Positions 1 through 58,189 of a DNA stretch of 58,189 nt are shown here, in pieces. The stretch spans positions 1 to 58,189 of the forward strand of contig NZ_RHPP01000010.1 in NCBI RefSeq assembly GCF_003935715.1, read 5' to 3'. The notes under the pieces were generated by a model. That model was given only the letters and a program-made list of their open reading frames with translations, did no database searches and had not been told where the DNA came from. Every line of letters starts with the position of its first letter. Positions within the stretch are counted from its first letter, which is position 1. A program made the position numbers and the translations under genes. Source of the stretch: Stenotrophomonas sp. 278. GTDB lineage: Bacteria; Pseudomonadota; Gammaproteobacteria; Xanthomonadales; Xanthomonadaceae.

Positions 1-345
1 GGCGGCGGCCTGCTGGCTGGCGCGGACGACGACCGGATGCTGGCCCGGAACGGCATCGGACGGCACCATCACGGTGGCCTTGAAGCTGCCCTGCGCGTCC
101 ACCACCACCGGCGTGGTGTTCAGCACGGTGTCGCCACGCAGCAGGGTGATCTTCTGACCGGGTACGAACTGGCGGCCGGTCACCTGTGCTTCGCTGCCGG
201 GCACCACGTTTTCATTGCGGGCACTGACCTGGCCGCGGAAGCCATTGGCGGGCGTGTCAAATACCGGTTCGGCCAGCACGCTGCTGCTGGCCACGGCCAG
301 CGCTACAGCCAGCGCGGTGCGGGAAAGAACGGTGAATCGGGACAT
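1..345 (-). CDS. Secreted protein of unknown function, 5'-terminal part only
   Basis: This is an open frame of 115 codons running off the left edge of the window, so only the N-terminus is present. It starts MSRFTVLSR, continues into an Ala/Val-rich hydrophobic stretch and a likely signal-peptidase site at VLA-EPVF around residue 27. The mature part is rich in short beta-like segments (QVTGRQF, GQKITLLRGD, AQGSFKATVMVP), which resembles an immunoglobulin-like or bacterial surface-domain fold. The family cannot be named from this fragment. It is transcribed in the same direction as the esterase upstream of it and may follow it in an operon, with about 119 bases between them. Confidence 0.6.
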   Translation of the reverse strand, partial: MSRFTVLSRTALAVALAVASSSVLAEPVFDTPANGFRGQVSARNENVVPGSEAQVTGRQFVPGQKITLLRGDTVLNTTPVVVDAQGSFKATVMVPSDAVPGQHPVVVRASQQAAA

Positions 346-464
346 GTCAGACTCCTTCTGTTGGGGACGCGCATTACCGCGCGGTGTCACATGGGTTGCC
401 TCGGCATGGCCGCATCATCGCGGCGGTGGCACCGGGCCACGCACTACCTGGGTAAGGAAAGGGA

Positions 465-1523
465 TCACTCCGCGGCGGCAGCCGCCGCCGGCGCGGCACT
501 GCGGTCGGTAATGCCGTACAGCGTGCTCAGCGTGGCCTTCAACGAAGCGGGCAACATGGGGCCATGCCCCAGGCCGGAAAACTCACGGTAACCGACCTGC
601 AGACCCGGCAGTCCGGCCAGCCGCTGGCTCAGCTGCCAGGCGGCATCCGGCGTGGCTCCGCCGATGCGGCGCAGGTGTGCGACCACGCGAGGATTGTTCA
701 TGTCGCGAACGCCACGGTTTCCAGTGCGCTCGTCTCCACCCAGCATGATGGTCAGCTGCGCCGGCTGGCCACGACGGTTCGCCACGAACTGCTTCTCCAG
801 ATCCCCTTGCGGAGCGCCCTGGCTCCACCATAATGAGGGACTGGCGGCGATGTAGTGCTGGAATGCCGCAGGGCGCGTGTACAGCGTGCTGAGCACGAAC
901 AGGCCGCCCAACGAGTGACCCCACAGAGACTGCTGCTGCGGATCAATCCGCGCCCGCTTTTCCACTTCGGGCCTGATCTGGCGCTCAATCATGTCCAGGA
1001 ACAGGAACGCCCCACCGCCACTGGAGACGGCCTTGCCGTTCTCGTCGTCGGCCACGTCGATCCAGGCAGTGTAGTCCTGGGTGCGCGCCGCCGAATCCAC
1101 CCGCAGGTCGTTGTCGTAGCCGACGAACACCAGCACCGGTGCCGCCTTGGACGCCAACTCGGCCAGCATCGCCTGGTCCAGCACCATCGCCGCCGCGTTG
1201 CCGTCCAGCATGTACAGCACCGGCAAGGGGGCCGGGTGTGCCTTGACGGGTACGCCCACGTTCACCCGCCAGCGTCGCGAATGGTCGGGACTGTCGACCA
1301 CGAATCGTTCGAAGCGGTACGACTGCGCCGGCTGGTCCAGCACGGTCTCCCCGATCTTCTGCAGCGGATTGCGCTGCTGCGCTTGTGCCGCGCTCATGCC
1401 CACCGCACACAGCGCGACAAGGACGAAGCCGGCGCACCGGAGGGCGGACGGCAGGGCAGGAAAGGAGCTGGGCACGTGGGAACATCCGTTGCGAAAAGGC
1501 CGCGAACGGCGCAGGCCCGCCAT
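465..1523 (-). CDS. Secreted alpha/beta hydrolase of the IroE/Fes siderophore-esterase family
   Basis: This 352-residue protein has a late signal peptide (hydrophobic FVLVALCAVGMSAAQA, cleavage near residue 48). The catalytic domain shows YMLDGNAA, a strand before VGYDND, the nucleophile elbow GHSLGG, ASPSLWW, and a C-terminal GLGHGP that probably carries the catalytic histidine. This layout is that of IroE and related enzymes, which cut the ester backbone of catecholate siderophores such as enterobactin and its glucosylated forms. The N-region before the signal sequence is long, so a GTG at 1475 is an alternative start; neither start has a clear ribosome site. A Fur-box-like sequence lies about 43 bases upstream. 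The true substrate is unknown, and a general esterase role remains possible. Confidence 0.8.
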   Translation of the reverse strand: MAGLRRSRPFRNGCSHVPSSFPALPSALRCAGFVLVALCAVGMSAAQAQQRNPLQKIGETVLDQPAQSYRFERFVVDSPDHSRRWRVNVGVPVKAHPAPLPVLYMLDGNAAAMVLDQAMLAELASKAAPVLVFVGYDNDLRVDSAARTQDYTAWIDVADDENGKAVSSGGGAFLFLDMIERQIRPEVEKRARIDPQQQSLWGHSLGGLFVLSTLYTRPAAFQHYIAASPSLWWSQGAPQGDLEKQFVANRRGQPAQLTIMLGGDERTGNRGVRDMNNPRVVAHLRRIGGATPDAAWQLSQRLAGLPGLQVGYREFSGLGHGPMLPASLKATLSTLYGITDRSAAPAAAAAAE

Positions 1524-1565
1524 GCAACGCCCGTCCGATCACGATCCCGGCAGTGTATCTCAAAT

Positions 1566-1584
1566 GCGAATGGGTATCACTATC
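1566..1584 (-). promoter_or_regulatory. Putative Fur box upstream of the esterase gene
   Basis: Read on the minus strand the 19 bases are GATAGTGATACCCATTCGC. Against the classical Fur consensus GATAATGATAATCATTATC they match at 14 of 19 positions, including GATA, TGATA and CATT. The site lies between the esterase start and the stop of the adhesin gene, in a gap of only 81 bases, where the esterase promoter has to be. If real, it makes the esterase iron-repressed, which fits a siderophore-hydrolase role. The call is by eye only. Confidence 0.55.
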
Positions 1585-1604
1585 CGAAGGTCGTGCATGG
1601 CGCG

Positions 1605-2804
1605 TCAGGGGTTGGCGTCAAACACCACGGTGACGTCCCCACGATAATGCGCGCCGGGACGCTGCAGCATGGCCCGGACCGCCTCTCCCTGCACCGCGAA
1701 CCGTAGCCGCGACGGACGTCCGATGATCACCGCCCCGGCACCAAAGACGGGTGGTACACCCTGCGCGGAAAGCGCCACGTCCACCGCGGCCGCCCCGGAT
1801 TGCAGCTCACGGAAACCCGGCAGGGTCACACTGACGTCAAGCGGTGCATCGAGGGCGTCTTCAACCTCGCTGCGGATGCCGCAGCGGCCGTCGGCCTGCG
1901 GATACTGGCACTGCAGGAACACGCTGAACTTTCCGGAACTGCTGACGCTGAAGGGTAGTTCGCGCTCCAGTACTTCGGGTGCCACGCCGTGGTCGGTCCA
2001 GGACGACCAGCCGCCACGCGGGCTGAGCAGGGCCCGCTCGCTTCCCGGCGGCAGGTCCAGCCGGAAGGCGTGCTGCACGGACAGGGTGAAATGCACGGTC
2101 ACGCTGCTGTCGGTCAGCGTGACATCGTTACCCAGATCGAAATCGGCCCCCTGGCCGGTACCGCCGACGGAGTAAGTGGTGCTGCCGCGGTACACCCCAC
2201 TGCGCATGGTCAGCGGCTTTGGCGTGGTCAACCGATACACCAGGTCAAGCTCACGGATATCGAAGTCATTCGCGTCCAGCCAGTGCAGTGAGCAGGCGCT
2301 GCTGCCCTCCCCGCCATCCTCGCGCAGGAACATGCGCATGGCACTGAAGTTGAGCGCGCTGCCATTGGTCAGCCCGATCCGGCAGCCCAGCGCACCGCCC
2401 AGACTGGCCGGGTTGCGCGATCCGTCCTGCGCGGCATCGGTCAGGCGCATGGCCGCACCGATGATGTGCAGATCCAGCGGGTGGCTGTCACGCCCGTCCT
2501 CAGAAACGATGGTGACGCGCCGCGGACCGGGCATGCCGATGAAGAACGAGCCTCGCCCCCAGTCACGCGCACCGTCACCGAGCTTGGTCCCACGCACGCG
2601 CATGTCGATGCTCCACCAGCCGTTGCTGATGCAGGTGGCCAGATGGACGCCCGCGCACACGCCCGACCACGGCGTGGTGTTGATGAAATCGCGCTGGTTG
2701 GGGTTGTCCAGATCGGGCCGGAATTCGGCCGAAATATGGACGTCGGTCGCCTGTGCCACGTTGACCGCAGCCCAGAGCAGCCATGCCAGAAACAGGATCT
2801 TCAT
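1605..2804 (-). CDS. Fimbrial tip adhesin / initiator of a CS1-CFA/I-type (alpha) fimbria
   Basis: This 399-residue secreted protein has signal peptide MKILFLAWLLWAAVNVAQA. It is the last gene of a four-gene chaperone-usher operon, and its start overlaps the usher stop by 4 bases. The mature N-terminus (PDLDNPNQRDFINTTPWSGVC) resembles the opening of CfaE/CooD/CblD tip subunits, which also have an NTT-SGxC segment and similar size. In that family the tip protein binds receptor with its N-terminal domain and starts shaft assembly with its C-terminal pilin domain. Several cysteines (positions near 50, 58, 140 and 170) could form disulfides. The receptor cannot be inferred. Confidence 0.8.
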   Translation of the reverse strand: MKILFLAWLLWAAVNVAQATDVHISAEFRPDLDNPNQRDFINTTPWSGVCAGVHLATCISNGWWSIDMRVRGTKLGDGARDWGRGSFFIGMPGPRRVTIVSEDGRDSHPLDLHIIGAAMRLTDAAQDGSRNPASLGGALGCRIGLTNGSALNFSAMRMFLREDGGEGSSACSLHWLDANDFDIRELDLVYRLTTPKPLTMRSGVYRGSTTYSVGGTGQGADFDLGNDVTLTDSSVTVHFTLSVQHAFRLDLPPGSERALLSPRGGWSSWTDHGVAPEVLERELPFSVSSSGKFSVFLQCQYPQADGRCGIRSEVEDALDAPLDVSVTLPGFRELQSGAAAVDVALSAQGVPPVFGAGAVIIGRPSRLRFAVQGEAVRAMLQRPGAHYRGDVTVVFDANP

Positions 2805-5278
2805 GGTGCAGCTTCCTTGGACGGCGGTGAATACTCAGGAGCAGGTGCGGAAGACGGTGGACAGTTCAGGATCCCGGCCAGCCACGCATCGCCTGTCGGT
2901 GCCGTGGTGGATCCGTCCAGCTCGAATGTGCAGTGGTTCACTTTCGGGTGATGCACCTCCAGGGTCGGCAGGCGACGGCTCATTTCCACGGCGAAGAACC
3001 CGTCTGCTTCGGCCACGCTGCGCCCGGCATGGTTGAGCACGCGTGCGCCGGCCAACGGCTCCCCGCTGGCCGACCGCAGCTGCCCGATCACGGTGAACGT
3101 GCTGACCAGGTCCACCCTGGCGTGCGCGACCCCACCTTTATTGAGGTGGTACGGCACGAAGCTGGGCTGCAACGTTGCCGGCGGTGCGGCATGCCCGTCG
3201 AAGTCGATCTGCAGCGCACCCGCACGGTAGGCCGACACGGGCAGCAGATTCCGACCTGGCCGCAGCGGGTAGGAGCCGCCCTGTGAGTCATGCGCACGCA
3301 GCGCGACATCAGGCAGGTCCGAATGCAGATCCACGATCACGCCGGTGGTGGCCATGTGCGAAGGACCCACCCCCGCCATCGCGACCCGGCCTGCACCCAC
3401 GGCCAAAGTGCTCTCCAGATTGATGCCACCGCTACGCAGCCCCTGCACGGAGGAGCGCTGCGCGTACGCATCGCCGCGCAGGGCTGGATGCTCGAACTGG
3501 CTTGAGCCGCTCAGGCCGGCACCCTCGCCGTCGAGCGTGACCTGGGCGGCCACGGCGCGCACCATGCCATGCTCCAGCAGCTGCTGGACGCCCGCACTGG
3601 CGTAGGCGTCCCGTTCGCCGTGCCGCCCTGTCCGTGAGCCCAGGCTGCCGCTGTAGCGGCGACCGGACCGGCCGAGTGCGACGTTCAGCGTCAAGTCGAC
3701 GCCCCGATTGCGGCGCAAGCCGGTGCTGACCGTGCCCGGGCGGTCGAACAGCGCGACACGCCAGTTGGCATCGAGACCGCGCAGCGGCTGACGGCGGCTG
3801 ACGGCAAGGTCCACGCCACTGCCGTCGACCGCGCCTCCCTGTCGAAACACGCGCGCTGAGACGTGGCTGGTGTCGCCAAGACGATGATTCCACGCCAGCG
3901 CACGTTGGTCCATGATGCCAGGACGCCGCATGCTGCGCGTGTTCGAGATGACCAGGCTGCCATTGCGATAGCGCAGCATGCCCTGCGCATCAACGCCGCT
4001 GCCATGCCGGTTGGAGCGAAAGCCCTGGCTGTAGATGCTGATCCGATCATGGACCTGCCAATCCAGTGACAGCGCAGCGGTCTGCTCGTTGCCCGTCTTC
4101 TGCGCGGCCACCCCGAGTACCGCGCGGGAATGGGCCAGGTAATTCACCCCCGCCCCGACCACGTGCGCGTCGACATCAGCAACGTCGGTGCTGCCGAGCA
4201 GCCTGCGTTGCCTGCCGGCGAACGCGCTGTATCGCCAGCGACGCGTCAGGTCGTGCCACTGCTGGGGCTTATGGATGACCGACACCTCGCGTGAGGTCTC
4301 CCTGCCATCCTCGATCACCCGCAGTTCCACGGTATATATCCCACCTGGCAATCGGGCGGTATCCAGTGTCTGCAGGCCGGGTTGAAGGGGCTGGGTCATG
4401 ATCAGGACACCATCGCGATGCACCTCCACACTCCCTTCGCGCTCGGCACTGATGTACACCGGGTAAAGGCTGGGCGAGCGGGTGTCGGCAGAAAGTGCAT
4501 CGGATGAGCCTGCCATCAGCCCGATGGTTGTATGGTCGATCGAGCCAGGCCCGCGGGGCTGGCGGGCGATGCCCTGGAAATCAGCCATGAACGCACCCGC
4601 GCGCACGAAATGATCGCGGTGTTCGCGTTGCAGGTAGAGGTCATGCAGCGCGTAGCGGGTTCGATCTTCAAGCTCGCCGCCACGCTCGACCTGGGCGCTG
4701 CCCTGCAGGGTCCAGTGGCCCAGGCTGGCCTGCGCCGACACCGCATAGCGGCCGGTGCTGGCCAGGCCCTCGGCAGCATGAAGGTTGAGCTGGTGGTGCA
4801 GTATCACGCCCCGGCTGCCCTGCTCGGGCAGCGTGTGGTAGCGGGAGGCCTGCCCCCGCCACACATCCGCGTTGTCGGTGGCCAGCGAAAGCAGCGAACT
4901 CTCCAGGCTGTAATGCAGTCCTGCCAGCCCCTCAGGACAGTCGCGCCGGCAACGCCCCAGCGGCCGCGGCTCGGACAATGCCTGCAACCAACGCGTTCTG
5001 GCAGCAGGCGGCAGCCGGCTGTCGCCACTGTCAACAAAGTCCAGCAGGGTCACGGCGTTCTCGCGCGACAGCACGGCGCGCGCATCGCCCAGATAGCGAC
5101 CGTCCTTCTCCACCCTTATCACCAGCGGAGCATCGAAAAAGTGCTGTTGGAAATCCTGCGGCAGCTGTCCGGCCTGCTCCAGCAGGTGAAGTGCATCCAG
5201 TGCAGCGGGTGCGGCTTTTGCAGGCGTGGACAGGCACGACAGCATCATGGCTGTCGAGAAGGGAAGCAGGCGCGACAT
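2801..5278 (-). CDS. Outer-membrane fimbrial usher, CS1/CfaC/CooC/CblC type
   Basis: This 825-residue protein has signal peptide MSRLLPFSTAMMLSCLSTPAKA. The sequence is dominated by alternating beta strands with many aromatic-ended segments, as in a large outer-membrane barrel. An N-terminal periplasmic domain contains a close cysteine pair (CRRDC), and the C-terminal periplasmic region carries a carboxypeptidase-regulatory-like segment (SGEPLAGARVLNHAGRS) followed by another cysteine pair. Position between pilin and tip-adhesin genes, and length, fit the alpha-fimbrial usher clade rather than the FimD type. The protein would secrete and assemble pilin subunits delivered by the chaperone. Confidence 0.85.
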   Translation of the reverse strand: MSRLLPFSTAMMLSCLSTPAKAAPAALDALHLLEQAGQLPQDFQQHFFDAPLVIRVEKDGRYLGDARAVLSRENAVTLLDFVDSGDSRLPPAARTRWLQALSEPRPLGRCRRDCPEGLAGLHYSLESSLLSLATDNADVWRGQASRYHTLPEQGSRGVILHHQLNLHAAEGLASTGRYAVSAQASLGHWTLQGSAQVERGGELEDRTRYALHDLYLQREHRDHFVRAGAFMADFQGIARQPRGPGSIDHTTIGLMAGSSDALSADTRSPSLYPVYISAEREGSVEVHRDGVLIMTQPLQPGLQTLDTARLPGGIYTVELRVIEDGRETSREVSVIHKPQQWHDLTRRWRYSAFAGRQRRLLGSTDVADVDAHVVGAGVNYLAHSRAVLGVAAQKTGNEQTAALSLDWQVHDRISIYSQGFRSNRHGSGVDAQGMLRYRNGSLVISNTRSMRRPGIMDQRALAWNHRLGDTSHVSARVFRQGGAVDGSGVDLAVSRRQPLRGLDANWRVALFDRPGTVSTGLRRNRGVDLTLNVALGRSGRRYSGSLGSRTGRHGERDAYASAGVQQLLEHGMVRAVAAQVTLDGEGAGLSGSSQFEHPALRGDAYAQRSSVQGLRSGGINLESTLAVGAGRVAMAGVGPSHMATTGVIVDLHSDLPDVALRAHDSQGGSYPLRPGRNLLPVSAYRAGALQIDFDGHAAPPATLQPSFVPYHLNKGGVAHARVDLVSTFTVIGQLRSASGEPLAGARVLNHAGRSVAEADGFFAVEMSRRLPTLEVHHPKVNHCTFELDGSTTAPTGDAWLAGILNCPPSSAPAPEYSPPSKEAAP

Positions 5279-5370
5279 GGGGCATCCAGCGGAAGACGAG
5301 TACGGGCGTGGCAGCTCACAGGCCGTGCGGCGCGTCGTTCAACCGCACGGCCCATTGCGGATCAATGGAC

Positions 5371-5871
5371 TCAGGGGGTCCCGCTCTCGAACATCATGAA
5401 CACATTGCCCTGGTAGCTTCCTTGGGCATACCCCTGTTCAGCGGGTGCAGCGGCGACGATCTCCACGGCGGCACGTTTGCTCGCTGCCGCTTCAGTCGCG
5501 GTGGCGACGACGGCGGCCCCTGCGACCCCGACCTCCAGCGCCTGACCAGCGACGCTGACGGACAGGTCGATCTGGTTGCCGGCGCTGGTCAGCACCGCTT
5601 CGCTGCTGAGGTAGGCCACGATCGGACCCAGCCCGCTTTTCATGTCCAGCTGCTGCCGGATCGGGTCGAGTCGCTGGGTGGCCATGTTCCAGCGCATGCT
5701 CTGGACCCGCCCGACCCAATCGCCAACCGGGGATATCTGCAGGCCAGTCGGCGAAGGCACCACGGCCTCGACACTGATCTGCAGCGGGTACTGTTCCACG
5801 GCGGCCTGTGCAGCGGGCGTGGCCAGCAGCAGGGCGGCCGCAACGGCAAAGGTGTACGTCTTCAAACGCAT
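5371..5871 (-). CDS. Major pilin subunit, CfaB/CooA/CblA type
   Basis: This 166-residue precursor starts MRLKTYTFAVAAALLL with cleavage after AQA, giving a mature pilin of about 145 residues. Start 5871 is chosen over the longer frame because AGGAGA lies directly upstream. The mature N-terminus (VEQYPLQISVEAVV) supplies the donor strand, and the C-terminal part (IVAAAPAEQGYAQGSYQGNVFMMFES) matches the end of CS1-class pilins, which finish with GNYSGVVSLVMT-like strands. There are no cysteines, as is typical for this class and unlike FimA-type pilins. The gene sits between chaperone and usher as in cooBACD, cfaABCE and cblBACD operons. Confidence 0.85.
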   Translation of the reverse strand: MRLKTYTFAVAAALLLATPAAQAAVEQYPLQISVEAVVPSPTGLQISPVGDWVGRVQSMRWNMATQRLDPIRQQLDMKSGLGPIVAYLSSEAVLTSAGNQIDLSVSVAGQALEVGVAGAAVVATATEAAASKRAAVEIVAAAPAEQGYAQGSYQGNVFMMFESGTP

Positions 5872-5945
5872 ATCGTCATCTCCTGGGTGGGTTGGGAAAA
5901 GGTGCCGCACCATGTACCCGCGCGGCTGGGTATTGCGGGAACGCC

Positions 5946-6692
5946 TCAGGGCATCAGGTGCAGGCTGCGCCGGTGCGTACCTTCCACCAGCTGCAGGCGG
6001 TAGTGCTGACCCGCGTCCAGCGGCAGCATGTGCTGACGTTGCGGCAGCAGGTGGATGCGCTGAGGCGCGCTGCAGTCTTCGCCGCGACCGGGCCTGCCGC
6101 AGGTACGCAGTTCGTCCAGCACGGCCGTGCTGTTGCCTGCATTGCGCAGCACCACCTGCCCGGCCATCCGCTCGATACGCACGTCATGGCGGGCTTCATC
6201 GGGGTGCACGATCACGAATACCCCGTATCCGGCCAGGATGTTCACGCCGGCAGAAACCTGTTGGCGATAGTCCTCCGCTTCTTGTGCCGAGAGCGCGAAC
6301 TCATCGCTTGATGCCGGCAGCACGGGAATGAAGCGCACGCGGTAGTAGCGTTCACGGCTGCGTTCGCCCAGGAACAGCAGGCGGGTAGCCAGCTGACCCT
6401 GTGCCGGCACGATCAGGCGGGACGGACTGGCGATCAGTCCGTCGCTGTCGGCGGTTGCCGTACCGCGCTCTACCTCACGGGCGACGTGGTGTTCGTCATA
6501 GATCACTTCACTGACCTCGACGCGTACGAAGGCCGTGGCATCGCCGCTGTTGCGAACCCGCTTGAGCAGGCTGGCATGGCCGGGGGCAAGGTACTCGTAC
6601 ATGGCCCCGACATGCAGGCTGGGTGCCGCCGCCTTCGTCGTCGGCGGCAGCAGTACGAGCAGCAACAGCATCCACGGCATCAGCTTGATCAC
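5946..6692 (-). CDS. Periplasmic fimbrial chaperone, CfaA/CooB/CblB type
   Basis: This 248-residue protein begins at a GTG with GGAAGG five bases upstream; an ATG at 6680 lies too far from that site, and the longer frame to 6740 has no ribosome site. A membrane-crossing signal (MPWMLLLLVLLPP, cleavage near TKA) precedes two immunoglobulin-like domains. Visible strands include FVRVEVSEVIYD, SPSRLIVPAQGQLATRLLFLG and YYRVRFIPV, the last corresponding to the pilin-binding G1 strand region of such chaperones. As first gene of the operon it should cap pilin and tip subunits by donor-strand complementation. The next gene starts after a 74-base gap. Confidence 0.82.
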   Translation of the reverse strand: MIKLMPWMLLLLVLLPPTTKAAAPSLHVGAMYEYLAPGHASLLKRVRNSGDATAFVRVEVSEVIYDEHHVAREVERGTATADSDGLIASPSRLIVPAQGQLATRLLFLGERSRERYYRVRFIPVLPASSDEFALSAQEAEDYRQQVSAGVNILAGYGVFVIVHPDEARHDVRIERMAGQVVLRNAGNSTAVLDELRTCGRPGRGEDCSAPQRIHLLPQRQHMLPLDAGQHYRLQLVEGTHRRSLHLMP

Positions 6693-6863
6693 GGCACCTT
6701 CCACGACATGACATCCGCTGTGCCACGTCGCCGGCAGCACATCTGGACAAGGCGCGCAGATTAGGCGCGCGTGCCGATCTCACCCCATGCAACTAGTTTC
6801 AAGGCGACCTAGGATTGGTTGCAGTCCGCGCTGGCGAAGTAATTCGTCGGCCGCCGGGCCGCA

Positions 6864-6893
6864 ACAAAAAACGCCCCGTTCAACGGGGCGTTC
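6864..6893 (-). terminator. Rho-independent terminator of the amidohydrolase gene
   Basis: On the minus strand AACGCCCCG, a short loop and CGGGGCGTT form a GC-rich stem followed directly by a run of T. It lies about 30 bases after the amidohydrolase stop and would also insulate the fimbrial operon from read-through. Confidence 0.85.
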
Positions 6894-6921
6894 GTGCAGA
6901 CGAGTCTGGCAGCGCGGGAGG

Positions 6922-8364
6922 TCAGTCCCGCGTGGCGTTCCAGGCTGCCACCTTCTCACGTGTCTGCGCCAGCAGCGCATCCAGCGCCTTGCGGTCATAC
7001 ACGTGTCCACGCATCACCACGGTCGCGATCCGACGCGTGGCGTTGATGTCCTGCAGCGGATCATCCTCCAGCAGCACCAGATCGGCCGCTTTGCCCTCAG
7101 CGATGCTGCCGAAGCGGTCCAGCGTTCCAAACCAGGCGGGGCCGGCCCGCGTGGCCGCCGAAAGCGCCTGTGCCGGCGTCAGCCCTTCCTTGACGAACAA
7201 GGTCAGTTCGTCATGCAGTCCGATGCCAGGGTAATTGAACGAGTTGAGGAAGCCCGCGTCAGTGCCGGCCATGATCGTCACGCCCGATTGCTGCAGCAGC
7301 GGCAGCACCGCGGCCACCTGGTGATACTGCTGATGACGTGCCTGGATCTGCCCGGGTGTTGCCTTGGAAGCCCTTTCAACGCGCCAGCTATACGTGGCCT
7401 GGAGCTTGGGACCGATGTACTGCAGGTAGGGATCGTCGGCATGATCGTCCTGGTCCAGGAAGTCCAGGATGCGGCCGCCATTGAGGGTGGGCGTGACATA
7501 CACCCCCTTGGCCGCGAACCCACGGTAGGCGGCCAGCGCCGTAGCGCGGTCGAAGCCCGCGTCAAGACGCTGGTTGGCCTGCGCGCGGTTGATGCGACCG
7601 GCCGCGAAGTCGGCGGCAATGGCCGCCTCGTCCTTCACGCCCGCCTTGTAGGCGTAGTCCAGGTGTTCTATGGAACTGATACCGGCGTCCACCGCCTGCT
7701 GCACGGTCAACGCCATCGGAATATGCCCCGAGGCGCGCAGTCCATTGCTGCGCGCACCCCGCACCGCCTCCAGGAACAGCTCCGGGGTCAAAGTGCTGTC
7801 GGTGATCTTCACGAAATCGACCCGGTCGTCGCGAAGCCGCTTGAACGCCGCCGCAAGGTCCTGGGCACTGCCCACTTCGATGGTGCCTTTCCAGACAGGA
7901 TCGATCCCCTCGATCTTCGCGCCGGAGGTGTACAGCCGGGGGCCTTCCAGCCGCCCATCGGCAATCTCGTCGCGCCACTGCAGCACCTGCGAAGGCAGGT
8001 CGCCGGAGCAATCGCGGATGGTAGTGATGCCGTGGGCGATGTACAGCGGCAGCAGCGCCTTGTTCTCCTCCACCAGCGCCGGGCCGCCACCAAAGTGAAC
8101 GTGCATGTCCCACAGTCCCGGGATCAGATACTGGCCGTTGCCGTCGATGCGTTGCTCGGCCTTCCACGCCTTGGCGATGGCAGCATCGTTGCCCACCGCC
8201 ACAATGACGTCACCGCGGACCACGACGGCCTGGTCTGCACGCGTGGTTGCTTTCTCGACGTCGACCACCGTGGCATGACGGATGATCAGATCGGCCTGTT
8301 CGGCGGCAGAGACCGCCGGCGACAGCGCCAGCAGTGCGGGTAACAGCAGGACGGTAGCGTTCAT
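6922..8364 (-). CDS. Periplasmic amidohydrolase-superfamily enzyme (imidazolonepropionase-like)
   Basis: This 480-residue protein starts at MNATVLLLPALLALSPAVSA, a clean signal peptide; the 17 extra residues of the longer frame are not signal-like. It carries the metal-binding set of amidohydrolases in order: HVH in GLWDMHVHFGGG, a lysine in DFVKITDST that could be carboxylated, H in ASGHIP, H in IEHLDY, and D in IMAGTDAGF. The ending GSIAEGKAADLVLLEDDPL is the usual C-terminal strand segment. The closest general family is COG1228 (prolidase and imidazolonepropionase-like enzymes). The gene stands alone with its own terminator, so the substrate cannot be inferred; a dipeptidase or lactonase role is possible. 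Confidence 0.82.
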   Translation of the reverse strand: MNATVLLLPALLALSPAVSAAEQADLIIRHATVVDVEKATTRADQAVVVRGDVIVAVGNDAAIAKAWKAEQRIDGNGQYLIPGLWDMHVHFGGGPALVEENKALLPLYIAHGITTIRDCSGDLPSQVLQWRDEIADGRLEGPRLYTSGAKIEGIDPVWKGTIEVGSAQDLAAAFKRLRDDRVDFVKITDSTLTPELFLEAVRGARSNGLRASGHIPMALTVQQAVDAGISSIEHLDYAYKAGVKDEAAIAADFAAGRINRAQANQRLDAGFDRATALAAYRGFAAKGVYVTPTLNGGRILDFLDQDDHADDPYLQYIGPKLQATYSWRVERASKATPGQIQARHQQYHQVAAVLPLLQQSGVTIMAGTDAGFLNSFNYPGIGLHDELTLFVKEGLTPAQALSAATRAGPAWFGTLDRFGSIAEGKAADLVLLEDDPLQDINATRRIATVVMRGHVYDRKALDALLAQTREKVAAWNATRD

Positions 8365-8463
8365 GGCATTCGGCAAAGGAAGGACCCCGGCACCATAATG
8401 TGCCGGGGTGACCATTCACCAGTTACATTTGAGCATGGCAGCCATTCAGATCATGAATACCCG

Positions 8464-9069
8464 TCAGCCCTCGCTCTGCATCGCCGGTCGCGCCATCACC
8501 TGATGCAGCCAGCGCGCCACCGCCGGGTGCCCATCAACCCGCGCACCGACGTAAGTGCCATACCCGATCACCTGGCCGACCACCAGGTCGACCAGGGAAT
8601 AGGCATTGCCCACCATCCAGGCCTGTGCACTGAGCCGCGCCTCCAGGATGTCCAGCAGTTCGTGCAGCAGCGCATGGGCGGCATCGGCGTGCACGGCACT
8701 GTGCAGTTCGCCCTCGGTGCTGGCAAGACGCAGTCGATTGATCGCAGGGCCATAGGTGACATAGGCCCACGCACTCCAGGACATCGCCTGCAGGCGTTCC
8801 GGCGTGCCCTCGGAGGGCCACAGCCCCTGGGCAACGCCAAAGCGCGCGCCCAGCCACAGGTGGATCGCCAGCGCCTCGAAGATCGGTGTGCCGTCCACGA
8901 CCAGGCACGGCACCTTCCCGTTCGGATTGATGGCCAGATACTCCGGCGTGCGCTGTTCGCCATTGCGGATGTCGATGCGTACGCGATCATGCGGAACGGC
9001 CAGTTCGGCCAGTGCGCAGGCGATCGGGGTGGCGCTGGACATCGGGTGCCAATAGAAGACCAGAGACAT
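8464..9069 (-). CDS. Glutathione S-transferase family protein
   Basis: This 201-residue cytosolic protein has the N-terminal thioredoxin-like domain (MSLVFYWHPMSSATPIACAL, then NPNGKVPCLVVDGTPIFEALAI) with the conserved cis-proline VPCL and the glutathione-contacting FEA. An all-alpha C-terminal domain follows (LHELLDILEARLSAQAWMVGNAYSLVDLVV). The start is the second of two close ATGs, because AAGGA lies six bases before it. The gene diverges from a WYL-domain regulator, and a strong palindrome in the shared promoter suggests direct control by that regulator. Substrate is unknown; many bacterial homologues detoxify electrophiles. Confidence 0.88.
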   Translation of the reverse strand: MSLVFYWHPMSSATPIACALAELAVPHDRVRIDIRNGEQRTPEYLAINPNGKVPCLVVDGTPIFEALAIHLWLGARFGVAQGLWPSEGTPERLQAMSWSAWAYVTYGPAINRLRLASTEGELHSAVHADAAHALLHELLDILEARLSAQAWMVGNAYSLVDLVVGQVIGYGTYVGARVDGHPAVARWLHQVMARPAMQSEG

Positions 9070-9136
9070 ATGCATTCCTTTGAGTAAGTTGGAGGGGCGT
9101 TGCAGGGGCTTGCACCCTGAGCACAGGCTAGCGACC

Positions 9137-9161
9137 ATTGCGGACAGTTCCTGTCCCCAAT
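9137..9161. promoter_or_regulatory. 25-bp palindromic operator between GST and WYL-regulator genes
   Basis: The core is GGACAG-TTC-CTGTCC. The symmetry extends outward to ATTG and CAAT, giving two 11-base arms with one mismatched pair around a 3-base centre. It is the only marked symmetry in the 110-base divergent promoter region, and it lies 19 bases before the regulator start. A GGACA/TGTCC palindrome is what one would expect for a YafY-type (HTH-WYL) repressor acting on its neighbour and on itself. Confidence 0.65.
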
Positions 9162-9179
9162 AGCCGCGATCCTGCCTGC

Positions 9180-10178
9180 ATGCTGAGCACCTCTTCCCGC
9201 CTGCTCCGACTGCTGTCCCTGCTGCAATCGCGACCACACTGGTCCGGCCCGGCACTGGCCGCCGAGATGGGCGTGCACGCGCGCACGCTGCGTCGTGACA
9301 TCGACCGCCTGCGCGAGCTCGGTTACCCCGTCCAGGCCAGCAGCGGCGTGGCCGGCGGCTATGCGTTCCGTGCAGGTCGAGCGCTGCCGCCGCTGATGCT
9401 GGATGACGAGGAAGCGCTGGCAGCCGCGCTGGCACTGCGCACCGCCGTGACCGGTACCATCAGTGGCATCGAACAGACGGCCATCACCGCGCTGGTCAAG
9501 CTGGAACAGGTGATGCCGCCACGGCTGCGCCGTCGGCTGGACGCGCTGCGCACAGCGATCGTGCCGACCCATCCGGGTGGGCCGGTGGTGGACGCGGCCG
9601 TGCTGGGAGTCCTGGCAGGCGCGTGCCGCGATCAGCTGCAACTGGCATTCGGCTACGCCGACCGCAATGGCGTGCCCAGTCAGCGCCAGGTCGAACCACA
9701 AGGCGTCGTGCAGGCCGAGCGGCGCTGGTATCTGGTGGCATGGGACACGGCGCGGCAGGACTGGCGTACGTTCCGCATCGACCGCATTACCGATGCACCC
9801 GAGGTCGGTCGTCATTTCCGCCCGCGCACCGCGCCGGGCGATGGTGACCTTGGCCGCTACGTCAAGGAGATCCTGGCGCTGCCCAGCCATCCGGTGGAAG
9901 CGCGGGTGGTACTGCAGGCCCCCTTGGCTGCGATGCGCCAGCGCGTTCCTTCCACGCTGGGCGTCCTGGAAGAACACGCCGCGGGCAGCTGCATGCTGCG
10001 TTGCGCCGCCTACGCGCCGGGGTTGCTGGAACTGTGGCTGATCATGCTGGAGGTGGAGTTCGAAGTGCTCGACCCACCTGAGCTGAAACAGCACCTGAGT
10101 GAGACCAGTGCGCGCCTGATGCGCGGCGTGGCGTATGCTGGGCCGCCCGCCCCGCCTGCGTCCCGGAGACGGTCATGA
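9180..10178 (+). CDS. Transcriptional regulator with HTH and WYL domains (YafY family)
   Basis: This 332-residue protein has an N-terminal helix-turn-helix (MLSTSSRLLRLLSLLQSR, then GVHARTLRRDIDRLRELGYP) and the wing GGYAFR. The WYL domain follows (ERRWYLVAWDTARQDWRTFRIDRI), with RRWYLVAWD as its signature and a WCX-like C-terminal region. WYL domains sense small ligands or nucleic acids in many regulators. Start 9180 is chosen because the longer frame would run through the palindromic operator. It diverges from the GST gene and overlaps the following LysR gene by 4 bases, so the two regulators are probably made from one transcript. Confidence 0.87.
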   Translation: MLSTSSRLLRLLSLLQSRPHWSGPALAAEMGVHARTLRRDIDRLRELGYPVQASSGVAGGYAFRAGRALPPLMLDDEEALAAALALRTAVTGTISGIEQTAITALVKLEQVMPPRLRRRLDALRTAIVPTHPGGPVVDAAVLGVLAGACRDQLQLAFGYADRNGVPSQRQVEPQGVVQAERRWYLVAWDTARQDWRTFRIDRITDAPEVGRHFRPRTAPGDGDLGRYVKEILALPSHPVEARVVLQAPLAAMRQRVPSTLGVLEEHAAGSCMLRCAAYAPGLLELWLIMLEVEFEVLDPPELKQHLSETSARLMRGVAYAGPPAPPASRRRS

Positions 10179-11056
10179 CGGACCGCATTGCTTCGCGCCG
10201 CACCCTGTTCGACCTGGATCTGCTGCGCACCATGGTCATGGTCGCCGACTGCGGCAGTTTCACCACCGCCGCAGCGCGCCTGCATTCCACGCAGAGCACG
10301 GTCAGTCAACAGATACGGCGGCTTGAGGACATGGCCGGACGCCCACTGCTGGTGCGTGCCAATCGCGACGTCCACCCCACCGATGCAGGCCATGCGCTGC
10401 TCGGGATCGCGCGCCAGATGCTCGCACTCAATGACCAGATGCGCGAGGTTCTGGCCGGTGCGACGGTGGCCGTCACGGTACGACTGGGCGTGCCGGAGGA
10501 CTTTGTCAGTCGACGCACGAGCACGTTGCTTGGGCGCTTCACTCGCCGGCATCCGCACGTGAAGCTGGAGGTGACCAGCGGTCTCAGCCGGGATCTCGCC
10601 CAAGCCTTCGACCACGGCGACCTTGACCTGGTACTGGTCAAACAGCGCCGCGCCAGCCGTCCGGCGGTGGCGTGCTGGCCTGAGCCGATGCGGTGGATCG
10701 ACAGCGCCCGCACTCCGCGCCTGCAGGAAGACCCCGTCCCGCTTGTCACCTTTCCTGCGCGCGGCCTGTATCGCGATGAGCTGATTGCGGCAGTTGAAAC
10801 GCTGGATCGAAGATGGCGGATCAGCTTCACCAGCTCCAGCCTGAGTGGCATCCAGGAAGCCGTCGCAGATGGCATGGGCATCAGCCTGCTGCCCGCGCGC
10901 GCGGTGACGCGGGCGCACCGGGTACTTGGCGTGCGCCAAGGGCTGCCGGTGCTGGACAGTTTCGAGATCGCCCTGCTGCATCGACCCGCAGCCGAACCGA
11001 TGGTGCTCGAGCTGGCGTCCGACTTCGTGCGTTTGCTGGACCACGAGACACGTTGA
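10175..11056 (+). CDS. LysR-family transcriptional regulator
   Basis: This 293-residue protein has a typical LysR N-terminal helix-turn-helix (LDLLRTMVMVADCGSFTTAA, TQSTVSQQIRRLED, RPLLVRANRDVHPTDAGH). An effector-binding domain with two alternating alpha/beta subdomains follows (VTVRLGVPEDFV, HVKLEVTSGLSRDLAQAF, DLDLVLVKQ, ADGMGISLLPARAV). The start overlaps the stop of the WYL regulator in ATGA. LysR proteins usually act on a neighbouring divergent gene, but no divergent gene is present here, so its target may be elsewhere. The ligand is unknown. Confidence 0.88.
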   Translation: MTDRIASRRTLFDLDLLRTMVMVADCGSFTTAAARLHSTQSTVSQQIRRLEDMAGRPLLVRANRDVHPTDAGHALLGIARQMLALNDQMREVLAGATVAVTVRLGVPEDFVSRRTSTLLGRFTRRHPHVKLEVTSGLSRDLAQAFDHGDLDLVLVKQRRASRPAVACWPEPMRWIDSARTPRLQEDPVPLVTFPARGLYRDELIAAVETLDRRWRISFTSSSLSGIQEAVADGMGISLLPARAVTRAHRVLGVRQGLPVLDSFEIALLHRPAAEPMVLELASDFVRLLDHETR

Positions 11057-11149
11057 GCGTGCCTGGCACGTCATCGATCAACACGCGCGGCAGCTGTTCC
11101 AACTACGATGGCGTCCGCACCATGAATGACGAAGTGCCCGCCTCGCTTA

Positions 11150-11163
11150 TAGGAATCATCCTA
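11150..11163. promoter_or_regulatory. NarL-family-like palindrome upstream of the two-component operon
   Basis: The 14 bases are TAGGA-ATCA-TCCTA, a perfect 5-base inverted repeat in an AT-richer island about 99 bases before the response-regulator start. It agrees at 11 of 14 positions with the RcsAB box TAAGAATATTCCTA and resembles the TTTCCTA heptads bound by BvgA. Both RcsB and BvgA share the LuxR-type helix-turn-helix class with the gene downstream, so autoregulation is a reasonable inference. Confidence 0.4.
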
Positions 11164-11261
11164 ATCTTGTGTCAGAAGATCGTCGTAGCGCGTTGAAGCA
11201 GTAAGAATGGCGCAAATCCCACGATTGCGTGTCTACCTTGTCCAAACGCCATCCAGGTCCC

Positions 11262-11888
11262 ATGCACGGAAGCCGTGTTCCGTCCGTCCTCAAGATTGCC
11301 CTGCTGGACGACCACGACGTGGTCCGCCACGGCAGTTGCGTCCACCTCTCCCATCACAACCGGCTCGAGGTGGTCGGCAATCATGCCCGCAGCAGCGCAC
11401 TGATCAACACGTTGACGCGCTGCCACGTCGACGTGGCTGTCATTGACTATGCGCTGGCCGAAGGCGACCTCCAGGGCATGGAACTTCTGCGCATGCTGCG
11501 CAGGCGTTTTCCACGGGTCCGGCTGCTCATGTTCTCGGCCAATGTGCATCACGTAATGATTTCCAACACCATCGCCGCCGGTGCGGCCGGCGTCGTCTCC
11601 AAGAGCCAGTCGCTGGATGAACTGGCGCGCGCGGTCAGTCGCGTGGCCGCCGGCCACATCCACCTGCCTGATGGCTATCGTGATGAACACGCCGACCTTC
11701 ACCTCACGCCCAGTGAACGCGAAGTCCTGCAGCTGTGCCTGAGCGGCATGACGGTCACCGAGATCGCACGCATCCGCAATCGCAGCATCAAGACCATCAG
11801 CACGCAGAAGCACGCGGCATTCCGCAAGCTGGGGCTGCGGACAGACCGCGACCTGTTCACACTCCGACATCAGCTGGCGGTGTTGTGA
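11262..11888 (+). CDS. LuxR/NarL-family response regulator (BvgA/EvgA-like)
   Basis: This 208-residue protein consists of a receiver domain and a LuxR-type helix-turn-helix. The receiver begins KIALLDDHDVVRHG with the acidic pair, has phosphoacceptor Asp62 in VIDYALAEGD and the conserved lysine in GVVSKSQS. The output domain reads LTPSEREVLQLCLSGMTVTEIA and SIKTISTQKHAAFRKLG. ATG 11262 is preferred; a GTG at 11229 would add 11 residues that do not belong to the domain. Its stop overlaps the start of the sensor kinase by 4 bases. The arrangement and the SIKTIS-Q helix match the BvgA/EvgA subgroup, which pairs with multi-domain BvgS/EvgS kinases. Target genes are unknown; the fimbrial operon nearby is one candidate. 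Confidence 0.9.
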   Translation: MHGSRVPSVLKIALLDDHDVVRHGSCVHLSHHNRLEVVGNHARSSALINTLTRCHVDVAVIDYALAEGDLQGMELLRMLRRRFPRVRLLMFSANVHHVMISNTIAAGAAGVVSKSQSLDELARAVSRVAAGHIHLPDGYRDEHADLHLTPSEREVLQLCLSGMTVTEIARIRNRSIKTISTQKHAAFRKLGLRTDRDLFTLRHQLAVL

Positions 11889-14257
11889 GCACTCGCCCGG
11901 GAAAATATGTCGCCGCTGTATCGGTGATGCTGATCGGACTGCTCGCGTGCAGTGTTTCCGCTGCGGATGCGCCGCGGCTGATCCGGGTCGCGACCGACCC
12001 GTCGCAGTATCGCCTGCTGACGCCGGAAACCCGCGCAGCACGTGATGCCAACCTGGTCAGCGGCTACGCCGAGCTGGTCAGCCAGGACACCGGAATGAAA
12101 TTTCGCGAGCACCGTGTCGAGTCCAGTCGCGCTGCGCTGCAGGCGCTGTGTGACGGTCAGGCCGACCTGGTCCTGCTGCTTGGCACGCTCGATCGCGCGC
12201 CCTGCGACGCGCTGGTCGCCTCGCCCGCCTACTACCGCGGCCAGGCCCTGCTGGCCAGCCGCCACACCCTGCCCAACCCACCTGACCTGGGGCATCTTCG
12301 CCGCGTTGCGGTGATCCGGGGCAGCCGCTACGCGGAGTGGCTGGCAACCTACCATCCGCACCTGCAGGTCATTGCGTTGCCCAGCCTGCGCGAGGCCCTC
12401 GCCGCCGTGGAGACAGGCGTGGCCGATGTCGCGCTGGAGCTCGATGTGGCGATGCGGCCGGTCGTGCGCCGGGACCACGGCGACAGCCTGTTGCTGCACG
12501 GTGCACCGGCCGAGCTTCCGGTCAGCCTGCATCTGGCCGTCCGCCAGCAGGACCACGCGGTGCTTGAACTGATTCATCAGGCCATGCGGTCGATCAGTCC
12601 GCAGGAGCATGCATTGTTGATGCAGCGCTGGACCCGGGCCACCTACTTCAGCGGCCCGCGTTTTGCCGTGCTGTCGCAGCATTTCCGCTGGGAACTGGCG
12701 ACCATGGGGCTGACGGTTCTGTTGCTGCTTGCCACCGGCTTCTGGCTGCGCCGCACCCAGATGGCCGCGCGTCGCAGTGAGCGCCAACAGGCCCAGTTCA
12801 TCGCCATGATGAGCCACGAAGTCCGCAACGCCGCACAAGCACTGGTGAGCTCGGTGGATCTGCTGCATCAGTCCGGTCTGGACCAGGGCCAGCAACAGCT
12901 GGTCAATGCGGCACGCGCGGCCGGCACCGGGCTGCGCCAACTGCTGGGGCATGCGCTGGACTACTCGCGCCTGGCGGCGGGTGAGTACCAGCCGCGTCCC
13001 GGCTGGCAGGACCTGCGGCAACTGGCGCTGGAAAGCACTGCAACCCTTCGCCCGTGCGCCGAGGACAAAGGGCTGACGCTCACCCTGCGGCAGCTGACCG
13101 ATCCGCTGCCGAGAATGTGGCTGGACGGTGATGCACTCCGCCAGGTCCTGAACAATCTGCTTGGCAACGCACTGAAGTTCACCGACCACGGCAACGTTGA
13201 GATCCGGCTGGAACTTCAGCTGGAGCCCGAAAGCGCAACCCTGGTGCTGGGAGTGCACGACACCGGCATTGGCATTCCCGAGCAGGACCATGAACGGGTG
13301 TTCCAGCCATTCGCACAGGCGCACGACCCTGACGTCCGCGCGGTGGGCGGCTCAGGGCTGGGTCTGTCCATCTGCAACGACCTGGTGAAGGCGTTGGGCG
13401 GCGAACTGCGCCTGTACAGCGCGCCCGACCAGGGCAGCAGCTTCGAGATCCACCTCCCGGTGGTCGTCGAAGGCACTGACGCAGGCCCGGTGGACCAGCC
13501 GCTGGCCGGACGCTCGGTGCTGCTGGTGGAGGACCACGCACTCAACCGGACGATGGTCAGCCGCCAGCTGGCGGCACTGGGCGCGTCGGTCAGCACCTGC
13601 GCGGACGGTGCCGGGGCCCTGCGCAGCCAGGCCAATGAGCCTTGTGGACTGGTGGTGCTGGACTGCGTGATGAGTGATATCAGCGGCTACGACCTGGCCA
13701 AGCTGCTGCGGCGGCAGGAACAGCTGCAGCAGCATCCGCCGGCCGCATTGATCGCGCTCTCCGCCAATGATGGGCCGGCGCATGTGCAGCGCTGCCGGGA
13801 CTGTGGCATGGATGGGGTGCTGTGCAAACCGCTCGACACCCAGTCGCTGCTGGGCGTCCTCGGTCTGCACAAGCCTGGCACAGCGGACGGCGAAGGCCTT
13901 TCCGCACAGGACCACGACCCCATGTGGCTGCATTACATGCGTGCCGTGGCCGAGGAACACCAGATCATCAAAGAGGCGTTGCGCACGCACGACGACAAGC
14001 GCCTTCGCCATCATGCACATCGGCTCGCCGGTGTGCTGCGCATGGTGGGCCAGCCCTCACTGGCTGGCATTGCCTCGGACCTTCACGAACTGGATCTGGA
14101 CGAGCCCGCCGACTGGCTGGAAGTGGAGCGCCTGCTGGGCTATCTGCGCCCCGCGCTGGCCCTGCTGACGCGCAGCTGCCCTACTTCAACTGGAGCGGGT
14201 AGCGCTGCCACAGTACATGCACCAGAAACCCCGTCAGCTCAGGATCCTTGGCCGTGA
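11885..14257 (+). CDS. Hybrid sensor histidine kinase with periplasmic solute-binding domain (BvgS/EvgS-like)
   Basis: This 790-residue inner-membrane kinase starts at GTG in the 4-base overlap with the response-regulator stop. It has a signal anchor (VAAVSVMLIGLLACSVSAA) and one periplasmic amino-acid-binding-protein-like (SBP_bac_3) domain at about residues 28-250, ending with a membrane helix (LATMGLTVLLLLATGFWL). The cytoplasmic part has HisKA with His311 in MSHEVRN, HATPase (NNLLGNALKFTDHG, DTGIGIPEQD, GGSGLGLSI), a receiver with Asp593 in VVLDCVMSDISG, and an Hpt domain with His712 in HAHRLAGVLR. This is the His-Asp-His-Asp phosphorelay of BvgS, but BvgS and EvgS have two periplasmic modules and often a PAS domain, while here one module and no PAS are seen. 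The last 77 bases overlap a convergent gene. Confidence 0.9.
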   Translation: MSTRPGKYVAAVSVMLIGLLACSVSAADAPRLIRVATDPSQYRLLTPETRAARDANLVSGYAELVSQDTGMKFREHRVESSRAALQALCDGQADLVLLLGTLDRAPCDALVASPAYYRGQALLASRHTLPNPPDLGHLRRVAVIRGSRYAEWLATYHPHLQVIALPSLREALAAVETGVADVALELDVAMRPVVRRDHGDSLLLHGAPAELPVSLHLAVRQQDHAVLELIHQAMRSISPQEHALLMQRWTRATYFSGPRFAVLSQHFRWELATMGLTVLLLLATGFWLRRTQMAARRSERQQAQFIAMMSHEVRNAAQALVSSVDLLHQSGLDQGQQQLVNAARAAGTGLRQLLGHALDYSRLAAGEYQPRPGWQDLRQLALESTATLRPCAEDKGLTLTLRQLTDPLPRMWLDGDALRQVLNNLLGNALKFTDHGNVEIRLELQLEPESATLVLGVHDTGIGIPEQDHERVFQPFAQAHDPDVRAVGGSGLGLSICNDLVKALGGELRLYSAPDQGSSFEIHLPVVVEGTDAGPVDQPLAGRSVLLVEDHALNRTMVSRQLAALGASVSTCADGAGALRSQANEPCGLVVLDCVMSDISGYDLAKLLRRQEQLQQHPPAALIALSANDGPAHVQRCRDCGMDGVLCKPLDTQSLLGVLGLHKPGTADGEGLSAQDHDPMWLHYMRAVAEEHQIIKEALRTHDDKRLRHHAHRLAGVLRMVGQPSLAGIASDLHELDLDEPADWLEVERLLGYLRPALALLTRSCPTSTGAGSAATVHAPETPSAQDPWP

Positions 14258-14453
14258 TCGAGGCCCGGATCTTGTCCAGCAGCACCATGTCGCTGCAGGT
14301 ACGCACGTCGGCGTGGCCGGCCTGCCCCGCCCTGCGCGCGCGGTAGCGGGCGGCACGCTGGGCGTCCGTCATGGCGTATCCGAACGTGGGCGGACGACCG
14401 CGCTTGCGCGGCAGCATCAGCTCCAGGGTGCCGGGGTCATCTTCATCACGCAT
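14181..14453 (-). CDS. Small basic protein with AT-hook-like motif, function unknown
   Basis: This 90-residue frame starts MRDEDDPGTLEL and contains RKRGRPPTFGYAMTDAQRAARYRARR, in which RGRPP is an AT-hook core and the second part resembles a short motif seen in many small phage, plasmid and chromosomal proteins. The C-terminal half (MVLLDKIRASITAKDPELTG) is probably helical. DNA binding is likely from the composition, but no role can be named. No clear ribosome site is visible before the start. The 3' end overlaps the kinase gene on the other strand by 77 bases, so the two transcripts would be antisense at their ends. Confidence 0.65.
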   Translation of the reverse strand: MRDEDDPGTLELMLPRKRGRPPTFGYAMTDAQRAARYRARRAGQAGHADVRTCSDMVLLDKIRASITAKDPELTGFLVHVLWQRYPLQLK

Positions 14454-14494
14454 GACGGATCGGGAGGAAAAACGGGGGCGCGAAAGATACCACG

Positions 14495-14896
14495 TCAGGC
14501 GCTGGATTCGGCCAACCGCGCGCCGATCCAGACCAGCGCGAAGCCTGCCACCAGGCTGACCGCCAGGTACACCGGCATGGTCCAACCCTGACCGTTGCGG
14601 ACCAGCAGCACCGCCTCGAGCATCATCGACGAGAACGTGGTCAACCCGCCGATGATGCCGACGATTATGAAAGCGCGGAAATACGGTGCGGCGGCACCCT
14701 TGGTCTGCAGCCAGACCATGACATAACCGACTGCGAACGCACCGAGCAGATTCACGGTCAGCGTTCCCCACGGAAACCCGCTGCCGAACTGGCGCAGGAG
14801 CGCATCACCGATGATGAAGCGCAGCGACGCCCCCAGTGCGCCACCGAGCATCACCAGACCCAGCTGCTGCCACCACGCGCCCGGGAGCAGACTCAT
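14495..14896 (-). CDS. crcB: Fluoride ion channel CrcB/Fluc
   Basis: This 133-residue membrane protein has four hydrophobic helices. Family motifs are present: GGALGASLRF near the N-terminus, GTLTVNLLGAF in the middle, and GGLTTFSSMM, whose phenylalanine and Thr/Ser residues line the fluoride pore. Fluc proteins work as antiparallel dimers that let fluoride leave the cell. The start overlaps the rarA stop by 4 bases (ATGA), so the gene is translated from the ftsK-lolA-rarA side transcript. No fluoride riboswitch was recognised upstream, which fits an internal operon position. Confidence 0.95.
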   Translation of the reverse strand: MSLLPGAWWQQLGLVMLGGALGASLRFIIGDALLRQFGSGFPWGTLTVNLLGAFAVGYVMVWLQTKGAAAPYFRAFIIVGIIGGLTTFSSMMLEAVLLVRNGQGWTMPVYLAVSLVAGFALVWIGARLAESSA

Positions 14897-16254
14897 GCCC
14901 TGCCCTTTTCCGCCCGGGCCTGTGCCCGTTCCGCACGCAGGCGGTCGAGCTTCTCCTTCAGCTTGATCTCAAGCCCGCGCGGGACTGGTTCGTAGTACAC
15001 CCGCTCGCCCATGGCATCCGGGAAGCCGGTCTGGTCCAGCGCGATCCCGCCCTCGGCGTCATGGTCGTACTGGTAGGTTTTTCCGTAGCCCAGTTCCTTC
15101 ATCAAGCGGGTCGGCGCGTTCCGCAGATGCAGCGGCACCTCCTGGGTACCGGTCTCGCGCACCTCGGCCTTGGCCCGGTTGAACGCCGCATAGCCGGCAT
15201 TGGACTTGGCCGTGCTGGCCAGGTACAGCACCAGCTGCGCGAATGCCAGTTCGCCTTCCGGGCTGCCCAGGCGTTCGTAGATGTCCCATGCCTCCAGCGC
15301 CATGCTCTGCGCACGCGGATCGGCCAGGCCGATGTCCTCGATTGCCATCCGGGTGAGCCGCCGCGCCAGATAGGCCGGGTCGCACCCACCATCCAGCATG
15401 CGTGTCAGCCAGTACAGCGCGGCATCGGGATTGGAACTGCGCACGGACTTGTGCAGGGCCGAGATCTGATCGTAGAACTGCTCGCCGCCCTTGTCGAAGC
15501 GTCGCGTGCGGTCGGCCAGCACCTGCTGAAGCATCTCCGGGGTGATCACCCCGTTGTCGCCGCCCGCCAGTTCCGCTGCGATCTCCAGCAGGGTCAGCGC
15601 ACGGCGCACGTCTCCGTCGGCGGCGGTGGCGATCTCCAGCAATGCTTCGGGACTGACCTGTACCGGCTCGTCGCCCAGTCCCCGTTCGCGGTCGTGGAGC
15701 GCCCTTTCCAGCGCTTCGACCACATCCGCCGGCGAAACCGCCTCGAGCACATGCACGCGACACCGCGACAGCAGCGCCGAATTCAGTTCGAAGGACGGAT
15801 TCTCGGTGGTCGCACCCACGAACACGATCGTGCCGCGTTCGATGTGCGGCAGGAAGGCATCCTGCTGTGCCTTGTTGAATCGATGCACCTCGTCGACGAA
15901 CAGCACGGTCCGGCGGCCCTCGGCGAAACGCTGCGCGGCTTCGGCCAGCACCTGGCGGACCTCGGGCAGGCCTGACAGCACGGCCGAGATCGCGCGGAAC
16001 TCCGCATCGGCGTAATGCGCCAGCAGCAGCGACAGCGTCGTCTTGCCACACCCTGGCGGCCCCCACAGGATCATCGAATGCACGTGCCCGGATTCCACCG
16101 CACGGCGCAGCGCGCTGCCCGGCGCGAGCAGGCGCTTCTGCCCCACCATTTCGTCCAGCGACTGGGGGCGCATCCGCTCGGCAAGCGGACGGAGGTGGTC
16201 GCGATCCACGGTCAGCAGGTCGGGACCATTGAATGTCGTTCGGTTTCTGGCCAC
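14893..16254 (-). CDS. rarA: Replication-associated recombination ATPase RarA (MgsA)
   Basis: This 453-residue AAA+ ATPase acts at stalled replication forks and interacts with SSB. It shows ADRMRPQSLDEMVGQ at the N-terminus, Walker A GPPGCGKTT, Walker B VLFVDEVHRF, sensor 1 GATTENPSFELN, and sensor 2 in DVRRALTLLE. The C-terminal tetramerisation region (LDGGCDPAYLARRLTRMAIEDIGLADP and the final GYGKTYQYDHD) is complete. Length is normal for the family. It is downstream of lolA and overlaps crcB, the same lolA-rarA order found in E. coli. Confidence 0.95.
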   Translation of the reverse strand: MARNRTTFNGPDLLTVDRDHLRPLAERMRPQSLDEMVGQKRLLAPGSALRRAVESGHVHSMILWGPPGCGKTTLSLLLAHYADAEFRAISAVLSGLPEVRQVLAEAAQRFAEGRRTVLFVDEVHRFNKAQQDAFLPHIERGTIVFVGATTENPSFELNSALLSRCRVHVLEAVSPADVVEALERALHDRERGLGDEPVQVSPEALLEIATAADGDVRRALTLLEIAAELAGGDNGVITPEMLQQVLADRTRRFDKGGEQFYDQISALHKSVRSSNPDAALYWLTRMLDGGCDPAYLARRLTRMAIEDIGLADPRAQSMALEAWDIYERLGSPEGELAFAQLVLYLASTAKSNAGYAAFNRAKAEVRETGTQEVPLHLRNAPTRLMKELGYGKTYQYDHDAEGGIALDQTGFPDAMGERVYYEPVPRGLEIKLKEKLDRLRAERAQARAEKGRA

Positions 16255-16316
16255 GGCTTATTGTATGCCGTGGCGGCGCAGCCGGGCAGAGCCCGTGCGC
16301 TGCGCTGCGAAAGGGA

Positions 16317-16955
16317 TCAATCGCCGATGACGTCGGTGCCCTTCGGCGGGGTGAAGCTGAACGTGCCTGCCGCGAAGCCCGGGTTGCGCTTCCAGCCGCT
16401 GAACCTGATCACCGTACGCTGGCCCACCGCATCGAGTACTTCCATGCGTGCCAGCCCCTGGCCGTCGAAGCCCAGTGCGGCGTACTGGAAGGCGGTTTCG
16501 GTCTCGCGCTTCGGGCTCAGCGACAACCACTGCAGGCCGTCACGCGGCGCGGCTTCTTCGCTGACGTCGTACTGCTTGTCCAGCAGGGCCGGATTGATCA
16601 GCGCGGTGAGCGGGCTGTTCTGTTCCTCCGCACCCTGCGGACGCTTGGTCACCTGTTCGAGGTCCGGCTCGTACACCCATACGGTCTTGCCGTCGGCCAC
16701 GATCAGCTGCACGTGCGGCTTCTGGTATTCCCAGCGGAACAGGCGCGGCGCGGACAGTGCCACCCGTCCGCTGGTGTTTTCCTTCACCCGGCCGTTCTTG
16801 TCGACAACCTGCTGGCTGAACTGCCCGTCCAGGCCCTTCAGGCCCTGGGTGAAGCGGTTGAGCTCGTCGCGTGCACCGGCCCAGGCGCTGGCCGACATCG
16901 CGCTGGCGCAGACCAGGGTGGCGGCAACAAGGTGACGGCGGAAGGTGGTCTGCAT
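16317..16955 (-). CDS. lolA: Outer-membrane lipoprotein carrier protein LolA
   Basis: This 212-residue periplasmic protein starts MQTTFRRHLVAATLV with cleavage near SAWA. The mature part matches LolA: ARDELNRFTQGLKGLDGQFSQ, then GRVALSAPRLFRWEY with the conserved PxxFRWEY segment, LIVADGKTVWVYEPDLEQVT, and a late DVIGD end. It carries lipoproteins released by LolCDE across the periplasm to the outer-membrane receptor LolB. The longer frame upstream has no signal peptide at its start and is rejected. It lies between a DUF3857 gene and rarA. Confidence 0.95.
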   Translation of the reverse strand: MQTTFRRHLVAATLVCASAMSASAWAGARDELNRFTQGLKGLDGQFSQQVVDKNGRVKENTSGRVALSAPRLFRWEYQKPHVQLIVADGKTVWVYEPDLEQVTKRPQGAEEQNSPLTALINPALLDKQYDVSEEAAPRDGLQWLSLSPKRETETAFQYAALGFDGQGLARMEVLDAVGQRTVIRFSGWKRNPGFAAGTFSFTPPKGTDVIGD

Positions 16956-17037
16956 GCGGGTATCCGGTAACGAAGGTGGGATGGAAACAGTGTGCCCGGT
17001 GCAAGCTGAATGGGCGGTGCGGAGAATCGCTTCGAAA

Positions 17038-18981
17038 TTATAGGTCCGACTGCACGCTGCGCAGGTCGCCATACAGCACCTGGCCACGGAAGCCGCGCCG
17101 CACCTGCTGATACAGCTCGCGGAATGCGGGATAGTCATCGGGCTGGCACAACGCGTCGGCACCGCGCACAGCCCGCTGATGCAGCCGATGGTGGGCCACG
17201 ATGTCCTGCCCTTCGCGGGTCCAGGTCAGCTGGTATTCACCGGCGGCGTTGCGGAAGTCGACGCTGCGCGGCATCGCCACGATCGGAACGCTGGCAGGGA
17301 ACCGCAACCTGTAGCGCTCCTCGCGCAGATTGTCGTTGCAGTAGAAGGGGGTCTCATTGCGCTCGGCCGAGGTGCTGCCATACAGGTCACGGAATGACTC
17401 CCCGCCCGGCGCATCCGGCAAGGCCATCCCGCCGACCACGCCGAAGTCGACGTAGTCACGCGCGTGGAAGTCATAGCGGTAGTTGAACGGCCGCTCCAGG
17501 TCCTGCGGATCCCCGAGCAGGGTCAACGCCCCGCCGCCGTCGAATCCGGACGAGGCCATGATGGACTCCTCCACGCGTTCCCGGTTCTGCGCGTTGAGCC
17601 GTGCAAAGGCCGCGCGCATCGCGATCTCGTTCACCTCGCGCGGCTCCTGCACGGTCCGGCCCTGCAGGTTGCCCTCCGCGTCGAACTGGAAGCTGACCTC
17701 GAAGCCCGACCCATTGCGGCTTCCGTCATTGGCCGGCGTGCGTTCCAGTTTCGCGGTCGCGGTATGCAGCACAGGCACGCCCAGATCGCCCTCGGGCAAC
17801 TGGCCAGACCGGGCATAGGCGCTGGTCGAATCCAGGTAGAGGTCGAATTCCGGCACGTAGGTGATGGCATGGTTGAAACGCCCCAGCATGGGAATCGCGG
17901 GAAGCGTCGGACCGCCGCCCGCTCCGATCAGCACCGGCGTGTTGGCGATGCCGCGTGCCGCCAGCAGCGCCTCCAGGATCACCACATGGTCCTTGCAGTC
18001 GCCATAGTGGTTGTCGAGGATGCTCTGTGCCGGGTTCGGTTCCAGCCCGCCATTGCCCAGGTAGACTGCCACGTAGCGGATGTTCTGGGCCACCCAGCGA
18101 TACAGGGCATCGACCTGCTGACGGCGGTCACTGATGCCACGGGTGATCTCTTCGGCCAGGGCCTGGATTCCGGGCGTAACCTGCGCGGCCACGCCTGCCT
18201 TGGCCTGATAGGCCCGTGCCAGCTGCGCCCAGTCGCCATAGGTGCTGGCCATGATGGTCGGGCTGAATTCCCACGCCGCCGCCGTCCAGTTCTGCACCGG
18301 CATCGGCATGGCACGCTGGTAGCGCCATTCCCAGTGCGCCTGGCCACCGTGTCGTGTCGGTTCCCGGCTCCCCTGCACGCCGCGCTGTTCCACGAAGATC
18401 GGCAGGTTGGCCGGCGCGGTGAGCGTCACCCGTGCATCGTCGTACTGATTGAAGACGCTGAAGGTTTCCCACAACCCGAAGTAGCCCGGGAAATACGGCT
18501 GGGTCTGGGTGCGCCGGGTCTGGTAGACCACCCGCGTACCGGGAGCCAGGTTCGGAAACACCACCACCCGCACCTTGCGGTCTGCGTACATCGCGGCCGC
18601 CGCGCTGGAGTAGCTCTCCTGGGTGTAGATGCGTTCGCTCGGGACGTCCCGGCGCTGCCCGTCGGCGGTGATCGTGTACGCCGACAGCACCTCCAGGGTT
18701 TCCATCTTCTCGCTGTAGCTCAGCCGCACCTGGCTGAACTGCTCGACTGCCGCCTTGGTCTTGAGCAGGATTTCGTACTCTTCGGTCTGCACATTGCCGG
18801 CATCCGGCTGCACCACGTAGTCGGCGCGGTAGCGTACGAAGCTGTAATTGTTGCTGGCCTGCGCGTCCGTGGCCGGCACGGAGCCCGCCTGGGTGGGCGC
18901 GTCCGGTGAAGGGGCCGGTACCTGGGCAATCGCAGCAACGGGCAGCGTGAAAGCAGCCAGCATCATCCATTGCTTCAGCAT
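17038..18981 (-). CDS. Secreted DUF3857 and transglutaminase-like domain protein
   Basis: This 647-residue protein has signal peptide MLKQWMMLAAFTLPVAAIA, chosen because AAGGA stands nine bases before this ATG. The N-terminal half (NYSFVRYRADYVVQPDAGNV, EKMETLEVLSAYTITADGQ) is a DUF3857 domain. The middle is a transglutaminase-like fold with the expected triad segments: Cys in HYGDCKDHVVIL, His in FNHAITYV and Asp in YLDSTSAYA. A C-terminal beta region follows. Such proteins are periplasmic in many Gram-negatives, often without known substrate; protease or cross-linking activity is possible because the triad is intact. It is inserted between ftsK and lolA in the shared transcription direction. 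Confidence 0.85.
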   Translation of the reverse strand: MLKQWMMLAAFTLPVAAIAQVPAPSPDAPTQAGSVPATDAQASNNYSFVRYRADYVVQPDAGNVQTEEYEILLKTKAAVEQFSQVRLSYSEKMETLEVLSAYTITADGQRRDVPSERIYTQESYSSAAAAMYADRKVRVVVFPNLAPGTRVVYQTRRTQTQPYFPGYFGLWETFSVFNQYDDARVTLTAPANLPIFVEQRGVQGSREPTRHGGQAHWEWRYQRAMPMPVQNWTAAAWEFSPTIMASTYGDWAQLARAYQAKAGVAAQVTPGIQALAEEITRGISDRRQQVDALYRWVAQNIRYVAVYLGNGGLEPNPAQSILDNHYGDCKDHVVILEALLAARGIANTPVLIGAGGGPTLPAIPMLGRFNHAITYVPEFDLYLDSTSAYARSGQLPEGDLGVPVLHTATAKLERTPANDGSRNGSGFEVSFQFDAEGNLQGRTVQEPREVNEIAMRAAFARLNAQNRERVEESIMASSGFDGGGALTLLGDPQDLERPFNYRYDFHARDYVDFGVVGGMALPDAPGGESFRDLYGSTSAERNETPFYCNDNLREERYRLRFPASVPIVAMPRSVDFRNAAGEYQLTWTREGQDIVAHHRLHQRAVRGADALCQPDDYPAFRELYQQVRRGFRGQVLYGDLRSVQSDL

Positions 18982-19007
18982 TATCGGCATTCCTTGGTGT
19001 ACCGAGG

Positions 19008-19029
19008 GCCGGCCAACGGCCGGCGCTAC
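19008..19029 (-). repeat. GTAG-type palindrome (SMAG/REP-like)
   Basis: On the minus strand it reads GTAGC followed by GCCGGCC-GTT-GGCCGGC. It lies between the ftsK stop and the start of the DUF3857 gene, where it could form a hairpin in the common transcript. Confidence 0.7.
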
Positions 19030-19064
19030 CGGAGAGATCGGTTGCGGTGGGCGCAACCGGCTGC

Positions 19065-21434
19065 TTACTTGGGCGGGGGCGGAGCCAGCACGCTGCGGTC
19101 ACCGTTGTGCTCCGGTGGGCTGACCACACCGGCCATTTCCATGGCCTCGATCAGACGGGCTGCGCGGTTGTAGCCGATCTTCAGCCGGCGCTGCACCCCG
19201 GAGATGGAAGCACGCCGGGTTTCAGTGACGATGCGCAGGGCCTCGTCGTACAGCGGGTCGGACTCGTCGCCGGCACCGGCACTGGCTTCGGGCAGGCCAC
19301 CGGGGCCGACCACCACGCCATCGCCCATGACCTGCACTTCATCCAGCACCCCACTGATGTAATCGGCCGGACCGCTTGCCTTGAGGTGCTCGACCACGCG
19401 GTGCACTTCCTCGTCGGAAACGAACGCACCGTGCACGCGATCCGGCAGGGCGGTGCCGGGCGGCAGGTACAGCATGTCACCGTGGCCCAGCAGGGTTTCC
19501 GCACCCGACTGGTCCAGGATGGTGCGCGAGTCGATCTTGGAGCTCACCTGGAAGCCGATGCGCGTCGGAATATTGGCCTTGATCAGGCCGGTGATCACGT
19601 CCACCGAGGGACGCTGGGTGGCGAGAATCAGGTGGATGCCGGCGGCACGCGCCTTCTGCGCCAGACGCGCAATCAGTTCTTCGACCTTCTTGCCGACGAT
19701 CATCATCATGTCGGCGAATTCGTCGATGAAGATGACGATGAACGGCAACGCCTCCAGCGGGCGCGGGGCCTCGCCCAGCTCCGGATTGGGCTTGAACAGC
19801 GGGTCCATCAGCGGCTGGCCGGCGTCCTCGGCGTCCTTCACCTTTTTGTTGAAGCCCGCCAGGTTGCGCACGCCCACCGCGCTCATCAGCTTGTAACGGC
19901 GCTCCATCTCCGCCACGCACCAGCGCAGGCCGTTGGCGGCCTCCTTCATGTCGGTGACCACCGGGGCCAGCAGATGCGGAATGCCCTGGTAGACACTGAG
20001 TTCCAGCATCTTCGGGTCGATCATCAGCATGCGCAGGTCTTTCGGCGAGGCCTTGTACAGCAGGCTCAGCACCATCGCGTTCACCGCCACGGACTTACCC
20101 GAACCGGTGGTACCGGCCACCAGCAGATGCGGCATGCGCGCCAGGTCGGCCACGGTCGGCCGGCCGGCGATGTCCTTGCCCAGCGCCAAGGTGAGCACGC
20201 TGGCCGACTTGTCGTACTCCTTCGAGCGCAGCAGTTCGGACAGGTAGATCATTTCGCGGGTGACGTTGGGGATCTCCAGGCCGACCACCGACTTGCCCGG
20301 AATCACATCGACCACACGGACCGACTTCACCGACAGGCCGCGGGCGATGTCCTTGTCCAGCGAACTGATCTGGCTGACCTTCACGCCCGGAGCCGGCTCG
20401 ATCTCGAAGCGGGTGATCACCGGGCCCGGATACGCCCCGACCACCTGCGCCTCGATGCGGAAGTCCTTCAGCTTGAACTCGATCTGCCGTGACAGGGTCT
20501 CCAGCGTTTCTTCGTCATAGCCCTTGGGCTGCGGCTTGGGGTCATCCAGCAGCGCCAGCGGCGGCAGGTCCGAGCCATCGCCATTGACGCCACGGAACAT
20601 CGGAATCTGGGTTTCGCGCTTGGCGCGGTCGCTCTTTTCCAGCACCGGTTCGGGCCGCGGCTCGATCTTCACCGGCTCCCGCTTGGCGCGGACCTCGGCG
20701 TCAACCTTGCGCACTTCCTGGCGCTCCACCCGCATGGCGCGGGTCTGCTGCCAGTCGGTGGCCTGTTCTTTCTTGCGTTCCAGCAGCGGCGGAATGGCCA
20801 GGATAACGCGGCCGATCTTTTCCATCACCGCGAACCAGGACAGCCCGGTAGCCAGGGTGATCGACGCCAGCAGCAGTACCAGCACGAACAGGTTCGCGCC
20901 CAGTGCGCCGAAGCCCGCGCTGAGCGAATTACCGACCAGCCGGCCCAGGATGCCGCCGGCGTGGGCGACATCGCCGGTGAACAGGCGCACGTGCAGGAAG
21001 CCGGTGCCGGCAATCAGGAAGCCGACCAGCCCGACCAGCCGCAGCGCCGGGTCCAGGTCATGTTCCGAGGCGTTCTCGCCGCGCTTCAGGCCAAACATCG
21101 CAAACCAGGCCACCGCGCCGAGCACGATGGGCAGCACGAAGGCCATGTAGCCGAACAGCTGCAGCAGCACGTCGGCCACCCAGGCACCGACCCGTCCGCC
21201 CATGTTGTGGATCGGAGCCACCACGCTGCCGGTGTGCGACCAGCCCGGGTCGGAAGCCGAATAGGTGAACAGACTGGCCACCAGATACAGCAGCGCCGGG
21301 GCAATGGCGATCAGCCCCAGGTCGCGCCACAGCCGCTGGCGGCGTGGGTTATCCGCCGCTGGCGCAGGCGCAGCCCGGCGCGACGACGCCTTGCTGTCGG
21401 TTGACTTGGATCGCTCCGGGACCTGTTTCGCCAC
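19065..21434 (-). CDS. ftsK: DNA translocase FtsK
   Basis: This 789-residue protein couples chromosome dimer resolution to septation. Four to five N-terminal membrane helices are visible ([68 protein letters not shown]). A short charged linker leads to the motor domain with Walker [10 protein letters not shown], Walker [15 protein letters not shown] and [21 protein letters not shown]. The C-terminal gamma winged helix ([35 protein letters not shown]) reads polar sequences and activates XerD. The linker is short compared with the more than 1,300-residue E. coli protein. trxB diverges from it. Confidence 0.97.
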
Positions 21435-21585
21435 CTTAGACCAGACCTTGGGAATACTCTGTTAGTGCTTGATAATAAACGACTGCGGCGCAGTTTTCAG
21501 GCAGGGCCCTGCAAGCCCTGCCTGGGCACTCTGGCAGACCCGGCCCTGTCCCGCACAGGTTGCCGCGTTCCATCGGTCGCCTTGA

Positions 21586-22650
<1,065 letters not shown>

Positions 22651-22658
22651 TGCTGCTT

Positions 22659-22686
22659 CCCCGGCGCGCCATAGGGCGCGCCGGGG
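22659..22686 (+). terminator. Strong hairpin between convergent trxB and amidase genes
   Basis: CCCCGGCGCGCC-ATAG-GGCGCGCCGGGG is a perfect 12-base stem with a 4-base loop, nine bases after the trxB stop. It has no T run, so termination strength is uncertain; it could serve both converging transcripts. Confidence 0.5.
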
Positions 22687-22700
22687 GGCAACAGGCATGA

Positions 22701-24338
22701 TTACCCCTTCGCAGCCGCGCTCGGCAGGGCGCAGGTCTGGGTGTGCTCCACCGATCCGGTTGTGACCCCGTCAGCGTCACGCATCACGGTTTTCCACTTG
22801 GCCGTGCCGGTGCCGCTGCCCTCACAGCTCAGTTTCAACCGCACCGGTGATGCGGACGGCTCGGTCACCACGTACTCGTAGGGTGTACAGGCACCCGGCT
22901 CGCTGCACCATGCGGGCAGGAGGGTCACGGTAAGCGGGAATTGCGGATTGCCTTCGAAATGCACGGCGGTCGCGCCGCTGCTCAGCGGTGGCAGCGTGAT
23001 GTTGTCGATGCTACTTAGAAACAGTGGCGTGCAGGCCTTTTCCTCACGAAACAGCCGGACGCCCTTTTCCACGCCTTTCATCGAAGCAGTGCGGAAGACC
23101 GGGTCCTGCAGTGCAACCGAATCCTCCGGGTTGGAATGATAGGCGATTTCGACCAGAACAGATGGCATCGTGCCAATGCGATTCTCACCGTGGTTCCCAG
23201 CGTTCGCCCCCTCCCGCACGGGGAAATCCTCGTACCCCGGCTGCGCACGTATCAGCTCCCGCATTCCGCACAGAACACTTGTGGCCAGCGCACGATCCTG
23301 CGGTTTGTCGACGTGGTAGTAGACCTCGACTCCGCGAACGGAACTTGAGTCATTTCCGTTCGTGTGCAGGCTTATCATCGTGCCCGCGCCCAGATGATTG
23401 GCATACAAGGGACGCACACGAATGTCCTCCTTCACTTCCCGGTCGTTGCTGACCAGATTCGGAAGCGAGTTCCACAGATCACCGCGCTCGGGAAGCAGCG
23501 CCTTTATGTGATACCTGGACGACATCTGCTCCCATGGCCGGTTCGAATCCGGGTGAAGTTCCATTGATCGACTCCTGGCCCGATGAATCGTCATCGTGCT
23601 GCGCTCCTCGAGCAGCCGCTGCAACGCATCCCCATAGGCGGGCGTGATCATGTCTTCCCGAAACCCAAACGCATCCGGGCGCTGGTAGTCCCAATTGAGC
23701 GCAGGGTGCACGCGAACCAGTCCGTGACCTGCGGAAACCATCGCGGTTCGGTTCTCAGGATTGCTACTGACGCGAGGAGGTACCTTCAGCTCCTCTGGAT
23801 AGTAGTACTTGAGCGGATGCCCCTGAAACTGGATGTCAACGTCATTGATCGGAAGCCCGGCTTTTTCCGCGTAGTGCCGAAGGGTCACTGCAAGCTCCTG
23901 CAGGAACATTTCATCACCATCCGGCTCTGGTCGGTAGCCATCCTTTACGTCAGCCAGAATTATCTTCGTTGACATATCAATGGACACGCTCACATCAACA
24001 ACGCGTAGTTCACCCCGGCGCTGGACATGCGCGGAGACCCTCCTTGACGCTTCTTTCTGCAGCACATGAATGAGCTCTGGATCCACGTACCACGGCGCGC
24101 CCGAACCAGCATCACTCTTCGGTTGCGGATGACCCGACATGGGTCTCGGTACCTCACGGTCTTTCGAGCTGAAGCTCTCCGTGGCCACGTTTTTCCGTGC
24201 GTCCGCCCGCGATTCCTTGCTCTCCACGAATTCGTCATGTCCAAACGTCTGCGCGTTCACGGCAAACGGAACCGCCAGCGCTACTCCCAGGATGAGCGCG
24301 CGGTTTCCTGCTGCGAGGCGCGGAATCTTCTTGATCAT
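22701..24338 (-). CDS. Secreted N-acetylmuramoyl-L-alanine amidase (Amidase_3) with extra N- and C-terminal regions
   Basis: This 545-residue protein has signal sequence ALILGVALAVPFAVNA and an AGGAG ribosome site. The zinc amidase core is complete: His in VSAGHG, Glu in FREDMITPAY, His in MISLHTNGND and catalytic Glu in PSVLVEIAYHSN. It should cut the amide bond between muramic acid and the peptide stem. Before the core are about 200 residues with a segment (MFLQELAVTLRHYAEKAGLP) resembling no domain I can name. After it is a beta-rich tail of about 110 residues with several cysteines. The gene separates trxB from the aat operon, and its sequence is visibly poorer in GC than its neighbours, which suggests transfer. 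Roles in cell separation, or a secreted lytic function, are both possible. Confidence 0.82.
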   Translation of the reverse strand: MIKKIPRLAAGNRALILGVALAVPFAVNAQTFGHDEFVESKESRADARKNVATESFSSKDREVPRPMSGHPQPKSDAGSGAPWYVDPELIHVLQKEASRRVSAHVQRRGELRVVDVSVSIDMSTKIILADVKDGYRPEPDGDEMFLQELAVTLRHYAEKAGLPINDVDIQFQGHPLKYYYPEELKVPPRVSSNPENRTAMVSAGHGLVRVHPALNWDYQRPDAFGFREDMITPAYGDALQRLLEERSTMTIHRARSRSMELHPDSNRPWEQMSSRYHIKALLPERGDLWNSLPNLVSNDREVKEDIRVRPLYANHLGAGTMISLHTNGNDSSSVRGVEVYYHVDKPQDRALATSVLCGMRELIRAQPGYEDFPVREGANAGNHGENRIGTMPSVLVEIAYHSNPEDSVALQDPVFRTASMKGVEKGVRLFREEKACTPLFLSSIDNITLPPLSSGATAVHFEGNPQFPLTVTLLPAWCSEPGACTPYEYVVTEPSASPVRLKLSCEGSGTGTAKWKTVMRDADGVTTGSVEHTQTCALPSAAAKG

Positions 24339-24460
24339 GTTGATGCTCCTTGAATGTCGTTCGCGAATCGGTCGATGCGCCGGCGAACTCTGCTCTCCGC
24401 GATGCCCCCCAAAATGCGCACTTCATCGCACTTTTACGAGGCGTGGAGAATGAGATTTTC

Positions 24461-24490
24461 TTGTGAGAAACAGACCTCATAAGCTGTCAA
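24461..24490 (-). promoter_or_regulatory. Possible sigma-70 promoter of the amidase gene
   Basis: On the minus strand a perfect TTGACA (24490 to 24485) is followed after 17-18 bases by a weak -10 candidate (CTCACA or TCACAA). The -35 match is strong and the -10 match poor, so an activator may be needed. Confidence 0.3.
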
Positions 24491-24632
24491 CATTTTTTTG
24501 CGTCGAACATGCGAACGGAGCTCGAAACCACGCCTTGACCTGGACGTTCCGCTGCGCACCGAAGACATGACAAATGGCGCAACTCACCTCCTATGCGCCC
24601 CGCATGGGCAATGGCGACGGCTGGATTGCGCT

Positions 24633-24655
24633 GGACACGCATGGCGTGTCCCTAC
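24633..24655 (-). repeat. GTAG-type palindrome (SMAG/REP-like)
   Basis: On the minus strand it reads GTAG followed by GGACACGC-CAT-GCGTGTCC. It resembles the element at 56956-56978 more than the GCCGGGC class found around the signalling genes. Confidence 0.65.
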
Positions 24656-24726
24656 GGGATGTCGTGCGCGGCACACAGTGCGATTCGGAGGCACCTTTTC
24701 CGGCAGACCTGCCCTATCCTTCTGGC

Positions 24727-25857
24727 ATGACCGAGTCACGTTTTCTGCACCGCCTGACCGACCTCCCCGCTGCCGCCTGGGATGCCCTGCACGACGGAAC
24801 CAACCCGTTCGTCAGCCACGCCTTCCTGGCCGGGCTGGAAGCACACGGCTGCCTCCGCCCGGAGTGGGGTTGGCGTCCGCGCCACTTCACCTTATGGGAG
24901 GGAGAAACCCTCGTTGCGGCCATGCCGGGCTACCTCAAGGACAACTCGCACGGCGAATTCGTGTTCGACCACGCCTGGGCCAATGCCTACGCGCGGCACG
25001 GGCTGGACTACTACCCCAAGTGGCTGGGCGCGGTACCGTACTCGCCGGTGACCGGACCACGCCTGCTGGCCCGCGATGGCGTCCACCGCGCCGTGCTGGT
25101 ACAGGCACTGCGCGACGAGGTGGAGCGCATGGGCTGGTCCTCCGCCCACGTCAATTTCCATCCGCAGGACGAAGACCCGGCGTTCGACGCGCGCTGGCTG
25201 CTGCGCGAAGACATCCAGTTCCAATGGCACAACCCCGGCCACTGGAGGGATTTCGATGGCTTCCTGGCGGACATGAACCACAAGCACCGCAAGAACATCC
25301 GCCAGGAACGGGCCAAGCTGGCCCGCACCGGCATCACCTACCGGATCGTGCAGGGTGACGAGGCCAGCGAGGACGACCTGCAGGCCATGCATGGGTTCTA
25401 TCTACAGACGTTTGCCGAGTACGGCAACGCGCCCGCGCTTACCCTGCCCTTCCTGCAGCACCTCGCCGCGCACATGCCGCGCCAGCTGGTCATCTTCCTG
25501 GCCATGGCCAACGGCGTAGCGGTAGCCGGGGCATTGTGCCTGCGCGGCGGTGACACCCTGTACGGTCGTTACTGGGGCGGCATGCCGCTGGCCGGCCTGC
25601 ATTTTGAAACCTGCTACTACCAGGGCATCGACTACTGCCTGCGCGAGGGTCTCACGCGGTTCGAACCCGGGGCGCAGGGCGAGCACAAGCTGGCGCGTGG
25701 CTTCCTGCCGCAGCGGGTGCGCAGCCGGCACTGGCTGGCCGAACCCGACTTCGCCGGCGCGCTGGCTGGCTGGTGCCAGCAGGAACGCGCCGAGGTTGAA
25801 CGCTATGCGCAGGCGCTCGCCCTGCACAGCCCGTTCAAGGCCAGGGACCCGGCATGA
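24727..25857 (+). CDS. GNAT-like protein of the COG3146 (DUF482) family
   Basis: This 376-residue protein starts MTESRFLHRLTDLPAAAWDAL and continues with NPFVSHAFLAGLEAHGCLRP and WGWRPRHFTLW, which are the usual opening of this family. Two acetyltransferase-like halves are implied, the second containing MNHKHRKNIRQERAKLARTG, IFLAMANGVAVAGALCLRGG, YGRYWG, FETCYYQGIDYCL and the final FEPGAQGEHKLARGF. FemAB-type proteins share this fold and add amino acids from charged tRNA, and peptidoglycan biosynthesis has been suggested for the family without proof. The stop overlaps the start of aat by 4 bases; aat also uses aminoacyl-tRNA, which makes the coupling interesting. Confidence 0.85.
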   Translation: MTESRFLHRLTDLPAAAWDALHDGTNPFVSHAFLAGLEAHGCLRPEWGWRPRHFTLWEGETLVAAMPGYLKDNSHGEFVFDHAWANAYARHGLDYYPKWLGAVPYSPVTGPRLLARDGVHRAVLVQALRDEVERMGWSSAHVNFHPQDEDPAFDARWLLREDIQFQWHNPGHWRDFDGFLADMNHKHRKNIRQERAKLARTGITYRIVQGDEASEDDLQAMHGFYLQTFAEYGNAPALTLPFLQHLAAHMPRQLVIFLAMANGVAVAGALCLRGGDTLYGRYWGGMPLAGLHFETCYYQGIDYCLREGLTRFEPGAQGEHKLARGFLPQRVRSRHWLAEPDFAGALAGWCQQERAEVERYAQALALHSPFKARDPA

Positions 25858-26615
25858 GCAGACGCCACCCGTGGCAGCTCGACCCGCACCCGGATGCCCC
25901 GTTCCCGCCGGCCCACACCGCCCTGCGCGAACCGGACGGCCTGCTGGCGGTCGGTGGCGACCTGTCGCCGGTGCGCCTGCTCAATGCGTATGCGAACGGC
26001 ATTTTTCCGTGGTTTTCGGATGGCCAGCCACCGCTGTGGTGGTCGCCGGACCCGCGCACGGTGTTCCACACCGACGGCGTGCATCTGTCCTCGCGGTTCC
26101 GCCGCCAGCTGCGCCGCAGCCCCTGGGTCCTGCGTGCCGATACCGCGTTCGCGGCGGTGATCGGCGCCTGTGCCGCCAGCCCCCGGCCCGGCCAGGACGG
26201 CACCTGGATCACCGACGACATGCGGCTGGCCTACCAGGCCCTGCACGCACTGGGTTACGCCCACTCGGTGGAAGTCTTTGACGGCGAGCGACTGGTAGGC
26301 GGCATCTATGGCGTGGCCATCGGCCGGATGTTTTTCGGGGAAAGCATGTTCAGCGCGGCCAGCGGTGGCTCCAAGGTGGCGCTGGCCGGGCTGGCCCGCT
26401 TCCTGCACCGCTGGGGCTGGCCGCTGATCGACGCGCAGGTGGAGAACGACCACCTGCTGCGCATGGGGGCCGAGCACCTGCCCCGGGAGCGGTTCCTGCA
26501 GCTGGTCAGGCGGCAGGTCCGTGAAGAGGGCTCCGAGGGCACGTGGACCCGGCGATTTGGCGTGATGGCCGCCGCAGAACTGGCCGATGAAGCGCCGCCA
26601 GACGCGGCCCGTTAA
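25854..26615 (+). CDS. aat: Leucyl/phenylalanyl-tRNA-protein transferase
   Basis: This 253-residue cytosolic enzyme transfers Leu or Phe from tRNA to N-terminal Arg or Lys of proteins, marking them for ClpS-ClpA-ClpP. Family motifs are clear: [40 protein letters not shown], and [21 protein letters not shown] followed by MFFGESMFS. Length is normal. It overlaps the preceding GNAT-like gene and is followed by infA; clpA and clpS lie 1-4 kb further on, so the N-degron writer and reader are close together here as in E. coli. Confidence 0.96.
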
Positions 26616-26701
26616 CACAAACTTTGCATCATCCGGCGCGTACGCGTAAAATGCCCGCCCTTAAGGCCAGATCGGCCGTTTACAGAACTGCACAGGACTA
26701 C

Positions 26702-26920
26702 ATGTCGAAAGACGACTCCATCGAGTTCGAAGGCACCGTGAGCGAAACGCTGCCGAACACCACTTTCCGCGTTCGACTGGAAAACGGGCATGAAATCATT
26801 GCTCACATCTCCGGCCGCATGCGCAAGAACTACATCCGCATCCTGACCGGCGACCGCGTCAAGGTTGAAATGACGCCGTACGACCTGACCAAGGGTCGCA
26901 TCACCTACCGCATGAAATAA
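26702..26920 (+). CDS. infA: Translation initiation factor IF-1
   Basis: The 72-residue product starts [20 protein letters not shown] and continues [17 protein letters not shown] and [18 protein letters not shown], a standard IF-1 OB fold that blocks the ribosomal A site during initiation. The in-frame upstream extension is not conserved in character and is excluded. The gene lies 86 bases after aat and is followed by a terminator. Confidence 0.97.
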
Positions 26921-26955
26921 GCGGTTGGCGCGGCTCCCTCCCGGGAGCCTCGATC

Positions 26956-26983
26956 AAAGGCCGGCCTTGCGCTGGCCTTTTTG
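26956..26983 (+). terminator. Rho-independent terminator of infA
   Basis: AAAGGCC and GGCCTTT form a stem around a GC-rich loop, ending in five T. It starts about 35 bases after the infA stop. Confidence 0.75.
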
Positions 26984-27135
26984 CGTGGGCGCAATTCAGG
27001 TCTTTGGGCCATTGGTCATCGTGACCGTTTTCACCCTGACATCGGTCAGGCTGCCTTGAAGCAGATTCGCCCGCGGCTGAAGGCGTTCACAGTGGCACCC
27101 GGTCCATTCCGGACCGCCATCGATTGGCCCCCGTC

Positions 27136-27501
27136 ATGAAAACCCTGTTCACGCTGTGCCTGCTTGCCGCCGCGACCACTGCGGGGTCGGCGTTCGCCCA
27201 ATCACCCGCCGATGCACCGGCCGGCAGCGACTGCATCTCACTGTCCAGCGACAAACAGCTGGTCCGCAAGAATGCTGATCGCTCCATCCTGCTGCGCAAT
27301 GGCGGCGATCACTACATCGTGCACCTGGCCACCTCCTGCAACAGCGCCAGCTTCTCGCGGCGCCTGGACTTCACCACCCCGGGCCAGGAAGGCCAGCTGT
27401 GCGGCGCGCGTGCCAGCCGCCTGAACACGGACCAGCAAAGCTGCGACGTCACCCGGCTGGAACCCATCAGCGCCAAGCAGTTCGCCAGCCGCGCCCGCTG
27501 A
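27136..27501 (+). CDS. Small secreted cysteine-containing protein (DUF6491-like), function unknown
   Basis: This 121-residue protein has signal peptide MKTLFTLCLLAAATTAGSAFA. The mature part has four cysteines spaced C-35-C-23-C-14-C in segments DCISLSS, TSCNSAS, GQLCGAR and QSCDVTR, with LLRNGGDHYIVHL between the first two. This pattern and the ending RLEPISAKQF resemble small periplasmic proteins common in Xanthomonadaceae (DUF6491), where two disulfides are likely. A perfect hairpin CCTGAC-ATCG-GTCAGG lies about 86 bases upstream. No role can be named. Confidence 0.75.
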   Translation: MKTLFTLCLLAAATTAGSAFAQSPADAPAGSDCISLSSDKQLVRKNADRSILLRNGGDHYIVHLATSCNSASFSRRLDFTTPGQEGQLCGARASRLNTDQQSCDVTRLEPISAKQFASRAR

Positions 27502-27512
27502 CTGCCTGGATG

Positions 27513-27540
27513 AGAAAAGGCCCCGGGGTTACCGGGGCCT
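27513..27540 (-). terminator. Terminator of clpA, possibly bidirectional
   Basis: AGGCCCCGG, GTTA-like loop and CCGGGGCCT form a strong stem. On the minus strand it is followed by TTTTCTC, which makes it a terminator for clpA; on the plus strand it follows the small secreted gene but has no T run. Confidence 0.75.
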
Positions 27541-27546
27541 CAGTGG

Positions 27547-29829
27547 TCACTCCACGGTCGCCGGCAACCGGCGCTCAGGCTCGGCCTGGGTTTCCACGAA
27601 CAGCTCGTCGTCGCGGACGTCGATGCTGACCCGGCCGCCGTTCACCAGCTTGCCGAACAGCAGTTCGTCGGCCAGCGGACGCTTGACCTTGTCTTGGATC
27701 ACGCGCGCCATCGGGCGTGCGCCCATCAGCGGGTCGAAGCCATGGCGGGCCAGCCAGTCGCGCGCGGTCGGCGTGGCCGACAGGCTGACGTGCTTCTCCT
27801 GCAACAGCATTTCCAGCTCGATCAGGAACTTGTCCACAACGCGCAGGATATGCTCGAAGCCCAGCGGCTGGAACTGCACCACCGCATCGAGGCGGTTGCG
27901 GAATTCCGGCGTGAAGCTCTTGCGGATCACTTCCATTGCATCGGTGGCATGGTCCTGGCGGGTGAAGCCGATCGAACGCCGCGAGGCCTGGGCCGCGCCG
28001 GCATTCGTGGTCATCACCAGCACCACGTTCTTGAAGTTGGCTTCACGACCGTTGGTGTCGGTCAGAATGCCGCGGTCCATGACCTGCAGCAGAATGTTGA
28101 AGATGTCCGGATGGGCCTTCTCCACCTCGTCCAGCAGCAGCACGCAGTGCGGGGTCTTGACGATTTTTTCGGTCAGCAGGCCGCCCTGGTCGAATCCGAC
28201 ATAGCCCGGAGGCGCACCGATCAGTCGGCTGATCGAATGCGGTTCCATGTACTCGCTCATGTCGAAGCGGACCAGTTCGATGCCCAGCTGCAGCGCCAGC
28301 TGCTTGGTCACCTCGGTCTTGCCCACGCCGGTGGGACCGGCAAACAGGAAGTTGCCGATCGGCTTGTCGGGGTTGCCGAGGCCGGATCGGGCCAGCTTGA
28401 TCGCCGAGGACAGCGTCTCGATGGCCGGGTCCTGGCCGAAGATCACCATCTTCAGGTTGCGCTCCAGATGCTGCAGCACGTCTTTGTCGGTGGCGCTGAC
28501 CTGCTTGGCCGGAATGCGCGCCATCTTGGCGATGATGGTCTCGATTTCCTCGATATCGATCAGTTCCTTGCGCTCGCCCTCGGGCAGCAGGCGCTGGCGG
28601 GCACCGGCCTCATCGATCACATCGATGGCCTTGTCCGGCAGCAGGCGGTCGCCGATGTGCTTGACCGAAAGATCTACTGCCGCCTGCAGGGCATCGTCGG
28701 CATAGGTCACGCCGTGGTGCGCCTCATACTTCGGCTTCAAGCCCTGCAGGATCTCGTAGGTTTCGCCAACGGTCGGCTCGACGATGTCGATCTTCTGGAA
28801 GCGGCGGGCCAGCGCCCGATCCTTCTCGAAGATTCCGCGGTATTCCTGGAAGGTGGTGGACCCGATGCAGCGCAGCTCGCCCGACGCCAGCGCGGGCTTG
28901 ATCAGGTTGGACGCATCCATGGTGCCGCCCGAGGCCGAGCCGGCCCCGATGATGGTATGGATCTCGTCGATGAACAGCACCGCATTGGGCATTTTCTTCA
29001 GTGCGGTCAGCACGCCCTTCAGGCGCTTCTCGAAGTCGCCACGGTACTTGGTGCCAGCGACCAGCGCACCCAGGTCCAGCGAGTAGATGACCGCATCGGC
29101 CAACACTTCGGGCACCGAGCCTTCCACGATCCGCTTGGCCAGGCCTTCGGCGATGGCCGTCTTGCCCACGCCGGCCTCGCCCACGTACAGCGGGTTGTTC
29201 TTGCGGCGGCGGCACAGGACCTGGATGGTGCGCTCGATCTCGTCACGGCGCCCGACCAGCGGGTCGATCCGACCATTGCGGGCCGCATCGTTGAGATTGC
29301 TGGCGAATTCGGCCAGGGCGTCGCCCTTGCCTTCGCCCTCGCTACCTTCGGCACGCCCCTCGGCGTCACCGGCCGGCGGCGTTTCGCCCTCCTCGCCCAG
29401 CTTGGCAATGCCATGGGACAGATAATTGACGATATCCAGCCGGGTCACGTCCTGCTGGTTGAGGTAGTAAACCGCGTGTGAGTCTTTCTCACCGAAGATC
29501 GCCACCAGCACGTTGGCACCGGTGACCTCCTTCTTGCCCGAGGACTGCACGTGATACACGGCGCGCTGCAGCACGCGCTGGAAGCCCAGCGTGGGCTGGG
29601 TGTCGCGACCATCATCCTCGGCCAGGCGCGAGACCGAGGCTTCGATGGCCTGCTCCAGTTCCTGGCGCAGGCGCTCGGCATCGGCCCCGCAGGCCTTCAG
29701 CACCGCCTGGGCAGACGGGTTGTCCAGCAGTGCCAGCAGCAGGTGTTCCACCGTCATGAACTCATGCCGGGCCTCACGGGCGCGCTTGTAGCACTGTCCG
29801 ATGGTGTGTTCGAGGTCTTTGCTGAACAT
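27547..29829 (-). CDS. clpA: ATP-dependent Clp protease ATP-binding subunit ClpA
   Basis: This 760-residue double AAA+ unfoldase feeds substrates to ClpP. The N domain ([36 protein letters not shown]) binds ClpS. Walker A of D1 is [15 protein letters not shown] with Walker [16 protein letters not shown]2 has [13 protein letters not shown] and [13 protein letters not shown]. The ending carries the sensor-2 region [24 protein letters not shown]. clpP is not in the window, so the unfoldase must use one encoded elsewhere. clpS lies 270 bases upstream in the same direction, with a separate promoter possible in that gap. Confidence 0.96.
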
Positions 29830-30099
29830 GTTCTACTCCGGCGGCAGTTGAGAACAATATGCGGCCTAGCGGCGGAAATTCCATCACCCTGGTGGAAGGG
29901 TGCGTTCAGACAGTGTTGGCAGTCGCGGTCCAACGCGCGGACCCATGCCCAGCATCGACCGTCCGCCTGTGACGAGAACGTCATGACCCCTTCGCGCGCC
30001 TGCTGCCTCCCCGGCGGCTCCCTGGCGCTGGTACCTGCAGATGACGCGCATGACGTCCTGAAACGGCCATGCGGCACCGGGCTCGGCCCGGCATGGCGA

Positions 30100-30429
30100 T
30101 TACCCCGCCTTCTCCATCGTGCACAGCAGAGGATGCTGGTTCATGCGCGAGAATTCATTGACCTGGGCCACCTTGGACTCGGCCACTTCGCGGGTGAACA
30201 CCCCGCACACGCCGCGGCCGCGGGTGTGCACATGGAGCATCACCTGGGTGGCCTTGTCGATGTCCATGGAGAAAAAGTGCTGCAGCACGGTCACCACGAA
30301 ATCCATCGGGGTGTAGTCGTCGTTCAACAGCATGACCTGATAGAACGGCGGCGGTGCGACCTCCGGCCGCGCCGGCTCGAGGGCGACGCCATGGTCGTGG
30401 TGGGGTTCTTGTGAGGGCTCGCGTGGCAT
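30100..30429 (-). CDS. clpS: ClpAP adaptor protein ClpS
   Basis: This 109-residue protein recognises N-degrons and docks on the ClpA N domain. Key segments are [18 protein letters not shown], where the acidic NDD residues and Met/Phe form the N-end pocket, and [22 protein letters not shown] 30429 is chosen over the longer frame, which adds residues not expected for the family. Together with aat 4 kb away it completes the bacterial N-end rule pathway. Confidence 0.95.
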
Positions 30430-30520
30430 CCGCACAGTATAAACGCGCGCCCTGCCGGATTGGACGCCGCCCGCTGCGCCCGTCACAATTCACTCATCCG
30501 CATGACTTCACAGGCTTTTC

Positions 30521-30982
30521 ATGAAGACCCTCCTGGCCCCGCTGCTGCTGGGCGCTGCCTTCAGCGCACAGGCCTCCACGCCCGATCCGGCCGTGGGCAA
30601 GGCGCTGGATGCGCTCGGCTACCCTTACGAGGTGGATGAGGACGGTGACTACAAGATGGTGTTCGACGTCGACAACGACCGCACCCAGCTGGTGTTCGTC
30701 CGTTCGGCCGTCGAAGACTACGGCAGTCATCGCATCCGAGAGATCTGGTCCCCCGGCTACAACGCGCCCGCGGACCAGTTCACCGCAGAAGTCGCCAACC
30801 GCCTGCTGGAGGATGCCCAGGACGCCAAGCTGGGGGGCTGGGTCAAGCAGAAGCATCTAGCCATGTTCGTGGTCAAGATTGACGCCGATGCCGACGGCCC
30901 GGTGCTGGCCGACGCCATCGAGGCAGCCACCCACACCGCCGACGCGATGGAGCTGGCGCTGACCGGGCAGGATGAGTACTGA
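30521..30982 (+). CDS. Secreted YbjN-like protein of unknown function
   Basis: This 153-residue protein starts MKTLLAPLLLGAAFSAQAS, a signal peptide. The mature part (VGKALDALGYPYEVDEDGDYKMVFDVDNDRTQLVFVRS) has the alpha-beta pattern of YbjN/type III chaperone-like folds, and an acidic C-terminal helix (ADGPVLADAIEAATHTADAM). The fold assignment is by analogy. The gene diverges from clpS, and its stop overlaps nudJ by 11 bases, so it is probably the first gene of the nudJ-mnmA-hflD transcript. Confidence 0.7.
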   Translation: MKTLLAPLLLGAAFSAQASTPDPAVGKALDALGYPYEVDEDGDYKMVFDVDNDRTQLVFVRSAVEDYGSHRIREIWSPGYNAPADQFTAEVANRLLEDAQDAKLGGWVKQKHLAMFVVKIDADADGPVLADAIEAATHTADAMELALTGQDEY

Positions 30983-31445
30983 CGTGGAACCCGCAACAGC
31001 ACAGCGCTGGGCTCCCCATGTGACCGTGGCCACTGTGGTGGTCCGCGACGGCCGTCTGCTGCTGGTCGAGGAAGCCATTGACGGCCAGGCGGTACTCAAC
31101 CAGCCCGCCGGCCACCTCGAGCCGGGCGAAAGCCTGGCCGCCGCTGCCGTGCGCGAGACACTGGAAGAAACCGGCTGGCAGGTCGCGCTGACCGCCTTCA
31201 TTGGCTGCTACCAGTGGACCGCGCCGGACGGTACCGCGTTCCTGCGCTTTGCATTCGCCGCCGACCCGATCCGCCACGATCCGATCCGGTCGCTGGATGC
31301 CGGTATCCTGCAGGCGTTGTGGCTGACCCCGGCGGAGCTGCGCTCCAACCCGCCCCGGCTGCGCAGTCCGCTGGTAAGCCAGGTGGTGGAGGACTACCTC
31401 GCCGGCCAGCGCCATCCGCTTGGCCTTTTGAAGGAATCGGCATGA
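30972..31445 (+). CDS. nudJ: Nudix hydrolase, NudJ type (HMP-PP / phosphatase)
   Basis: This 157-residue enzyme has a complete Nudix box, [23 protein letters not shown], read as the GX5EX7REUXEEXGU pattern, preceded by [19 protein letters not shown]. NudJ of E. coli hydrolyses hydroxymethylpyrimidine pyrophosphate and nucleoside di- or triphosphates. The assignment to NudJ rests on position directly before mnmA and hflD, as in E. coli, and on length. Its stop overlaps mnmA by 4 bases. Confidence 0.88.
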
Positions 31446-32581
31446 GTACGCCCCGCATCATGGTTGGTGTATCTGGCGGCGTCGATTCGTCGGTGGCGGC
31501 GTGGAGGCTGGTGCAGCAGGGCGAGCCGGTGGCCGGGTTGTTCATGCAGAACTGGGCCGATGACGGCAGCGGCGAATGCCGCGCCGAGGACGACCGCCGC
31601 GACGCGGTGGCCGTGTGTGGCCTGCTCGACATCCCGTTCCACTTCCGGGATTTCTCGAGCGAGTACTGGCAGGGGGTGTTCGAGCACTTCCTGGCCGAGT
31701 ATGCCGCCGGCCGCACGCCCAACCCGGATGTGCTGTGCAACCGCGAAGTAAAGTTCAAGCACTTCCTGGATGCCGCCCGGGAGCTCGGCGCCGAACGCAT
31801 TGCCACCGGTCACTACGCCCGGGTCGCCCAGATCGGGCGACGCTGGGCGCTGCTGCGCGGTGCCGACCGCAGCAAGGACCAGAGCTATTTCCTGCACCAG
31901 CTGGGGCAGACCCAGCTGGCCGCCACGTTGTTCCCGATTGGCGACCTGCAGAAGAACGACCTGCGCCGGATCGCCCGCGACGCACGCCTGCCCACCCACG
32001 CCAAGAAAGACTCCACCGGCATCTGTTTCATCGGCGAGCGCGATTTCCGCGAGTTCCTCGGTCGCTACCTGCCCGCCCGCAGCGGACAGATCCATGACCC
32101 GCAGGGCCAGGTGATCGCCGAGCATCCCGGCGTCTTCTACTTCACGCTCGGGCAGCGCGAAGGCCTGAACATCGGCGGTGTCCGCGGGCGTCCTGCGGCA
32201 CCGTGGTATGTGGTCGGCAAGGACGTGGCCAGCAACGTGCTGTACGTGGACCAGGACCGCGAAAGCCCGTGGATGCAGTCCACCCGGCTGCATTCGGAGG
32301 TGGCGCACTGGATCGCCGGTGCGCCGCCGGCACGGCAGTTTGAATGCACCGCCCAGACCCGTTACCGCCAGCCGGACGAACCATGCGCGGTAACGGTCCG
32401 CGACGATGGCACGCTGGAGGTGCGCTTTGCCAATCCCCAGCGTGCCGTCACTCCGGGTCAATCCCTGGTGCTGTATGACGACGAGGTCTGCCTGGGCGGT
32501 GCGGTGATCGCCGCCACCGACGCGCCGCTGGAACAGCGGCTGCGGACCACCCCTTCCCCCTTCGAGGTAACTGCTGCATGA
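31442..32581 (+). CDS. mnmA: tRNA-specific 2-thiouridylase MnmA
   Basis: This 379-residue enzyme makes the 2-thio group of wobble uridine in Lys, Glu and Gln tRNAs. The PP-loop [15 protein letters not shown] binds ATP. The catalytic cysteines are Cys in [12 protein letters not shown] and Cys in [12 protein letters not shown]. Conserved tRNA-contacting segments ([23 protein letters not shown]) are present. It sits in overlapping order nudJ-mnmA-hflD. Confidence 0.96.
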
Positions 32582-33192
32582 GTTTTTCTGTCGACGACCG
32601 CGTTCTTGCTCTGGCCGGCATCGCCCAGGCCCTGCAGCAGGTGCGCCGCATCGCCGAAACCGGACATTCCGAGGCGGGCGTGGTCCGCACCGCGATCGAC
32701 AGCGTGTTCAGGATCGACGCCGACAGCCCACAGGCGATTTACGGCGGCCCGGCCCAGCTGGCTCCCGGCCTGCGCCTGCTGCACAACTACTTCCGCAACC
32801 AGGGCCAGGACGAGATCCTGCCACGCCTGGCTCTGGCCGTGCTGCAACTGGAGCGGACGTTCGTGCGTAACTATGACGTGGTCAGTGCGGTCAGCGAGGG
32901 CATCGCCCGCGCCCAGCGCCAGGCCAGCGAACTCGGCGACAGCGCCCACCCCGACGTGCTGGCGGCGCTGGGCGCGCTGTATGCCGACACCATCAGCCAT
33001 CTCAAGCCACGCGTGATGGTCCAGGGCAACCCGCACTACCTGGGCCAGGCCGGCGTCATCGCCGAGATCCGTGCCCTGTTGCTGGCGGCGGTGCGCTCGG
33101 CGGTGCTGTGGCGGCAGACCGGTGGTCAGTACTGGGACTTCCTGCTCTCGCGCAAGGCCATGGTCGAGGCTGTGGACCGCCATCTGCGTTGA
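32578..33192 (+). CDS. hflD: HflD / DUF489 family protein
   Basis: This 204-residue, largely helical protein starts [20 protein letters not shown] and contains [12 protein letters not shown], the long [21 protein letters not shown] helix and [14 protein letters not shown], all expected of HflD. In E. coli HflD sits at the inner membrane and lowers lambda CII activity; the role outside lambda is unclear. Its ATG overlaps the mnmA stop. Confidence 0.92.
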
Positions 33193-33217
33193 CCCGCGGC
33201 AATTTGTGCAGCGCCGC

Positions 33218-33244
33218 TAAAGCTCCGGGGGGTACGGCCGATAC
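33218..33244 (+). promoter_or_regulatory. Sigma-28 (FliA) promoter of the chemoreceptor gene
   Basis: TAAAGCTC and GCCGATAC are separated by exactly 11 bases. Against TAAAGTTT-N11-GCCGATAA, 13 of 16 positions match. It lies 28 bases before the chemoreceptor start, in the short gap after hflD. Confidence 0.8.
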
Positions 33245-33272
33245 ATTCACCGTGCACCTCCCGAGAACGTCC

Positions 33273-34463
33273 ATGTACTCACGCATTTTCATTCGTCTGG
33301 CCGCCCCCCTGGTCCTGACCCTCCTGCTCCCCCTGGCCATTGGCCTGGACTGGCCCGCCGCACTGCGCTGGGCGATCCTGACCACGATGACGCTCAGCTG
33401 GCTGGGCTTTGCCTGGTGGACCACCCGCGCCCAGGCGCAACGCTCCCCGGAGCATGCCCGGATCCTGCGTGAACAGGACCAGCTGCTGACCGAGCTGCGC
33501 CAGTTTGTCGGCAACGAAATCGAAGGTTCGCGGGGTGAAGTCGAGCGTGCCCGTGACCTGATCCGCCACGCGGTGGGCGGTCTGGGCAGCAGCTTCGATG
33601 CGATGAACCGCAAGTCCCGCCAGCAGAGCCAGGCCCTGGCCCGCATCGTGGACCGCGCCGGCGAAGACGGTGGTGCCGGTGTCGACGTGGCCCGTTTCGC
33701 CCAGCACGCCAGCCACCGCATGGAACAGCTGGTCGAGGCGCTGGAACAGGTCAGCGGCCAGAGCAGCACCACGGTGCAGCATATCGACCAGATGGCCCAG
33801 CACCTGGACGGCATCTTTGCGCTGCTGGAAGACGTGAAGTCGATTGCCGACCAGACCAACCTGCTGGCGCTGAACGCCGCCATTGAAGCGGCCCGCGCCG
33901 GCGAAGCCGGTCGTGGCTTCGCAGTGGTGGCCGACGAAGTGCGCAACCTGTCCGAGCGCTCGACCACGTTCAACGAGCAGATCCGCAAGCTGGCGCACAG
34001 TTCCAAGGACGCCATCGCCAAGGTTCGCGAAACCGTTTCGCACATGGCCTCGCGCGACATGGACCGCTCCCGCGAAGCGCGTCACGAAGCTGCCGCGATG
34101 CTCGACAACGTGGCCCAGATCAACGCTTCGCTGGGCGACGGCATGCGCGAGATCTCCGAGTGCGGCCGTGCCATCGACAGCAGCGTGGCCGAAGCGGTTC
34201 GCGCCCTGCAGTTCGAGGACATCGCCACCCAGGCCCTGGGCGGCGTGCACACCCACCTGGACCGCCTGACCTCGATCAACCGCGAAGCGCTGGCCCTGCA
34301 GGAACTGCTGCACCGCAATGGTGGCGTGTTCGACGAAGAGATCGTCAGCGCCCTGCAGCGTACCGGCAACCGCCTGCGCGACATGCGCGTGGAGTGGGAG
34401 CGCCCGCCGCACAAGGCGGTGGCCCAGCAGAACATGTCGGCCGGCGCAGTCGAGCTGTTCTGA
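33273..34463 (+). CDS. Chemoreceptor-like signalling protein without ligand or HAMP domain
   Basis: This 396-residue protein has two short N-terminal hydrophobic helices ([34 protein letters not shown]), then an all-helical cytoplasmic part. The signalling hairpin tip is clear: [20 protein letters not shown] and [18 protein letters not shown]. No periplasmic sensing domain and no HAMP domain are visible. Near the C-terminus, [13 protein letters not shown] resembles the LQFQD(I/M) motif shared by CheZ-like and other chemotaxis-associated proteins. The sigma-28 promoter shows it is made with the late flagellar genes. It may sense membrane or internal state, or serve as a scaffold rather than a classical receptor. 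Confidence 0.88.
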
Positions 34464-34491
34464 TCAGATGAACCCTGCCGGTAACGGCAGC

Positions 34492-34524
34492 CACAACGGC
34501 CCCGGCACTCCCGGGGCCGTTGTG
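34492..34524 (+). terminator. Terminator-like hairpin after the chemoreceptor gene
   Basis: CACAACGGCCCCGG and CCGGGGCCGTTGTG flank a short loop, a stem of about 14 pairs, 28 bases after the stop codon. There is no T run, so it may be a processing hairpin rather than a strong terminator. Confidence 0.6.
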
Positions 34525-34562
34525 CGTGCACAGCTCCCCCCAGCTTTGTAGATGACACCCTC

Positions 34563-34832
34563 ATGCTGTTGAACGCCCCCAATGCAGCACTGATTGCCAG
34601 CTCCGTCACCGAAACCGCGGTCGACGCGCTGCGCCCGGCCCCAACACCACCGCCGAACGGCCGCGCGCTGCTGCCGGTGCTGGAGCAGCTGGCGCAGCAG
34701 GAACTGGCCCGCCTGGTCGCCGCGCAGCCGGCCCCCACCCCCACCCCCACCTGCAACCCGGCCTACGCCGGCCTCGCCTGGGACCTGGGGCTGAGTGGTG
34801 ACGAGTTCGATCCGGTCGCGCGCATCCCGTAA
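34563..34832 (+). CDS. Small Ala/Pro-rich protein, function unknown
   Basis: The 89-residue frame starts MLLNAPNAALIASSVTE and contains a predicted helix (LLPVLEQLAQQELARLVAAQ), a PAPTPTPT stretch encoded by CCCCCA repeats, and an acidic-aromatic end (AGLAWDLGLSGDEFDP). No signal peptide, membrane helix or known domain is seen, and no clear ribosome site. It may be real because its codon use looks ordinary, but a spurious frame cannot be excluded. Confidence 0.45.
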   Translation: MLLNAPNAALIASSVTETAVDALRPAPTPPPNGRALLPVLEQLAQQELARLVAAQPAPTPTPTCNPAYAGLAWDLGLSGDEFDPVARIP

Positions 34833-34859
34833 CGTCGCTCGCGTGATTGCACACGCTGC

Positions 34860-34882
34860 GTAGAGCCGGGCTCTGCCCGGCT
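34860..34882 (+). repeat. GTAG-type palindrome, left end of module A
   Basis: GTAG followed by AGCCGGGC-TCT-GCCCGGCT, a 7-8-base stem. The same 23-mer recurs at 41948-41970 and, inverted, at 35091-35113. Confidence 0.8.
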
Positions 34883-35090
34883 TGCTGTTGGATTTAGGCG
34901 AACAGCACTCGGCTCAAGGCATCCCTGGGTTGGCAGATGCCAAATCAACGGCGTTGTCGATCTGGGTCATGCGTTACCGGAAGTTGGGGATTTCACGGCC
35001 GTCGTCTGTCGACCGACGCTACCGGGCCGGAACCGCGCGCGGGCTTTGCTCTTCCGTGGCCACCGACGCACTGTCGGGGCGCCCAACAGC

Positions 35091-35113
35091 AGCCGGGCAG
35101 AGCCCGGCTCTAC
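35091..35113 (-). repeat. GTAG-type palindrome, right end of module A
   Basis: Exact inverted copy of the element at 34860-34882; CTAC is at the right edge. Confidence 0.8.
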
Positions 35114-35136
35114 GTAGACCACGCAATGGCGAACGG

Positions 35137-37914
35137 TTACGGCAGCGCCACAACCTCACGCGGCAGCGTTGCCGCCCCACCCGCTTTCAGGAACTGCGCG
35201 AGGTCGCGCGGGGTCAGCGGGCGGGAGTACAGGTAGCCCTGGATCTCATCGCAACCCTGGCGGCGCAGCAGGGCTTCTTCCTGCTCGGTTTCCACGCCTT
35301 CGGCCACCACCTTCATGCCCAGTGCGTGGCCCAGGTGCACGATCGCCTGGGTGACCTCGGCCGTGCCTGCGTCATGCAGCATGCCCTGGACGAAACTGCG
35401 GTCGATCTTCAAGCGGCCGACCGGGAACCGGTTGAGGTAGTGCAGGTTCGAGAACCCGGTGCCGAAATCATCCACCGCCAACGGTACCCCGTGCCGCTCG
35501 AGCACATCGAAGCAATCGCGCAGCACATCGGTGTCGCGGATCAGCGCCGACTCGGTCAGTTCCAGCTCCAGTCGGCTCGGTGGCCAGCCATGTGCGTGGC
35601 AGATTTCGATGACCCGCTCGGCAAATCCCCGGTCGCGCAGCTGCACGGCCGACACATTCACCGCGACCCGGTCGAATACCAGCCCCGCGCGATCCCAGGC
35701 CGCTGCCTGGCGACATGCTTCGGTCAGGACCCAGTCGCCGATGCGCACAATTTCGCCGCACTTTTCGGCAATCGGAATGAACTCGGCCGGACTGCAGTAG
35801 CCGATACCCGGGCGGTGCCAGCGCAGAAGGGCTTCAATGGCCGGCGGCTGGTCGTTGGCGGCGTGCATCAGCGGCTGGTAGGCCAGGCTGAATTCCTCGC
35901 GCTCGATCGCGCCCAGCAGCGCATGCTCGATCTCCAGCTTGCGCTGGATCCGGGCCAGCGCATCCTGGCTGTAATACTGGTACGTATTGCGCCCGGCTTC
36001 CTTGGCGGCATACATCGCCGCGTCCGCCGCGCGCAGCAGCGAATCGAAATCGCTGCGGGTGTCATCCAGCATGGCAATGCCCACGCTGGCCCCCACCTTC
36101 AGGGTAATGTCGCCACGCTGCAGGGGTTCGGCCAGGGACGCGATCAGCTTGCGCGCCACGTGCCCGGCATCTTCCGGGTCGGCCAGGTCGCGCAGCACCA
36201 CGATGAACTCGTCTCCGCTGAATCGTCCGAACAGGTCGGCATTGCGCAGGGCCTGGTGCAGGCGTGCCGCCGCAGCCTTGAGCAGCGTGTCGCCGGTGGC
36301 GTGGCCAAACGTGTCGTTGATGGTCTTGAAGCCGTCCAGGTCGATGAACAGCATCGCCAGGGAGGCATTCCGGTCACGCGCCTCCTCGATCGCCTCGGCA
36401 GTCTGCTCGCGCAGCAGCATCCGGTTCGGCAGGCCCGTCAGCAGGTCGTAATGCGCCAGCAGCTCGATGCGCTCGTTGGCTTCACGTTCGCGGGTGATGT
36501 CACGGAACAGGACCACGAAACGCGTCGGCAGGCCGTCGCGATGGTCCAGCTCGATCAGCACCTGCACCCAGATGCGCAGGCCGGAATGGCGGTAGAAGCA
36601 CAGGTCCAGCTGCTCAGGAAGCCCGCCGTCGGCAATGCGGGTCAGTGCCGCCTCGAAGCTGTCACGCGAATCCTGGGTGTACAGCGCCAGCGCCTGGTCC
36701 AGGGTGATCGGTTCCTTGCGAAGCCCATGGATGCGGTAGCACTCCTCGGTCCATTGCATGTTCCGGGTGGCCACCTCGATCTCGCAGCCGCCGATGCGGC
36801 CCAGCGCGGAGACCCGGTTGAGCAGTTCGGTCCGCCAGCGGATCAGCGCATCGGTCTGATGCTGCTCGGTGATGTTCTGGACCTGGCCGAGCAGACGCTG
36901 CATGCGGCCATCCGGGCGCAGCAGCGGCTGCATCCACAAGCGCAGATACAGCACGCCTTCGTTTCCGCGCGGCAGCTCCAGGTCCAGTGTGGCCGGCTTG
37001 CCGTCGCGCAGCAGACGCCGCCACGCACGCTGCAGCTCGGTCCGCGAATGCGGTGCCAACACCCGCAGCCAATGCCTCCGGCTCAGCGGTGCCCGGCTCA
37101 CGCCCAGCAATGCAAGCAATTCCGGCGACCACCAGAACTGGCGGCCATCCGGGTCCCAGGACCAGCTGCCCATGCTGGCAATCCGCTGGGCCTCGCGCAG
37201 GTGCAGCTGCTGCTCCAGCAGCTGCACCTCCATGTCCTTCTGGGCCTGGATGTCGGTGTGCGTGCCCACCATGCGCAATGGCTGGCCATCAACCGTGCGT
37301 GCCACCACCCGGCCGCGGTCCAGCACCCAGCGCCAGTCGCCCTCCGGGTGACGGATGCGGTACTGCGCGGTATAGACCTCGCCCTCGCCGCGCAGATGTG
37401 CGTCCAGCGCGCTGCGCACCGCCGGCTGATCGTCCGGATGCACCTGGGACAGCAGAGCGCTGCCCGCCCCGGCCGGAGCCGCCTCGTCGGCCTCGCGCGG
37501 CACATCATCCCAGCGACGCGAGCGTGTCACCGCATCACGCGGCAGGTCCCAGTCCCACAGGCCATGTCCGGCGTGGTCCAGGGCAAGCTCCCAGCGGCTA
37601 CCCGCATACGGAGCCACCGGCTCGGGCACGCTCAAGGTAAATGCCAGCAGCTGCCCGTCGGCATCATGCACCGCGCGCAGCCAGCCATCGAAGCGGCCAC
37701 GCGGACCGCCGGGCAGCTGGCATGGAACCAGGCCACCATCGGCCGCCAGCAGGCGCAAAGACTCCAGCAGCTCACCGTAGGCCGCCACGGTCGCCGGCAA
37801 CCCATGCTCACGCGCGACCGGATTGGCCGCGAGCGGGCGCCCGGTCCGGTCAAGGATGACCAGGGCCGAGGCCAGGGGGTGCTGCAGCAGACTCGCGATA
37901 ATCCCTTGGTCCAC
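35137..37914 (-). CDS. Multi-PAS diguanylate cyclase/phosphodiesterase (GGDEF-EAL)
   Basis: This protein of about 925 residues has no membrane helix. Three or more PAS-like segments are visible (start LASALVILDRTGRPLAANPV; SRWELALDHAGHGLWDWDLP; IASMGSWSWDPDGRQFWWSP; and ALGRIGGCEIEVATRNMQW). The cyclase domain has SGDEF in place of GGDEF (36205-36219), a variant found in active enzymes, plus DLLTGLPNR and FIDLDGFKTINDTFGH. The EAL domain is complete: IEALLRW, NVSAVQL, LTESAL, VDDFGTGFSN, KIDRSF, AEGVE and IQGY, so phosphodiesterase activity is likely. GTG 37914 with GGAG nine bases upstream is chosen; a GTG at 38010 would extend it by 32 residues and overlap the divergent promoter region. Confidence 0.88.
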   Translation of the reverse strand: MDQGIIASLLQHPLASALVILDRTGRPLAANPVAREHGLPATVAAYGELLESLRLLAADGGLVPCQLPGGPRGRFDGWLRAVHDADGQLLAFTLSVPEPVAPYAGSRWELALDHAGHGLWDWDLPRDAVTRSRRWDDVPREADEAAPAGAGSALLSQVHPDDQPAVRSALDAHLRGEGEVYTAQYRIRHPEGDWRWVLDRGRVVARTVDGQPLRMVGTHTDIQAQKDMEVQLLEQQLHLREAQRIASMGSWSWDPDGRQFWWSPELLALLGVSRAPLSRRHWLRVLAPHSRTELQRAWRRLLRDGKPATLDLELPRGNEGVLYLRLWMQPLLRPDGRMQRLLGQVQNITEQHQTDALIRWRTELLNRVSALGRIGGCEIEVATRNMQWTEECYRIHGLRKEPITLDQALALYTQDSRDSFEAALTRIADGGLPEQLDLCFYRHSGLRIWVQVLIELDHRDGLPTRFVVLFRDITREREANERIELLAHYDLLTGLPNRMLLREQTAEAIEEARDRNASLAMLFIDLDGFKTINDTFGHATGDTLLKAAAARLHQALRNADLFGRFSGDEFIVVLRDLADPEDAGHVARKLIASLAEPLQRGDITLKVGASVGIAMLDDTRSDFDSLLRAADAAMYAAKEAGRNTYQYYSQDALARIQRKLEIEHALLGAIEREEFSLAYQPLMHAANDQPPAIEALLRWHRPGIGYCSPAEFIPIAEKCGEIVRIGDWVLTEACRQAAAWDRAGLVFDRVAVNVSAVQLRDRGFAERVIEICHAHGWPPSRLELELTESALIRDTDVLRDCFDVLERHGVPLAVDDFGTGFSNLHYLNRFPVGRLKIDRSFVQGMLHDAGTAEVTQAIVHLGHALGMKVVAEGVETEQEEALLRRQGCDEIQGYLYSRPLTPRDLAQFLKAGGAATLPREVVALP

Positions 37915-38055
37915 GCGGTAAGACTCCGAAATGCGCACCCGACAGCCGGGAACGTAACCGTTAGCGGCGGACCACGCAGATAGTTGAGTGCCATGTGCGT
38001 ACCGACCCACTACTATCTATGTACTCCCCGCCCTGCCCCGGTTGCCCTGCCCCCC

Positions 38056-40158
38056 ATGACCGACGCCTCCGGCTCGCTTCCACCCACCGCGCATGACGGC
38101 CCGCTGGCCCGCGCGCTGCGGCGCGACCGCTGGCGTGTGGTGCTGGGCTACCTGGTCCTGGCGCTGGTCTGGATCCTCTCCAGCGACGCGGCGGTCCAGA
38201 TGCTGGCCATGGACCCCGCCGTCGCGGCCCGCTGGCAGACCGTCAAAGGGGCCTTCTTCGTCATCGCCAGCGCCGCAGTGATCTATCTGCTGCTGCGACC
38301 ACTCGCCCAGCACGTGCTGGATGCCCACGCACGGCTGGCACAGTCGGCGCTGCGCCACCGCCAGCTGTTCGAGGACAACCCCGGTCCGATCCTGGTGTAC
38401 GACCTGGACACGCTGGAGGTGCTGGACGTCAATCCGGCAGCATGCACGCTGTTCGGCTGGAGCCGGGACGAGTTTCTGGCGTTGCAGATCACCTCGCTGT
38501 GGCCGCCTGGCGACGAAGCGGCCATGCATGCCAAGCTGGACCAGATCCGCTCGCAGCCGGAGCAGCTGTGTGTGATCACCGCCGACCTGGTGCTCAAGGA
38601 TGGCAGTCCCCGACGCATGGAAATGCGCAGCAACTACCTCGACTACGACGGACGACCGGCCCGGCTGCTGATCGCCATCGACCGGACCCGCGAGGACCAG
38701 GCCCTGCGCCGCCGCGACCAGGCGCTGGCGCGGGTCGAGGAAGCGCACGAAATGGCCCGCATCGGCGCATGGGAAGTCGATCCGGCCACCGGGCTGGGGC
38801 GCTTTGCCGACCAGGTGTACCACCTGCTCGGTCGTCGCCCGCCAGGCGCGCGGCGCTGGCACCGGTTCGAGGAACTGCTGGTCCCGGCCGATTCCTCCAC
38901 CGCGGCACTGAGCGAACAGCTGCTGCAGGACATGCGCGGTGAGCAGGTCCAGATCGATGTACTGCTCCCCCTGCTGGCCATGGACGGGCGCGCCCTGATG
39001 GTGCATCTGCGTGCAGAAAGCGGGACTGACGATGCAGGCCGGCCGCGGGTGCTGGGCACCCTGCAGGACGTGACCGAGCGCGAGCAGTCACGACGCCTGC
39101 TGCGCGAGCGTGAAGAACAGTTCCGCGAGCTGGTGCGGGTGCTGCCCGACGGCGTGGTGATCCTGTCTGACGAGCATGTGCTGTACGCCAACGCCTGCGC
39201 CGCCGCGCAGTTCGGGTATGGCCAGCACACCCTGCTGGGCGAGCCGCTGTCTGCGCTGGTGGAAGCGCACCACCTCGCGCGGGTGCGGGCGCAGCTGTTT
39301 GCGACCATTCCGCTTCCCGGCACGGGTGCCGGCGAAGTCATCGGCATGCGCCGTCTCGACGGCCAGTGCTTCCAGGCTGGGCTGGCCGTTGGCGACGTCC
39401 GTTATGGCGGCCGCAACTGCAAACTGCTGATCGTGCGTGACCTGACGGAGCCGGAACGGATCCGGCAGGCGCTGGAAACCAGCAACGGAGAGCTGCAGGC
39501 CATGGCCGGCCGTCTGTTCTCGCTGCAGGAAGACGAACGCCGCGCCATTTCCCGCGACCTGCACGACGACATCGGGCAGGCGATCACCGCCATGAAACTG
39601 TCAGCCTTCGCCGCCCGCGACGAAGAGGATGCACACAGACGCGGCGAGGATCTGCAGCAGATCATCCACATGGCAGACGCCACGGTCGCCAAGGTACGCG
39701 ACATCTCCACCCTGCTGCGTCCGCCGCAGCTGGATGCCCTGGGGCTTGAAGCGGCTCTGCGCTGGCAGGCCGGCATGCTGTTCCGTTCCGGCAGCGTCGA
39801 GCTGCTGGCGGACATCCAGACGCTGCCACGCCGCCCGGGCAACGACATCGAGCAGGCCTGCTTCCGCATCGCACAGGAAAGCCTCACCAACGTCCTGCGC
39901 CATGCGCGCGCCAGCCAGGTGCTCGTGCACCTTCACGACGTGGACGACCACGGCCTGCACCTGCAGGTCCGCGATGACGGCGAAGGGTTCGACCCGGATG
40001 GCCCGCGCGGGTTGGGGCTGATCGTGATGCGCGAACGTGCGCAGAGCGTGGGTGGCACCCTCAAGATCGAGTCGGCGCACGGTGCCGGCACCCTGATCGA
40101 CCTTTATCTGCCGTACCGCAGCAGCGGTCCGGCCACTTCTGAATCACTGGAACACTGA
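38056..40158 (+). CDS. PAS-domain sensor histidine kinase, NarL/HisKA_3 class
   Basis: This 700-residue protein has two N-terminal membrane helices (VVLGYLVLALVWIL; GAFFVIASAAVIYLLL) and three PAS regions (LFEDNPGPILVYDLDTLEVL; MARIGAWEVDPATG; FRELVRVLPDGVVILSDEHV). The kinase core is HisKA_3 with His503 in ISRDLHDDIGQAITAMK, and HATPase motifs FRIAQESLTNVLRHA and VRDDGEGFD then GLGLIVMRER. Such kinases normally phosphorylate NarL-type regulators, but no such gene is next to it. The next gene starts three bases after its stop and carries a receiver fused to c-di-GMP domains, making that protein the obvious candidate partner. Confidence 0.9.
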   Translation: MTDASGSLPPTAHDGPLARALRRDRWRVVLGYLVLALVWILSSDAAVQMLAMDPAVAARWQTVKGAFFVIASAAVIYLLLRPLAQHVLDAHARLAQSALRHRQLFEDNPGPILVYDLDTLEVLDVNPAACTLFGWSRDEFLALQITSLWPPGDEAAMHAKLDQIRSQPEQLCVITADLVLKDGSPRRMEMRSNYLDYDGRPARLLIAIDRTREDQALRRRDQALARVEEAHEMARIGAWEVDPATGLGRFADQVYHLLGRRPPGARRWHRFEELLVPADSSTAALSEQLLQDMRGEQVQIDVLLPLLAMDGRALMVHLRAESGTDDAGRPRVLGTLQDVTEREQSRRLLREREEQFRELVRVLPDGVVILSDEHVLYANACAAAQFGYGQHTLLGEPLSALVEAHHLARVRAQLFATIPLPGTGAGEVIGMRRLDGQCFQAGLAVGDVRYGGRNCKLLIVRDLTEPERIRQALETSNGELQAMAGRLFSLQEDERRAISRDLHDDIGQAITAMKLSAFAARDEEDAHRRGEDLQQIIHMADATVAKVRDISTLLRPPQLDALGLEAALRWQAGMLFRSGSVELLADIQTLPRRPGNDIEQACFRIAQESLTNVLRHARASQVLVHLHDVDDHGLHLQVRDDGEGFDPDGPRGLGLIVMRERAQSVGGTLKIESAHGAGTLIDLYLPYRSSGPATSESLEH

Positions 40159-40161
40159 GTC

Positions 40162-41913
40162 ATGTGGAACCCTTCCCTGCCCCTGGTCAGCATCGAGGAC
40201 GCCCCTGCGCGCCTGGGCGCGGGCAACCCTGAACTGCAGGCCATGGTGCACGAGGCCGCCTCCGGTGGCACGCCGCTGATGCTCATGCACGTGGACATCG
40301 ACCATTTCGCGTCGGTCAACGAGAACATGAGCGCGGAGGTGGGTGACCAGGCCCTGGTGCTCATTGCCCAGCGCCTGCAGCACCACCTGCGCGGGCGCGG
40401 CAAACTGTGGCGCCATGGCAGCGACGAGTTCCTGATTGCCGTGCCGCGGACCGGCGACCTGCCGCTGCCCGATGACCTCGCCGAGGAAATCCGCCAGCAG
40501 CTGGAGCTGCCCCTTTCGGTGCTTCCGTACACACTGTTCATGACCGGCAAACTCGGCGTGAGCCTCTGTCCGGAGCATGCCAGCGAGCCATCCCGCCTGC
40601 TTGATCATGCCGAAGACGCGCTCCACCAGGCCGCACGCGAAGGTGGCAATGCGGTGCGCATCCATGCGGTGAACACACCGTCCAGCGCCCACAGCGAAAG
40701 CATCATCGCGCGACAGATCGTCGATGCCATTCCCAACGGCGAACTGAAGCTGCGCTACCAGCCACTGGTGAGCGCGCGCGATGGCCATGTGGTGGGCATG
40801 GAGGCGCTGCTGCGCTGGCAGTCCCCTACCCTGGGCATGCTGGTGCCGGAGCGCTTCATGCGCACCGCCGAGCGCCTGGGCATCATCGTGCAGATCGGCA
40901 CCTGGGTGCTGGAAGGCGCGCTGAAACAGGCACGACAGTGGCGCGACCAGGGTTTTGATGACTTCACCATTGCAGTGAATGTGTCGACGCTGCAGCTGCT
41001 GCGGCCGAACTTCTTCGCCGAGGTGATGGCGATGATGCAGACGCTGGGGGTACCGGCGCACATGCTGACGCTGGAGATCAACGAAAGCGCGCTGACCAAC
41101 AACGTGAACTTCGTGCACGAAACCCTGGTGAACCTGCGCAACGAGGGCATCAGCCTGAGCCTGGACAACTTCGGCACGGGCGACTCCAGCCTGAGCGCAC
41201 TGGTGCGCTACCCGGTGGACAAGCTGAAGATCGACCGCAGCTTCATCAAGAGTGCTCCGGCCGGTAACCGCGAAGCCGCCATTGCCCGCGCGATCATCGC
41301 GATGGGCCATCAGCTGGGCATGACGGTGATCGCCAACGGCGTGGAGTCGCAGGCGCAGCTGGGCTTCCTGCGTCGCAACGACTGCGATGTGTTCCAGGGC
41401 TATCTGTTCGGCGAACCGATGTCGGCGGACGCGGCAGGCATGACCCTGCGCCGGCGCTATCTGCGCCCGGAGGCCTTCGCCGAGACCCGCCCGGACCGGA
41501 CGCTGCTGCTGCTGGACGACGAGGAGAACGTGCTGCGCTCGCTGGTGCGTCTGTTCCGTCGCGACGGCTATCGCATCCTGGCAGCGGGCAACGTCCGCGA
41601 TGCCTTCGACCTGCTGGCGATCAACGACGTACAGGTGATCCTGTCGGACCAGCGCATGAGCGACATGAGCGGCACCGAGTTCCTGGGCCGGGTGAAAATG
41701 CTCTACCCGGACACGATCCGGCTGGTGTTGTCCGGCTACACCGACCTCAATACGGTCACCGACGCAATCAACCGCGGCGCGATCTACCGCTTCCTGACCA
41801 AGCCCTGGAACGACGACGAGCTGCGCAAGCACATCCACCAGGCCTTCCGCACCCACGAAGAACAACGCCGCGCCAACACCGCACCGCCGGTCGCCGCCGA
41901 AGACGAGCCCTGA
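40162..41913 (+). CDS. GGDEF-EAL protein with C-terminal receiver domain; degenerate catalytic motifs
   Basis: This 583-residue cytosolic protein has GGDEF (about 25-165), EAL (about 180-425) and receiver (about 440-560) domains in that order. The cyclase signature reads GSDEF (residues 86-90). In the EAL domain, EAL (214-216), NVS, KIDRSF and FQGYLFGEP are present, but the metal-binding DDFGTG is DNFGTG (Asn336), and EGVE is NGVE (Asn392). Catalysis is therefore doubtful; the protein may bind c-di-GMP or act through contacts. The receiver has LLLDDEE, Asp496 in ILSDQRMSDMSG and the LTKPW lysine, and is intact. It follows the NarL-class kinase by three bases. Confidence 0.9.
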   Translation: MWNPSLPLVSIEDAPARLGAGNPELQAMVHEAASGGTPLMLMHVDIDHFASVNENMSAEVGDQALVLIAQRLQHHLRGRGKLWRHGSDEFLIAVPRTGDLPLPDDLAEEIRQQLELPLSVLPYTLFMTGKLGVSLCPEHASEPSRLLDHAEDALHQAAREGGNAVRIHAVNTPSSAHSESIIARQIVDAIPNGELKLRYQPLVSARDGHVVGMEALLRWQSPTLGMLVPERFMRTAERLGIIVQIGTWVLEGALKQARQWRDQGFDDFTIAVNVSTLQLLRPNFFAEVMAMMQTLGVPAHMLTLEINESALTNNVNFVHETLVNLRNEGISLSLDNFGTGDSSLSALVRYPVDKLKIDRSFIKSAPAGNREAAIARAIIAMGHQLGMTVIANGVESQAQLGFLRRNDCDVFQGYLFGEPMSADAAGMTLRRRYLRPEAFAETRPDRTLLLLDDEENVLRSLVRLFRRDGYRILAAGNVRDAFDLLAINDVQVILSDQRMSDMSGTEFLGRVKMLYPDTIRLVLSGYTDLNTVTDAINRGAIYRFLTKPWNDDELRKHIHQAFRTHEEQRRANTAPPVAAEDEP

Positions 41914-41947
41914 TTTTGGCTACACGCATTGCGATTGCCTGCTCTAC

Positions 41948-41970
41948 GTAGAGCCGGGCTCTGCCCGGCT
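41948..41970 (+). repeat. GTAG-type palindrome, left end of module B
   Basis: Same 23-mer as at 34860-34882, 35 bases after the stop of the receiver gene. Confidence 0.8.
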
Positions 41971-42276
41971 GCTGTTGGTTTTAGGCGAACAGCCGGTGGC
42001 CGATGATCTACGTGCTTTGGGCCATCGGATGGCCCTTCGATACATGGTCGGTGGCCATGGGAATGCCGAATCAACGGCAGCGTTCCGTGCTTTTGATCTT
42101 CGATGGCCACCGACGCACTGTCGATGGCGGGTCGGGATGGGCTGGAGGGGGCACGAGCCGCATGGATGCGGCGATGAGCTTACATGGACGTATTCACAGC
42201 GTCCCCCGGAACGCCCGTCCCGAGCCGCCAATCCAGAGGACCGATGCCCACCGGCTGTTCGCCCAAAGCCAACATC

Positions 42277-42299
42277 AGCCGGGCAACGCCCGGCGGTAC
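42277..42299 (-). repeat. GTAC-variant palindrome, right end of module B
   Basis: On the minus strand it reads GTACCGCCGGGC-GTT-GCCCGGCT, a related hairpin with GTAC instead of GTAG. Confidence 0.65.
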
Positions 42300-42333
42300 G
42301 TAGATCGTGCAACCAGGGCGGTTCGCGAACAAC

Positions 42334-43563
42334 TCACCGCGGCTGCTTGATCGGCAGCACCAGGCGGAACTTCGAACCTACGCCGGGGGTGCTGTCCAGG
42401 TCGATGCGACCGTGGTGCTTGTTGACGATGCTGTAGGAGATCGACAGGCCCAGGCCGGTGCCGCTGCCGACCGGCTTGGTGGTGAAGAACGGGTCGAAGA
42501 TGCGCTGGCGCAGTTCCGGCGAAATACCGCCGCCGGTGTCCTCGAACTCCACCCAGACGGTGTCACCGTCCACGCCCGTGCGCACCGTGATCGTGCCGCG
42601 CTCGGCAATGGCGTGGCCTGCGTTGAGCAGCAGGTTCATGTACACCTGGTTCAATTCCGAAGGCAGGCATTCCACCAGCGGCAGCTGGCCGAACTCGCGC
42701 TTCAGGTCGACCTTGTACTTCAACTCGTTCCAGATGATGTTGATCGTCGATTCCAGACCCGCATGCAGGTCCACCAGCTTCCACGACTCATCGCGACCCG
42801 AGTATGAGAAGTCCTTGAGGTCACGCACGATACGTGTCACCCGCTCGATGCCCTCGCGGGACTCGGCCATCAGCTGCGGCAGGTCGCGGCTGATGAAGTC
42901 GATATCGAAGCGGTTGCGGATGTCGTCGATTTCCGGGATCAGCGCCTTCGGATCCGGTGCCCGCAAGGCACGCTCGTACGCCTCGATCACCGTGAACAGG
43001 CTGCGCAGGTATTCCTGCAGGCTGCCCAGGTTGGAGTGCACATAGCCGATCGGGTTGTTGATCTCATGCGCCACGCCGGCCGCCAACTGGCCGATCGACG
43101 CCATTTTCTCGGACTGCAGGAGCTTTTCCTGGGTGCCGTTCAGACGCAGATACGCCTGCCGCAGCTCCGCATGCCGCTGCTGCAGTTCGCGTTCATAGTC
43201 TTCCTGGCCCTCGATCCGACGGAACAAGGCCAGGTAGTGGCGCTGCCCGGCATCATCATGGTGATAGACATGGACGATCACCATGCGCTCACCCACCGGC
43301 AGGCTGCCGTTCCAGTGGCCGTGATTGCGGGCGTGCTCCAAGGCATCCGGCGGCAACAGCTGGCGCAGCCAATTGGCCGGGTTCAAGCCCGCTTCGCGCT
43401 CGGCCGGGGCCAGCATCCCGCGCACGGCGGCATTGGCCATCGCAATGCTGCCGTCCTCGCGGAACAGCAGTACGCCTTCATTGATCTGCTCGAACAGGGC
43501 CAGCAGCACCGGCTGCGGCGGCAAGGCGGCGGTAACGAACGTATGGGGTGTGGGCACGGTCAA
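42334..43563 (-). CDS. Sensor histidine kinase with PAS domain (HisKA class), soluble
   Basis: This 409-residue protein has no membrane segment. An N-terminal PAS domain ([22 protein letters not shown]) is followed by a coiled-coil ([22 protein letters not shown]) and a HisKA domain with the His in [15 protein letters not shown]. HATPase motifs are [37 protein letters not shown]. The type is that of kinases often paired with LTKPW receivers, like the receiver of the convergent GGDEF-EAL protein across repeat module B. It is upstream of flgN in orientation but separated by a hairpin. Confidence 0.92.
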
Positions 43564-43608
43564 TGGGGGCTGTTGAATCCGACGCCCAATATAACCGCCT
43601 TCAGATGT

Positions 43609-43629
43609 GGCGGGTGCGACGCACCCGCC
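43609..43629. terminator. Palindromic hairpin between flgN and the kinase gene
   Basis: GGCGGGTGCG-A-CGCACCCGCC is a perfect 10-base inverted repeat six bases after the flgN stop. It lacks a T run but is well placed to end the flgA-flgM-flgN transcript. Confidence 0.55.
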
Positions 43630-43634
43630 TGCGC

Positions 43635-43973
43635 TCAGGCAACGGCCAGCGGACGGCGCGTGTGCAGCGTGTTCGATTGGCCCTTGGCGTCGTAGGCCGA
43701 GGATTCCTCGCTGCGGCCCAGCTGACGCAGCGCCCAGTTCACCTCGCGGCGGCGACGCGACAGCAGCACGCCATTGGCGCGGTTGCGCTCGGCCAGCTCC
43801 TGCAGCCGTTCGGCGTGACCCACCGGCGGTGTGCCCTCCAGGGCACGCAGCGCCTCCAGCTTGGCGCTGGTCGCGCGGATCAGGGCCTGTACATCATGGT
43901 CCACCAATGCCTGGCGCTCGACGTCCAAGGCATCGCTCAGGCGCTGCAATGGCTCGCTCATCGCCGGCTTCAT
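43635..43973 (-). CDS. flgN: Flagellar export chaperone FlgN
   Basis: This 112-residue helical protein has the FlgN layout: a long N-terminal helix (LQRLSDALDVERQALVDHDV), a second helix with KLEALRALEG, then RLQELAERNRANGVLLSRRRREVNWALRQL. In the family it holds FlgK and FlgL monomers for export. Its start overlaps the flgM stop by 4 bases; the flgK and flgL substrates are encoded about 10 kb away. A start at the second ATG (43961) is also possible. Low sequence conservation makes position the main support. Confidence 0.85.
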   Translation of the reverse strand: MKPAMSEPLQRLSDALDVERQALVDHDVQALIRATSAKLEALRALEGTPPVGHAERLQELAERNRANGVLLSRRRREVNWALRQLGRSEESSAYDAKGQSNTLHTRRPLAVA

Positions 43974-44272
43974 CCCTGCAGCTGCTGGTCCAGCTCAAGC
44001 ATGCGCGAGGCGATCGCGTCCGGGTTGATCTTGTAGGTGCCGTTCTGCAGCGACTCGCGCACGGCCTGCACGCGGTTCGCGTCGATGGCCGGGGCGGCGC
44101 TCAGTTCGCGCTGCAGCGCCTGCAGGCTGGTAGCCTCGCCGGTCAGCTTCAGGCTGGCAGCGGCATCCACCGGGCGCGCCGGGGAATCGGTGCTGACGCT
44201 GGGCTTGTTGCCCGGCGCAATGCTGCGCAGATGGGCGGTGGCCTGCAGGTTGCCGTCGATTTTCTGGCTCAT
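43970..44272 (-). CDS. flgM: Anti-sigma-28 factor FlgM
   Basis: This 100-residue protein starts MSQKIDGNLQATAHLRS, with AGGA upstream. The disordered N-terminal half and the C-terminal sigma-binding half (AIDANRVQAVRESLQNGTYKINPDAIASRMLELD) are typical: VxxxRxxIxxGxYxIxxxxIAxxLL. It binds FliA until the hook is finished and is then exported. A sigma-28 promoter lies just upstream, so its own synthesis is part of the late circuit, and read-through from flgA may also supply it early. Confidence 0.95.
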   Translation of the reverse strand: MSQKIDGNLQATAHLRSIAPGNKPSVSTDSPARPVDAAASLKLTGEATSLQALQRELSAAPAIDANRVQAVRESLQNGTYKINPDAIASRMLELDQQLQG

Positions 44273-44304
44273 GGAATTGTCCTGGGGAATTGCGTTCACA
44301 AGGG

Positions 44305-44331
44305 ATAACGGCACGGGGACCGCCATCTTTA
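44305..44331 (-). promoter_or_regulatory. Sigma-28 (FliA) promoter of flgM-flgN
   Basis: On the minus strand TAAAGATG and GCCGTTAT are separated by exactly 11 bases, 33 bases before the flgM start. The -10 element GCCGTTAT is the same as that of fliC in this window. Confidence 0.8.
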
Positions 44332-44381
44332 GGGGCTTTTGCGGTTTTTTTCCACTTTCCGCCCCGGATTCAGAAATCTGT

Positions 44382-45044
44382 TCAGCGCGTCACAAAAACG
44401 TCGCCACTGCCCGCCACGGTACCCTGCACGATCTTGCGTGACGACAGGTTCTCGACTGACACCCGTTCATTTTCACCGGCGTCGGCCAAGGCCTTGCCAG
44501 CCACCCGTACCTCCACCCCGCCCCGGCGCGACACCAGCGAAACGCTGTCGCCCCGGCGGATCAGCCGCTGCGCCACCAGATCGTTGGCGGACAGCAGGCT
44601 GCCAGCAGCCAGCGTGCGTCGGGCCACCCGCCCGACCGCTGCGGCCGGATCGGCCAGGGCAGCCCCGGCAATCCGCGCCGCATCACGCTGCGCAGTGGTG
44701 ATATCGGCCACGCCGATGGTTTCTCCAGCGGCGATGCCGCGGTTGAGAACCAGCACGGTCTGGTTGCGGCGGACCTTGACCGGTACAAACAGCCGCCAGC
44801 CTCCGGCATCGGGGCAACTGACCTCCACCGTACTGGTTGCGGTGGGTTGCGCCACCAGGGCCTGTCCACATGCGGGCAGGCGCAGGGCCGAATCCAGCGT
44901 GGTCTCGCCCTCGCTGCCGGCCGTCAGCGTGGACAGCGCGGCCGCACGGATGGATTCCACGGGCTGCCAGGCACCCGCCGCCATGGCGGCAGGGCTGCCG
45001 AATCCGGCCAGGATGATCACGAAGGTGGCGATAAGAGTACGCAT
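44382..45044 (-). CDS. flgA: Flagellar basal-body P-ring chaperone FlgA
   Basis: This 220-residue periplasmic protein starts MRTLIATFVIILAGFGSP with cleavage near AMA. The mature part has the CLP N-terminal cysteine pair region (SALRLPACGQAL and TVEVSCPDAGGW) and an SAF domain in the second half (VLVLNRGIAAGETIGVADITTAQRD, RTLAAGSLLSANDLV). FlgA helps FlgI form the P ring. Start 45044 is used because the longer frame has no signal peptide at its N-terminus. It diverges from cheV. Confidence 0.94.
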   Translation of the reverse strand: MRTLIATFVIILAGFGSPAAMAAGAWQPVESIRAAALSTLTAGSEGETTLDSALRLPACGQALVAQPTATSTVEVSCPDAGGWRLFVPVKVRRNQTVLVLNRGIAAGETIGVADITTAQRDAARIAGAALADPAAAVGRVARRTLAAGSLLSANDLVAQRLIRRGDSVSLVSRRGGVEVRVAGKALADAGENERVSVENLSSRKIVQGTVAGSGDVFVTR

Positions 45045-45079
45045 GGCGACTCCCGGGTTGGGACACATGGGCCGGATGA

Positions 45080-45096
45080 TGCAATTGCTGTGCCGC
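45080..45096 (-). promoter_or_regulatory. Sigma-54-like promoter of flgA
   Basis: On the minus strand GCGGCACAGCAATTGCA contains GGCAC and TTGCA with the required spacing between GG and GC. Compared with YTGGCACGRNNNTTGCW it differs at three of the specified positions. It lies 36 bases before the flgA start. Confidence 0.6.
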
Positions 45097-45139
45097 AATC
45101 GGCGCTCAAGGGATCGCCGGGCACGCCGATACCCCCTCC

Positions 45140-46084
45140 ATGTCACATGACCTGCTCAATCGCATCGACCAGCGGACGCGTCTGGCTGGCCACAACCGCC
45201 TCGCCCTGCTGCTGTTCCGGCTGGGCGGACGTCAGCTTTTTGGCGTGAACGTCTTCAAGGTGCAGGAAGTCCTGCGCCGGCCGGAGCTGTTCCAGGTGCC
45301 GGGGCTGCCCAGCCAGTTCGCCGGCGTTGCCGACGTCCGCGGCCGTTCGGTGCCGGTGCTCGACCTGGGCCTGGCCATCGGCCACCCCGAACGTGAGCCG
45401 GATGCCGACAAAGCGCCGGGCTATCTGGTGGTGACCGAGTTCAACCGGTCCATCCAGGGTTTCCTTGTCAGCGGCGTCGAGCGCATCGTCAACATCGCGG
45501 TGGAAGACATCCATCCGCCGCCGGAGCTGGGCGCTGAATCGAGCTACCTGACCGCGGTCACGCGTTTCCAGGGCGAACTGATCCAGGTCATCGACGTGGA
45601 AAGCGTGCTGGCCGACATCGCCCAGATCCGGGGCGAAGCGGTGCTGGACCCCTCGATGGCGCTGCCCGCCGATGCCCCGCAGCTGCAGGTACTGGTGGTG
45701 GACGACTCGCGCGTGGCCCGCCAGCAGATCCGCAGCGTGCTCGACCAGCTGGGCGTGGGGGCCACCCTGCTCTCGGACGGCAAACAGGCGCTGGACCACC
45801 TGCTGCAGATCCATGCCTCGGGCGAGAATCCAGCCGAGCGCTACGCCATGGTCATCTCCGACATTGAAATGCCGGCGATGGACGGCTACACCCTGACGAC
45901 GGAAATCCGTCGCCATCCGGGTCTGGCCGGCCTGTACGTCCTTCTTCACACCTCCCTCTCCGGCGTCTTCAACAACGCCATGGTCGAGCGGGTCGGGGCC
46001 AACGCCTTCGTCGCCAAGTACTCCGCCCACGAACTGGCCGATCTGGTCCTTGAGCGGTTGCGGAAGGTGGCGTTGGCGGCTTAG
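45140..46084 (+). CDS. cheV: Chemotaxis coupling protein CheV (CheW-receiver)
   Basis: This 314-residue protein has a CheW domain (LLLFRLGGRQLFGVNVFKVQ, GLPSQFAGVADVRGRSVPVL) and a C-terminal receiver (LQVLVVDDSRVARQQI, phospho-acceptor Asp in MVISDIEMPAMDGY, lysine in FVAKYSAHE). CheV couples receptors to CheA and is tuned by phosphorylation. It is divergent from flgA and upstream of flgB, the usual site in xanthomonads and pseudomonads. Confidence 0.95.
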   Translation: MSHDLLNRIDQRTRLAGHNRLALLLFRLGGRQLFGVNVFKVQEVLRRPELFQVPGLPSQFAGVADVRGRSVPVLDLGLAIGHPEREPDADKAPGYLVVTEFNRSIQGFLVSGVERIVNIAVEDIHPPPELGAESSYLTAVTRFQGELIQVIDVESVLADIAQIRGEAVLDPSMALPADAPQLQVLVVDDSRVARQQIRSVLDQLGVGATLLSDGKQALDHLLQIHASGENPAERYAMVISDIEMPAMDGYTLTTEIRRHPGLAGLYVLLHTSLSGVFNNAMVERVGANAFVAKYSAHELADLVLERLRKVALAA

Positions 46085-46094
46085 CGCGAAGAGC

Positions 46095-46116
46095 AGCCGG
46101 GCAAGCCCGGCTCTAC
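46095..46116 (-). repeat. GTAG-type palindrome after cheV
   Basis: On the minus strand it starts GTAGAGCCGGGC and ends GCCCGGCT, a close relative of the module A and B ends, ten bases after the cheV stop. Confidence 0.75.
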
Positions 46117-46132
46117 GTCTCTCCGGTGAGGA

Positions 46133-46155
46133 GCCCCCTTGTTGTTCAAGGGGGC
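46133..46155. terminator. Hairpin between cheV and flgB
   Basis: GCCCCCTTG-TTGTT-CAAGGGGGC is a perfect 9-base stem. It has no T run, but position makes it a candidate terminator of cheV. Confidence 0.45.
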
Positions 46156-46190
46156 GCGCCGCAGGCGGGGGGATAAGGTGGAATGCGCGA

Positions 46191-46217
46191 CCAATATCCG
46201 CCGGCGGCGGATATTGG
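46191..46217. promoter_or_regulatory. 27-bp perfect palindrome abutting the flgB sigma-54 promoter
   Basis: Two 13-base arms (CCAATATCCGCCG and its complement) flank a single central G. The right arm overlaps the -24 element of the flgB promoter by four bases, so a protein bound here, or DNA extrusion, could block or guide RNA polymerase. Confidence 0.6.
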
Positions 46218-46230
46218 CATGCGCCTTGCA
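46214..46230 (+). promoter_or_regulatory. Sigma-54 promoter of the flgBCDEF operon
   Basis: TTGGCATGCGCCTTGCA fits YTGGCACGRNNNTTGCW with two differences and correct GG-GC spacing. It lies 32 bases before the flgB start. Confidence 0.8.
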
Positions 46231-46262
46231 GCACCCCACGCAACATCCCGTGGGAGTGCGTC

Positions 46263-46658
46263 ATGCCCAACATGATTTCCGACTATCTGGGGGTCCATGC
46301 CCAGGCCATGCCGTTGCGCGAGCAGCGGATGAAGCTCATTGCCAGCAATCTGAGCAATGCCGATACGCCGGGGTACAAGGCCCAGGACCTGGATTTCGAT
46401 GCGGCCCTGCGCAGCGCCCAGGGGCTGGACAGCAATGGCCTGATGCAGGCCACCAACGAGCAGCACTTCCTGACCGGCAACGGGCTCAATCCTTTCCAGA
46501 TCACCAAGGAAGGCGTGCAGCCCAGCCTGGACGGCAACACCGTCGACCCCGATGCTGAACGTGCTGCCTACGGCCGCGCCGCGCTGGAGTACCGCGCGTC
46601 GCTGAGCTTCGTTGAATCCAAGGTGCGCTCCATGCTCACCGCGATCACGGGGCAATAA
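46263..46658 (+). CDS. flgB: Flagellar rod protein FlgB
   Basis: This 131-residue proximal rod subunit begins MPNMISDYLGVHAQAMPLREQRMK. The rod/hook signature SNLSNADTPGYKAQDLDF is at residues 27-45, and the C-terminal helix (YRASLSFVESKVRSMLTAITG) mirrors it. It is the first gene of the rod-hook operon and is separated from flgC by three bases. Confidence 0.94.
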   Translation: MPNMISDYLGVHAQAMPLREQRMKLIASNLSNADTPGYKAQDLDFDAALRSAQGLDSNGLMQATNEQHFLTGNGLNPFQITKEGVQPSLDGNTVDPDAERAAYGRAALEYRASLSFVESKVRSMLTAITGQ

Positions 46659-46661
46659 CCC

Positions 46662-47069
46662 ATGAGCAACCTGCCCATTTTCGACATCGCCGGCTCCGCG
46701 CTGCAGGCCCAGTCCGTGCGCATGAGCACGCTGGCCTCCAACCTGTCCAACGCCGATTCCGTCACCGGCTCGGCCGACACCGTCTACAAGCCGCTGGAGC
46801 CCATCTTCCAGGCCGTCACCAGCCGCACCGACCCGAACATCACCACGGTGCAGGTCAAAGAAATCAGCCAGAGCGACGCCGCGCCGATCAAGCGCTACGA
46901 GCCCGGCCACCCGCTGGCCGACGCCGATGGCTACATCTACCAGCCCGACGTCGACCCGGTGGCGCAGATGGTCAATCTCATTTCGACCTCGCGCAACTAC
47001 CAGGCCGGCGTGGAGATGTTGACCACCGCCAAGGAACTGGCACTGGCCACCCTGACCATGGGTCGCTGA
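46662..47069 (+). CDS. flgC: Flagellar rod protein FlgC
   Basis: This 135-residue rod subunit has the N-terminal helix MSNLPIFDIAGSALQAQSVR followed by the signature LASNLSNADSVTG, and the C-terminal NLISTSRNYQAGVEMLTTAKE characteristic of FlgC. It polymerises in the proximal rod next to FlgB. Confidence 0.96.
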   Translation: MSNLPIFDIAGSALQAQSVRMSTLASNLSNADSVTGSADTVYKPLEPIFQAVTSRTDPNITTVQVKEISQSDAAPIKRYEPGHPLADADGYIYQPDVDPVAQMVNLISTSRNYQAGVEMLTTAKELALATLTMGR

Positions 47070-47095
47070 CCCTACTTCCTGCAGGACACTCCGTC

Positions 47096-47776
47096 ATGAG
47101 CACCACCAGCGGCGTCAGCAACACCGATATCTACAGCGCATTGGGCCTGACCGCGCCCAACAGCGACACCACCAAGAAGAAAGACACGCTCGACCAGGCC
47201 GACTTCATGCGCCTGATGACCGAGCAGCTGCAGCACCAGGATCCGCTGAAGCCGATGGACAACACCCAGATGGTCGCGCAGATGGCGCAGCTGTCGCAGG
47301 TGCAGGGCATCACCGACCTCAACACCACGGTCAAGGGCTTCCAGGAAGCCATGGCCGGCGACCAGGTGCTGCGCGGCGCGGCGCTGGTCGGTCACGAGGT
47401 GCTGGTGCCGTCCACGCAATGGCAACTGGAAAGCGAAGGCGACACCACCGGCATGGTGGCCGCGCCGGGTGCCGGCTTCGTCAACGTTGACGTGACCGAC
47501 GCCAATGGCGTGAAGGTCGCCCAGATCAGCGTGGAAGCCAAGGCCGCCGGCGAAGTGACCTTCGACTGGGACGGCAAGGACGCCAGCGGCAACCGCCTCG
47601 ATCCCGGCAAGTACACCCTCACCGCCACCCACACCGACACCAGCGGTACCCAGACCAAGCTCAGCACCTACGTGGAAGCACCGGTGGAAAGCGTCACGGT
47701 CGGCTCCGATGGCCTGTACCTGAACCTCAAGGGGCTGGGCACCGCCCCGCTCGACTACGTGCTGCGCGTCAGCTGA
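47096..47776 (+). CDS. flgD: Flagellar hook cap / scaffolding protein FlgD
   Basis: This 226-residue secreted capping protein has the conserved N-terminal region DQADFMRLMTEQLQHQDPLKP then DNTQMVAQMAQLSQVQGI, and the FlgD Ig-like domain (EVTFDWDGKDASGNRLDPGKYT). It is required for hook polymerisation and is released when FlgK arrives. Position between flgC and flgE is standard. Confidence 0.96.
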   Translation: MSTTSGVSNTDIYSALGLTAPNSDTTKKKDTLDQADFMRLMTEQLQHQDPLKPMDNTQMVAQMAQLSQVQGITDLNTTVKGFQEAMAGDQVLRGAALVGHEVLVPSTQWQLESEGDTTGMVAAPGAGFVNVDVTDANGVKVAQISVEAKAAGEVTFDWDGKDASGNRLDPGKYTLTATHTDTSGTQTKLSTYVEAPVESVTVGSDGLYLNLKGLGTAPLDYVLRVS

Positions 47777-47807
47777 CCTACCCGTACCGCATTCGAAGGA
47801 GAACGCC

Positions 47808-49031
47808 ATGGGCTTCAACATCTCGCTGTCCGGCATCAATGCCGCCAACGCCGACCTCAACGTCACCGCCAACAACATCGCCAACGTCAACACCACCGGC
47901 TTCAAGGAATCCCGCTCGGAATTCGCCGACCTGTTCTCGGCCACCAGCTACGGCTTGTCCAAGAACGCCGTGGGTTCGGGCGTGCGCCTGAGCAACGTGG
48001 CCCAGCAGTTCTCGCAGGGCAACAACGAGCAGACCGGCCGCAGCCTGGACATGGCCATCTCCGGTGAGGGCTTCTTCACCATGAGCATGAACGGTGCGCG
48101 CGTCTACTCGCGTGCCGGCAACTTCCAGACCGACCAGGCGGGTTATGTGATCAACCCGCAAGGCGCGCGCCTGCAGGTGTTCGCACCGAATGCGGACGGC
48201 ACCAGCTTCGACGCCGGCCGCCTGACCGACCTGCAGCTGCTGACCACCGACAGCCCGCCCAAGCAGACCGCGCTGGTCAACACCGCGTTCACCCTGCCGG
48301 CGAATGCTTCGCAGCCGACCATCGCCGCATTCGATCCGACCAACTCCAACAGCTACAACCACTCCACCGGTGGCATCACCGTGTATGACTCGCTGGGCGT
48401 CAGCCACACCCAGACGTCGTATTTCGTCAAGACCGCCAACCCGAACGAATGGCAGGTCTACAACTACGTGGACGGCCAGGCCGCAGGCGCGCCGACCACG
48501 CTGACCTTCAACAACGCCGGCGCGCTGACCCAGCCGGCCAACGGACACATCGTGATGGATCCGTTCACCCCGACCACCGGTGCCGGCACGCTGGCCATGA
48601 CCCTGGACGTAAGCGGCTCCACCCAGTACGGCGAGAAGTTCGCCCTGCGCAACACCCAGCAGGACGGCTACGCCGCCGGCAAGCTCAATGAAATCACCGT
48701 CAGCGAAGAAGGCATCGTGTTCGCCCGCTACTCCAACGGCGATGACAAGCCGCTGGGCCAGGTCGCCCTGACCACCTTCAACAACAACCAGGGTCTGGAA
48801 TCGAAGGGCAACAACCTGTGGGTGGAAACCTTCAGCTCCGGTACGCCGCGCACCGGCGCACCAGACAGCTCCAACCTGGGCCAGATCCAGGCCGGTTCGC
48901 TGGAAGCCTCCACCGTCGACCTGACCGAGCAGCTGGTCAACATGATCACCGCCCAGCGCAACTTCCAGGCCAACTCGCAGATGGTCTCGACGATGGACCA
49001 GATCACCCAGACCATCATCAACATCCGTTGA
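47808..49031 (+). CDS. flgE: Flagellar hook protein FlgE
   Basis: This 407-residue hook subunit begins MGFNISLSGINAANADLNVT and has the signature NNIANVNTTGFKESRSEFAD. The central D1/D2 part is of medium size, and the C-terminus (LVNMITAQRNFQANSQMVSTMDQITQTIINIR) is the usual coiled-coil partner. AGGAG lies nine bases upstream. Confidence 0.97.
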   Translation: MGFNISLSGINAANADLNVTANNIANVNTTGFKESRSEFADLFSATSYGLSKNAVGSGVRLSNVAQQFSQGNNEQTGRSLDMAISGEGFFTMSMNGARVYSRAGNFQTDQAGYVINPQGARLQVFAPNADGTSFDAGRLTDLQLLTTDSPPKQTALVNTAFTLPANASQPTIAAFDPTNSNSYNHSTGGITVYDSLGVSHTQTSYFVKTANPNEWQVYNYVDGQAAGAPTTLTFNNAGALTQPANGHIVMDPFTPTTGAGTLAMTLDVSGSTQYGEKFALRNTQQDGYAAGKLNEITVSEEGIVFARYSNGDDKPLGQVALTTFNNNQGLESKGNNLWVETFSSGTPRTGAPDSSNLGQIQAGSLEASTVDLTEQLVNMITAQRNFQANSQMVSTMDQITQTIINIR

Positions 49032-49063
49032 TGAGCTGCTGACCGTCAGACGGGAACACGATC

Positions 49064-49822
49064 ATGGACAAGGCACTCTACGTTGCGATGACCGGCGCCC
49101 GCGCCTCCCTGCAGGCGCAGGGCACGCTGTCGCACAACCTGGCCAACACCGATACGCCCGGATTCAAGGAAGCCCTCGCCAATACCGAGGCCTTCCCGAT
49201 CAAGGGCGACGGCTACGCCTCGCGCGTGGATGCCCTGCACGTGGACGCCGGCTTCAACCGCCGCCAGGGCGCGCAGCAGATCACCGGCAACCCACTGGAT
49301 CTGTCGCTGCAGGCCGGCAACTGGCTGGCGGTGCAGGCCCCGGCCGGCACCGACGGGGGTGAGGCCTATACCCGCGGTGCCGCGCTGTCGATCACCCCGA
49401 ATGGCCAGCTGGTAACCGCCGGCGGCCATGCGGTGCTGGACGAGAACGGCACCCCCATCGCCGTTCCGCCGCACCAGGCGATGGACATCGGCAACGACGG
49501 CACGATCTCGATCATCCCCCTGGGTGAAGGCCCGCAGACCATGGCCAACATCGGCCGCATCCGCGTGGTGCAGGCCGCTGATGACCGCCTGGAACGCGGG
49601 CTGGATGGGCTGATGCGCAATACCGACCCGCAGCAGCCGTTCGTGCAGGCCCAGGGCAAGTCGCTGGAAAGCGGCCAGCTGGAAGGCAGCAACGTGGATG
49701 CCGCCGGTGCCCTGGTGCAGATGATCCAGCTGCAGCGCCAGTACGAAATGCAGGTGAAGGTGATCAAGCACGGCGATGAAAACGCCCGCAGCGCCAATTC
49801 CCTGCTGCGGCTGGGCGGCTGA
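49064..49822 (+). CDS. flgF: Flagellar rod protein FlgF
   Basis: This 252-residue proximal rod protein begins MDKALYVAMTGARASLQAQG and has HNLANTDTPGFKEALANTEA. The C-terminal region (SNVDAAGALVQMIQLQRQYEMQVKVI) is rod-specific. It ends the flgBCDEF part; the next gene has a separate sigma-54-like promoter. Confidence 0.95.
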   Translation: MDKALYVAMTGARASLQAQGTLSHNLANTDTPGFKEALANTEAFPIKGDGYASRVDALHVDAGFNRRQGAQQITGNPLDLSLQAGNWLAVQAPAGTDGGEAYTRGAALSITPNGQLVTAGGHAVLDENGTPIAVPPHQAMDIGNDGTISIIPLGEGPQTMANIGRIRVVQAADDRLERGLDGLMRNTDPQQPFVQAQGKSLESGQLEGSNVDAAGALVQMIQLQRQYEMQVKVIKHGDENARSANSLLRLGG

Positions 49823-49853
49823 TCAGCCGCCGTGACGTTTTTCCGGCGCAGTT

Positions 49854-49870
49854 CTGGCACGCGCCATGCA
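49854..49870 (+). promoter_or_regulatory. Sigma-54-like promoter of the flgGHIJKL operon
   Basis: CTGGCACGCGCCATGCA matches YTGGCACGRNNNTTGCW at all but two specified positions, with correct spacing. It stands 34 bases before flgG in an 82-base gap, so the second half of the cluster can be started independently. Confidence 0.7.
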
Positions 49871-49904
49871 TGACCCCCGATAACCGCTTGATAGGAACAC
49901 CGCC

Positions 49905-50690
49905 ATGAACCAGGCACTGTGGATCGCAAAAACCGGATTGGACGCGCAGCAGACGCGCATGTCGGTGGTGTCCAACAACCTCGCCAACACCAACACCACC
50001 GGTTTCAAGCAGGACCGCGCCAGCTTTGAAGACCTGCTGTACCAGCAGGTGCGTCAGCCGGGCGGCTCCTCTTCGGCACAGACCCAGCTGCCGACTGGAC
50101 TGCAGCTGGGTACCGGCGTGCGCGTGGTGGCGACCTCCAAGAATTTCGAGCAGGGCAGCCAGCAGCAGACTGGCCGCGCCCTGGACGTGATGGTCAACGG
50201 CCGCGGCTTCTTTGAAGTGCAGATGCCGGACGGTACGTCCGCCTACACCCGCGACGGCTCGTTCCAGCGCAACCAGAACGGCGAGCTGGTCACCAACAGC
50301 GGCTACCCGGTGCAGCCGGGCATCCAGATTCCGGAAGGCGCGCAGTCGCTGACCATCGGCACCGACGGCACCATCAGCGTGAAGATGGCCGACGACGCCG
50401 CCTCGGTGGAAATCGGCGCGTTGACCCTGACCGACTTCGTCAATCCCGCCGGCCTGCAGGCCCGTGGCGAAAACCTGTTCCTGGAAACCACCGCCTCCGG
50501 CCCGGCGCAGAACGGCAACCCCGGCCTGAACGGCCTCGGCAGCGTGGTCCAGGGCGCGCTGGAAGGCAGCAACGTCAACGTGGTGGAAGAGCTGGTCTCG
50601 ATGATCGAAACCCAGCGCGCCTACGAAATGAACGCCAAGGCGATTTCCACCACCGACGCCATGCTCGGCTACCTCAACACCAACGTCTGA
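49905..50690 (+). CDS. flgG: Flagellar distal rod protein FlgG
   Basis: This 261-residue protein begins [20 protein letters not shown] with the signature [23 protein letters not shown]. Segments [20 protein letters not shown] and [20 protein letters not shown] are hallmarks of FlgG. It forms the distal rod that passes through the P and L rings. Confidence 0.97.
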
Positions 50691-50713
50691 CCGGTCTGAA
50701 CCAGGACTTCCTC

Positions 50714-51403
50714 ATGTCACTGCGCCCTGCCCTCCGCCTGCTGCTGGCCAGCGCCGTCACCGCCCTGCTCGGTGGCTGCGTGATCGCCGGCGATGTACGC
50801 CCCTATCCGGCGATGGCCCCGGTCACCCCGGTGATGGCCCCACAGGTGGCTCCCACCGCCGGTGCCATCTATGCCGCAGGCCCCGGCCTGCAGCTGTACT
50901 CGGATCGACGCGCGCGCGATGTCGGTGACCTGCTGACCATCACCCTGACCGAAAGCACCACCGCATCGACCACGGCCAACACCAGCACCGACAAGGAATC
51001 GAACCTGGCGCTGGGCACCCCGACGATCTTCGGTGCGCCGGTTACGCTCGGCGGCAAGGACATTCTCAGCGCGACCGCCAGCGGTTCGCGCGATTTCGCC
51101 GGCAAGGGCAGCAGCGCGCAGAGCAACCGCCTGCAGGGTAGCGTGACTGTCACCGTTATCCAGCGTCTGCCGAATGGCAATCTGGTGGTCCAGGGCGCGA
51201 AGAACCTGCGTCTGAACCAGGGCGATGAACTTGTGCAGGTGCAGGGCATCGTGCGCGCGGCGGATATCACGCCCGACAACACGATTGCGTCCAGCCGCGT
51301 CGCTGATGCGCGCATCGTGTACGGCGGGCGTGGGCCGGTGGCGCAGTCCAATGCGATGGGCTGGTTGAGCCGGTTCTTCAACTCGGCGCTGACGCCGTTC
51401 TGA
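50714..51403 (+). CDS. flgH: Flagellar L-ring lipoprotein FlgH
   Basis: This 229-residue outer-membrane lipoprotein has a lipobox (LLGGC) with the lipidated Cys at residue 22. Family segments are visible: [57 protein letters not shown]-like [20 protein letters not shown] and [20 protein letters not shown]. It builds the outer-membrane bushing of the rod. Confidence 0.96.
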
Positions 51404-51411
51404 GTACTGAC

Positions 51412-52626
51412 ATGAACACTTCTTTCGTCGATTTTGAAAAGCCCTGCTCCAAGCCGGCGCGGCAATGCAAGGGCGCGTGGCGACGCGTTCGTCATCCCGG
51501 CGCACGCCGGTCATGGGGCGCGGGGTGGCTCTACGCCGCGTCAGTTCTTCTGGCGACGTTTGCCTTCGTGGCACCGGCTTCGGCGGAGCGCATCAAGGAC
51601 CTGGCCCAGGTCGGCGGCGTGCGCGGCAACGCGCTGGTGGGTTATGGCCTCGTGGTAGGCCTGGATGGCAGCGGCGACCGCACCAGCCAGGCACCGTTTA
51701 CCGTGCAGAGCCTGAAGAACCTGCTGGGTGAGCTGGGCGTCAACGTGCCGGCCAACGTCAATCCGCAGCTGAAGAACGTCGCCGCGGTGGCGATTCATGC
51801 CGAGCTGCCGCCGTTCGCCAAGCCGGGCCAGCCGATCGACATCACCGTGTCGTCGATCGGTAACGCGGTGTCACTGCGTGGCGGTTCGCTGCTGATGGCA
51901 CCGCTGCGCGGCGCGGATGGCCAGGTCTACGCCATTGCCCAGGGCAACCTGGTAGTCGGTGGCTTCGGCGCGCAGGGCAAGGACGGGTCGCGCGTGTCGG
52001 TGAATGTGCCCAGCGTCGGCCGCATTCCCAACGGTGCCACCGTGGAACGTGCCCTGCCCGACGTGTTCAGCGCGGGCGGCGAGATCACCCTCAACCTGCA
52101 CCAGAACGACTTCACCACCGTCTCTCGCATGGTCACCGCATTGAATGCCGCTTTCGGTGAAGGTGCTGCCCGTGCGGTGGATGGCGTTACTGTTGCCGTG
52201 CAGTCGCCCAGCGACCCGGGCGCGCGCATCGGCATGCTGGCCCGCATCGAGAACCTGGAACTCACCCCGGGCGCAGCGCCGGCCAAGGTCGTGGTGAATT
52301 CGCGGACCGGCACCGTGGTCATCGGGGCCCAGGTCCGCGTGGGCGCGGCCGCCATTTCGCATGGCTCGCTCACCGTCACCATCAACGAAAACCTCAACGT
52401 CAGCCAGCCCAACGCGCTTGCCGGCGGCCAGACCGTGGTCACGCCGCAATCCACCGTGACCGCCACCGCCGACGGCAGCCGCATGTTCAAGTTCAATGGC
52501 GGCACCACGCTCGACGAGATCGTGCACGCGGTCAATGCCGTGGGCGCGGCACCGGGCGACCTGATCGCCATCCTGGAAGCCCTCAAGCAGGCCGGTGCGC
52601 TGAGTGCCGAGCTCGAGGTGATCTGA
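51412..52626 (+). CDS. flgI: Flagellar P-ring protein FlgI with unusual N-terminal extension
   Basis: This 404-residue protein is FlgI from residue 59 on: [38 protein letters not shown], the [10 protein letters not shown] segment and [22 protein letters not shown]. The export signal ([20 protein letters not shown]) is preceded by about 38 Cys/Arg-rich residues. FlgI precursors usually carry a signal of about 20-30 residues. No internal in-frame ATG or GTG before the hydrophobic core is available to shorten it. The extra DNA contains GTCATCCCGG and an adjacent CCGGCG-CA-CGCCGG palindrome, suggesting an in-frame insertion. FlgA from this window is its expected chaperone. Confidence 0.93.
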
Positions 52627-53843
52627 TGCGCATTCAACCGGCACTGGAACTCAATCCCGCCCAGCCCAACAGCCCGGCCAAGGTCGACAAGGTTGCGCGG
52701 CAGCTGGAAGGTCAGTTCGCGCAGATGCTGGTCAAAAGCATGCGCGATGCCAGCTTTGGCGACTCGCTGCTGCCGGGCGAGAACACCATGTTCCGGGACA
52801 TGTACGACCAGAAGATTGCCGATGCGATGACCAAGGGCCGCGGCCTGGGGCTGTCGGCGATGATCGCACGCCAGCTGGGTGGCGGCGACGCCGACGCGGC
52901 CAAGCCGGTCGATACCCGCCTGGATCCGAGCGCCGCGCTGCGCGCGTATCGTTTGAATGGTCCCGCGGCTGCACCCATGTCGCTGCCCACCGGCACGGCA
53001 CCGGCGTCCACTGCCCCCACCGAAGTCGACCTGCTGCAGCAGTTGAACGGGCGCGATCCCTCTGCGGTGCTGCAGCCGATGGAACGCGCACTGGACCTGA
53101 TCGCCGGCCGCGAGACCAGCCAGATGCACGAGGCCATCGGGCGCAGCGAACCGTATGCCGCCACGGACACGACCGGCACCGACTGGTCGACCATGGCCGA
53201 TGATCGTTGGAGCGGCGTCAATGCGCCGGCAGCGGCAACGTCGGCGGTGGACACCCTGGCCAGCAGCACGGCTGCCGCGCAGCTCGGCGCGCATACTCCG
53301 GAAGGCTTCGTCGCCAGCATCTGGGGCCACGCCCAGCAGGCCGCTCGCGAGCTCGGCGTGGATGCCAAGGCGCTGGTCGCCCAGGCCGCGCTGGAAACCG
53401 GCTGGGGCCGCAAGCTCATCCAGCGCAACGGCGGTGCCGGCAGTTCGCACAACCTGTTCGGGATCAAGGCCACGGGCTGGAGCGGCGAACGCGCCACCAC
53501 CGGCACGCATGAGTACGTCAACGGTGTTCGCCGTAACGAAACCGCCAGCTTCCGCGCCTACGGCTCGGTCGGCGAAAGCTTCGCCGACTACGTGAAGCTG
53601 CTCAAGAACAGCCCGCGCTACCAGAACGCCTTGCAGGCCGGCACCGACGTGCGCGGTTTCGCGCGCGGTCTGCAGCAGGCCGGCTATGCCACCGACCCGT
53701 CCTATGCCGCCAAGATCGCCGCCATCGCCGGTGGTCCGACCATCGAGCGGGCCGTGGCGGCCGTGGACGACGCCAGCCAGCGCCTGGGACGCACCTTTGC
53801 CAGCACCACCAGCCCGGCCGGGCTGGGTGTCATTCGACGTTGA
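52626..53843 (+). CDS. flgJ: Flagellar rod-cap and peptidoglycan hydrolase FlgJ
   Basis: This 405-residue protein has the N-terminal rod-binding domain (KVARQLEGQFAQMLVKSMRD, SLLPGENTMFRDMYDQKIAD) and a C-terminal glucosaminidase-type domain (VAQAALETGWGRK with the catalytic Glu, NLFGIKATGW, FRAYGSVGESFADYV). A long Ala/Thr-rich linker of about 140 residues joins them and makes it longer than the 313-residue Salmonella protein. Its ATG shares one base with the flgI stop (TGATG). Confidence 0.95.
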   Translation: MRIQPALELNPAQPNSPAKVDKVARQLEGQFAQMLVKSMRDASFGDSLLPGENTMFRDMYDQKIADAMTKGRGLGLSAMIARQLGGGDADAAKPVDTRLDPSAALRAYRLNGPAAAPMSLPTGTAPASTAPTEVDLLQQLNGRDPSAVLQPMERALDLIAGRETSQMHEAIGRSEPYAATDTTGTDWSTMADDRWSGVNAPAAATSAVDTLASSTAAAQLGAHTPEGFVASIWGHAQQAARELGVDAKALVAQAALETGWGRKLIQRNGGAGSSHNLFGIKATGWSGERATTGTHEYVNGVRRNETASFRAYGSVGESFADYVKLLKNSPRYQNALQAGTDVRGFARGLQQAGYATDPSYAAKIAAIAGGPTIERAVAAVDDASQRLGRTFASTTSPAGLGVIRR

Positions 53844-53851
53844 GGTAACCC

Positions 53852-55729
53852 ATGTCCGTACTTTCCACCGGCACCAGTGCCCTGCTCGCCTTCCAGCGCG
53901 CCCTGGCCACCACCAGCCACAACGTCGCCAACATCAATACCCCCGGCTACAGCCGGCAGAAAGTCGACTTCACCACCGCCAATCCGCAGAACCTGGGCTA
54001 TGGTGACGTCGGCAACGGCACCCGCATCAGCGACATCCGCCGCGTCGCCGACCAGCTGGCGATCTCGCGCCTGCTCGACGGTAGCGGCGAACTGGCGCGG
54101 CTGAAGCAGCTGTCCGCCCTGGCCGATCGCGTCGACAGCCTGTTCTCGGACACGGCCACCAACGTCTCCGGGGTCTGGTCGAACTTCTTCGACACGGTCA
54201 GCGGACTGTCCTCCAACGCCTCCGGCACGGCCGACCGGCAGAACATGCTGGACTCGGCCGGGAACCTGGTGCAGCGCTTCAAGCAGCTCAACGAGAACCT
54301 CAACAGCCTCAATGAAGAGGTCAACAACGGCCTGATCGCAGGGGCCTCGGAGGTGAACCGGCTGGCCGCCGAGATCGCCCAGATCAACGGCGCGATCGGC
54401 AGCAATGCCAACAACGCCGCACCCGACCTGCTGGACCGCCGCGATCAGTTGATCGCCAACCTGATCGGCTATACCGGCGGCACCGCGGTGATGCAGGACG
54501 GCGGCTTCATGAACGTCTACACCGCTGGCGGACAGGCCCTGGTGGTGGGCACCAGCGCGACCAAGGTCACCACCGTCACCGACCCCTACCAGCCCGAGCG
54601 GCTGCAGCTGGCGTTTGAGACCCAGGGCCAGAAGATCACCCTGGACCCGAAAAACCTGGGCGGCCAGATCGGCGGCCTGCTGGAGTTCCGCCAGACCGTA
54701 CTGACCCCGACCCAGGCCGAGCTCGGACGCCTGGCGGTGGGCCTGGCCAGCAGCTTCAACGAGACCCACCACAACGGCGTGGATCTGTATGGCCAGATGG
54801 GGGCTGATTTCTTCAGCTTCGGCAGCCCGCGCATCACCGGCAATACCGGCAACACCGGCAGCGCGAACTTCAGCACCGCCTACGGTGACCTGTCCAAGCT
54901 CGATGGCCAGAACGTCATGCTGCAGTTCAACGGCACCACCTGGCAGGCGACCCGCGCCGACACCGGTGCCGCCATCCCGATGACCGGCACCGGTACCGCC
55001 GCCGACCCGCTGGTCATCAATGGCGTGGAACTGGTGATGTCCGGCACGCCGGCCAACAACGACCGCTTCCTGCTGCAGCCGACCGCCGGCGTGGCCGGCA
55101 GCCTGTCGGTGGCGATCACCGACACCTCCCGCATTGCCGCCGCCGCACCGGTCAAGGCCGGTGCCGGCCTGAGCAACACCGGCACCGGCAAGGTGAGCGG
55201 CGTGGCCGTCACCGACTACGCCAACGCCAACCTGCGCAACCCGGCGGCGATCGTGTTCACCAGCGCCACCGAATACACCATCGACGGCACCGGACCGTTC
55301 ACCTATACCGCCGGCGGCACGATCAGCGCCAATGGCTGGAGCTTCGTGCTCGATGGCGCGCCCAAGACCGGCGACAGCTTCAACATCACCCCCACGCCCG
55401 CCGGCTCCAGCGACAACAGCAATGCGCTGCTGCTGGCCAAGGTGGAGGATGCAAAGGCCTTCAATGACGGTACCGTCACCCTCAATGGCGCGCTGGGCGG
55501 ACTGACCACCCTGGTGGGTTCGGCGGCACGCGCGGCGGACTACTCGCTGCAGGCACAGCAGGTGATCACCGACCAGGCGCAGGCAGCACGCGACTCCATC
55601 TCAGGCGTGAACCTGGATGAGGAAGCCGCCGACATGCTTCGCCTGCAGCAGGCCTACCAGGCCGCCTCGCAGCTCATTTCCACCGCAGACACCATGTTCC
55701 AGACCATCCTGGGGGCCGTATCGCGATGA
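53852..55729 (+). CDS. flgK: Flagellar hook-filament junction protein FlgK (HAP1)
   Basis: This 625-residue protein begins MSVLSTGTSALLAFQRALAT with THSHNVANINTPGYSRQ-type signature (TSHNVANINTPGYSRQKVDF). Segments LDRRDQLIANL and the C-terminal GVNLDEEAADMLRLQQAYQA, then QLISTADTMFQTILGAV, are as expected. The middle is a large variable domain (about 330-520) rich in Thr, Gly and Ala. It is exported with FlgN and links hook to filament. Confidence 0.96.
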   Translation: MSVLSTGTSALLAFQRALATTSHNVANINTPGYSRQKVDFTTANPQNLGYGDVGNGTRISDIRRVADQLAISRLLDGSGELARLKQLSALADRVDSLFSDTATNVSGVWSNFFDTVSGLSSNASGTADRQNMLDSAGNLVQRFKQLNENLNSLNEEVNNGLIAGASEVNRLAAEIAQINGAIGSNANNAAPDLLDRRDQLIANLIGYTGGTAVMQDGGFMNVYTAGGQALVVGTSATKVTTVTDPYQPERLQLAFETQGQKITLDPKNLGGQIGGLLEFRQTVLTPTQAELGRLAVGLASSFNETHHNGVDLYGQMGADFFSFGSPRITGNTGNTGSANFSTAYGDLSKLDGQNVMLQFNGTTWQATRADTGAAIPMTGTGTAADPLVINGVELVMSGTPANNDRFLLQPTAGVAGSLSVAITDTSRIAAAAPVKAGAGLSNTGTGKVSGVAVTDYANANLRNPAAIVFTSATEYTIDGTGPFTYTAGGTISANGWSFVLDGAPKTGDSFNITPTPAGSSDNSNALLLAKVEDAKAFNDGTVTLNGALGGLTTLVGSAARAADYSLQAQQVITDQAQAARDSISGVNLDEEAADMLRLQQAYQAASQLISTADTMFQTILGAVSR

Positions 55730-56931
55730 ACAATCGAATCTCCACCGGGATGATGTTCAACCAGTCCATCAACCTGATGCTCGCCAAGCAGAGCAAGATG
55801 AACCACCTCGAACAGCAGCTCGCCACCGGCAAGAAGCTGGTGAGCGCCAAGGACGACCCGGTCGCCGCCGGCACCGCCGTGGGGCTGGACCGCGCCGTGG
55901 CCGAACTGGAGCGCTTCGAGCGCAACGGCGACGTCGTCCAGAACCGCCTGGGCCTGCAGGAAAACGCCCTGGCACAGGCCGGCGACATGATGGCGCACAT
56001 CACCGAGCTGACCATCCAGGCCAACAACCCTGCCCTGTCTTCCTCCGACCTCAAGGCGATCGCGTCGGAGCTGAAGAGCGTGCAGGAGGGCCTGTTGGCG
56101 CTTGCCAACAGCACCGATGGCAGCGGCCGGTATCTGTTCGGTGGCACCCACGATGCCGATGCCCCGTTCAAACTGACCAATGGCGTGGTCACCTACAGCG
56201 GCGACCAGACCCAGCGTCAGATCGAGGTCGCCCCGGATACCTTCGTCAAGGATGTGCTGCCGGGCAGTGAGATCTTCCTGCGCATTCCCACCGGCGACGG
56301 ACGTCTGGACGGCAGCGCGGCTGCAGGCAATACCGGCACCGGCGTGCTCACCACCTTCGGCCAGCACGCCGCCTCCGGCAGCTGGAACGGCCAGAGCTAC
56401 ACCGTGCGCTTCACTGCGGCCGATACCTACGAAGTGGTGGACGCCACCAATACCGTGGTCCAGACCGGTACTTTCAAGGCCGGTGAGGACATCACCTTCG
56501 AAGGCGTCTCGATGCGGATCGAGGGCGAGCCGGCCACGGGCGACAGCTTCAGCGTCGGCGCAGCCAGCTCGCGCGACATCTTTGCCACCCTGGATGGCTT
56601 GATCGCCGCGCTTGATACCGCCGCCGATGACCCGACCGCCGTGGCCCAGCAGCAGAACGTGCTGCAGGGCGCGATCCGTGACGTGGCCCGGGCATCGGAA
56701 AAGTTCATCGATGCGCGTGCCGCCGGCGGTGCACAGCTGAAGGCCATTGACGATGCTGGCGCGCTCAGAGATGCGAACAGCGTCACACTCAAGACCACCT
56801 TGTCGGCGATGCGCGACCTGGATTACGCCGAGGCCATTGGCCAGTACCAGCTCGAGCAGATCTCCCTGCAGGCCGCGCAGACCATCTTCACCCAGATGCA
56901 GCAGATGAGTCTTTTCAACGCCATCCGCTGA
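55726..56931 (+). CDS. flgL: Flagellar hook-filament junction protein FlgL (HAP3)
   Basis: This 401-residue protein begins MNNRISTGMMFNQSINLMLA and has the flagellin-like N-terminal helix (KMNHLEQQLATGKKLVSAKDDP) and a C-terminal flagellin-like helix (YAEAIGQYQLEQISLQAAQTI then FTQMQQMSLFNAIR). The insert between them is larger than in the 317-residue Salmonella protein. It overlaps the flgK stop by 4 bases and ends the operon. Confidence 0.95.
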   Translation: MNNRISTGMMFNQSINLMLAKQSKMNHLEQQLATGKKLVSAKDDPVAAGTAVGLDRAVAELERFERNGDVVQNRLGLQENALAQAGDMMAHITELTIQANNPALSSSDLKAIASELKSVQEGLLALANSTDGSGRYLFGGTHDADAPFKLTNGVVTYSGDQTQRQIEVAPDTFVKDVLPGSEIFLRIPTGDGRLDGSAAAGNTGTGVLTTFGQHAASGSWNGQSYTVRFTAADTYEVVDATNTVVQTGTFKAGEDITFEGVSMRIEGEPATGDSFSVGAASSRDIFATLDGLIAALDTAADDPTAVAQQQNVLQGAIRDVARASEKFIDARAAGGAQLKAIDDAGALRDANSVTLKTTLSAMRDLDYAEAIGQYQLEQISLQAAQTIFTQMQQMSLFNAIR

Positions 56932-56955
56932 CCAACGAATCTGATTCCACGTGGC

Positions 56956-56978
56956 TGACGCGCATGGCGCGTCACTAC
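56956..56978 (-). repeat. GTAG-type palindrome after flgL
   Basis: On the minus strand it starts GTAG and continues TGACGCGC-CAT-GCGCGTCA. It shares the CAT loop with the element at 24633-24655 and lies 24 bases after the flgL stop. Confidence 0.65.
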
Positions 56979-57004
56979 GTTGAAAGCCTTGTGCCACAGG
57001 GCTT

Positions 57005-57050
57005 ACGCCGACCATCACCCTGTCCCGGGTGATGTTGTCGGCGTTTTTTT
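57005..57050 (+). terminator. Rho-independent terminator of the flgG-flgL transcript
   Basis: ACGCCGAC and CATCACCC pair with GGGTGATG and GTCGGCG across a 6-base loop, followed by seven T. The strong stem and T run make this the best terminator in the window; it separates flgL from fliC. Confidence 0.92.
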
Positions 57051-57052
57051 CC

Positions 57053-57079
57053 TCAAGCATTCTCACACCTCGCCGTTAT
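57053..57079 (+). promoter_or_regulatory. Sigma-28 (FliA) promoter of fliC
   Basis: TCAAGCAT and GCCGTTAT are separated by exactly 11 bases, right after the flgL terminator. The fliC start is 95 bases further on, leaving a long untranslated leader. Confidence 0.78.
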
Positions 57080-57173
57080 CCCTCCTGCAAGCACTGCGTC
57101 CAGACACGGCGCAGCCACTGCGTCAGTTCCGGGTGCACGCCGCGGCCGGACATTGCCCACAGGAAACAGATAC

Positions 57174-58189
57174 ATGGCACAAGTAATCAATACCAACGTG
57201 ATGTCGCTGAACGCGCAGCGCAATCTGTCGACCAGCGGTTCCAGCCTGGCCACGACGATCCAGCGTCTGTCGTCGGGTCTGCGCATCAACAGCGCCAAGG
57301 ACGACGCCGCCGGCCTGGCGATCTCCGAGCGATTCAGCACCCAGATCCGCGGCCTGGACGTCGCGGTCCGCAACGCCAACGACGGCATCTCGCTGGCCCA
57401 GACCGCCGAAGGCGCGATGGTCGAAATCGGCAACAACCTGCAGCGTATCCGTGAGCTGTCGGTGCAGTCGGCCAACGCCACCAACTCCGACAGCGACCGC
57501 GAAGCGCTGAACTCGGAAGTGAAGCAGCTGGTCTCGGAAATCGACCGCGTCAGCCGTCAGACCAACTTCAACGGCACCAAGCTGCTGGATGGTTCGTTCT
57601 CGGGTGCCCTGTTCCAGATCGGTGCCGATTCAGGCCAGACCATCGGCATCAACAGCATCGTCAATTCCAGCACCTCCGAGCTGGGCAACGGCCTCTACGC
57701 CGCCAAGCAGACCTCGACCGCCGCTGCCATGACCGGTGCTGCCACCGCTGCGGGCACCGTCACCGACATGGAGATCAATGGCGTCGCCATTGCCGACATC
57801 GACGTGGCCATCGGTGACAAGGCCGCCGACGTCAGCAAGAAGCTGGTCAATGCTATCAACGACAAGATGGACCAGACCGGCGTTTACGCGTCGCTGGACA
57901 AGGATGGCAAGCTGGAACTGAGCTCGCTGAAGTCGGGCAAGGACTTCGAGTTCACCGCCGCCACCACCGACGCCACCGGCCTGACCATCGCCCTGGCCGG
58001 CATTGCCGATGCCGATGCCACGGCCCGTGACACGGTCAGCGGCGTGGACATCTCCTCGGTAGCCGGTGCCCAGAAGGCACTGTCGATCGTCGACGATGCG
58101 CTGAAGTCGGTGAACAGCTCGCGCGCCGACATGGGTGCGATCCAGAACCGCTTCACCTCGACCATCGCCAACCTCAACACCACCTCGGA
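57174..58189 (+). CDS. fliC: Flagellin FliC, 3' part cut by the window edge
   Basis: The first 338 codons of flagellin are present; the frame is open at the right edge, so the C-terminal D0 part is missing here only because the window ends. It begins [20 protein letters not shown] with AGGA upstream. The D1 segments [15 protein letters not shown] and [20 protein letters not shown] carry the region recognised by TLR5 in other beta/gamma flagellins (LQRIREL). A central variable domain of Ala/Asp/Thr-rich repeats (about 175-280) is followed by the second helix ([22 protein letters not shown] then QNRF). Filament glycosylation or additional flagellin genes cannot be judged from this window. Confidence 0.95.

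Follow-up and report, generated by a model that had tools for sequence, protein, structure and literature searches.

What kind of element lies between the genes at two places in this DNA, and how did it come to be there? The two repeats, modules A and B, occur in a stretch of 58,189 nucleotides from Stenotrophomonas sp. 278 (the window). A sequence-only reading described them as two composite repeats which start with the same 23-mer, end with its inverted copy or a variant, and have inner blocks in common. Positions and BLASTN agree with this. Module A is found at 34860-35113 and module B at 41948-42299, the coordinates standing as first given. The 23-mer GTAGAGCCGGGCTCTGCCCGGC is present on the forward strand at 34860 and 41948 and on the reverse strand at 35092, with no other site in the window; the right end of B is the variant GTACCGCCGGGCGTTGCCCGGCT. 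Two inner blocks are exact in both modules, TTTAGGCGAACAG at 34893 in A and 41980 in B, and AATCAACGGC at 34943 in A and 42069 in B. The third, GTGGCCACCGACGCACTGTC, is exact in A only (35056), its counterpart in B being ATGGCCACCGACGCACTGTC, from 42103, with one change. When the two modules are aligned by BLASTN, 48/51 bases are identical at the start (E 2e-18), 36/36 in an inverted match (E 1e-15) and 29/32 in the third block (E 3e-9); the similarity far exceeds chance.

The modules are not unique. Searching their own genome returned at least 95 matching stretches for A and at least 130 for B at E <=0.01, with 40 of 357 (A) and 40 of 281 (B) first-look candidates scored. Alignment of 15 modules was used to define the parts of the composite. 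An intact copy is about 515 bp long and has the order T-H-M-H-T. T comprises a GTAG palindrome of REP class SM7 and GCTGTTGGATTTGGGCGAACAGC, and is inverted at the two ends; H denotes the hairpin arms between T and M, which are of two subtypes, Hp and Hq; M is a middle hairpin holding a second GTAG REP, Mr. The sequence GTAGAGCCGGGCTCTGCCCGGCT is present at 34860 and 41948, and inverted at 35092, and the T ends show the GTAG/GTGG motif and the palindrome of 8-9 pairs by which a REP is recognised. From end to end A measures 254 bp and B 352 bp. A is without both H arms, B is without one H arm and the Mr core, and both belong to one dispersed family, in which they appear to be internally deleted, worn copies of a composite palindromic element. 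The left H arm of B was perhaps lost by deletion between short GATGG repeats. At least about 40 stretches of the genome match the M module of A. The 23-mer, taken at first as the module boundary, is not always outermost: in the complete genome G052 many T ends, though not every one, have a tail like GATTGCACGATCTAC beyond them. The parts and their neighbours are given in Table 1.

Table 1. Parts of modules A and B and the neighbouring genes in the window.
Feature	Position	Strand	Basis or remark
89-aa ORF left of A	34563..34832	+	
A, variable outer tail (GATTGCACACGCTGC) beyond left T	34845..34859	+	like tails outside many G052 T ends
A, left T module: SM7-type GTAG REP and GCTGTTGGATTTAGGCGAACAGC	34860..34906	+	SM7 as in Table 2 of PMC3686654
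A, linker in place of missing left H arm	34907..34936	+	15-module alignment
A, M module; left M end largely gone	34937..35076	+	15-module alignment
A, inner GTAG REP Mr, GTAG on right	34965-35023		within M module
A, right M end	35045-35076		within M module
A, right T module, inverted	35083..35113	-	
A, outer tail of right T	35114..35127	-	basis I2, I6
957-aa gene right of A	35137..38010	-	presumably GGDEF/EAL-type, from sequence motifs
583-aa gene left of B	40162..41913	+	taken to be EAL/receiver-type
B, outer tail of left T	41934..41947	+	
B, left T module	41948..41994	+	
B, left H arm remnant; GGGCCATCGGATGGCCC is residue of hairpin	41995..42044	+	compared with full copies
B, M module without Mr core; both M ends present	42045..42123	+	M ends 42045-42078 and 42091-42123
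B, right H arm, subtype Hq, loop CATGGATG	42126..42229	-	
B, right T module, inverted variant	42253..42299	-	
409-aa gene right of B	42334..43563	-	presumably histidine-kinase-type

The family recurs dozens of times in this genome and in a few relatives. Across 91 genomes of the genus, the inner 21-mer of T, with at most one mismatch, has 33-53 matches in six (G000 36, G052 53, G077 46, G004 34, G005 33 and G006 35), 1-4 in seven and none in 78. The reversed 21-mer, used as a control, has no match in any of the 91. Of the 37 composites read in G052, 18 are complete. In all but one of these the two arms differ in subtype, one being Hp and the other Hq, and in the same 17 copies Mr faces one way in nine and the other way in eight. 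The recurrent order, together with one arm of each subtype in 17/18, suggests the copying of one unit. Elsewhere the arm rule holds less well: arms are mixed in 6/10 two-armed partial copies of G052 and in 6/10 two-armed gene-free copies of a second lineage (G004, G005 and G006). This loose pairing is also what would favour a pile-up, in which simple REPs and hairpins were inserted successively into the same convergent gaps and no composite unit ever existed. In many other species the gap of B is occupied by pairs of simple REPs; at the L177 site a single simple REP or a REP pair sits at the identical base in G029 and G013; and H and Mr-like REPs are also found apart from composites in relatives. 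The T-H-M-H-T order at 18 complete sites, 17 of them mixed-arm, would however be hard to reach by independent assembly, and we consider a pile-up quite improbable.

We favour, with modest confidence, a composite in which a REPIN-like outer structure encloses a second REP, an ancestral unit having been copied and its copies then eroded in place. As a non-autonomous element, the ancestral T-H-M-H-T unit would have spread through the genome by copying. Gene-free copies, and these only, combine terminal inverted repeats with a lack of coding capacity, as MITEs do. No target-site duplication is seen, the flanks at the sites read being too changed.

The composite was compared with known systems. SM7 (GTAGmGCCGGGyTCTrCCCGGCk) is a GTAG REP class of Stenotrophomonas (Nunvar 2013, PMC3686654). 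The T ends bear SM7 and, like SMAG/GTAG REPs of this class, are intergenic and form inverted pairs, but here the REP makes up no more than the outermost 23 bases of a composite of about 515 bp, which also contains arms and a second REP. A REPIN is an inverted REP doublet (Bertels and Rainey 2011, PMC3116915); in published REPINs, which are far shorter, about 60-110 bp separate the REPs. The T pair likewise has GTAG outward and makes one hairpin, and Mr is also found in outward pairs; unlike published REPINs, the composite has ends about 515 bp apart instead of about 70-110, a second REP inside and, in some copies, genes. The BIME of E. coli (summarised in PMC3686654) combines REPs with conserved motifs of other kinds in a mosaic. 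The composite shares alternating REPs (T and Mr) and extra-palindromic motifs (H arms and M ends) with the BIME, and differs from it in the recurrent T-H-M-H-T order, arms of far greater length, the nesting of one REP class within another and the lack of tandem doublets. Families of TIRs have also been described, as have REP dimers whose spacers are conserved, strain K279a having two TIR families (Di Nocera 2013, PMC3733652). Going by that description only, they resemble H and M in being long inverted repeats, some self-complementary, grouped in REP fashion; beside this, H arms occur at none of 33 annotated RAYT loci (of 41 RAYT matches). The first suggestion, that SMAG/REP palindromes here take a higher-order form whose inner parts are conserved, is supported by this dispersed family and by alleles without the element; the inner segments are neither restricted to this locus nor fixed at the same places in relatives. 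The suggestion is extended by the two nested REP levels and by copies that hold genes.

A and B had also been noted as lying at the ends of a signalling block. Gene pieces flanking A and B are present in 86/91 genomes for each side. At 30 loci read for A, the composite is found in G000 and G052 only, the G077 locus being cut by a contig end; at 30 read for B three genomes have it (G000, G052 and G077), G070 has fragments and G029 an H hairpin. As the flanking genes are widespread and composites rare at those loci, A and B are not the transposon ends of the 35-42 kb block, and a tie to the signalling block finds no support.

Alleles without the element were sought and are present at several sites. 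G000 has one at L181, the four relatives read at L174 are without it, as are one or two relatives each at L177, L179, L184, L185 and L188, and at L183 a T-like remnant is left in G077. At most sites gain and loss are indistinguishable. G052 and G005 have many composite sites in common, and movement in recent times can therefore be no more than rare; mobility as a unit, as first proposed, fits the order and arm pairing as past copying, and current mobility is no more than a possibility.

Composites, A and B included, are found mainly between convergent genes, in 32 of the 35 classifiable copies (37 read) of G052, a raw count from one genome. Survival would be chiefly in such gaps because an insertion harms no promoter there and a hairpin may terminate or shield the transcripts of both genes; selection against insertions elsewhere can also explain the placement. 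Both window copies are predicted to fold much more stably than shuffled sequences do (z -7.9 and -11.5), in line with the hairpins expected at the outset, and 31 of 175 predicted pairs are changed on both sides among 11 copies. A bidirectional hairpin role for the convergent neighbours is compatible with this modelling. The same three results would fit modules retained as bidirectional 3' ends, kept for ending or protecting convergent messages, as would the terminator-like hairpin of relatives at L174 that is not seen in G052. Against this, the placement may be merely tolerated, and different arms are missing in A and B, cores flip and some copies disappear entirely, which leaves no one RNA conserved. 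In the window no match to an Rfam family reaches the gathering score, which also sets aside identity with a known RNA family. We regard retention for this role as somewhat unlikely, although it is compatible with the copying and erosion of a unit.

In the copying that we favour, the mover would most likely be a RAYT in trans, acting on T ends as single-stranded hairpins. RAYT genes flanked by T-type REPs are present in G029 (REP GTAGAGCCGGGCTCTGCCCGGCT) and G059 (near variant GTAGAGCCGGGTTCTACCCGGCT). The link to RAYT drawn from the sequence thus has a basis in these two genomes but not in the six T-rich ones, where no T-type REP lies beside a RAYT in the stretches read (matches: G000 3, G052 2, G077 1, near a contig end, G004 3, G005 3 and G006 2). 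As no cognate RAYT was found in the source genome, its copies are probably passed on in place today and wearing down there. Erosion would delete hairpin tips, flip the M core and shrink whole copies to one REP. A plasmid or phage vehicle was rejected, as one full copy (551-base query, distant mode) has no match in either collection.

Eight sites have genes inside the composite, in some copies within M. The cargo includes SymE-like or RHH-like genes with sRNA-Xcc1 (RF02221 matches), an AbiEii-like gene, an X-Tfe effector with a putative partner, and others. Xanthomonas integron cassettes carry sRNA-Xcc1 and symE (PMC12444791); some composite cargo (RF02221 matches and SymE-like genes) is of the same kind, whereas the composite has REP-based ends. 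No report of a composite REP unit with genes inside was found among the titles and abstract openings listed. The long copies read carry other genes and no transposase, so none of them is an autonomous, transposase-bearing copy. One-sided copies at L296-L299, L301, L305 and L307 were rejected as very long cargo carriers, since ordinary-looking genes follow; L274 is kept as a candidate.

The genes may have been there before the modules, which would then have landed around them by accident. In G026 the effector and lipoprotein genes of L180 stand side by side in the same gap, and no module accompanies them; 20 further sRNA-Xcc1 loci read in G052 have no H arm or M end around them; and outward Mr pairs are found at 7/16 gene-bearing loci and at 0/5 of those in the second lineage. 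Yet T is present on both outer sides at 13/16 gene-bearing loci, the L175 composite is gene-free in G005 and has genes inside in G052 and G000, and the L176 unit is empty in G000 and loaded in G052. Accidental capture seems to us a real possibility, though short of an even chance. Small genes in the middle of some copies suggest that the element was formerly a mobile carrier, assembled from simple palindromic repeats. A bolder and unlikely possibility is a nested REPIN platform, with hairpin shells fixed between convergent genes as docking sites for gene cassettes that lodge, are lost and are exchanged, at several sites bounded by Mr and moved by a transposase in trans; this would be a putative integron-like store of conflict genes with neither integrase nor attC.

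REPs and REPINs have been described (PMC3390384 and PMC3686654) as small units that are typical of the core genome and absent from regions acquired laterally. In the composite, REPs enclose a unit about five times longer, in a recurrent order at many sites, and the genes inside some copies are toxin-like, defence-like or code for effectors. Should the cargo reading be true, REP/RAYT systems would serve to house or move other genes as well as themselves. The pairs of empty and loaded copies at the same site make this reading directly testable.

The intergenic modules A and B of the window belong to a family of composite repeats that is real and dispersed. Fifteen aligned copies gave an intact form of about 515 bp with the order T, H, M, H, T. 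The outer module T joins a GTAG REP, of class SM7 in Table 2 of PMC3686654, to a conserved non-REP segment. The hairpin arm H has two subtypes, which we named Hp (with TTTGCGGGACACGCC) and Hq (with GGCTGGAGGGGGC), and in the middle module M inverted ends enclose a core that bears a second GTAG REP, Mr (GGTAGCGTCGGTCGACAGACGACGGC). The order is stricter than in the published descriptions of REPINs and BIMEs with which it was compared. We regard the family and its architecture as firmly established, and spread of the composite as a unit as likely.

The sequence-only reading had proposed two composite modules with shared inner blocks. Both were located as proposed and their similarity is far above chance (E 2e-18 for the opening 51 bases); nearly all the shared blocks were confirmed, the third being exact in A alone. 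In the gene calls of the window, A and B each fill a gap between convergent genes. Their loci were compared at 30 loci per side, out of 86 matching genomes. The A junction in the complete genome G052 holds a long composite at the position of the shorter A. The B locus holds a complete composite in G052, a composite minus its left end in G077, fragments of an arm and an M end in G070 and an H hairpin in G029; the remaining loci read gave simple REP pairs or sequence that was not resolved. Named records carrying the 957-aa gene adjacent to A are Stenotrophomonas, the nearest being Stenotrophomonas sp. PS02289 (97% identity across the 957 aa), in which both loci hold T, Hq and an M end and the A copy runs off the contig end.

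Features of the window and gene-bearing composites of the genus; RHH-like labels, and SymE-like labels other than that of L291, are our own sequence reading
Feature	Location	Architecture or content
A	window, 34860-35113	both H arms absent
B	window, 41948-42299	Hq arm kept, stub of other arm, M minus core
T-type REP	window, 46089-46118	additional, inverted, apart from A and B
L174	G052	RHH-like gene
L175	G052	leader, RHH-like gene
L176	G052	198-aa protein, no Pfam/NCBIfam match
L180	G052	leader, RHH-like, lipoprotein-like and effector-like genes
L272	G052	ankyrin protein
L273	G052	AbiEii-like gene (PF08843, above cut-off), others
L282	G000	SymE-like gene, others
L283	G000, L180 site	PF20410 X-Tfe XVIPCD
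L284	G000, L175 site	
L291	G000	SymE-like gene (PF08845, E 1e-4, below cut-off), LAPAL-family protein
L316	G077, L174 site	
L426, L428, L429	G005, G004, G006; one site (second lineage)	
L427, L430	G004, G006; one site (second lineage)	

The inner segments are not confined to the window. Searches of its own genome (G000) at E up to 0.01 returned at least 95 matching stretches with A (40 of 357 first-look candidates scored) and at least 130 with B (40 of 281). Among 91 genus genomes, an inner 21-mer of T that excludes the REP palindrome (at most one mismatch) occurs 36 times in G000, 53 in G052, 46 in G077, and 34, 33 and 35 times in G004, G005 and G006, a second lineage. Seven genomes (G027, G028, G029, G049, G057, G070, G089) have 1-4 copies each and the other 78 have none; the reversed 21-mer was found in none of the 91. 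M matches at E up to 1e-5 occur in 12 of the 91, with nine candidates scored per genome. Five G000 contigs (C3, C55, C68, C128, C284) end in or near composites; because contigs break there, draft assemblies undercount them.

In G052, 37 composites have definable bounds, about a dozen one-sided or unclear copies being excluded: 18 complete, 6 gene-bearing and 13 partial. By our own ORF scoring, 32 have convergent neighbours, 3 have neighbours of the same direction and 2 are unclassified (a binomial test gives p about 1e-16, its null of 0.25 being a rough figure and not a measured background). One Hp and one Hq arm are present in 17 of the 18 complete copies. Mr points one way in 9 of these 17 and the opposite way in 8 with arm order constant, which argues that the M core inverts or is replaced. 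Against a strict arm rule, just 6 of 10 two-armed partial gene-free G052 copies have mixed arms, as do 6 of 10 two-armed gene-free copies in the second lineage (L425, L431, L433-L440). In two G052 copies (L176:1049-1095, L309:861-907) the left T bears a GTAGAGCCACGC REP where GTAGAGCCGGGC is usual, so the REP half of T can be exchanged.

Genes lie inside composites at 16 loci, representing 8 sites. T was recognised on both outer sides at 13 of the 16, the exceptions being L284, L291 and L426. An outward-facing Mr pair surrounds the genes at seven loci (L174, L175, L176, L272, L282, L284, L316; 5 of 8 sites) and at none of the five second-lineage loci; L180 has one Mr, the two in L291 point the same way, and none was recognised in L273 or L283. 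A family search with a 60-aa RHH-like member gave no match. The L175 site, with flanks 82-91% identical, holds an empty composite in G005 and genes in G052 and G000 (right T not recognised in G000). The L176 unit is loaded in G052, empty in G000 and gene-free in G057, G029 and G005; no unit was recognised in G059 or G013. L273 and L282 have orthologous flanks and partly different cargo, and L427 and L291 share a left flank. At the L180 site, G026 (L325) carries a pair of genes for an X-Tfe-like effector and a lipoprotein but no recognised module, so these genes may predate the modules there; in G005, G057 and G029 the pair is missing and its flanks are contiguous.

Alleles without the element, predicted for mobile modules, were seen at several sites. 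The L174 composite is present in G052 and G077, with pieces on two contig ends in G000 (L329, L330) and an H piece in G029; flanks are contiguous in G059, G057, G005, G026 and G013, and a terminator-like hairpin lies between the convergent genes in the four of these read (all but G026). At L181, G000 has only 23 bp between matched flank parts where G052 has a composite, 56 adjoining G052 flank bases also being unmatched. The L177 composite occurs in G052, G000, G077 and G005; at the same base G029 has a single T-like REP and G013 a different REP pair. The composite is absent from the sites read at L188 (G029, G059), L185 (G029), L184 (G005) and L179 (G029), with a simple REP at some. At L183, G052 and G000 have the composite and G077 a T-like remnant alone. 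Against recent movement, G052 and G005 share composites or pieces at L177, L179, L182, L185, L188 and L193.

The RNA family sRNA-Xcc1 (RF02221) scored above the gathering threshold at L180 and L289, and below it at L175, L282, L283, L284, L291, L295, L316 and L426-L430; L289 and L295 are one-sided copies with the match adjoining. G052 has at least 34 copies (131 of 265 candidates scored), those at 581971, 3154071 and 1024375 (one-sided) being in or beside a composite. At 20 further G052 loci read, no H arm or M end was found and three have outward Mr flanking (L365, L367, L372); most copies are not known to sit in composites. At least 28, 34 and 29 matches occur in G000, G052 and G077, 10-15 in G004, G005, G006, G028, G029, G057 and G070, while the remaining 10 of the 20 genomes counted have 0-2. 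The high copy number in M-bearing genomes is only suggestive, since the 20 were picked partly by M. SymE-like and RHH-like genes adjoin many of the G052 loci read, and an identical 419-aa frame, presumably transposase-like, lies beside three (L372, L380, L381).

RNA hairpins had been suggested, and both modules fold with strongly negative z-scores: -7.9 for A (34848-35120) and -11.5 for B (41934-42312; -11.6 as DNA). In 11 aligned copies of one orientation, a predicted T-T stem closes three branches, with two-sided changes at 31 of 175 pairs. Palindromes fold much alike on both strands, so these predictions do not single out RNA as the acting form.

Inverted GTAG REPs are described in the literature as substrates of RAYTs. 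The proposed RAYT link held in part: T-type REPs flank a RAYT gene in G029 (L406), with a near variant in G059 (L405), and none lie beside the PF01797 matches in the stretches read of the six T-rich genomes (3, 2, 1, 3, 3 and 2 matches in G000, G052, G077, G004, G005 and G006). T-borne transposition is therefore plausible in ancestry and unsupported in T-rich genomes today. REPs beside the G000, G052 and G077 matches are of GTAGAGCCACGC, GTAGCGCCGGCC, GTAGGTATCGACC and GTAGGGACACGCC types, none being recognised in the stretch read for G077; the GTAGAGCCACGC class also adjoins the RAYT of L062. We hypothesise a role of RAYTs in the spread of the composites, and 3'-end and carrier roles of the composites themselves, whose changes would include hairpin-tip loss between short repeats (GATGG in B) and M core inversion between M ends. 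Among RAYT-like genes of the genus (L382-L411), several had no GTAG REP nearby with a simple finder; matches reach 7 per genome (G013), with distinct REP classes. A G000 RAYT gene (L061:1369-2330, contig C127) has two Mr-like repeats upstream, beyond which lies sequence that we take to be 5S-like, and is a candidate for acting on Mr.
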